Positions 1 to 36,340 of a stretch of DNA of 36,340 nucleotides are shown piece by piece. The number at the start of each line of letters is the position of its first letter. Position 1 is the first letter of the stretch. A program made the translations under genes and the position numbers. This DNA comes from Ilumatobacteraceae bacterium (GTDB lineage: Bacteria > Actinomycetota > Acidimicrobiia > Acidimicrobiales > Ilumatobacteraceae), in assembly GCA_025463425.1 (NCBI GenBank), contig JAOBWQ010000269.1, forward strand, positions 1 to 36,340. Direction: 5' to 3'. The notes beneath the pieces are model-generated. The model made no database searches, was not told the DNA's origin, and saw only the letters and a list, made by a program, of their open reading frames with translations.

Positions 1-1
1 C

Positions 2-346
2 CATGGCGTCACGTCCGCGCAGGCGCGTGTCATTCGCAGCCTGGCCAGACTCGATCGACCACTGCAGATGAGCGAGCTGGCGTCGATGCTCGACATCGTG
101 CCCCGGTCGGTCACATCGGTGATCGACGAGCTCGAGCCGATGGGACTCGTGGAGCGCCGACCGGATCCGACGGATCGACGCGCCGTGCAGGTCGCATTGA
201 CTGCGCGTGGCGCCGCACTCAGCCCCACCTTGCAGGATCTCCACGGCCGATGCGTCGCCTCGGTGCTCATCCCGCTCACAGCTGAAGAGATCGTGGTCCT
301 CGGCGACCTCCTCCAGCGCCTCGCGCACACGCCCGCCGATGGCTGA
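2..346 (+). CDS. MarR-family transcriptional regulator (5' truncated by window edge)
   Basis: Frame is open from position 2 (HGVTSAQARVIRSLARLDRPLQMSELASMLDIVPRSVTSVIDELEPMGLVERRPDPTDRRAVQVALT); winged-helix MarR pattern with the DxRxxxVxLT wing. Confidence 0.9.
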   Translation, partial: HGVTSAQARVIRSLARLDRPLQMSELASMLDIVPRSVTSVIDELEPMGLVERRPDPTDRRAVQVALTARGAALSPTLQDLHGRCVASVLIPLTAEEIVVLGDLLQRLAHTPADG

Positions 347-1607
347 GACCGACATCCCCGAGACCCGCATCGAGACGTCAATCGAGACGTCAGATCGGAC
401 GCCGCGTCCCAGCGCGGCCGGCATCCCGAACGTGCGCCGGTTCCTCGTCGGACAGGGCATCTCCAACATCGGCACGTTCTTCCAGGTCGTCGCCCAGTCC
501 TTGCTCGTGCTCGACCTGACGCACAGCGGCTTCGCGCTCGGCGCGACGATGAGCCTGCAGTTCCTGCCGGTGCTCGTCCTCGGACCATCGGCCGGCGTGT
601 TGATCGACCGCATCCGCATCCCCCGGCTGCTGACCTTCACGGCGATCCTGGCCGGCATCGAAGCGCTCGCACTCGGGGTGCTGACGACGACCGGCCACAT
701 CAACCTCGCGTGGATCCTCGGCCTCTCGCTGTTGCTCGGCGTCTCCCAGGTCGGCGACCGCGCCGCAGGCCAGGCCTTCCTCGTCGAGCTCGTGCCGCGC
801 GATCGGCTGGCCAGCGCGGTGGCGTTCTCGTCAGTCGCCAACTCCGTCGGCCGCCTCGGCGGTCCGGCTCTCGCGGCGTCGCTGTACGCCTGGCACGGCC
901 CGGCGATCTGCTTCTACTGCAACGCCGGTTCATACGTCGCGGTGGTGATCTCGCTGCTCCTGCTGCGCAAGCGGGACCTGCTGCCCCGCACTCCGCAGCC
1001 ACGCGTGCCGGGGCAGCTGCGCGCGGGCATCCGCTACGCATGGGGTGATCCGACGCTCCGGCGGATCCTTCTCTCGAACGCGATCATCGGCGCGTTCACG
1101 TTCAACTTCGCAGCGTTCTACTCATCGCTCGTCCGGCTCACGTTCCACGCCGGCGCGGCGTCGTTCGGCCTGGCCGAGTCCTTGAACGCGATCACCGCAG
1201 TCAGCATCGGCTTCCTCCTCGCGCGCTGGCTGCATCGGCCCACGCTGCGCCTGTTCGCCCTCGCGTCCGTGCTGCTCGGGCTCTCGCTGATCTACAGCGC
1301 GGCAGCGCCGACGCTCACGCTCTTCCTCATCGGCATGCCGTTCTTCGGCGTGGTCGTGGTCGGCTACCAGACCGTCGCCCAATCGCTGCTCCAGCAGCAC
1401 ACGCCCAACGAGATGCAGGGACGGATCCTGAGCCTGTTCGTGCTCGGCATGATCGGCACCACACCGGTCGGCGGCCTGTTGACCGGGTGGGTCACCGACG
1501 CCGTCTCACCACGTGCGTCGCTCGCCCTCGGCGGCATCGCGCCGATTGGATGTGCGCTGTGGGTGGTCTGGTCGCAGCGCGCGGACAGGTCGCTTCGCAC
1601 CGTTTGA
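339..1607 (+). CDS. MFS transporter
   Basis: Part of ORF 207..1607; start ATG at 339 overlaps the MarR stop. About 12 hydrophobic segments, GPSAGVLIDR motif, MFS-type RFLVGQGISNIGTFFQ start. Confidence 0.88.
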   Translation: MAETDIPETRIETSIETSDRTPRPSAAGIPNVRRFLVGQGISNIGTFFQVVAQSLLVLDLTHSGFALGATMSLQFLPVLVLGPSAGVLIDRIRIPRLLTFTAILAGIEALALGVLTTTGHINLAWILGLSLLLGVSQVGDRAAGQAFLVELVPRDRLASAVAFSSVANSVGRLGGPALAASLYAWHGPAICFYCNAGSYVAVVISLLLLRKRDLLPRTPQPRVPGQLRAGIRYAWGDPTLRRILLSNAIIGAFTFNFAAFYSSLVRLTFHAGAASFGLAESLNAITAVSIGFLLARWLHRPTLRLFALASVLLGLSLIYSAAAPTLTLFLIGMPFFGVVVVGYQTVAQSLLQQHTPNEMQGRILSLFVLGMIGTTPVGGLLTGWVTDAVSPRASLALGGIAPIGCALWVVWSQRADRSLRTV

Positions 1608-1672
1608 GGGCGTGCGACTACCGTGCCATGCGCTCGTGCGGAGGGTCCGCAGCGACGGACCAGGGAGTGGCC

Positions 1673-3280
1673 ATGACAGACACGTTCACGATCGATCAGG
1701 TCAATGCGTTCCAGATGACCGGGCAGGACGTGCCGTGGCTGTTGAACCATTGGGCCACGAACAAGCCCGAGCATCCCTTCCTCATCTGGGAGCCACGCGA
1801 CGGGATCGATCAGACGTGGAGCTACTCGAGGTTCCTGACCGAGGCGAAGAACCTGGCCGCAGGCCTGGCCGAGCGCGGCGTCACCAAGGGCGACAAGGTG
1901 CTGCTGCACGCGGACAACTCGCCCGAGCAGGTGCTCAGCTGGTTCGCGTGTGCGTTGCTCGGAGCCGTCGGCGTCACCACCAACACCAAGAGCGCCGGAC
2001 CGGAGATCGAGTACTTCGCCGCGCACACCCAGTGCGTGGCCGGCATCACCCAGCCACAGTTCGCCGCCGTCGTCGCTGCCAACGCGCCGCAGCTGAAGTT
2101 CCTGGCGGTCAGCCCGGACAACAGTGGTGAACCCGCAACGGAGGCCGAGCTCGCCGCAGTCGCCGATCTGCAGCTCGTGCCGTTCGCCGACCTGTTCGGC
2201 GATGGCGCGTCGCTGCCCGCCCGTCCCGCCGAGCCGATGCTGCCGGTCGGGATCATGTTCACCTCCGGTACGACGTCGCGTCCGAAGGCCGTCGTGCACA
2301 CCCACGCCAACGTGATCTGGTCGTCGCGCATGGGACCCGACAACATCAAGATCACCGCCGACGATCGCTACATGATCTACCTGCCGTACTTCCACGTGAA
2401 CGCGCAGAGCTGGTCGACATGGACGACGCTCGGGGTCGGCGCCACGATCGTGCTGACGCCGAAGTGGTCGGCATCGCGGTTCTGGGAGATCGTCACCAAG
2501 CACGGCATCACCCACTTCTCGATGATGCCGTTCGTGATGAAGGTTGCGATGTCCGGCGAGCGGCCACCGAACAAGCTCAAGGTCGGCGCGTTCGGGCTGA
2601 TCTCCCCGCAGATCGAGCAGATGATGGGCGGCGTTCGCGTCACCTCGAGCTGGGGCATGACCGAGACGGTCATCCATGCGACCCGCAACCAATTCGATCA
2701 GTTCTACCCCCAGGGCACGATGGGTCGTCCGACGCCGGGGTACGAGTTCCTCGTCGTCAACGAGGACGGCGGCATCTGCGCTCCCGGCGAGAACGGCGAG
2801 CTGTACGTGCGCGGCACCCGCGGGATCCAGCTGTTCCTCGAGTACTTCGACAACGAGGAAGCCAACCAGAAGGCGTTCACCGCCGACGGATGGTTCAAGA
2901 CGGGCGACCGGGTGATCATCTCCGAGGAGGGGTTCTTCTTCTTCAAGGATCGCGACAAGGACGCGCTGAAGGTCGGCGGGGAGAACGTGTCCGCCAAGGA
3001 GGTCGAGGACGTCTGCCGGATGGTGCCCGGCGTCGCCGATGTCGCGATCGTCGGACAGGACCACGAGTTCCTGAGCATGGTCGCTGTGGCGTTCGTGATC
3101 GCCGCGCCGAACGCGCCCGACGACCTGGGCGACAAGATCATCGCGCTGTGCAAGGAACGCCTCGCCGACTTCAAGTGCCCGAAGGCGGTCTACCTCGTCG
3201 ATGACTTCCCCCGTGCCACTCTCGACAAGGTCGCCAAGAACAAGCTGCGCGAGATGGCCGACAGCTACGTCAAGAGCTGA
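1673..3280 (+). CDS. Class I adenylate-forming enzyme / acyl-CoA synthetase (AMP-binding)
   Basis: IMFTSGTTSRPKAVVHTHAN P-loop motif, SSWGMTET, GWFKTGDRVIISEEGFFFFKDRDKDALKVGGENVSAKEVEDV; ATG at 1673 inside ORF 1487..3280. Confidence 0.93.
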   Translation: MTDTFTIDQVNAFQMTGQDVPWLLNHWATNKPEHPFLIWEPRDGIDQTWSYSRFLTEAKNLAAGLAERGVTKGDKVLLHADNSPEQVLSWFACALLGAVGVTTNTKSAGPEIEYFAAHTQCVAGITQPQFAAVVAANAPQLKFLAVSPDNSGEPATEAELAAVADLQLVPFADLFGDGASLPARPAEPMLPVGIMFTSGTTSRPKAVVHTHANVIWSSRMGPDNIKITADDRYMIYLPYFHVNAQSWSTWTTLGVGATIVLTPKWSASRFWEIVTKHGITHFSMMPFVMKVAMSGERPPNKLKVGAFGLISPQIEQMMGGVRVTSSWGMTETVIHATRNQFDQFYPQGTMGRPTPGYEFLVVNEDGGICAPGENGELYVRGTRGIQLFLEYFDNEEANQKAFTADGWFKTGDRVIISEEGFFFFKDRDKDALKVGGENVSAKEVEDVCRMVPGVADVAIVGQDHEFLSMVAVAFVIAAPNAPDDLGDKIIALCKERLADFKCPKAVYLVDDFPRATLDKVAKNKLREMADSYVKS

Positions 3281-3289
3281 GGGTCAACG

Positions 3290-3318
3290 CCTGAGGGGAC
3301 AACGGCGCGAGCCTCAGG
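3290..3318. terminator. Candidate bidirectional hairpin between convergent genes
   Basis: CCTGAGG (3290-3296) and CCTCAGG (3312-3318) form a perfect 7-bp inverted repeat between the + acyl-CoA synthetase and the - SnoaL gene. Confidence 0.45.
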
Positions 3319-3775
3319 AGCTGAGGCCCAATGATTCAGGGTCCATCGCGAACGTGCCGCCGGCCGACATCCACTCACGGATGACGCGTTCGCCCTCGAC
3401 CGGGTTGTACATGTCGTCCTGTCGGGAGAACTCGCCATTTCCGGCGTACTCGAGGATCGTGACGCAGCCGAACCTGTAGACCGCATCGCCACCCGCGGGA
3501 TCGGGCATGACCTGCCAGGGGTAGTAGGCAACACGGTTGCCGTCGATGATCACCCACTCGACCGGGAACTCCATCATCGGCACCGGCGCCATCAGCTCCT
3601 TGATCTTGGCCTTGATCGCGTCGCGGCCCTTGATCACGCCGTAGTTGCACTCGTGCCACTCGCAGTCGGCGCTGTGCAGATCCGCCCACAGGTCCCAGTC
3701 GCCCGCGTCGCCCGCAGCCACGATCGCTCGGTACGCCGCCTCGATCTCCTCGCGCGGGTATGTCTGCTCGCTCAT
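3314..3775 (-). CDS. SnoaL-like / nuclear transport factor 2-like protein
   Basis: MSEQTYPREEIEAAYRAIVAAGDAGDWDLWADLHSADCEWHE...; NTF2-like fold pattern; ATG at 3775. Confidence 0.8.
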   Translation of the reverse strand: MSEQTYPREEIEAAYRAIVAAGDAGDWDLWADLHSADCEWHECNYGVIKGRDAIKAKIKELMAPVPMMEFPVEWVIIDGNRVAYYPWQVMPDPAGGDAVYRFGCVTILEYAGNGEFSRQDDMYNPVEGERVIREWMSAGGTFAMDPESLGLSS

Positions 3776-3858
3776 CGTCCCCAACCCCTCCGTGCGTCAA
3801 CCCCAGTGACGACGCGGCGTCAGAGTAGTTGCCCATCCCACCCGCAAGACATCCGGAC

Positions 3859-5340
3859 TCAGGTGCCGCAGAAGGTCTGGTAGCCGCCGGCGAACGCCGG
3901 GGTGGCCGGCTCGGCATATCGCTCGAGACCCGGGCGCGCATCGAATGGCGCCGCCAGGACGGCCATCAGCGCATCGAACGGTTCGAGGTCTCCCTCGGTG
4001 GCCGCCGCGAGTGCCTCCTCCACGAGATGGTTGCGCGGGATGTAGATCGGGTTGACGCGGTCCATCGCAACGGCGACAGCAGCGATGTCCGCGGCGCCAG
4101 ATGTGGCTCGATCGAGCCAGCGCGGCACCCACGCGTCGAACGGAGCGGGGTCGCTGAACAGCGCCCGAGCGGGCTCGGCGTCGCCACCGACGACGGCCGA
4201 CAGTGAACGGAACAGTGATGTGTGGTCGACGCGCTGCGCGTGCATCAGTGCGAGCAGGTCGTCGATCATCACGAGATCGTCGTCGTGCGCATCAGCGAGG
4301 CCGAGCTTGGCGCGCATCCCGGCTTGCCAGTGGACGAGGAAGCGCTCGGGGAACGAATGCAGCACGTCGGTGGCCGGACCGATCGCCGCATCGGGCTCGT
4401 CGGCGATCAGCGGCAGCAGCGTCTCTCCCAGGCGAGCCAGGTTCCACTGCGCGATGTGCGGTTGGTTGCCGAACGCGTAGCGGCCGGCGTGATCGATCGA
4501 GCTGAAGACCGTTGCCGGGTCGTAGGCATCCATGAACGCGCACGGGCCGTAGTCGATCGTCTCCCCGGAGATGGTCATGTTGTCGGTGTTCATCACGCCG
4601 TGGATGAACCCGACCAGCATCCACTTCGCGATCAACGAGGCCTGCGCCTCGACGACGTGCTCGAAGTAGGCGAGGTACGGGTTGTCCGCATCGGCGACGC
4701 TCGGCGCGTGGCGTGCGATGGCGTGGTCGGCCAAGCGGCGGAGCAACTGCGGATCACGGTTGGCCGCGTACTGGAAGGTGCCGACGCGTAGGTGGCTGGC
4801 GGCAACCCGGGCCAGGACGGCGCCGGGCAGCATGCCTTCTCGATGGATCATCTCACCCGTCGCGACGACGGCGAGCGCGCGGGTGGTGGGGATGCCGAGC
4901 GCGTGCATCGCCTCACCGATGAGGTGCTCGCGCAGCATCGGGCCCACAGCTGCCTTGCCGTCGCCGCCGCGCGCGAACGGCGTTCGCCCGGAGCCCTTGA
5001 GGTGGATGTCTCGGCGATTGCCCTGGACATCGAGCACCTCGCCCAGGAGGAGGGCCCGCCCGTCGCCGAGCCTCGGCGAGAACCCGCCGAACTGGTGGCC
5101 GGCGTAGGCCTGGGCGACAGGCGACGCTCCGTCGGGCACGACGTTGCCGACGAGCACCGCCACACCTTCAGGCGACCGCAGTGCCTCGATGTCGAGGTCG
5201 AGCTCGCCTGCAAGGTCGGTGTTGAGCGCCAGCAATCGTGGCGCCGGCGCCTGCGTTGCCTGCCAGTGCTCGAAGAGGCCCTCCATCTCGCGGACGTACG
5301 AGTTGTCGAAGTCGAACTGCGGCCGGATCACGACGCTCAC
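3859..5340 (-). CDS. selO: SelO (YdiU) family protein adenylyltransferase
   Basis: [104 protein letters not shown]-terminus GGYQTFCGT. Likely GTG start at 5340 ([19 protein letters not shown]). Confidence 0.94.
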
Positions 5341-5408
5341 CGGAACGAGGCTAACGGGGCCGGCGGGAGTGCCGTTTGCGGCCGAAGGCGACAGCGTTTG
5401 TCGAGTCG

Positions 5409-6215
5409 TCAGGATTCGGCTCCGGGAGCAGCAGCAGCAGCAGCGGCGGCTCGGTCGATCTCGAACCACACCCGCTTGCCATCGCCGTCGCGGTCGGTGC
5501 CCCATCGACTCGCCAGCGTCTCGATCAGGAGGAGCCCACGGCCACCCGGCCTTTCCACATCGGGCACCCTCGGCAGAGCGTGCTCCGGCGAGTCGTCACG
5601 CACCTCGACGCGGACGTGGGATCGCCCGATGCGCACCTCGAGGCGGGGTTTGCTGGAGGCGTGGATGACGGCGTTCGAGACCAACTCGCTGACGAGCAGC
5701 GCGACGTCGTCTGCGATCGAGAGCTCCGCATCCGCCAGGAGCGCGCGCGCGAAACGTCGGCCGAGCATCGGCGCGACGGCTTCGTCCGGCAGTTCGAGCA
5801 GGTGTCGCCGAGCGATGTCCGTGAGGGCAGCCGCGACCAGGATCTCGTGCACGAGGCGCGGAGCCGGCACGAACTTCTCGACGTAGCCGACGGCGCCTCG
5901 TTGCATGAGTCCCGGACCGACGCGCCGACGAGGCAGGTTCGACAGGATGACCACGAGTGCGGACGGTGCGGCCTCCAGCAGTTCGGGGAGCACATCGGAT
6001 CCGGAGCGTCCTGGCATCACCAGGTCGAGCAGGATCAGGTGCGGCTGGAGCTCGGCAGCTGCGGCGAGCCCCGCTTCGGCGTTCGCCGCTTCGGTCACGT
6101 CGGGGATGCCGTCGCGCACGAGCAACCGAGTGACGATCGCGCGCTGTTCGGCGTCGTCGTCGATGCTCAACACGCGCAGCGCATCGGTGTGCGGTCCCGC
6201 GTCGGGGCCCACCAT
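5409..6215 (-). CDS. Response-regulator receiver domain fused to a GHKL/RsbW-like ATPase domain
   Basis: [20 protein letters not shown]...[14 protein letters not shown]...VVILSN receiver motifs, followed by [20 protein letters not shown]...VEVRDDSP...[16 protein letters not shown] (HATPase N and G boxes). ATG at 6215 overlaps the kinase stop (TGATG). Confidence 0.88.
5429..5443. repeat. (CAG)5 tract encoding the C-terminal poly-Ala of the receiver-ATPase protein
   Basis: Five CAG units on the + strand; - strand translation [15 protein letters not shown]. Confidence 0.85.
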
Positions 6216-7744
6216 CACGGCACGCTCGGCAGGCTGAATCGGAACGTGGCGCCGTGTGGAGGGATCGATTCGAGCTCGATCGTCCCACCCTGCTTCTCGA
6301 CGAGCGATCTGACGATGAACAGTCCGACGCCGCTGCCTTCGAGGCCGTCGTCGGGCGTGAGCCGACTGAACTGCTGAAAGAGGAGGTGTTGCTGATCTGG
6401 CGGGATCCCTGGACCCGAATCCGACACCGTCACGATCACATCGTCGTCGACGCGGTTCGCGGCAACGCGTATCGGAGCATGCATCGGCGAGTACTTCACT
6501 GCGTTCGACAACAAGTTGGCAACGATCTGTCGTGTTCTGCCGGCGTCTCCAACGGCGGTGAGCCCGGCGGCAACGTCTGCGGTGATCGTCACCGGACTGT
6601 CCGCGACCAGAACGTCTTGGACGGCTTGCTCGACGACCCATTCGATCGAGAACGGCCGACGCTCGACCTGCAGCTGACCCGACTTGATGTGCACCAGGTC
6701 GCGCAGGTCGTCCACGAGGGCCGTCATCCCGCTCACCCGTTGCCCGATCCGCACGACATGGTCGAGCTTGGAGTGATCGTCCAGCGCACCCCAGTCGGCT
6801 TCCAAGAGGTGGGCCAAGCTGCCGATGACCGAAAGCGGAGCGCGGAGATCGTGGGCCACCAGACCCACGACGTCCGAGCGCATCCGGTCGAGCTCCCTCA
6901 GTCCTTCGGCGGCCTCACGTTCTCGGGCGAGCACGTCGCGCAAGGAGTCCTCGTTCCTCTTGCGATCCGTCAGATCCTTGGTGACCTTCGCGAAACCCCG
7001 GTGCACATCGTTGGAGTCGCGCAGCGCGGTGAGCACCACCGAGGCCCAGAAGCGAGTGCCATCCTTGCGAACGCGCCAGCCTTCGCTCTCGACCCGACCC
7101 TGCTCGAGCGCCTCATGCAGCAGCCGGCGCGGCAGATCCTCGCGCCGTTGGTCGTCGGTGTAGAACGCCGAGAAGTGACGTCCGACGATCTCGTCGCTGC
7201 GGTATCCCTTGAGGCGCTCGGCACCTGCATTCCAGGTGGACACCACTCCGTCGACGTCGAGCAGGAAGATCGCGTAGTCGACCACGCTGTTGACGAGCAG
7301 CCTGAATCGCTCCTCGCTCTCTCGGAGCAGCTCCTCGGCGTGTCGACGTTCGGTGAGATCTCGTGTCACCTTGCCGAATCCCACCAACCGCTCGTCATCC
7401 CCACGCAGCGCGGTGATCACCACGTTGGCCCAGAAGCGGGTGCCGTCCTTGCGGATCCGCCAGCCCTCGTCCTCGAAGTGCCCGTCCGCAGTCGCCATCG
7501 CGAGCTCGTGCTCGGGGGCGCCGGCCGCCGTGTCCGATTCGGTGTAGAACAACGAGAAGTGCCGACCGAGCACTTCGTTGGCGCGATAGCCCTTCAGGCG
7601 TTCGGCGCCGGCGTTCCAGGTGGCGATCCGCCCGTCGACGTCGAGAGCATAGATGGCGTAGTCGGAGATGCTGTCGACGAGCAGTGCGAGAAGAGAGGGG
7701 TCGCCGACGGCACCGTGACGCCGATCGATGCTCTGTGGCTTCAC
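6215..7744 (-). CDS. Tandem-PAS sensor histidine kinase
   Basis: Two PAS/PAC repeats (TWNAGAERLKGY... twice), VAHDLRAPLSVIGSL H-box, DAGRTRQIVANLLSNAVKYSP N-box, DSGPGIPPDQQHLLFQQFSR, GVGLFIVRSLVEKQGG. Confidence 0.93.
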   Translation of the reverse strand: MKPQSIDRRHGAVGDPSLLALLVDSISDYAIYALDVDGRIATWNAGAERLKGYRANEVLGRHFSLFYTESDTAAGAPEHELAMATADGHFEDEGWRIRKDGTRFWANVVITALRGDDERLVGFGKVTRDLTERRHAEELLRESEERFRLLVNSVVDYAIFLLDVDGVVSTWNAGAERLKGYRSDEIVGRHFSAFYTDDQRREDLPRRLLHEALEQGRVESEGWRVRKDGTRFWASVVLTALRDSNDVHRGFAKVTKDLTDRKRNEDSLRDVLAREREAAEGLRELDRMRSDVVGLVAHDLRAPLSVIGSLAHLLEADWGALDDHSKLDHVVRIGQRVSGMTALVDDLRDLVHIKSGQLQVERRPFSIEWVVEQAVQDVLVADSPVTITADVAAGLTAVGDAGRTRQIVANLLSNAVKYSPMHAPIRVAANRVDDDVIVTVSDSGPGIPPDQQHLLFQQFSRLTPDDGLEGSGVGLFIVRSLVEKQGGTIELESIPPHGATFRFSLPSVP

Positions 7745-7901
7745 GACGTCAGATCACCGATCGCTGCGTTGGCGACGACGGCAGTTCACACCTGCTGCGG
7801 CGACTGGGCTCCACGAAGGATCAACGTACCCTGCGGAGCGCCCTTCAAACGTCGATCATCAACACGCTCGTCGTGTGCGTCGATCGAACCGTGTCGTCGT
7901 C

Positions 7902-8558
7902 TCAACGTCTCAGCAACCAGACCTTGGTGTCCGCAACCATCTCACCCATTTCGGGCGAGCAGTGCCGAGATCGATATGCACGCTTGGCCGAGACTCCAAC
8001 GTCGCAGCGTGTGTCTTCGAGTGACAACACGGCGAGGTGCCACCCGCGTCGCTCCATCGCGGCGCGCCGAGCACCATCAGCCTCCGGCGGCTCACCTGGA
8101 GTGCAACACATCCGATCCTCGTACATGCACAGGCGGAACAGTCCGAGTTGATCTGCGGCGTCGAGCACGCAGTCACTGACAAGCTGATGGTCCGGCGGAC
8201 CGAACCCGAATGGACCCACCGGCTGGCACGAGGGAAGCGACGAGATCGTGTCGGCCAGCACGGACCTGAGCAACCGCGGCGTTCGGGGCAGCTCGTACCG
8301 TTCGTCGAAGAAGTCCAGGTGCACGGCCTTGCAGTTCAGCAGTGCGACGGCTTCTGCGTCCTCGGACAGCCCCGATGTCAGGGCGCGATCGAACGCTTCG
8401 AAGGCGTGTGGCACGGCTCGCGGTGTCGTGGGATCCGGGCGCGGTGAGCCCGTGCACACGGTCGCGATCGTGGATCCCGGACTGGCTGCGAGCGCACAGC
8501 CCAGTGCCACCACACCGTCGCCGAGGTGTGGCGAGATCACGATCATCGAAGGATTCAT
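7902..8558 (-). CDS. PIG-L/LmbE-like deacetylase family protein, atypical motif
   Basis: MNPSMIVISPHLGDGVVALGCALAASPGSTIATVCTG ... GFGPPDHQLVSDCVLDAADQL ... YEDRM; ATG at 8558. Confidence 0.75.
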   Translation of the reverse strand: MNPSMIVISPHLGDGVVALGCALAASPGSTIATVCTGSPRPDPTTPRAVPHAFEAFDRALTSGLSEDAEAVALLNCKAVHLDFFDERYELPRTPRLLRSVLADTISSLPSCQPVGPFGFGPPDHQLVSDCVLDAADQLGLFRLCMYEDRMCCTPGEPPEADGARRAAMERRGWHLAVLSLEDTRCDVGVSAKRAYRSRHCSPEMGEMVADTKVWLLRR

Positions 8559-8661
8559 GGCGTTTCCGTTACCCAGATCAGCGCGCAGTCGACCCTCTCT
8601 GCCGCGGTGAGGTCGCCGACGCTGCGTTTCGGCAGGAATCCGCCTGGGTAAGAGCGACGCC

Positions 8662-9114
8662 GTGAGGGGCAGAGGTACGACATGGGTGGTCGTGGCACTC
8701 GCGCTGTCGGCGTGCACGAGACACCAGGTGGGGCCGGCACGGACCTTCGACGACTACGAGCGCAAGAGCCGCACGACAGCGGAGGACGCGTTGTCGTCGG
8801 TGGAGACCGTGCAGCTGCTCGCGACGACAGCCGCCCAGGGCGACGCGTTCGGTCCGTACACGAACGTGAGCATCTCCGAACAGGAGGACAGCCTCGCCGA
8901 CGTGGTCGGTGACTACGGGTCGATCCAGCCGCCGGATGCGCACGCCGACGAGCTCAGGGCTCAGCTGGACGCGCTGCTCTCGTCGGCCACGGATCACGTC
9001 GCCGCCGTGCGCATCGCCGCCCGGCGCGGCACGCTCGCCGGCCTCGATCAGGTCGCCGCACCGCTGGCCGCGGACTCCGACGCGCTCAACGCCTTCCTGG
9101 AAAGCCTGAAGTGA
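8662..9114 (+). CDS. Putative small lipoprotein
   Basis: N-terminal signal with lipobox-like LALSAC; stop overlaps the downstream transporter start. Confidence 0.7.
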   Translation: MRGRGTTWVVVALALSACTRHQVGPARTFDDYERKSRTTAEDALSSVETVQLLATTAAQGDAFGPYTNVSISEQEDSLADVVGDYGSIQPPDAHADELRAQLDALLSSATDHVAAVRIAARRGTLAGLDQVAAPLAADSDALNAFLESLK

Positions 9115-10343
9115 AGAAGGTCCTGGGGGTCGCGCTGGGTGTGCTGACCGCGATCGGCGGCTTCGTCGACATGGGCGACCTCGTCGCCAACGCGGCCACG
9201 GGTGCCCGCTTCGACATGAACCTGGCGTGGGTCGTGATCGTCGGAGTGTTCGGCATCATCGTCTACGCCGAGATGAGCGGCCGCGTCGCTGCACTGTGCG
9301 GCCGACCCGTCTTCGATCTCGTGCGCGAGCGGCTGGGCGCCAGGTTCGGGATGGCGAACATGCTTGCGTCGTTCTTCATCAACTTCCTCACCCTCACCGC
9401 GGAGATCGCCGGCGTCGCGCTGGCGATCTCGCTGGCCTCGAGCGTCAACTACTTCTTCATCATCCCGGTCGTCGCCGTCCTCGTGTGGCTGGTGTGCTGG
9501 CGGATGCCGTTCCAGTTGATGGAGCGGGTGTTCGGGTTGCTCGGCCTGTGCCTGCTCGTCTTCGCCGTTGCCGTTTGGAAGATCGGCCCGGACTGGAACA
9601 CGCTCTTCTCCGCCACCGCCCATCCGCACGTGCCCGGGTCGGAGAACGTCTTCACGTACGCCTACTTCGGCATCGCCCTGTTCGGGGCGGCGATGACACC
9701 GTACGAGGTGTTCTTCTTCTCGAGCGGCGCGGTCGAAGACGGATGGACGAAGAAGGATCTCGGCGAGAACAAGATCAACGTCCTGATCGGCTTCCCGCTC
9801 GGTGCAGCGTTGTCGCTGGCGATCATGGCGTGCGCGCACCTCGTCCTCGCCCCTCGTCACATCATCGTCGAACAGCTCTCTCAGGTCGCGTTGCCCGTGG
9901 CATCCGCGGTCGGGCGGCTCGGTCTGGCGATCGTGCTCATCGGCATCTTCGCAGCCACGTTCGGCGCCGCGTTGGAAACCTCGCTCTCCGCCGGCTACGT
10001 CGTCGCCCAGTACCTCGGCTGGCCGTGGGGCAAGCGCGGCAGTCCGCGCGAAGCGACCCGGTTCCACGTCGTGGTGCTGATGTCGATCGCCGCCGCCGCC
10101 CTGTTCGGGCTCACCGGGGTGGACCCGGTGAAGGTGACCGAGTACTCGATCGTTCTGTCCGCAGCTGCGCTGCCGCTCACCTACTTCCCGATCCTGGTGA
10201 TCGCCAACGATCCGCGTTACATGGGCCCCGACCACACCAACGGCCGGTTCCTCAACGCGATCGCCACCGTCTACCTGGTCATCCTCGTCGTGGTCGCGAT
10301 CGCCACCATCCCGCTGATGATCATCACCAAAGGAGGGTCATGA
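9111..10343 (+). CDS. Nramp-like divalent metal ion transporter family protein
   Basis: About 11 hydrophobic segments; GVLTAIGGFVDMGDLVANAATG at the TM1 position, YAEMSGRVAALCGRPVFDLVRERLG, GIALFGAAMTPYEVFFFSSGAVEDGW at the TM6 position, FGAALETSLSAGY. Confidence 0.8.
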   Translation: MKKVLGVALGVLTAIGGFVDMGDLVANAATGARFDMNLAWVVIVGVFGIIVYAEMSGRVAALCGRPVFDLVRERLGARFGMANMLASFFINFLTLTAEIAGVALAISLASSVNYFFIIPVVAVLVWLVCWRMPFQLMERVFGLLGLCLLVFAVAVWKIGPDWNTLFSATAHPHVPGSENVFTYAYFGIALFGAAMTPYEVFFFSSGAVEDGWTKKDLGENKINVLIGFPLGAALSLAIMACAHLVLAPRHIIVEQLSQVALPVASAVGRLGLAIVLIGIFAATFGAALETSLSAGYVVAQYLGWPWGKRGSPREATRFHVVVLMSIAAAALFGLTGVDPVKVTEYSIVLSAAALPLTYFPILVIANDPRYMGPDHTNGRFLNAIATVYLVILVVVAIATIPLMIITKGGS

Positions 10344-10753
10344 CCGACGGCCGTGTCCTGCACGCCACGCTCGATCTCCTCGACCGGCAGCTCCTCGACC
10401 GCGACGGCGTCCTGTGCGGCAACGTCGACGACCTCGAGATCCAGCGCGACGACACCACGGGTGAGATGTTCGTCACCGCGCTGCTCACCGGTCCTGGCAT
10501 CCTCGCCTACCGCCTCGGTGCACGCCGGCTCGGTCGATGGACCCAGCGGGCCAACCGCCGCCTCCACGACGACGACGCGCCCGGCGCGCTGACCGATCGC
10601 ACCCGCATCCCGATCGAGCTCGCCCAGCAGATCGGACCGAGCATCAGCGTGGCCGTGGGCGCCGACGACCTCGCCAGCCACGACGCCGAGCGATGGGCGC
10701 TCGCCCACATCATCGACCACATCCCCGGGAACGCCAGCCGTGCGCCTCAGTGA
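10340..10753 (+). CDS. PRC-barrel-like hypothetical protein
   Basis: ATG at 10340 overlaps the transporter stop (ATGA), with GGAGG upstream; LHATLDLLDRQLLDRDGVLCGNVDDLEI resembles PRC-barrel beta strands. Confidence 0.65.
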   Translation: MTDGRVLHATLDLLDRQLLDRDGVLCGNVDDLEIQRDDTTGEMFVTALLTGPGILAYRLGARRLGRWTQRANRRLHDDDAPGALTDRTRIPIELAQQIGPSISVAVGADDLASHDAERWALAHIIDHIPGNASRAPQ

Positions 10754-11060
10754 TCTGCTCGACTACTCGGTCCTCGACAGCGACGGCACCGACCTCGGCA
10801 GGGTCAGTGACGTGCGCATCGTGCAAGACGGCCCGATCGTGCGCGGAGTGCAGGCTGCCTTCCGCGTCGACGCGCTGGTCGTCGGACGAGGCGGCCTCGC
10901 CGAACGGCTCGGCTACGTGCGCGCCCGAGTGCAGGGTCCGTGGTTGCTGCGCGTGCTCTTCACGCGCCTCGAACAGAGGGCGCACATCGTCGAGGTCGAC
11001 CGGATCGACCACTGGGACGACGACGAGGCGGTCATCCGTCTGCGCAAGGTTGGTCACTGA
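10740..11060 (+). CDS. PRC-barrel domain protein
   Basis: MRLSDLLDYSVLDSDGTDLGRVSDVRIVQDGP...HIVEVDRIDHWDDDEAVIRL; PRC-barrel pattern; 14-nt overlap with the previous gene. Confidence 0.75.
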   Translation: MRLSDLLDYSVLDSDGTDLGRVSDVRIVQDGPIVRGVQAAFRVDALVVGRGGLAERLGYVRARVQGPWLLRVLFTRLEQRAHIVEVDRIDHWDDDEAVIRLRKVGH

Positions 11061-11156
11061 TCGTCAGCAAATCTCGTTCGAGCTGCGCTGCACCACGCTC
11101 TGCGGTGTGCCCAGTGGCTCAAGAAGACACGGTCACTCCGTGGATAGCTTTTCCGA

Positions 11157-11501
11157 GTGAAGATTTCGGCCGCGCGACGCAGGATGTCCGCGCGACGCAA
11201 CGAGCTGGCGCTGCTCGTCGCGCACCGGACTCCGCGTCGCAAGCCGGGCCGGTTCGCCATTCACATCGTCAACGTGGGTGTCGTCTCCGCCCGGGCCGCT
11301 TCATGGCGCGTCGAAGGACCGTCGTCCAGCCCGACCCGTCTCGACAACCTCGTCCAGGACCTCCCCGGCGAGATCGCACCCGGGGACGACATCACCGTTG
11401 CAACGGTCGAACCCGACGAGGTTCGAGATCCGATGCACGTCGTGTTGCGTTGGGTGCAGCCATCCGGAATGGTCGACGAGTCCAGCCAGATGATCCAGTA
11501 G
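11157..11501 (+). CDS. Hypothetical protein
   Basis: GTG-start ORF of 114 aa filling the intergenic gap, good codon usage; no family recognised. Confidence 0.55.
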   Translation: MKISAARRRMSARRNELALLVAHRTPRRKPGRFAIHIVNVGVVSARAASWRVEGPSSSPTRLDNLVQDLPGEIAPGDDITVATVEPDEVRDPMHVVLRWVQPSGMVDESSQMIQ

Positions 11502-11551
11502 CGGCGCAAGAGCTGCGCGAGCACACGGTCTGGTGGCGGGCGGCTCAGGGT

Positions 11552-11965
11552 ATGACTTCCCGCATGAACGACACCAGCAGTGAACCAGCGAGCATCGAAG
11601 CCTCGACCGTCACCGAGGTCCTCTCCGCATACGCCGAGGGTGGATTCACCGGTGAGTTCTCCGCGGTCGAAGGGGCACAGCTCGAGTGCCATTCGTGCGA
11701 CACCACGGTCGGTGCCGACGAGGTCGTGATGAGCTCGCTGCGCCGGCTCGAGGGCGCGTCCGATCCCGCCGACATGGTCGCGGTTGTCGCGCTGACCTGT
11801 CCGGCATGTGGCGCTCGCGGCGCGACGGTGCTGGCGTTCGGGCCGGCCGCGTCTGCTGAGGACTCCGATGTCCTCGGCGCCCTGCGCGATCACCGCCACG
11901 ACGTGCACGCTCCTGGCAACTCGGCGCCCGGCGAGGTCGCCGGCGACGACACCGCAACCGCCTGA
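11552..11965 (+). CDS. Small zinc-ribbon-like hypothetical protein
   Basis: MTSRMNDTSSEP...; two Cys knuckles CHSC and CPAC; start 11552 or 11564. Confidence 0.65.
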   Translation: MTSRMNDTSSEPASIEASTVTEVLSAYAEGGFTGEFSAVEGAQLECHSCDTTVGADEVVMSSLRRLEGASDPADMVAVVALTCPACGARGATVLAFGPAASAEDSDVLGALRDHRHDVHAPGNSAPGEVAGDDTATA

Positions 11966-12014
11966 GTCGCGCCTCGACATCGGGGACGTTCGCGAGGTGA
12001 GCATTGACGAAGGC

Positions 12015-12767
12015 ATGCGTCGCGGCGTCGCCCGGGTCGGGTGTTCCGGTTGGCACTATCGGGATTGGCGTGGCCTCGTGTACCCAGAGGCGCTGCGACC
12101 TGCCGACTGGTTCGGCTACTACACGCTGCTCTTCGACACGGTCGAGCTGAACAACACCTTCTATCGGCTGCCCACGCCCGAGGCCGCCGACGCCTGGGCA
12201 GAGCAGGCGCCTGCCGGCTTCCTGTACGCGCTGAAGCTCGGCCAGTTCGGATCGCATCGCAAGAAGCTGATCGACGCCCGCACCTGGCTGCCCAACCACC
12301 TCGATCGGGCCCGACGACTCGGACCCACGATGGGCCCGACAGTGGTGCAACTTCCACCCCACTGGAAGCGCAACACCGCACGGCTCGACGAGTTCCTGAC
12401 CGTCGCGCCCAACGATGTGCGGTGGGTGGTCGAGGTACGTGATCCGTCATGGCTCCACGAAGAGACCTACGCCGTCCTCCGCCGTCACGGCGCAGCGCTG
12501 TGCCTCCACGACCTCATCGACGGCCACCCGTTCGAGATGACCACAGGATGGACCTACGTTCGCTTCCACGGCCCCGACGCCGTCCGCAACCCGTACCGCG
12601 GTCGATACGGCGCTGCACTCCTCGAGCCGTGGGCAGAGCGGTTGAACGCGGTCCTCGACGCTGGACACGACGTCTACTGCTACTTCAACAACGACTACGA
12701 CGGCGCCGCGGTCGCCGATGCGCAATGGCTACGACATGCGATCGACCCCAGCTCCCGTTGGGGTTGA
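12015..12767 (+). CDS. DUF72 (YecE-like) family protein
   Basis: VGCSGWHYRDWRGLVYPE, VELNNTFYRLPTPEAADAW, FLYALKLGQFGSHRKKL, VVEVRDPSWL, YVRFHGP, VYCYFNNDYDGAAVADAQWL. GTG at 11997 is an alternative start. Confidence 0.93.
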   Translation: MRRGVARVGCSGWHYRDWRGLVYPEALRPADWFGYYTLLFDTVELNNTFYRLPTPEAADAWAEQAPAGFLYALKLGQFGSHRKKLIDARTWLPNHLDRARRLGPTMGPTVVQLPPHWKRNTARLDEFLTVAPNDVRWVVEVRDPSWLHEETYAVLRRHGAALCLHDLIDGHPFEMTTGWTYVRFHGPDAVRNPYRGRYGAALLEPWAERLNAVLDAGHDVYCYFNNDYDGAAVADAQWLRHAIDPSSRWG

Positions 12768-12782
12768 CCGGCGCCGGCCTCG

Positions 12783-15059
12783 TCAGTCGTTGCGGACCAT
12801 CTCGGGGGCAGTGGTGCGCCGCAGCAGGGGAAGCGTCGAGCCGATGATCGCGAAGGATGCGAGGACCCCGCCGACGACGAGTCCGTAGTAGCCGAGGCTC
12901 GGTGCTTGCAGGGTCTGGCCCAGCTGCGCATGCAGGAAGAGGCCCGCAGTGAGCAACCCAGCGGCGGCGGCCACGATGACGCTGATGACGAGCGGAACGG
13001 CGGCTTCGAGGCTCACCACTCGGCGCAGCATCCCCAGCGGTACACCAGTGAGCCGCAGCAGGCTGAACGGTCGGCGACGCTCCGACAGACCGCCGGCGAT
13101 GCTGACGGACAGGCTGCATCCGGCGATGGGCAGGCTCGTCAGCAGCACCACGTTGGCGAGCTGCTGGTAACGGTCGATCAGCCTCGTGTTGCGAGCTCTG
13201 CCCTCACTGATCGTCTCCGGTGCGAAGCCCACGGACTTCGGGAAGACGCCCTCGAGGGTCGTTCGGGCTCGCTCGATCGCGGACCTGGAGGCGTCCGTGC
13301 TGACGAGCACCGTCTCGATCGGCATCTCGGCGAGCTCGTCTGCTGACACGTCGGCTGCCGGCCAAGTGATCTCGGACATCGGCGTCGACTTGTCGATCAC
13401 TGCGCCCCCGAAGTCCACGACGACTGCAACGACTGCGGCGCCGGCGGTGCAACGACCGAGCGCGGGCACTGCGGCCAGCTCCGCGCACGCGACGTATTCG
13501 GGCGGCCGCCCGGAGGGACCCTTGACGGGGTTGGGATCGGAATGGATGGCGGCCACACCTTGAACGCCGGGGATCGATGTCAGTTCGTTCTGCGCGTCGG
13601 CGGGGATCATCGTCGGCGCATCTTCCCGGTCGAAGTCACGGACGATGGTGCCGCGCGAGATCGCTGTGCTGTCGGCGACGCCCGCGTTGTACGCGACGAT
13701 CGTGGTGATGATGCCGATCGTGCACGTCGCGACGAACACGGCGAGGACCAGCCCGCTGACGGCGCGGAAGGCGGCCTGCGGGTTGTCGCTGAGCCGTCGC
13801 GCGGCGATGAGTCCGGCGGGTCGGCGGGCGCGTCGAGCAGTCATTCGGGAGCCGAGGTAGGTCAGCCACGGTCCGGCGACGACGAGGCCGATCATGACTG
13901 CGAACACGCCGGCCAGGTAGGCGTAGGCCTGGTCGATGGAAGCCCAGCTGCTGCGAATGTCGCTGAACGACGCGAGGTAGGTCAGCCAGGCAATGCCGGC
14001 GAGCATCAAGACCAGCCGGCGCGGTCGGGGCGGGCGGGGCGTGGTGCGACGGCTGACGCCGAGCGGCGAGATGTTCACCCGGCGGAGCGCGATCCGCGCG
14101 GCCACGGCGGCAGCAACGGGCACCCCGACCCCGACGAGCACGATGTTCGCCGGACTGAGCGTGAGGTCACTGGTGAAGAACCGCTCACCGGAGAACGGGA
14201 CTCGCGAGATGAGTGGCCGAGCCACGCCGAAGAGCAGGAAGCCCAGCGCGACGCCGACGATCGTCGCGACGCACGACTCGACGGTGGAGATCGTCGAGAT
14301 CTGTCGCGGCGTCGCTCCGACGAGGCGCATCGCCGCGAAGCGTTGCTCGCGTCGAGCGGCCGACAAGCGGGTCGCGCCGCCGATGAAGATCAGCACCGGG
14401 AAGAGCAACGCCGCGGCCACCACGGACAGGACGAGCGTCATCCCGTCGGAGTCCGTGCCCACCGTCGGCGCACAGCTGCCCGTGCAGGCACTGGGCGACG
14501 TCGTGCTGATCTCGGTGATCTCGTGGGCGAAGGGCTCGTTGCGAAGCGATGCCACATCTCGGCCGATCACGATGACCAGTGAGTCCGGCGCGGGAAGTGC
14601 CTCCGCGCCGATGATGCCGACCTGGACACCGGGATATCGATTCCCCAACTGCGCCGCAGGTGTGTCGCGCAGGAGCTTCGCGAGTTCCGGGGACGCGTAG
14701 AACTGGCCAGGCGCAGGCAGCGATGAAATGCCGGGGGGAACCGGTGTGTCGGGACCGGTTGCGGCGACATCGACCCGAGCGATCTCCTTGCCGGCGAAGG
14801 TGTCGCCCTGCAGTCGCCACCACAACGGATCGGCCGTCGTGCCGGCGGTCGTTCGGCCCGCAGTTCCACTCGTCGCGGCGCCTGGGTAGCCAGTCTCCAG
14901 CCAGGCGTAGCGCTCGTTCTGCGTGCCGAATGCGTTCGTGCTGGCCAGGGTCGACAGCAGCAGGGCCGATCCGATCGCCACCGCGATCGCGATGAGCGCC
15001 AGCCGGGTGATGGCCTCGCGTCCGCCTGCGACCGCCAGCCGGAGTCCGAGTCGCATCAT
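12783..15059 (-). CDS. FtsX-like ABC transporter permease
   Basis: 758 aa, N-terminal MMRLGLRLAVAGGREAITRLALIAIAVAIGSALLL; repeated FtsX-like blocks (RREQRFAAMRLVGATPRQI, ERRRPFSLLRLTGVPLGMLRRVVSLE). Confidence 0.9.
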   Translation of the reverse strand: MMRLGLRLAVAGGREAITRLALIAIAVAIGSALLLSTLASTNAFGTQNERYAWLETGYPGAATSGTAGRTTAGTTADPLWWRLQGDTFAGKEIARVDVAATGPDTPVPPGISSLPAPGQFYASPELAKLLRDTPAAQLGNRYPGVQVGIIGAEALPAPDSLVIVIGRDVASLRNEPFAHEITEISTTSPSACTGSCAPTVGTDSDGMTLVLSVVAAALLFPVLIFIGGATRLSAARREQRFAAMRLVGATPRQISTISTVESCVATIVGVALGFLLFGVARPLISRVPFSGERFFTSDLTLSPANIVLVGVGVPVAAAVAARIALRRVNISPLGVSRRTTPRPPRPRRLVLMLAGIAWLTYLASFSDIRSSWASIDQAYAYLAGVFAVMIGLVVAGPWLTYLGSRMTARRARRPAGLIAARRLSDNPQAAFRAVSGLVLAVFVATCTIGIITTIVAYNAGVADSTAISRGTIVRDFDREDAPTMIPADAQNELTSIPGVQGVAAIHSDPNPVKGPSGRPPEYVACAELAAVPALGRCTAGAAVVAVVVDFGGAVIDKSTPMSEITWPAADVSADELAEMPIETVLVSTDASRSAIERARTTLEGVFPKSVGFAPETISEGRARNTRLIDRYQQLANVVLLTSLPIAGCSLSVSIAGGLSERRRPFSLLRLTGVPLGMLRRVVSLEAAVPLVISVIVAAAAGLLTAGLFLHAQLGQTLQAPSLGYYGLVVGGVLASFAIIGSTLPLLRRTTAPEMVRND

Positions 15060-15766
15060 CGCGGCGACCTGAGCAGCGAGGCGACGGTGCCGTCGCGGAC
15101 GATGATCTCGCGATCTGCGTATGCCGCGATGCGCGGCTCGTGGGTGACCAGGACCACGGTGGCGCCCTGATCCCGAGCAGCGCCGATGAGGAGCTCCATC
15201 ACCTGCTCGCCGGCGAGTGAGTCCAACGAACCCGTCGGCTCATCGGCGAACACGACGTCGGGTTTGGCGACGAGCCCTCTCGCCAACGCGACGCGTTGCG
15301 CCTGCCCTCCCGACAGCTCACCCGAGCGGCGCTTCTCCAACCCGCCGAGGTCGAGCCGGTCGAACCAGCCCCGCGCCTCGTTCAATGCTGCGCCCCGCCC
15401 GGTGCCGTTGAGCAGCAGTGGGAGCGCGACGTTCTCCTCGGCCGTCAGCTCCGGCACGAGCTGGCCGAACTGGAACACGAACCCGAATCGTCGCCGCCGG
15501 AGCGCACTGCGATGGGCTTCGCGCATGGTGTCGAGGCGTGCGCCGTCGAAGTGCACTTCGCCGGAATCGGGCACGAGGATGCCGGCCAGGCAGTGCAGCA
15601 ACGTCGACTTGCCGGACCCGCTCGGCCCCATGATCGCCAGCAGCTCTCCGCGCTCGATCGCCACTGATGCGCCGCGCAGCGCCGGCGTGTCGCCGAACGA
15701 CAGATGCAGGTCGCGCGCCTCGAGCAGCGGAGTCACGGATGGATTCACAGACACGACGGCGCTCAT
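15056..15766 (-). CDS. ABC transporter ATP-binding protein (MacB/LolD type)
   Basis: MGPSGSGKSTLLHCLAG, ELSGGQAQRVALARGLVAKPDVVFADEPTGSLD, VVLVTHEP; ATG at 15766 overlaps the PadR stop. Confidence 0.95.
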   Translation of the reverse strand: MSAVVSVNPSVTPLLEARDLHLSFGDTPALRGASVAIERGELLAIMGPSGSGKSTLLHCLAGILVPDSGEVHFDGARLDTMREAHRSALRRRRFGFVFQFGQLVPELTAEENVALPLLLNGTGRGAALNEARGWFDRLDLGGLEKRRSGELSGGQAQRVALARGLVAKPDVVFADEPTGSLDSLAGEQVMELLIGAARDQGATVVLVTHEPRIAAYADREIIVRDGTVASLLRSPR

Positions 15767-16287
15767 GCGCCGATCTCCGTCGCCAGTGCCGCAAGCCGGG
15801 ACGACGTCAGATCGATCCAGCGGAGGTCGGCCTCGAGGTGGAACAGGCCGTGGTCGGCGAGCAGCGCGTCGACCAGGCTCGAGCTCCGTCGCAGCTCGGT
15901 GAGCTCGCGCATGCGGCCGAGGTGGGCTGCCCGCTGAGTGTCGAGATACTGCTCGGCCGACCGGCCCGACATCAGCGCCAGCACGACCTTCACGAACAGC
16001 AGGGTCTGGAGGTGTGGCTCCGGGGCAACGGGTTCGGCGAGCCATGCCTCCAACTCGCTGACGCCCTCGTCGGTGATGATGTACCGCTTGCGATCGGGCC
16101 CGGCGCCTGGCTCTGCATCGGATGCGACGACCTTGCCGTCACGAGCCAGCCGTCCGAGCGTCGAGTACACCTGGCCGAACGGGAGTGGCTTGCCGCGACC
16201 GAACAGGGTGTCGTAGTCACGCTTGAGGTCGTACCCATGACTGGGTTCTCGTTCGAGCAATCCGAGCAATGCAAGCGGAACGTTCAT
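15763..16287 (-). CDS. PadR-family transcriptional regulator
   Basis: MNVPLALLGLLEREPSHGYDLKRDYDTLFGRGKPLPFGQVYSTLGRLARDGKV. Confidence 0.93.
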   Translation of the reverse strand: MNVPLALLGLLEREPSHGYDLKRDYDTLFGRGKPLPFGQVYSTLGRLARDGKVVASDAEPGAGPDRKRYIITDEGVSELEAWLAEPVAPEPHLQTLLFVKVVLALMSGRSAEQYLDTQRAAHLGRMRELTELRRSSSLVDALLADHGLFHLEADLRWIDLTSSRLAALATEIGA

Positions 16288-16302
16288 ACCTCGGAGTATA
16301 CA
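16285..16302. promoter_or_regulatory. Candidate symmetric -10 / PadR operator, possibly leaderless padR promoter
   Basis: ATACCTCGGAGTAT (16286-16299, ATACnnCGnnGTAT). On the - strand TATACT lies 7 nt before the PadR ATG; on the + strand TATACA overlaps it (GTATAC palindrome). Confidence 0.5.
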
Positions 16303-16306
16303 TCGA

Positions 16307-17080
16307 GTGAATAGTCGCGTGACAACTCGTGAGGCATGGCAACCTTTCGGCTTGGTCGGAGCGTGGAAGAGGTCAGTGGACGTGAACCCGACTCAGATCC
16401 CCGTCCTGCCCGACGAGCCGGTGCCGCTTGAAGAACCCGAGATGGCCGATGCCGAGCGCCGGGATTCACGAAGCCGATCGGTCGTGCGGGACGGTTATGG
16501 CGTTCCCTCGGGTTCCGAGATCACCATCGAGCTGCAGTCCTTCGAGGCCTTCGTCGTCGCCAACAGCAAGACCCTCGTGCGTTGCGCCTACCTCATCGTC
16601 GGTGACGCGGGAGCAGCGCAGGACGTCACCCAGATCGCCCTCGCCAAAGTGGCACGACGATGGACGAACGTGACCGCCAATGGCCCCGCACTGCCCTATG
16701 TTCGTGCGGCTGTCGTCCGCACTGCGATCAGCTGGCGCCGGCGCAAGTGGCACGGCGAGACCCCACACGACATCCTCCCGAACGGTCCCGGCATCGATGC
16801 GACGAGCACCGTGGACAACCGTGACCGTCTGCGCCGCGCCCTCGCCGCTCTTCCGCGCCGGCAACGGGCCGCGGTCGTGCTCCGCCACTACCTCGACCTC
16901 GACGAGGCCGCCACCGCCGCGGCGCTCGGATGCTCCGTCGGGACCGTGAAGAGCCAGACGGCCAAGGGCCTCGCGCGACTTCGCGCCACCATCGACAACG
17001 GGGCGACTTCCCGATCGACGTACAACCTTCAACAGGCTCAGCCGAACACCCATCCCGAAACCGGAGACAACGATGATTGA
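16307..17080 (+). CDS. SigE-family/ECF-like RNA polymerase sigma factor
   Basis: FEAFVVANSKTLVRCAYLIVGDAGAAQDVTQIALAKVARRW, ALAALPRRQRAAVVLRHYLDLDEAATAAALGCSVGTVKSQTAKGLARLR. The true start may be 16382 (GTG) or 16442 (ATG). Confidence 0.88.
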   Translation: MNSRVTTREAWQPFGLVGAWKRSVDVNPTQIPVLPDEPVPLEEPEMADAERRDSRSRSVVRDGYGVPSGSEITIELQSFEAFVVANSKTLVRCAYLIVGDAGAAQDVTQIALAKVARRWTNVTANGPALPYVRAAVVRTAISWRRRKWHGETPHDILPNGPGIDATSTVDNRDRLRRALAALPRRQRAAVVLRHYLDLDEAATAAALGCSVGTVKSQTAKGLARLRATIDNGATSRSTYNLQQAQPNTHPETGDNDD

Positions 17081-18077
17081 CAACGACATCAGCCACGAAC
17101 TGCACAGCCTCGCCGCGGTCGTCCAGGAACCTTTCGACATGGCAGCGCTGCGCCGCCGGATCACGTCGCAGAACCGCCGGCACGCGGTCGCCAAGGTCGG
17201 CCTCGCCGGCTTCGGCCTCACCGCGATCGTCGGCAGCCTGTCGGTGGTCCGTGATGACCGCAACCGGCAAGCGACGAGCAGCCTGGCAACAGCAAGCACG
17301 CCGGCACCGAGAACGCCCGCGCCGAGCCCGGCCGCCCCTCAGGTGTCAGCACTTCCCGACTGCACGACGGCCCTCGACCAGTTCAGCACAGCGCAGACGA
17401 CCGTCGACAGGTCCACACTGAGCGACCTCCAGGCTGCCAAACAGGCCGCTGCCAACGTCCCTTCCGAGTTCGACTTCGACTTCAAGGGCCTCGTCTCGAT
17501 CCTCACGGTCGACGGGCCGCAGATCACCTTCCACGTCGATGCTCCGGAGGGAATCACCGACGGCGCCGCAACGATCGACGCCGAGACCCGCTGGGCCGAC
17601 GGTGCGGGGCCGCTCGACGCGACACCCGAGTTGATCGTCGGACAGCAGATCGGGATCGCCACCCAAGTCGGGCCCGACGGAGCGGAACACGTCGCAGCGA
17701 TCGACCTCTCGGCGTCGGCCACGATCGATTCGGCGCCCACATCAGGCTCGGAGCCGGGCAAGCCGAACGAGGCCGAACCCTCTGCACTCGACGGCACGAA
17801 GATCGACGTTCCTGGCGACACGCTCGCACCCGGCCCGACAGGCAAAGGACCGGGGAAGGTCACCGCAATCGACGGCACCTCGATCACCTTGTCGGTCGAC
17901 CACGTTCCCGGCGAGTCGGGCCCGATCGACGTCGTCGTCGACTCCACGGTCACGAGCTTCTACGCGGGCGATGTGCGCTGCAGTCCCGACTCCCTGGCCG
18001 TCGGCGCTCAAGCCGGGGTCGCCTACCACCTCGAAGGCGGCATCGTCATCGCCGACGATGTCGTCCTCGTGCCCTGA
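17073..18077 (+). CDS. Membrane-anchored partner protein of the sigma factor with DUF5666-like C-terminus
   Basis: Overlaps the sigma gene end; short N-terminal region, one TM-like segment (VGLAGFGLTAIVGSLSVV), long low-complexity/extracellular region, C-terminal KVTAIDGTSITLSVDH... Confidence 0.65.
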   Translation: MIDNDISHELHSLAAVVQEPFDMAALRRRITSQNRRHAVAKVGLAGFGLTAIVGSLSVVRDDRNRQATSSLATASTPAPRTPAPSPAAPQVSALPDCTTALDQFSTAQTTVDRSTLSDLQAAKQAAANVPSEFDFDFKGLVSILTVDGPQITFHVDAPEGITDGAATIDAETRWADGAGPLDATPELIVGQQIGIATQVGPDGAEHVAAIDLSASATIDSAPTSGSEPGKPNEAEPSALDGTKIDVPGDTLAPGPTGKGPGKVTAIDGTSITLSVDHVPGESGPIDVVVDSTVTSFYAGDVRCSPDSLAVGAQAGVAYHLEGGIVIADDVVLVP

Positions 18078-18110
18078 CACCGGCGGACACGCTTCGACGA
18101 ACGGTCAGGG
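18072..18110. terminator. Candidate bidirectional hairpin between convergent genes
   Basis: CCCTGAC (18072-18078) and GTCAGGG (18104-18110) form a perfect 7-bp inverted repeat carrying both stop codons. Confidence 0.4.
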
Positions 18111-18971
18111 TGCTTCGAGGCGGCGGTGGGTGAAGGTCGTCAGGCAGAACAAGCCGTAGGCGACGAAGCCCGCGCCCACCGCCAACACGACGAGCACTCC
18201 CCCAGACTTGGTCACGAGCGTGCGCAACGCCCCGTCGAGACCCGTCGCCTTGTTCGCGTCGTAGGTCAACGCGGCACGGAGCAGGAAGTAGCCGATCAGT
18301 CCGATGCCGAGGCCGCGGCCGAACTCGCCGACGACGCCCAACCACTCCGTCGCGCGCCTGCGTTCGGACGACATGCCGGAGAGGTTCAGCTCGTCGTTGA
18401 CGTCGCGCTTGAAGGCCTTCGCGATCCGGTAGACGCCGGCGCCGATCACGACCAGACCGGCGATGCCGATCAGCAGCCTTCCGCCCGTGTGGTGCATGAT
18501 CCCGCCCGAAGTCTTCGAGACCGTCGAGTTGCCATTGGGTTGAGCCTTCGACGGTTCGCTGGCCGCAAGCGCAATTGCGGTCACTGCGAACGAGGTGTAG
18601 ATCACGGCGCTGACGACGTAGCCGATGCGCTTGATCCAGCCCTTGACGTCGGTGTCGCCGGGCAATGCGGCGCTCACCAGTCGCCACGCCGCGTAGAGCA
18701 ACATGCCGATCGCAAGCAAGACCAACAGCAGGGGGCCGCCGGAGCTCTGTGCGACGGCTTTCAGCGCGCCCGTCGGGCTGGCCTCCTGCCCGCCGGAGGT
18801 CGATGACGACCAGCCGGACGCCTTCGACGCGATCAGCAGCGCCAACACGCCGGCAACGACGTAGACCACGCCCTTGGCGAACCAGCCGACGCGACCGGCT
18901 TTGACGAACCCGGGATGATCTGATGCGAGCCTTCGCACCGAGTTGTGCGAATGGTGGGCGGTGATCGACAT
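18105..18971 (-). CDS. DUF1206 membrane protein
   Basis: GFVKAGRVGWFAKGVVYVVAGVLALLIA and two further TM-pair repeats, typical of DUF1206. Confidence 0.88.
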   Translation of the reverse strand: MSITAHHSHNSVRRLASDHPGFVKAGRVGWFAKGVVYVVAGVLALLIASKASGWSSSTSGGQEASPTGALKAVAQSSGGPLLLVLLAIGMLLYAAWRLVSAALPGDTDVKGWIKRIGYVVSAVIYTSFAVTAIALAASEPSKAQPNGNSTVSKTSGGIMHHTGGRLLIGIAGLVVIGAGVYRIAKAFKRDVNDELNLSGMSSERRRATEWLGVVGEFGRGLGIGLIGYFLLRAALTYDANKATGLDGALRTLVTKSGGVLVVLAVGAGFVAYGLFCLTTFTHRRLEAP

Positions 18972-19087
18972 CTGCACTCCTCTCGTTCACCGATTGGTGC
19001 CCGTACTCGACGGCGGCCAAACGTCGGGTGCGGTCCCTGCCTGGCCGGTCGCCGTCGAGGATCAGACGGTCGTGTCGGCGTCGCCGC

Positions 19088-20272
19088 TCACGCCCTCGGC
19101 TCTCTGGGGAGCCCGAGGAGGCGCTCGCCGATCAGGTTCCGTTGGATCTGATGGGTACCCCCGGCGATCGTCGCCTGACGTGACGCGTGGAGACCATGAG
19201 CGGCCAGATCACCTTGGCGGTCGTCCGACGCCCAGGCGATGCCCGACATCCCGCTCGCGTCGATCACGACCTCCGCTGCCACTTGTTCGAGTGTGCCTGC
19301 CGCCAGCTTGACGAGCGACCCCACCGCGCTGTTCCCGCCGAGGACGGATCCTGCGCCGATGCGACCGACGAGCATCTCGAGCATCCGTTCCCGAGCCATG
19401 ACGTCGACGACACGCTGGCGCGCCGCAGGATCAACGCGCTTCCCGGCGAGGCGCATCGCCCGTTCGGCTTGTCGGCGCCGTCTGCCCGAACCCGATCCGC
19501 CGACGTAGTTGGAGCGTTCTCCCGTCAACGTGCCGTTGGCGATCTGCCAGCCCCGGTTGACCTCTCCCATGACATCGGACGCGTCGAGCACCACGTCCTG
19601 CAGGAAGACCTCGTTGAAGTGATGGCCGCCGGCGATGTCGACGAGCGGACGCACCGTGACACCCGGTCGATCCATCGGCAGGATGAACATCGTGATCCCC
19701 GCCTGTGGCTTGGCTGCGTCCGGATCGGTGCATGCCAGCAGCATCCCGAACGACGCGTCCGCGGCGAGCGACGACCAGACCTTCTGACCCGAGACGACCC
19801 AGGAGTCGCCGTCCGGCACCGCTCGCGTGCGCAACGAAACGAGATCCGACCCTGCGTCCGGCTCGGAGAAGAGCTGACACCACACCTCCTGGCCGCTGAT
19901 GAGTGCCGGGCCGAAACGACGCTTCTGCTCCTCGCTGGCCGCGCCCAAGATGGTCGGCAACGCCAGGCCCATGCCGATGCTGAGCGGCCTGAGCGACGGG
20001 CAATCGACGCGCGACAGCTCCTCGGCCACGATCGCGTCGTACGCACGGGGCAGACCGTGGCCGCCATAGGCGACCGGCAGACCGAGCCCGATGAAGCCGG
20101 CGGCATAGAGGTCGCGTTGCAGCGTGACGGCGCCGGAGATCATCGCCTCGTGACCGTTCGGAGCGCGCGCGATGATGTCGACGCGGTCGTCGTCGAGGTC
20201 AGGGTCGCGCAACGGATAGCGGTCGGCGAGCCACGCTCGCACACGTGCGCGAAATGCATCGACGTCGTCCAT
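19088..20272 (-). CDS. Acyl-CoA dehydrogenase
   Basis: QLFSEPDAGSDLVSLRTRA, WVVSGQKVWSSLA, IAGGTHQIQRNLIGERLLGLPREP; ATG at 20272. Confidence 0.93.
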   Translation of the reverse strand: MDDVDAFRARVRAWLADRYPLRDPDLDDDRVDIIARAPNGHEAMISGAVTLQRDLYAAGFIGLGLPVAYGGHGLPRAYDAIVAEELSRVDCPSLRPLSIGMGLALPTILGAASEEQKRRFGPALISGQEVWCQLFSEPDAGSDLVSLRTRAVPDGDSWVVSGQKVWSSLAADASFGMLLACTDPDAAKPQAGITMFILPMDRPGVTVRPLVDIAGGHHFNEVFLQDVVLDASDVMGEVNRGWQIANGTLTGERSNYVGGSGSGRRRRQAERAMRLAGKRVDPAARQRVVDVMARERMLEMLVGRIGAGSVLGGNSAVGSLVKLAAGTLEQVAAEVVIDASGMSGIAWASDDRQGDLAAHGLHASRQATIAGGTHQIQRNLIGERLLGLPREPRA

Positions 20273-20291
20273 CGATCCCCTCTCTTCTCCA

Positions 20292-20370
20292 AACAGGGTA
20301 CCTTTTCTCCTGTTCACGGCGAGAACCGGGCTGAGGATCGACCAGAATGCCATGAATAGGATACTGTTTG
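20292..20370. promoter_or_regulatory. Divergent promoter/operator region between acyl-CoA dehydrogenase and MaoC-like genes
   Basis: AACAGG-N11-CCTGTT (20292-20314) plus a related GGATACTGTTTG (20359-20370) in the 142-bp divergent intergenic region. Confidence 0.4.
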
Positions 20371-20414
20371 TCCGCGCTGGGCTCTGGCTTCCAACGACTC
20401 CTGGGGGATCATCC

Positions 20415-21740
20415 ATGACGACCGCCGACCAATCATCGACGCCGAAGGGACTGCAGGTCGACGACAAGGTTGCCGAGGAGTTCGAGCGAGCGACCGCGTA
20501 CAAGTTGACGGACGAGGACATCGAACGCGCCAGGCTGCTCATCGGTCATGACCTCGCGAGTCGTGCTCGCGGGCTGTTCTCCGTTGCCACGCCCGACGCG
20601 ATGCGCAACTGGTCGCTCGGCGTCGGTGATGACAACCCGCTGTACACCGACGAGGACTACGGGCCCGGGACACGCTGGGGTTCGCAGATCGCGCACGGCA
20701 CGATGGTCGGTCACGTGAAGTCACCGATGCTCGGCGACCCGATCCCGACCGAAGTCAGCCGGCAGACCAAGAGCGTCTTCCGAGGTGTCCACGTGTTCGT
20801 CTCGGGTGGCTCCTGGGAGTGGTACCGCCCCTTGTTCCCCGGCGATCGCCTGTTCTCGTTCTCGGGCGAGGAGAGCCTGCAGGTCAAGCAGTCCGAGTTC
20901 GCCAACCGGTCGGTGATCCAGATCCGGCGCGACGTGATGGTCAGCGGGCACGGCGACGTCGTCGGCATCTACCGCATGTTGCGGATCCTGACCGAGCGCG
21001 ACACCGCCCGCAAGAACGGCAAGTACGCAGAGATCGAGCCTGCCTCGTACACCGACGAGGACTACGAGAAGATCGACGCGATCTACGCGCAAGAGAGGCC
21101 CCGAGGGGCGACGAAGCGCTTCTGGGACGACGTGTCCGTGGGGGACGCGCTCGACCCGATGGTCAAGGGGCCGCTCACGGTGACCGAGCAGATCGCCTTC
21201 CATGCCGGCGGCTACGGCTTCGTGCCCTACGGCCTTCGCGCCTCACGGATCGGATATCAGAACCGCAAGCGGATCGCGCCGTTCTACGTCCGCAACGAAC
21301 AGGGCGTCTGGGACGTCGCCCAGCGGCTGCACTGGGACTCGGAGTGGGCCAAGGCGATCGGCAACCCGATGGCCTACGACTACGGCGTGATGCGCCAGAG
21401 TTGGTTCTACCACCACGTCTCCGACTGGGCGGGTGACGACGCGATCATCCTCTCCATGGATGACTCGATCCGCAAGTTCAACTACATGGGTGACGTCCAG
21501 TTCCTCTCCGGCGAGATCATCGACAAGCGCGTCGAGCCGACCGGTCAACACGTCGTCGACATCCAGCTGCGGATGATCAACCAGCGCGACACCGAAACTG
21601 CGTTCGGCAAGGCAACGGTCGCACTTCCGGCGAAGGCGGCCGGCCTCCCGATCTACCCCACTGTGCCCGCTGACATCCAGCACAAGGCGACTGCGATGTT
21701 CGCCCGGCACAACGAGCTCTCCTCCGCAAGCGTCCGCTGA
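20415..21740 (+). CDS. MaoC-like / FAS1-like acyl dehydratase
   Basis: FSVATPDAMRNWSLGVGDDNPLYTDEDYGPGTRWGSQIAHGTM (N-terminal hot-dog), FWDDVSVGDALDPMVKGPLTVTEQIAF (second half). Confidence 0.85.
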   Translation: MTTADQSSTPKGLQVDDKVAEEFERATAYKLTDEDIERARLLIGHDLASRARGLFSVATPDAMRNWSLGVGDDNPLYTDEDYGPGTRWGSQIAHGTMVGHVKSPMLGDPIPTEVSRQTKSVFRGVHVFVSGGSWEWYRPLFPGDRLFSFSGEESLQVKQSEFANRSVIQIRRDVMVSGHGDVVGIYRMLRILTERDTARKNGKYAEIEPASYTDEDYEKIDAIYAQERPRGATKRFWDDVSVGDALDPMVKGPLTVTEQIAFHAGGYGFVPYGLRASRIGYQNRKRIAPFYVRNEQGVWDVAQRLHWDSEWAKAIGNPMAYDYGVMRQSWFYHHVSDWAGDDAIILSMDDSIRKFNYMGDVQFLSGEIIDKRVEPTGQHVVDIQLRMINQRDTETAFGKATVALPAKAAGLPIYPTVPADIQHKATAMFARHNELSSASVR

Positions 21741-21742
21741 CG

Positions 21743-22750
21743 ATGCCGACCCTCGCCCTCGGCGCGAACCTCAGCTCACGCTCTGGGGACGGGGTGCGAA
21801 AGCAGGCGAGGCTCGCCGAGGACCTCGGCTTCGATTCGGTCTGGGCCGGCGAGGCCTACGGCACCGATGCCGTGACACCGTTGACGTGGGCCGCGGCGTG
21901 CACGGAACGGTTGCGGATCGGTTCGGCGATCATGCAGATACCCGCCCGCTCCCCCGCATCGGCCGCGATGACCGCGCTGACCCTCGACCGTCTCAGCGGC
22001 GGCAGATTCCGTCTCGGCCTCGGCACCTCCGGCCCCCAGGTCGTCGAGGGATGGCACGGTCAACCGTTCCGCAAGCCGCTCGCGACCACAGCCGAGTACG
22101 TCGACATCGTTCGCCAGATCTTTGCTGCTGACGGCAAGATCGAGCTCGACGGCTCGGTCTACCAACTGCCCTACCGCGGGCCGGGAGCCACCGGGGACGG
22201 CAAGGCGCTCCGCTCGGCGTTCAAGCCCGCAACGATCCCGATCCTGCTCGCTGCGATCGGCCCCAAGAACGTCGAGCTCGCGATGCGGATCGGCGACGGG
22301 CTCCTCCCGATGCTGTGGAACCCGCACCGGGCGGGCCTGGTCTACAGCGACGTGATCGCGAAGGCCGCCAGCGGCCCCTTCGAAGTCGTCCCCACCGTGC
22401 CGATCGCCGTCGGCGACGACATCGCCGCGTGCCGCGACAAAGTCCGCCCGATGCTCACGGCCTACATCGGCGGCATGGGCTCACGAGAGCGCAACTTCTA
22501 CAACCGGTTGATCCGTCGCTACGGATACGAGGAAACCGCCGACGTCGTGCAGGACCTCTACCTCGACGGCCGGCGGGACGAAGCCGCCGCAGCCGTTCCC
22601 GATGCGTTGATCGACGAGCTCGCACTCGTCGGCCCTGCCCGGCACATCGCTGAGCAGCTGACCGCCTGGCAGACGTCGGGGATCACCACCCTCATCCTCG
22701 CCGGGGCCAACAGCCACGACATGCGAACCGTCGCCGAGCTCGTGCTCTGA
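21743..22750 (+). CDS. LLM-class (F420-dependent) flavin-type oxidoreductase
   Basis: ARLAEDLGFDSVWAGEAYGTDAVTPLTWAAACTERLRIGSAIMQIPARSPASAAMTALTLDRLSGGRFRLGLGTSGPQVVEGWHG. Confidence 0.93.
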   Translation: MPTLALGANLSSRSGDGVRKQARLAEDLGFDSVWAGEAYGTDAVTPLTWAAACTERLRIGSAIMQIPARSPASAAMTALTLDRLSGGRFRLGLGTSGPQVVEGWHGQPFRKPLATTAEYVDIVRQIFAADGKIELDGSVYQLPYRGPGATGDGKALRSAFKPATIPILLAAIGPKNVELAMRIGDGLLPMLWNPHRAGLVYSDVIAKAASGPFEVVPTVPIAVGDDIAACRDKVRPMLTAYIGGMGSRERNFYNRLIRRYGYEETADVVQDLYLDGRRDEAAAAVPDALIDELALVGPARHIAEQLTAWQTSGITTLILAGANSHDMRTVAELVL

Positions 22751-22789
22751 GCCTCTTGATGTACGAGGTGCTCGACAGCCTCGTCGGTG

Positions 22790-23785
22790 TCAGCGCCAGA
22801 TGTCGGAGAGTCGCTGCGCGAGTGTTCGGCCTTGGTCGTAGCCGCCTCGAGCGGCCTGCGGGCGGGATGATGGATCCAGCGCGTTGGCGTCGAACACATC
22901 ACCCGCGCCGGCGTCCGGAAACACGGTCTCCACGCTGCTGCCTCCTGAGCGGAGCTCGTCGACTTGTGTTGCGAGATCCATACCCCAAGCCAGCGGCATC
23001 CGCGTCCGGCCGCCGAACGGAGACATCACCAGAATCCGCTCGTATCCGGTTGCGAGGTCGGCGTTCTCACTGCGTCTGTAACCGCCGTTGATGTAGCGGT
23101 TCTCGCCGATGCGGTAGGGCGTCAACGCGGAGGTGCTGGCGGCGACTGCGTCGACCAGATCGACCCCGCTGTCGCGGTCGAACACGACCGGCTCCCCGGT
23201 GCGCGCATCGACCGCCGGGATCAGCACACGCTGTTCCGGCCAGAGGTGGCTGAGGAGCCGAGCCGCGACGACGGTTCGCCAATGCTGCTCCGCTGATCCG
23301 TTGACGGCATCCCTTTCGAGCGCTGCGGCTCCCATCCTGCGACGCATGTCCGACGAATCCTGAGACGAGGCGATGATCCGGTTCGACCATTCCAGGTAGT
23401 TCGGGCCGGACATGATCGGACGCCGCCGGTCCGCGCCGGTACCTCCAGACTGATGGTGCACCTCTGCGAGGATGGCGGCAAAGAGCTCTGCTGGGTGTGC
23501 CCCACCGGTGATCTGTGCCGCCACGGTCGATCCTGCCGACGTCCCGATGATGAGGTCGGCGTGGGTGACGTCGACTCCGGAATCGAACAGGCCGGCGACG
23601 AGGCCGAGTTCCCAGGCGTTACCCGCGGCCCCGCCTCCGGCGAGCACGAGGGCCAACCTGTGGTCGGTGGCGCGTCGTGTGTCGCTCTGTGGGTCGGGCA
23701 TCGAAGAGTTGGAGTGCGGGGTCGATGAAGCTGATGTCGTGTTCATGGAACTTGCCTTTCGCGGATTGCGGTCGGGCGTTCCCAT
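22790..23785 (-). CDS. Patatin-like phospholipase family protein
   Basis: LALVLAGGGAAGNAWELGLVAGL, LIIGTSAGSTVAAQ (GxSxG), NGGYRRSENADLATGYERILVMSP. Start may be internal (ATG MNTTSASS). Confidence 0.9.
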   Translation of the reverse strand: MGTPDRNPRKASSMNTTSASSTPHSNSSMPDPQSDTRRATDHRLALVLAGGGAAGNAWELGLVAGLFDSGVDVTHADLIIGTSAGSTVAAQITGGAHPAELFAAILAEVHHQSGGTGADRRRPIMSGPNYLEWSNRIIASSQDSSDMRRRMGAAALERDAVNGSAEQHWRTVVAARLLSHLWPEQRVLIPAVDARTGEPVVFDRDSGVDLVDAVAASTSALTPYRIGENRYINGGYRRSENADLATGYERILVMSPFGGRTRMPLAWGMDLATQVDELRSGGSSVETVFPDAGAGDVFDANALDPSSRPQAARGGYDQGRTLAQRLSDIWR

Positions 23786-23961
23786 CGCGACTACCTCAGT
23801 GGCAGCTCGCAGACGGCAATGGAGAGACGCCCATTTCGGACTCTGCGTACATGGGTTTCACCTCCTGCCACTGGACAACGATCACCCACACTCTGTCACG
23901 CGGCCGATGCAGGATCGAACGCCGGCGAACGAGGGTGACCGCGCCGGGTAACGTCGGCCAG

Positions 23962-24882
23962 ATGGTCGGTGACGAGTGGATGCTCCGGCTCACCGGCCTG
24001 ACGAAGCAGTACGGCCCGGTCACGGCCTTGGACGATCTGACGCTCACCCTGCCGCGTGGACTCGTCGGTCTGGTGGGTGCGAACGGGGCCGGCAAGACGA
24101 CGATGTTCCGATTGCTCTTGGGACTGTCCCAGCCGACGTTGGGCTCGATCGAGGTGTGCGGCATCGACGTCTCGGCAGATCCGATCGCAGTGCGGTCGCG
24201 ACTGGGTTACATGCCCGAGCACGAATGCCTTCCCCTCGATCAGACCGCAGCCGACGTTGTCGCAACGTTCGGTGAGCTGAGTGGGCTGCCTGCCCGGGCG
24301 GCCCGTCAGCGCGCCTCCGACATCCTCGACCTCGTCGGCCTCGACGAGGCTCGATTCCGCCCGATCGGCGGGTTCTCGACGGGGATGCGTCAGCGCACGA
24401 AGTTGGCCCAGGCAATCGTCGGCGATCCGCAGCTGGTGCTGCTCGACGAGCCGACGGCGGGTCTGGATCCGCTCGGACGTGACGAGATGCTCGCGCTCGT
24501 TGCGCGCCTGGGTTCGTTCGGCATCTCGGTGATCATGGCGACACATCTGCTCGACGACGTGCAGCAAGTGTGCGAACACGTCGTGATGATCGACGCCGGA
24601 CGGCTCGTCGTGTCCGGTGCGACGGAGTCGTTGCTCGAACGCACCGGCCGTGTGACCATCGACGTCGGTCCGAATGGTGATGCCATCGTGTCCGCACTCG
24701 TTGCGGCCGGCATGACCGCCGTCGTCGTGGACGGCTTGGTCGAAGTGACCGTCGACGGCGATGCCCAGCTGGACGTCGTACGCGACCTCGTGGCCGATCT
24801 CGGGCTACCGCTGTATCGACTGACGAGCCGCTTGACATCGCTCGACGAAGTGTTCCTCCGGCGTGCTGCGGAGGTGTCGTGA
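23962..24882 (+). CDS. ABC transporter ATP-binding protein (ABC-2 type)
   Basis: VGANGAGKTTMFRLLLG, GFSTGMRQRTKLAQAIVGDPQLVLLDEPTAGLDPLGR, ATHLLDDVQQ. Confidence 0.95.
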   Translation: MVGDEWMLRLTGLTKQYGPVTALDDLTLTLPRGLVGLVGANGAGKTTMFRLLLGLSQPTLGSIEVCGIDVSADPIAVRSRLGYMPEHECLPLDQTAADVVATFGELSGLPARAARQRASDILDLVGLDEARFRPIGGFSTGMRQRTKLAQAIVGDPQLVLLDEPTAGLDPLGRDEMLALVARLGSFGISVIMATHLLDDVQQVCEHVVMIDAGRLVVSGATESLLERTGRVTIDVGPNGDAIVSALVAAGMTAVVVDGLVEVTVDGDAQLDVVRDLVADLGLPLYRLTSRLTSLDEVFLRRAAEVS

Positions 24883-25775
24883 GCCGCGTCGGGACAGGTG
24901 CCGTCTACGACCGCGGCTACCGCCCGTACGAGGGCCGCCGCGGTCTGCGCGGCGCTGCCACGTTCGCGCTGTACAAGGCATCGATTCGCCGCGCCCTCGG
25001 TCTGCGCCGCTCCTGGCGCCAGAAGGTCGCCCCGTTCGTGCTCCTCGGAGTCGTGACGGTGCCGGCCATCGTCAACGTCGGCATCGGCTACGTCACCCGC
25101 GACCGGGTGGGGAGCGATCGGCTCCAGATCATCACCTATCGCGACTATGTGGGCGTGTCGTCGGCCCTGCTCCTCTTCGTCGCGCTCGTCGCGCCCGATG
25201 TGATCTGCCCCGATCGCCGACAACGCGTGCTCCCCCTGATGTTCGCGCGGCCGTTGACCGGCGCGGACTACGTGATCGCCAAGACGGCCGCGATCGCGTC
25301 GATCCTGTTCGCCTTCTCGTATCTGCCTCAGGTCGTTCTGTTCCTCGGCAACATGCTCGTCAGCGATGCCGCAGGCACATACTTCACCGGTCACATGGAC
25401 GTCCTGTGGAAGGTGCCGGTCGCGGTCGTGCTCCTCGCCCTCTACTACGCGGTGATCGGGGTGGCTGTTGCCTCGATGACCGATCGCCGCATCGTCGCCG
25501 GCGCCGCGGTCATCGGCTTGTTCCTCGTGACCTCGATCGCGTCGGGCGTCATCGTCGGTGACTTCGAACCAGGGCACGGATCGGCTGCCGCACTGATCAA
25601 CGTTCTCGCTCTGCCGCTCTATCTGCGCGATCTGGTGTTCCTCGGCCACATCGACGCGAAGTCGCCGATGTCCGGTGTTGCCAACGGTGGCCTGTTGAGC
25701 GCTGTGACGTACGCGGTCATCCTTTTCGTGGGACTGGGTGTGCTGCTGAGGCGCTATCGATGGGTCGAGCGCTGA
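24879..25775 (+). CDS. ABC-2 type transporter permease
   Basis: Six hydrophobic segments; overlaps the ATPase stop; VYDRGYRPYEGRRG N-terminus. Confidence 0.88.
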   Translation: MSRVGTGAVYDRGYRPYEGRRGLRGAATFALYKASIRRALGLRRSWRQKVAPFVLLGVVTVPAIVNVGIGYVTRDRVGSDRLQIITYRDYVGVSSALLLFVALVAPDVICPDRRQRVLPLMFARPLTGADYVIAKTAAIASILFAFSYLPQVVLFLGNMLVSDAAGTYFTGHMDVLWKVPVAVVLLALYYAVIGVAVASMTDRRIVAGAAVIGLFLVTSIASGVIVGDFEPGHGSAAALINVLALPLYLRDLVFLGHIDAKSPMSGVANGGLLSAVTYAVILFVGLGVLLRRYRWVER

Positions 25776-26740
25776 TGACGACCGACCTCCCAACCGGTTC
25801 CGTCGAGCACGACCCGGCCTTCGCCGCCGATGCCACCGTCACGATCTCCGATGTGTCCGTCTGGTTCGGCGCCAAGGTGGCCCTGTCCGAGCTCAGCTGT
25901 TCGTTCGGTCCCGGCATCACCGGATTGCTCGGTCCGAACGGTGCCGGCAAGACGACCTTGATGCGCGCGATGACCGGGCTCGTCGGGGTCAACCAAGGCA
26001 CCGTTCGTGTCGAGGGGCGCGATCCGCGCCGCGAGCGCAACGTCCGTGGACGGTTGGCCCTGGTGCCCGAGGACGAGGCCGTGCCGGCCGGTCTCACCGC
26101 GCGCCAGCTCGTCCGCTACACGGCGGATCTCTTCGGCGTCGCCGATCGCGAGGCACCTGACCGAGCGTTGGCGAGCGTCGGGATGCTCTCGGTCGCCGAC
26201 CGGCGGGTCAACGAGTTCAGCAAGGGGATGCGTCAGCGCACCAAGATCGCCGCATCGCTCGTCACGGATCCATCGATCCTGGTGCTGGACGAACCGCTCA
26301 ACGGTGCCGACCCGGTCCAGCGCCTCGCCTTGATCGAGCTGTTCAAGTCGCTGGCCGACACGGGGCGAACCGTGATCGTCAGCTCCCACGTCCTGGGCGA
26401 GGTCGAGCGAATGGCCGAGCGGATGATCGTGCTCGTCCACGGACGACTGGCTGCTGCTGGCGGCCGCCACGCGATCCGCGACGCCATGGACGATCGCCCG
26501 CGCCACGTGCTCGTCCGGTCCACTGACGGCCGACACCTCGCGATCGCGTTGATCGGCCTCGAAGCCGTCGACGGCATCAAGTTCGACAACGCACGCGATG
26601 GTCTGGTCATCCAGACCCGGAACGCGCGCGTCCTCGCCACGGCTCTGCCGCGCGTGGCACGTGAGACCTCTGTGCGACTCCTCGAGGTGCGGGCGCTCGA
26701 CGACTCGCTCGAGAGCCTGTTCCGGGAACTCGTCCGATGA
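25775..26740 (+). CDS. ABC transporter ATP-binding protein (ABC-2 type)
   Basis: LLGPNGAGKTTLMRAMTGL, EFSKGMRQRTKIAASLVTDPSILVLDEPLNGADPVQR, VSSHVLGEVERM. Confidence 0.95.
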   Translation: MTTDLPTGSVEHDPAFAADATVTISDVSVWFGAKVALSELSCSFGPGITGLLGPNGAGKTTLMRAMTGLVGVNQGTVRVEGRDPRRERNVRGRLALVPEDEAVPAGLTARQLVRYTADLFGVADREAPDRALASVGMLSVADRRVNEFSKGMRQRTKIAASLVTDPSILVLDEPLNGADPVQRLALIELFKSLADTGRTVIVSSHVLGEVERMAERMIVLVHGRLAAAGGRHAIRDAMDDRPRHVLVRSTDGRHLAIALIGLEAVDGIKFDNARDGLVIQTRNARVLATALPRVARETSVRLLEVRALDDSLESLFRELVR

Positions 26741-27525
26741 GCACTGCCGCACCGTTGCCGGCAAAGGCGGGCGCGCCTTCTCGGCCGCGGTCGCGGTTCA
26801 TCGCGATCGTCGCCTACACGTGGCGGTCTTGCTTCCCGAGGAAGCGCTGGGCTGCCGTCCTGCTGCCGTGCGCCGGTGCCGTGCTGTTCGGTCTCCTCGC
26901 CCGCACCGTCGACCACTTCCCGACCAGGGAGCGCGCCTTCGCCAACATCGCCGCCGAAGGCATCTTCTCGTTGATGATGCCCATCGCCGCGCTCGTCATC
27001 GGCGACTCGGTGCTCGGTGCCGAGGTGCGCGCCGGCACGTTCCACTTCACATGGCTGTCGCCTGCTCCCCGATGGCAGATCGTGATCGGACGATGGCTGG
27101 GCGGTGCGACCGTGTCGATCACCACCATCGCGCCGGCAGCAGCGCTGGCAGCAGTGGTGGCCGGCACGGCGACGTCGGCGGGGGCCGCCTTCGTCGCGGC
27201 GGCCGTGGGCAGCGTTTCGTACGTGGCGCTCTTCATCGCCATCGGGTGCATCACCCGGCGAACGGCCGTGTGGTCGTTGGCGATCGTGTTCCTCGTCGAA
27301 CGTCTCCTCGGCTCGGCCCTCACCGGGATCGCCCAGCTCTCGCCGACGTGGGAGTCGCGAGCGGCGTTCGTCGGCTACCTCGACGACCCGCCGAGCCGGT
27401 TGATCCGCTCAGGCATCCCCGAGGGTGGCGGAGCGATCGTCCGCTTGCTCATCATCGCTGCCGTCGCCCTCGCGATCGCCACGTGGCGGATGTCCCACAT
27501 GCGACTCTCCGGCGCATCTGACTGA
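26737..27525 (+). CDS. ABC-2 type transporter permease
   Basis: Six hydrophobic segments; 4-nt overlap with the preceding ATPase. Confidence 0.88.
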   Translation: MSTAAPLPAKAGAPSRPRSRFIAIVAYTWRSCFPRKRWAAVLLPCAGAVLFGLLARTVDHFPTRERAFANIAAEGIFSLMMPIAALVIGDSVLGAEVRAGTFHFTWLSPAPRWQIVIGRWLGGATVSITTIAPAAALAAVVAGTATSAGAAFVAAAVGSVSYVALFIAIGCITRRTAVWSLAIVFLVERLLGSALTGIAQLSPTWESRAAFVGYLDDPPSRLIRSGIPEGGGAIVRLLIIAAVALAIATWRMSHMRLSGASD

Positions 27526-27573
27526 CCCGTTTCTCGTCCAAGTGCTGGCTTCGGCTCCGGTGCTGTGCGTAGC

Positions 27574-28110
27574 GTGACTCGAGTGACGCCCGTGCCTGTC
27601 TTCGACTTCGCAGCGTTCTTCGATGCGTTCGACAGCGGTCGTCGTGAGCGGGGATTGAGCTGGTACGAGTTCGCCGACGAGCTTTGGCAGCAGTCGTCGG
27701 AGCTCAACGCACACCGCAACGATCATCCCCTTTGAGGCGGGGCGGTCGCGAGACTTGGCGCGCGTGGCGCGACCTCATGTCAATATGCGCTGTTCATGCT
27801 GCGCTGGCTCTCCCGGGCGCCCGAGGAGTTCGTCATCGGCGCGGCTGTCGACCTGGGCGACACCCGGTTGCCCCGGCCCGGACCCGAAAGTCGGCTTCGC
27901 TGGGACCTGACCGAGCTCCACGCCGCGTTGAACCGGGAGCGTCAGGAGCGCGGCCTTGCTTGGGTGGACCTGGCTCGGACGCTCGGCTGCACCCCCAGCC
28001 GATTGACCAACTTGCGTGCCGCTCGCCAGGCGGACCTGGAACTCGTGATGCGCTGCACGCAGTGGCTCGAGCGGCCCGCCGCTGATTTCATTCATGCGGC
28101 TCGGTGGTGA
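27574..28110 (+). pseudogene. HTH-type regulator-like gene interrupted by one in-frame TGA (27733-27735); pseudogene, split gene or recoded
   Basis: Continuous frame apart from one TGA: VTRVTPVPVFDFAAFFDAFDSGRRERGLSWYEFADELWQQSSELNAHRNDHPL*GGAVARLGARGATSCQYALFMLRWLSRAPEEFVIGAAVDLGDTRLPRPGPESRLRWDLTELHAALNRERQERGLAWVDLARTLGCTPSRLTNLRAARQADLELVMRCTQWLERPAADFIHAARW*. GTG at 27583 is an alternative start. Confidence 0.7.
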
Positions 28111-28166
28111 GCAACCATCGATCTCGTTGCAACCATCTGACGACCCGGGCGTCAGCGAACTGTCGG

Positions 28167-29138
28167 TCACATCCGTCGGTGGGCGGCACCGAATGCGGCG
28201 CTGATCTCGGGGCGAATCCGACCGCGAGCCGAGATCTCAAAACCATTCGCCATCGCCCAGGAACGAACCTCGGCGGGAGACGGTGGCGCCGACGGCACCG
28301 CGCCCGCGACCGGGAGCTCGTCGGTGCGCCGGTCGCCGTGCATCTGATCTTGGTGGTGGGCGACGGCTGCGCCGAGGTATCGGTAGGTCCATTCCTGCGC
28401 CAGAGGACGGTTCTCGCAGAACACGATGGGTACTGTCGGAAACCTCACCTGAGCCTCCGCGAGGCCTTCGGCCACAACGGAGGGCCGGACGCGCTCGAGC
28501 TTGAACACGGAGGACCACCTGTCCTCCACGACGACCGCTGCGCGCGGGAGTGCCGCAAGGTCGGCCAGCAGGTAATGGAGCTTTCCCGACGTGAGGGTGG
28601 AGACGAGGTCGGCCAAGCTCTTGCGTTCCACTGCGGCGATGATCCGATCCTCGACGGTGACGGCGTAGTCGCCGGCCGGCAGCGATCGACGTTCGGTCGT
28701 GGCCTGCTGTTGATCGAACTTCCAGGGATAGCGCTCGTGTGAGTCGACCAGGATGTCGAGCACGCGGCCAGCGGCGCGGGCAGTCGGTGTCTGCACACCG
28801 GGGCGGGCCTGCTTGGCGGTGCGCGCGCTCTGCCAGAAGATGACCTCCCGTCCTCGGGCGGTCGTGAACACGAACTGCGAACGATGCTCGCGAGATCGAT
28901 CGAGGACGAGGTCGATCGCTGCGCCCCGTCGCACGCAGGACCGCACCGGCACACGTTCCACGATCTCGAGATCGTCGGGCCAGCCGTCGGCGCGATGGCA
29001 GTACACCTTGCTGGTCCGCGGCCACGTGTCACGAACCTTCAGCGCGATCCCCTCGCCACCGAGCGGCACGCGCAGCAGATATGGCAGCGACGACGAACTG
29101 TCCGGGTTGCGAGCGATCACGAACTCCAGAACCATCAT
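28167..29138 (-). CDS. ERCC4-domain nuclease with C-terminal Lsr2-like DNA-binding domain
   Basis: LVDSHERYPWKF...RRSLPAGDYAVTVEDRIIAAVERKSLADLVSTLTSGKL (ERCC4/XPF nuclease motifs) and C-terminal PAEVRSWAMANGFEISARGRIRPEISAAFGAAHRR (Lsr2 C-terminal pattern). Confidence 0.87.
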   Translation of the reverse strand: MMVLEFVIARNPDSSSSLPYLLRVPLGGEGIALKVRDTWPRTSKVYCHRADGWPDDLEIVERVPVRSCVRRGAAIDLVLDRSREHRSQFVFTTARGREVIFWQSARTAKQARPGVQTPTARAAGRVLDILVDSHERYPWKFDQQQATTERRSLPAGDYAVTVEDRIIAAVERKSLADLVSTLTSGKLHYLLADLAALPRAAVVVEDRWSSVFKLERVRPSVVAEGLAEAQVRFPTVPIVFCENRPLAQEWTYRYLGAAVAHHQDQMHGDRRTDELPVAGAVPSAPPSPAEVRSWAMANGFEISARGRIRPEISAAFGAAHRRM

Positions 29139-29215
29139 CGCTCTGTCTAGCCGACCGCTGTCGGGCGGGGTCGGGACCGTCCCTGCAGCGTGGACCGCGG
29201 CCGAGTGATCTCTCG

Positions 29216-29623
29216 TCAGAGGTGGCGGTCCGGAATCGGCTCGGCGAGCGCTGCCCGCCATGCGGGTGCTTCGAAGGGTTCGGCGAAGTACTGGGTCTCG
29301 TGCGCGACGCGATCGCCATTGAACTCCATGACGCTCACGGTGTACGTGGGCACGCCGTCATAGGTGATGACGCATTCGCTCACCCACAGGTCACCGCCGC
29401 CGCGGATGTTCAGCACGGTGAAGTGGCGATCAGCCGGGTGCCCACTTCGTTGCGCCTGGATCATTGATCTCCCCCGATAGCGCTCGCCGGACTGCGGGTA
29501 GTCGAGGATCCCATCGTCCGCGTAGATCACGTGTTCAACGTCGACGTCCCCCGCCTCTGACGCAGTCCAGTGCTGCAGGATGCGGGCCCGGAGCCGGCTG
29601 TCTCGATCCATCGCGTCGTCCAT
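29216..29623 (-). CDS. SnoaL-like / NTF2-like protein
   Basis: MDDAMDRDSRLRARILQHWTASEAGDVDVEHVIYADDGILDYPQSGERYRGRSMIQAQR. Confidence 0.8.
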   Translation of the reverse strand: MDDAMDRDSRLRARILQHWTASEAGDVDVEHVIYADDGILDYPQSGERYRGRSMIQAQRSGHPADRHFTVLNIRGGGDLWVSECVITYDGVPTYTVSVMEFNGDRVAHETQYFAEPFEAPAWRAALAEPIPDRHL

Positions 29624-29744
29624 CGAACCCTCCCTCACCAGGACGCGAGTGTCGCGCACGTGAGGTGACGGAGCGCTCGGGGTTGAACGAACCCCGCCGT
29701 TCCATCGCCGCAAGGCGCATCTCCATCTGATCGAGGCGATGACG

Positions 29745-29765
29745 CAGCAGCAGCAGCAGCAGCAG
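29745..29765. repeat. (CAG)7 trinucleotide tract
   Basis: Seven uninterrupted CAG units between the DinB stop and the SnoaL start. Confidence 0.9.
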
Positions 29766-29837
29766 CGGCACGACTTGTGCCTCGAGCCCGATCTCGCGCT
29801 CGCCGAATGCGACGAGGTCGCGGTCGGCCACGGACTG

Positions 29838-30425
29838 TCAGGTCGAGCGCTCACGATCGGCAGCGATGGCGATGCGTTCGAGGGTCGCCCGCCGTGCTTC
29901 CCAGAAGGCGCCGTCGCGTTCGGGTCCTTGGCTGTCGGGATCAACGCCGACTGCGCCATCGAGTCCTTCCCGCAAGATGTCGGCATGGCCGGCGTGACGC
30001 GTGGTGTCCGACAGACAATGGACCATGACGTTGAAGAGCGGCACGTCCTGCCGCCACCAAGGCACGTGGCCCACGGTGTCGAGGTCGAGAGCTTCGATCG
30101 TGTCGTCGGTGTGGTTCCACACGCGCCGGTAGAGGTCGACCACATCGGTGCGACTCTCGAGTTCCGTCGCCCAGAGGTCGGTGCCGCGTGTCGACACGTC
30201 GTCCCATCGCGGGAGGTCTTCGGGAAACGGACGATCGAAGACCTCGCCGAAGTATCGCGAGTCCCAGATCGCGTTGTGCTTCACCAGGCCCAGGAGGTTG
30301 GTGCCCGTCGCAGTCAGCGGGCGACGAACGTCGTACTCCGAGAGCCCGTCGAGCTTCCAGACGAGGGCCTCGCGCACCCACCGGAGGTGATCATGGAGGT
30401 GCGACTTCGCCGCGTCATCGATCAT
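29838..30425 (-). CDS. DinB / DUF664 family protein
   Basis: HLRWVREALVWKLDGLSEYDVRRPLTATGTNLLGLVKHNAIWDSRYFGEVF...HCLSDTTRHAGHADILREGLDG: DinB-type His positions. Confidence 0.88.
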   Translation of the reverse strand: MIDDAAKSHLHDHLRWVREALVWKLDGLSEYDVRRPLTATGTNLLGLVKHNAIWDSRYFGEVFDRPFPEDLPRWDDVSTRGTDLWATELESRTDVVDLYRRVWNHTDDTIEALDLDTVGHVPWWRQDVPLFNVMVHCLSDTTRHAGHADILREGLDGAVGVDPDSQGPERDGAFWEARRATLERIAIAADRERST

Positions 30426-30487
30426 CGACGCAGCATCTCACTCTGAGTCCCAATCGTGGCCGCGACCGATGGGGCGCATCCGAGGAC

Positions 30488-30940
30488 CTATCGGTAGAAG
30501 CCGGTGCGCAGGGTGATGCCGTGTTCGATCCAGACCTTCATCGCGCACAGCATCCCGGCCCAGCCTTCGCAGTTGCCGTACGAGGCGCGCTGCCCGGCGT
30601 CGGTCTCGCGCCAACCCTCCTCGGCGATGGTGACCAGCGTCCGTCCGTCATCAAGACCGTCGAAGTCGATGGTCACCGTGGTCTGATACGGGTCGTCACC
30701 GGAATCTGCTGCCTGCCATCGCAGCACCACGCGTCGGTCGAGCTCCACCTCGGTGACGTGGACGGGAAACGCGCCGGGGAAGTCAGCGAAGTCCCACATG
30801 ACGGTTGCACCCGGTTCGAGCCTGCCGGTGGAACCGTTCGTCGTGAAGAAGCCGGACAACTTCTCCGGATCGACGACTGCCTCGAACACCTCGTGCAATG
30901 GACGGGCGATGCGCCCCGAGACCTTGAACGACAACGTCAT
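30488..30940 (-). CDS. SRPBCC / AHSA1-like protein
   Basis: IARPLHEVFEAVVDPEKLSGFFTTNGSTGRLEPGATVMWDFADFPGAFPVHV...GWAGMLCAMKVWIEHGITLRTGF; AGGAGG upstream of ATG. Confidence 0.9.
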   Translation of the reverse strand: MTLSFKVSGRIARPLHEVFEAVVDPEKLSGFFTTNGSTGRLEPGATVMWDFADFPGAFPVHVTEVELDRRVVLRWQAADSGDDPYQTTVTIDFDGLDDGRTLVTIAEEGWRETDAGQRASYGNCEGWAGMLCAMKVWIEHGITLRTGFYR

Positions 30941-30960
30941 GCGATTCCTCCTGTTGGTGG

Positions 30961-30991
30961 AGACAACATGTTATAGAGTTACAACATGTCT
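30961..30991. promoter_or_regulatory. Candidate ArsR operator / divergent promoter
   Basis: Direct 9-bp repeat ACAACATGT at 30963 and 30981 (18-bp period), flanked by AGACA...TGTCT; spans the ArsR start codon. Confidence 0.55.
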
Positions 30992-31333
30992 GGCAAGACC
31001 GAGTCGACCGGAGACGTCGCGTACGACCGGGTGTTGCGGGCTCTCGCGAACAGCACGCGTCGCTCGATTCTCGATCTGCTTCGCGACGAACCGCGCACGA
31101 CGGGCGAGGTCTGCGCGCACTTCCCCGACCTCGACCGCTGCACCACGATGCAGCACCTCGGCGTTCTGCAGCGCGCGGATCTGGTCATCGTCCAGCGCAA
31201 GGGCAGAGAGCGATGGAACCATCTCAACGTGCTACCGATCAAGCACATCCACGACCGTTGGATCGGCGAATACGCCCGCTCGGCCGTCAACCTTCTCGCA
31301 TCGCTGCAGGCCGACGTCGAATCCCGGCATTGA
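30986..31333 (+). CDS. ArsR-family transcriptional regulator
   Basis: VLRALANSTRRSILDLLRDEPRTTGEVCAHFPDLDRCTTMQHLGVLQRADLVIVQRKGRERWNHLN. Confidence 0.93.
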   Translation: MSGKTESTGDVAYDRVLRALANSTRRSILDLLRDEPRTTGEVCAHFPDLDRCTTMQHLGVLQRADLVIVQRKGRERWNHLNVLPIKHIHDRWIGEYARSAVNLLASLQADVESRH

Positions 31334-31442
31334 TGCGCGACGAGAACGGGTGAACTGCCCCGGCCTCGGCACCGATCAGGGCTCTCGAGATGCCAGTTAC
31401 ATTGCTGTGATCCAAATCGGGTGATGGTGCGAGTAAGTGGTG

Positions 31443-31970
31443 ATGAACCCAGTCGGTCGATCTCTCAGGGCGTCGGACCGAACCGGGTCGGTGGACTTGT
31501 TCGGCGCCTTCTATGAGGATCGGTATCGAGCGGCGGTCCGGCTGGCGATCGCGTTGACGGGATCGGTCGCCGTGGCCGAGGATCTCGTCCAGGACGTGAT
31601 GTCCGACGCCCATCGTCATTGGGCCCGCATCGCCGAGTACGACAACCCTGCGGCGTGGCTTCGACGTGCGATCGTCAACCGATCGGTCTCCCGACACCGG
31701 CGGCTGGCGGTAGCTGCGCGAGGTCTGCTGCGTCTCGGTCATCAGACGCGACTGACCGTGGACTTGGCTGAACGCGATTGGGAACTGTGGGATCGCGTAC
31801 GCGAGTTGCCGGCCCGGCAGGCGCAGCTGATCGGCCTCGTCTACGTCGAGGGCCTGACGATCGAGTCCGCAGCCGACACGCTCGGGATCAGCGTTCCGAC
31901 CGCCAAATCACACATCGCTCGTGGCAAAGATCGGCTGAGGCACGAGCTCTCCGAATGGAGGACACCTTGA
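31443..31970 (+). CDS. SigE-family/ECF RNA polymerase sigma factor
   Basis: FGAFYEDRYRAAVRLAIALTGSVAVAEDLVQDVMSDAHRHW, RELPARQAQLIGLVYVEGLTIESAADTLGISVPTAKSHIARGKDRLR. Confidence 0.92.
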   Translation: MNPVGRSLRASDRTGSVDLFGAFYEDRYRAAVRLAIALTGSVAVAEDLVQDVMSDAHRHWARIAEYDNPAAWLRRAIVNRSVSRHRRLAVAARGLLRLGHQTRLTVDLAERDWELWDRVRELPARQAQLIGLVYVEGLTIESAADTLGISVPTAKSHIARGKDRLRHELSEWRTP

Positions 31971-33487
31971 CCGCAATCGACGAACTCCTGCACGACGCTA
32001 GCGAGCGCCTCGACCTCGCGACCGCTCGGGCATCGATCCCCGACTTCCGCTCCCGCACACCCCAGGGAGCGCGCGTCGCGGTCGCGTTGACGTGCGCCGC
32101 GACAGTTGCTGCGACCTGGGTCGTGATCGCAGCGAACCATGGTGACTCGTCCGTGGCCCCGATCACCTTCCCTCCCGGAATCATCGAGGGTCGATACGGG
32201 ACGGAAGTCGTCATGTCCGAGCAGCCTGATGGCGACGACGACCCATCCACGTTCATCGTTCGCGGTGATCCCGGGGGCGGCACGGTCACAGGCAGCCGAA
32301 CCCTCGGTGGCGTCGTCGAGGTGACGGCGCCTTCCGGGCAGCAAGCATCGTCACCAGCCGAGCTCTGCCTCGAAGCCGCCGATGGGAGCGGTGGTTGCGG
32401 AACGAGCGAACAACTGTCGACGCCGCAGCTCGACGTCGGCCAGCGAGGAGTAAGCGGGCAGGTGTACGTGACGGGGATGCCGACTGCAACATTCGCTGTC
32501 ATCTTCGAAGCCGGCACCGACCGCCATTGGAGTCGGCCCGTGCGTGGCATCGCAACGTTTCCCTTTCCCGAGGACGCCAGTGCAACCGTCACAACGAAAG
32601 CAGTCGACGCGAACGGCACCATCCTGTGGCAAGACACCGAGCAGGACCGCACATTGACCGACACCGAGATCCAACTACGGTCCGTCACCACCACGACCGA
32701 CGAGACGATCCCGTCGGGCTGGTTCGGCGACGTTCCCGCTCCAGACGGCTACGGCCTCGAGTTTCTACGAACCATGGGCCGCACAACACTCACGGGATTT
32801 CAGGGTCCGTTCGCCACCCAGGGCATTCAGGCTGTGGCCTCCAGAGGGAACAGTTCCGACTCATGGATCTGGGCAATCACGATCCGTGCCGCTGATCTCG
32901 ACGCGGTCCGGACTCGGCTCGACCCGCTCACCGACGGAAGCGTCCGCACGACACTCGAACCGACGGGCGACATACGCGTCCTCGTCTGGGCCGGCAACTC
33001 GGTGAGCGACGAACTCGCACAACAGTTTTCGTCCACCATTGTCGAACGTTCACCTCTGGCCGATCGCGCCGCGGATGGTGACCGACCGTCAGCCTGGTCC
33101 GGCGGTCACACCCCTGCTCGAGCACTCGACAGCAGCCCATTCACTGCGCTCGTCACCGACACCGTCGCTCACGTCGACGGACACGCCGTCATCGCCTACG
33201 CCGACGACATCGGAGTCATCCAATTCAGCGTCGCCGATTCCAACGGCGGCGTCGCCAACCTCGACGACCCGCAACAGCCCGCCCAGCTCCCCGCTGTCGG
33301 TAGCACCCTGTTCGCCGGCCTCTGGCCGGTGCCCGAAGACATCACCGTCGTAACACTCACCCTCAGCGACGGCAGCACGATCACCCCAACAATCATCGAC
33401 CCGGGCCTACTCGCCGTCGGCAGACTCCTCTACATCGGCCAAGGCTCAGGCGGGCGCACCATCATTGACATCAGAACGACGGGCTGA
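31955..33487 (+). CDS. Membrane-anchored sigma-partner protein, large extracellular domain of unknown function
   Basis: MEDTLTAIDELLHDASERLDLATARASIP + TM-like VAVALTCAATVAATWVVIAA + about 450 aa extracytoplasmic; overlaps the sigma gene. TTG at 31967 is an alternative start. Confidence 0.7.
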   Translation: MEDTLTAIDELLHDASERLDLATARASIPDFRSRTPQGARVAVALTCAATVAATWVVIAANHGDSSVAPITFPPGIIEGRYGTEVVMSEQPDGDDDPSTFIVRGDPGGGTVTGSRTLGGVVEVTAPSGQQASSPAELCLEAADGSGGCGTSEQLSTPQLDVGQRGVSGQVYVTGMPTATFAVIFEAGTDRHWSRPVRGIATFPFPEDASATVTTKAVDANGTILWQDTEQDRTLTDTEIQLRSVTTTTDETIPSGWFGDVPAPDGYGLEFLRTMGRTTLTGFQGPFATQGIQAVASRGNSSDSWIWAITIRAADLDAVRTRLDPLTDGSVRTTLEPTGDIRVLVWAGNSVSDELAQQFSSTIVERSPLADRAADGDRPSAWSGGHTPARALDSSPFTALVTDTVAHVDGHAVIAYADDIGVIQFSVADSNGGVANLDDPQQPAQLPAVGSTLFAGLWPVPEDITVVTLTLSDGSTITPTIIDPGLLAVGRLLYIGQGSGGRTIIDIRTTG

Positions 33488-33498
33488 CACGCAGTCCC

Positions 33499-33515
33499 GA
33501 CCTACCTCGGAGGTC
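33499..33515. terminator. Candidate hairpin downstream of the sigma-partner gene
   Basis: GACCT-N7-AGGTC followed by CTTCTT. Confidence 0.3.
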
Positions 33516-33561
33516 CTTCTTGTGCGCGCCAATCGCTGATGCGCGCCGAGCGACACCGCAG

Positions 33562-34362
33562 CTATTCGATGGCGACGGGGTGGTCACCGTGCCAACGGAT
33601 TGCGCCCGGCGATGGCCACAGTGGACCGATGATCACGTGCGAAGGGTCAGAGGCGATGGACTGGAGCCAACGCCACGCATCGTCGGGAGCGAAGTGCTGG
33701 GAGAGGCACGGCCCGGTGGCAAGGTGCAGCGGCGTCACGGCGAGGTGTCCGACGAACGTGGCGACGCCGACATGGAACGCGCAGTGACCGATGTTGTGCA
33801 TGCCGGTCCATTCGGCGGTCACGCCAGGTGCCATCTCGTCACCGTCGCCGAACGTGTCGACCAGGTCGGCATCGATCAGGGTCTGGATCGCCGTGCCGAG
33901 CTGACCTTCTGGCGGAGCTTGCGTGAACGAGTCCAGCGCACTGTCGCTGATGAGCAGGTGAGCGTTGGGGAAGAACCGGCGCCAACCGCCCTCGTCACGC
34001 ACTGCACTCAGGCCGATCGACTCGATGTGCGAGAGCAGCACGGTGTCGACCGACTCGATGGGAATGCCGGCCGCAGCGAATGCTGCCGCGTACGCCGCCT
34101 GATGCGCACCCGTGGTGGAGGGGTCGTGAAGGATCTCATCGATGTTGCCGCTCGGATCGACGGCGATGTGGCGCCCCGCTGTGCTGATCACCCACACGCA
34201 GCTCGCCGCTCGGACCCGACCATCGTCGGCCCAGGTGGGCGAACCCCACGGCACGGCACGGACCTCATCGGGCGTGAGGCCCACCGCGGCCGGATCGATC
34301 GCGGCGTCGACGTAGAGCACACGCGTGAGGACGACGTCGCCGAGCTGCAGCACTGTTGTCAT
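33562..34362 (-). CDS. MBL-fold-like protein with degenerate metal-binding motifs
   Basis: WVISTAGRHIAVDPSGN, VDTVLLSHIESIGLSAVRDEGGWRRFFPNAHLLIS, EWTGMHNIGHCAFHV, FVGHLAVTPLHL: colinear with metallo-beta-lactamase-fold blocks. Confidence 0.65.
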   Translation of the reverse strand: MTTVLQLGDVVLTRVLYVDAAIDPAAVGLTPDEVRAVPWGSPTWADDGRVRAASCVWVISTAGRHIAVDPSGNIDEILHDPSTTGAHQAAYAAAFAAAGIPIESVDTVLLSHIESIGLSAVRDEGGWRRFFPNAHLLISDSALDSFTQAPPEGQLGTAIQTLIDADLVDTFGDGDEMAPGVTAEWTGMHNIGHCAFHVGVATFVGHLAVTPLHLATGPCLSQHFAPDDAWRWLQSIASDPSHVIIGPLWPSPGAIRWHGDHPVAIE

Positions 34363-34468
34363 GCACCTCACCTCAACACACATTCGATGTCGACGCCAGC
34401 GAAGACGCGACGTGTTGCGGCGGGCATCGCTGTGTCGATTGCGGACCGAGCCGCCGGCGACGTCCGCC

Positions 34469-35329
34469 TCAGTGTTGGGCGGCCAGCAGCAGCGCGGCGA
34501 GCGGCTCGAGTGCGTCGATCAGCTCATCGAGATCGTGGCGTTCGAGGCTTTCGTAGGGCTTCGATGCGAGTCGGTCGGTGAGCGATTCGACCCGCTGCTT
34601 GACGGCCCGTCCCTGTTCACTCAGCCAACCGTCATCCCCGATCAGACCTCGATCGCGCATCCCGTCGATCACCGCACCGAGCTGGGCTGCTGGAAGATGG
34701 TGGATGCGTCCGAACTTCTCTGCCGGCATGTTCATGTCCAGGGCCAACAGCACATGCGCTTCGAGGCCGCCGACGCCCTCGATCACGAGCGCCGAGATGT
34801 GCCCGTCGGCGCGGTGCTCGCGCAGCAGTGAGGCCGCATGGAAGAGGCGACCAACGACGTCGTCCGGGATCGGAACAGCACGCAGCGCGGCGTACATGGG
34901 ACGGCCCTCGACCGGTGCGCTGGTCGCTGCCTTGATCAACAGTTCGGCGGCGCGGGCAAACGCGGCCGTGTCGACGTGATCGCCGAGGATCCGGCGCAGC
35001 GCCTTCGCGCAACCCAACTGACGAGCGGCGATCGCCAGTTCGGGCGTGGTGGTGCGCCACACCTTCGGGATGTGCCGAGCCACTTCGCCGGGAGCGAAGT
35101 TGTAGAACAGCGCGTCGACCAGCTCCGCCGGAACGAGACCCAGCGGGGCCGCACGTCCGGCGAAGTAGACGTCCCAGTAGTTGCTGAACCCGAGGGCGAA
35201 CATCGTCTCGTTCGGTTCATCGGCTGAGTACGGGATGACGCCGATCGGCTCGACGAGCTCGAACATCCGACGCGCGATCGTCGAAGGGGTTGGGTCGATC
35301 GATGTGGATTGCTTGTCCAGGTTGGTCAC
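34469..35329 (-). CDS. SCO6745-like family protein
   Basis: ARRMFELVEPIGVIPYSADEPNETMFALGFSNYWDVYFAGRAAPLGLVPAELVDALFYNFAPGEVARHIPKVW...; actinobacterial SCO6745-type pattern. Confidence 0.75.
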   Translation of the reverse strand: MTNLDKQSTSIDPTPSTIARRMFELVEPIGVIPYSADEPNETMFALGFSNYWDVYFAGRAAPLGLVPAELVDALFYNFAPGEVARHIPKVWRTTTPELAIAARQLGCAKALRRILGDHVDTAAFARAAELLIKAATSAPVEGRPMYAALRAVPIPDDVVGRLFHAASLLREHRADGHISALVIEGVGGLEAHVLLALDMNMPAEKFGRIHHLPAAQLGAVIDGMRDRGLIGDDGWLSEQGRAVKQRVESLTDRLASKPYESLERHDLDELIDALEPLAALLLAAQH

Positions 35330-35396
35330 GTCATCGCCTCCGGTTCCGAGAGATACGCAAGATGGGACGCCGCCGGAACGCCGAACTCATCGACGG

Positions 35397-36340
35397 TCAA
35401 GCCGTACCGCGCCGACCCGGCGGAAGGGTGCCGCCCGCCAGTGATCGGCGCAGGATTGGCGCGCTCTGTTCATACAGGGCGTCGAGGCTTGTCTCGATGC
35501 TCTCGGACAGTGTTGTTGCGGTCTGCAGAGCGTTGAGCGTGGCCCGGCGCGCCAGTTCCTTGATGAAGGCCGCAGCGACACCGTCCGTCCGCTCGACGAT
35601 CCGGTCCAGGACCGCCGCATCGATCTCCTCGGGAAGGTAGAGCGAGAACAACCGACGGCGAGCGTCTGCGCCAGGAAGCGCGATCTCGATCGCCTGGTCG
35701 ATCCGCCCGGGTCGGGCCGTCAGCGCCGGCTCGAGCATGTCGACACGATTCGTGGTCAGGATGAACAGCACATCTGCATCGGCGTTCAATCCGTCCATCT
35801 CGTTCAGCAGCTGGAACAGCAGAGCGTTGTGGTCGCCACCCGGCAGAGTTCGATCCATCCCGATCAGGTCGACGTCTTCGATCACGATGGTCGCCGGCTG
35901 GAGCGTGCGAGCGATCGTTCCGGCCTGACCGACCGCTCCGACCGAGGCCCCGCTGAGGATCACCGTCGTGCGGTTGCTCATTCGATGGAGCAGGTACGAC
36001 AACGTGTGGGTCTTGCCGGTGCCCGGCGGCCCGTAGAGGAGAAGCCCTCGCTTGACGTGTTGGCCGGCGGCGACCAACTCCTCGCGATGCTCGCTGATCC
36101 CGATCGCGTGCTGCTCGATTGCCTGGAGGTCCGCGGAAGGGATGATCACGTGGTCTCGCTCGACGGCCTCGACACTGCTGAACGTCATGCCGAACTCGCC
36201 GTGCTGCCCGAACGCGAACGTCATCACCTTGCCGCGCATGACGTTGTGGACGTCCATCAACTCTCTCAACCGAGCGACCAGCCATTCGACGTCGGCTTCC
36301 GTCGAGCCGACCACCTCCACGACGATCTCGGGCCGATGGC
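35397..36340 (-). CDS. AAA-family ATPase (5' end beyond window)
   Basis: RGLLLYGPPGTGKTHTLSYLL Walker A, TIVIEDVDLIG Walker B, FILTTNRVDMLEPALTARPGRIDQAIEIALPGADARRRLF; frame remains open to the window edge. Confidence 0.93.
   Translation of the reverse strand, partial: HRPEIVVEVVGSTEADVEWLVARLRELMDVHNVMRGKVMTFAFGQHGEFGMTFSSVEAVERDHVIIPSADLQAIEQHAIGISEHREELVAAGQHVKRGLLLYGPPGTGKTHTLSYLLHRMSNRTTVILSGASVGAVGQAGTIARTLQPATIVIEDVDLIGMDRTLPGGDHNALLFQLLNEMDGLNADADVLFILTTNRVDMLEPALTARPGRIDQAIEIALPGADARRRLFSLYLPEEIDAAVLDRIVERTDGVAAAFIKELARRATLNALQTATTLSESIETSLDALYEQSAPILRRSLAGGTLPPGRRGTA

What the first reader, a model, noticed from the sequence alone, without database searches (positions are those of the whole stretch)
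28167..29138. ERCC4/XPF-type nuclease fused to a C-terminal Lsr2-like AT-rich-DNA binding domain
Seen: the central region carries the ERCC4 nuclease signature (VDSHER...LPAGDYAV...AVERKSLADLVSTL) and the last ~35 aa (AEVRSWAMANGFEISARGRIRPEISAAFGAAH) match the Lsr2 C-terminal pattern IREWARxNGxxVSxRGRIPxxVIxAYxAA, including the RGR minor-groove element. Established: Lsr2 is the actinobacterial xenogeneic silencer of AT-rich DNA. Inference: the domain would direct a structure-specific nuclease to AT-rich or foreign DNA, suggesting a role in anti-mobile-element defence or nucleoid-linked repair. The ~140-aa N-terminal region is not recognised. The architecture may already appear in automated annotation, but I know of no functional description.
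Basis: partly seen in the sequence, partly recalled or inferred. Interest (0 to 1): 0.66.

Follow-up and report, generated by a model that had tools for sequence, protein, structure and literature searches.

The report
XPF-type DNA-repair nuclease with Lsr2 tail
This gene encodes a bacterial relative of the XPF/Mus81 DNA-cutting enzymes with an Lsr2-type DNA-binding tail and an N-terminal domain shaped like the end-cleaning part of the DNA-break-joining enzyme LigD; the family has not been described in the papers we could search and may trim broken DNA ends.

Summary
The minus-strand ORF 28167-29138 (323 aa) carries an ERCC4 nuclease domain (Pfam E 1.5e-17, all catalytic residues invariant in 34 relatives) and a C-terminal Lsr2 DNA-binding domain (E 6.4e-11, RGR intact). 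It is an actinobacterial family: a ~265-aa core, to which the Lsr2 domain was added once and lost at least twice. Other members have no tail, or a winged helix (by eye) in its place.

The "unrecognised" N-terminus folds confidently on its own. Its three best PDB matches are all LigD 3'-phosphoesterase domains (TM 0.74), apparently without their metal ligands.

Most Acidimicrobiia carriers checked have no Lsr2 protein at all, neighbours are not defence genes, and no viral copy of the full architecture was found.

Context points, weakly, to repair. In two species of one genus the gene is divergently adjacent (about 100 bp) to a split NHEJ operon (ligase-Ku-polymerase), and synteny breaks just past it. 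Ku co-occurs, but controls show genome-size or lineage confounding.

Best reading: an XPF-type DNA-end or flap nuclease accessory to repair, perhaps NHEJ, with Lsr2 as a generic DNA clamp. New variant of a known kind; function untested.

The parts
28167..29138 (-). 323-aa protein: phosphoesterase-like N-terminal domain, ERCC4 nuclease, Lsr2 DNA-binding domain
28809..29138 (-). N-terminal domain, residues 1-110: all-beta, fold like the LigD 3'-phosphoesterase domain; invariant W39, P40, C47, H48, R71, D76, R81, R83, R86, F101, W102
   Evidence: AF2 of the domain alone pLDDT 91, pTM 0.83; Foldseek top three 3p43, 3p4h, 5dmp; residues
28380..28748 (-). ERCC4/XPF-type nuclease domain, residues 131-253, with GDX(n)ERKX(3)D
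   Evidence: Pfam PF02732, fold match 1j24, invariant catalytic residues
28182..28289 (-). Lsr2 DNA-binding domain (PF23359), residues 284-319, RGR at 305-307

Best explanation
It is a single-chain, XPF/Mus81-like structure-specific DNA nuclease used in DNA repair, most likely in processing broken or flapped DNA ends alongside Ku-based non-homologous end joining. The ERCC4 domain cuts. The N-terminal domain is a LigD-phosphoesterase-like beta barrel that has probably lost the phosphoesterase metal site and acts as a DNA-end or 3'-flap binding surface. The Lsr2 domain is an optional minor-groove DNA clamp that stands where XPF and Mus81 carry their helix-hairpin-helix pair. Shown: domains, fold, conservation, single acquisition of the Lsr2 tail, and linkage to an NHEJ operon in one genus. 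Inferred: substrate, end-processing role, and loss of phosphoesterase activity.
For: Intact, invariant catalytic motif and Hef/XPF fold. The N-terminal domain folds alone and its best three PDB hits are all LigD phosphoesterases, probability 0.99-1.00, TM up to 0.74. In G391 and G462 the gene is divergently adjacent to ligase-Ku-PrimPol, with start codons 115 bp apart in G391, and the genes to its left are not conserved while it and the NHEJ genes are. In G250 it is about 6 kb from Ku and a LigD without the PE domain. In the phylum sample, 25 of 25 genomes with the close family have Ku against 51% overall. A SNF2 helicase is a neighbour in two unrelated lineages. The tail is dispensable or swapped in relatives, and Lsr2 domains cap several other DNA enzymes.
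Against: Adjacency to NHEJ genes is seen in one genus only; no other locus examined (flanks of about 1-10 kb) shows it. Ku co-occurrence is confounded: other Lsr2-domain genomes are 32 of 37 Ku-positive, the class-level test gives 10 of 15 against 88 of 183 (P 0.19), 3 of 18 fusion-bearing genomes reached through named loci show no Ku, and NHEJ tracks genome size in bacteria generally (PMC7719229). Profile comparison does not confirm homology of the N-terminal domain to LigD-PE (hhalign E 0.23), so the residue-level claim about the lost metal site rests on an uncertain register.
Confidence: 0.42

Rival explanations
1. A general structure-specific nuclease for replication forks, recombination or excision repair (as Hef, XPF or Mus81), with no special tie to NHEJ; the Lsr2 tail merely raises DNA affinity.
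For: Motif and fold are XPF-like; neighbours are mostly unrelated; SNF2 helicase neighbours in two lineages; Ku association fails the controls.
Against: LigD-phosphoesterase-like fold of the N-terminal domain; conserved divergent pairing with ligase-Ku-polymerase in one genus.
Confidence: 0.35
2. A defence or mobile-element nuclease directed by the Lsr2 domain to AT-rich foreign DNA.
For: Established AT preference of Lsr2 (general knowledge); patchy distribution; copies on plasmids; Lsr2 domains also sit on a DNA methyltransferase, a TOTE-type primase-helicase and an MTES_1575 nuclease.
Against: No defence-island signal, ordinary window context, stable neighbourhoods within genera such as Actinomycetospora, tail absent in many relatives, the protein has no PADLOC nuclease match.
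Confidence: 0.1
3. A plasmid or chromosome maintenance nuclease, for example resolving dimers or recombination intermediates of large replicons.
For: Near-full-length copies on 22 actinobacterial plasmids, some with recombinase genes nearby.
Against: Copies in genome contigs share no common recombinase neighbour; the deepest relatives are in small-genome lineages.
Confidence: 0.13

Closest known systems
Archaeal Hef / XPF and eukaryotic XPF-ERCC1, Mus81-Eme1 nucleases (ERCC4 domain)
   Same: Nuclease fold and the GDX(n)ERKX(3)D motif
   Different: No helicase, no helix-hairpin-helix pair recognised; a beta-barrel domain in front and an Lsr2 domain behind
Lsr2 (actinobacterial nucleoid protein), DNA-binding domain PF23359
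   Same: C-terminal helix-loop-helix with RGR
   Different: No Lsr2 oligomerisation domain found; fused to an enzyme; present in genomes without any Lsr2 protein
LigD 3'-phosphoesterase domain (PF13298) of bacterial and archaeal NHEJ
   Same: Fold of the N-terminal domain (TM 0.74 to 3p43)
   Different: No Pfam or profile match; the metal ligands His42, His48, Asp50 (PMC8656161) appear replaced by Asn/Asp, Pro and Leu
Other enzymes with a C-terminal Lsr2 domain (TOTE primase-helicase, DnaQ-type exonuclease, MTES_1575 nuclease, D12 methyltransferase)
   Same: Same DNA-binding tail on a DNA-processing enzyme
   Different: Different catalytic domains

Membership tests
ERCC4/XPF nuclease superfamily | GDX(n)ERKX(3)D active-site motif | tested here: met
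   Invariant in 34 sequences
ERCC4/XPF nuclease superfamily | Restriction-nuclease-like ERCC4 fold | tested here: met
   Best PDB match 1j24, E 6.8e-8, TM 0.78 on the target length
XPF/Mus81/Hef proper | C-terminal (HhH)2 domain | tested here: not met
   No such Pfam domain; Lsr2 domain instead
XPF/Mus81/Hef proper | Active as a dimer on branched or flapped DNA | not testable with these tools
   -
Lsr2 nucleoid protein | C-terminal DNA-binding domain with RGR | tested here: met
   PF23359 E 6.4e-11
Lsr2 nucleoid protein | N-terminal oligomerisation domain | tested here: not met
   Only ERCC4 and Lsr2_DNA-bd matched at E up to 1
LigD 3'-phosphoesterase | Phosphoesterase beta-barrel fold | tested here: met
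   predicted structure only
LigD 3'-phosphoesterase | His-His-Asp metal site | tested here: inconclusive
   Apparently absent, but the sequence register is weak
Bacterial NHEJ accessory factor | Conserved operon or adjacency with ku/ligD | tested here: inconclusive
   Present in two species of one genus and loosely in G250; absent at the other loci examined
Known anti-phage defence system | Match to a defence model or defence-island context | tested here: not met
   the own hit is only the Lsr2 tail of a methyltransferase model

The most novel reading that the evidence does not exclude
A dedicated XPF-type nuclease of bacterial NHEJ or microhomology joining: a repurposed, non-catalytic LigD-phosphoesterase fold delivers 3' ends or flaps to an ERCC4 active site, giving bacteria a counterpart of XPF-ERCC1 flap removal, with a swappable DNA-binding tail (Lsr2, winged helix or none).
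Probability: 0.3. Interest if true: 0.78.

Novelty: new variant of a known kind. Interest (0 to 1): 0.52.

Why it matters
Bacterial NHEJ is described as essentially Ku plus LigD, with LigD doing the end processing (PMC8656161). A conserved actinobacterial XPF-type nuclease with a LigD-like domain and, in one genus, a place beside the Ku operon makes the question of bacterial flap or end trimming directly testable. It also shows the Lsr2 DNA-binding domain as a portable tail on DNA enzymes in genomes that have no Lsr2 silencer, so the domain alone should not be read as a sign of xenogeneic silencing.

Tried and rejected
Defence island: padloc and Pfam on 106 neighbours, rejected. Conserved neighbourhood across clades: none. 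Viral origin: a scan with the window protein found none and a profile scan found mainly ERCC4-domain matches (residues about 105-300), none spanning the whole protein. Sequence proof of the phosphoesterase relation: hhalign, Pfam and PDB sequence search all negative. Ku co-occurrence as strong evidence: rejected after the Lsr2-domain control and the class sample. Partner via shared Lsr2: most Acidimicrobiia carriers have no Lsr2. Literature: no paper pairs ERCC4 or XPF with Lsr2 meaningfully; subscription journals and preprints are not held.

Full report
WHAT IS THERE. The minus-strand ORF at 28167-29138 encodes 323 aa. Pfam finds ERCC4 (E 1.5e-17) and Lsr2_DNA-bd (E 6.4e-11) and nothing else. 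Thirty-nine loci in species genomes encode relatives, all with actinobacterial titles, and 22 plasmids of Mycobacterium, Rhodococcus, Pseudonocardia, Streptomyces and Mycolicibacterium hold near-full-length copies. In 34 aligned sequences the ERCC4 residues D132, E135, G156, D157, E171, R172, K173 and D177 are invariant. The AF2 model (pLDDT 87) matches Hef, XPF and Mus81 nuclease domains.

THE N-TERMINAL DOMAIN. Residues 1-110 have no Pfam match. Modelled alone they give pLDDT 91 and pTM 0.83. The three best PDB matches are all LigD 3'-phosphoesterase structures: 3p43 (probability 1.00, TM 0.74), 3p4h and 5dmp, with a drop to probability 0.14 at the next rank. The best viral-model match is an unnamed 827-aa protein. 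Profile comparison is not significant (E 0.23), though its short alignment pairs FVIARNPDSSSSLPYLLRV with the phosphoesterase metal-site strand FVVxKH-AxxLHYDxRL. In that register the metal ligands His42, His48 and Asp50 (PMC8656161) fall on N11 or D13, P19 and L21, so the phosphoesterase site looks lost; other invariant residues (W39, C47, H48, R71, D76, R81, R83, R86, F101, W102) could form a different site. This is a fold statement, not proof of homology.

MODULAR FAMILY. A profile search of 297 Actinomycetota genomes found the core in 30. Eight carry the Lsr2 tail, 17 have no tail or a disrupted frame, and five distant ones end in a sequence that reads like a winged helix (by eye). A quick maximum-likelihood tree of the core puts all Lsr2-tailed members in one supported clade (98*), with the tail lost in L002 and L127, both close to the window protein. 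The tail is therefore one acquisition, long kept, but dispensable.

THE LSR2 TAIL IS NOT A SIGN OF LSR2 SILENCING HERE. The own genome (79% complete) has no other Lsr2 domain. Of 198 Acidimicrobiia genomes only seven have an Lsr2 domain over the cut-off: four are this nuclease, one is a large AAA-helicase/MTES_1575 nuclease, and two hold Lsr2-sized proteins. Eight of nine Acidimicrobiia-type carriers reached through named loci, including Desertimonas flava, have a single Lsr2 domain, in a frame of the fusion's size. The same tail caps TOTE primase-helicases, DnaQ-type exonucleases and a D12 methyltransferase. It is best read as a generic DNA-binding module; AT preference was not tested.

CONTEXT. 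The window neighbours tested are ABC transporter parts, a SnoaL-like protein, a mycothiol transferase, an AHSA1 protein, an ArsR-type regulator and an AAA ATPase. No neighbour is conserved across clades, although within Actinomycetospora the surroundings are conserved. Among 106 neighbours the recurrent defence-type hits come from two SNF2 helicases, in L011 and L014 (only the 25 commonest of 59 padloc families were shown).

LINK TO NHEJ. In G391 the nuclease gene is divergent from ATP-dependent ligase, Ku and LigD-type PrimPol genes, with 115 bp between start codons. In G462, same genus, the block is kept (73-89% identity), while none of the genes to its left in G391 is found. In G250 Ku and a LigD without the PE domain lie 4-7 kb away. 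No other locus examined has NHEJ genes in its fetched flanks. Ku occurs in 25 of 25 close-family genomes of the phylum sample against 151 of 297 overall, but other Lsr2-domain genomes are 32 of 37 Ku-positive, the class sample is not significant (10 of 15 against 88 of 183, P 0.19), and 15 of 18 fusion genomes reached through named loci are Ku-positive. NHEJ tracks genome size (PMC7719229). The co-occurrence is therefore consistent but not specific.

READING. The catalytic part is secure. A repair role is the most economical account, and NHEJ end or flap processing is the best single guess, from the phosphoesterase-like domain plus the one-genus linkage. A general fork or recombination nuclease is nearly as likely. 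Defence is unlikely on present evidence. No held paper describes the architecture, while databases label it by its parts.

Noticed in passing
L082, L084, L085, L086, L087, L088: Lsr2 DNA-binding domains at or near the C-terminus of other DNA enzymes: TOTE primase-helicase, DnaQ-type exonuclease with or without BRCT, AAA helicase-MTES_1575 nuclease, D12 methyltransferase.
   Followed up: partly
L011:997-4290, L014:29-3328: SNF2 helicases of about 1098 aa with an apparent SWIM-type N-terminal zinc motif next to the nuclease gene in two unrelated lineages.
   Followed up: partly
L077-L081: Distant clade in small-genome Actinomycetota where the Lsr2 tail is replaced by a winged-helix-like end.
   Followed up: partly
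L134, L135: The window's genome has two Ku genes, one beside a PE-Pol LigD (C318) and one with no LigD found next to it (C107).
   Followed up: no
L145, L146: In G461 and G464 (the G391 family) the nuclease reads in two frames, so it may be decaying or mis-assembled.
   Followed up: no
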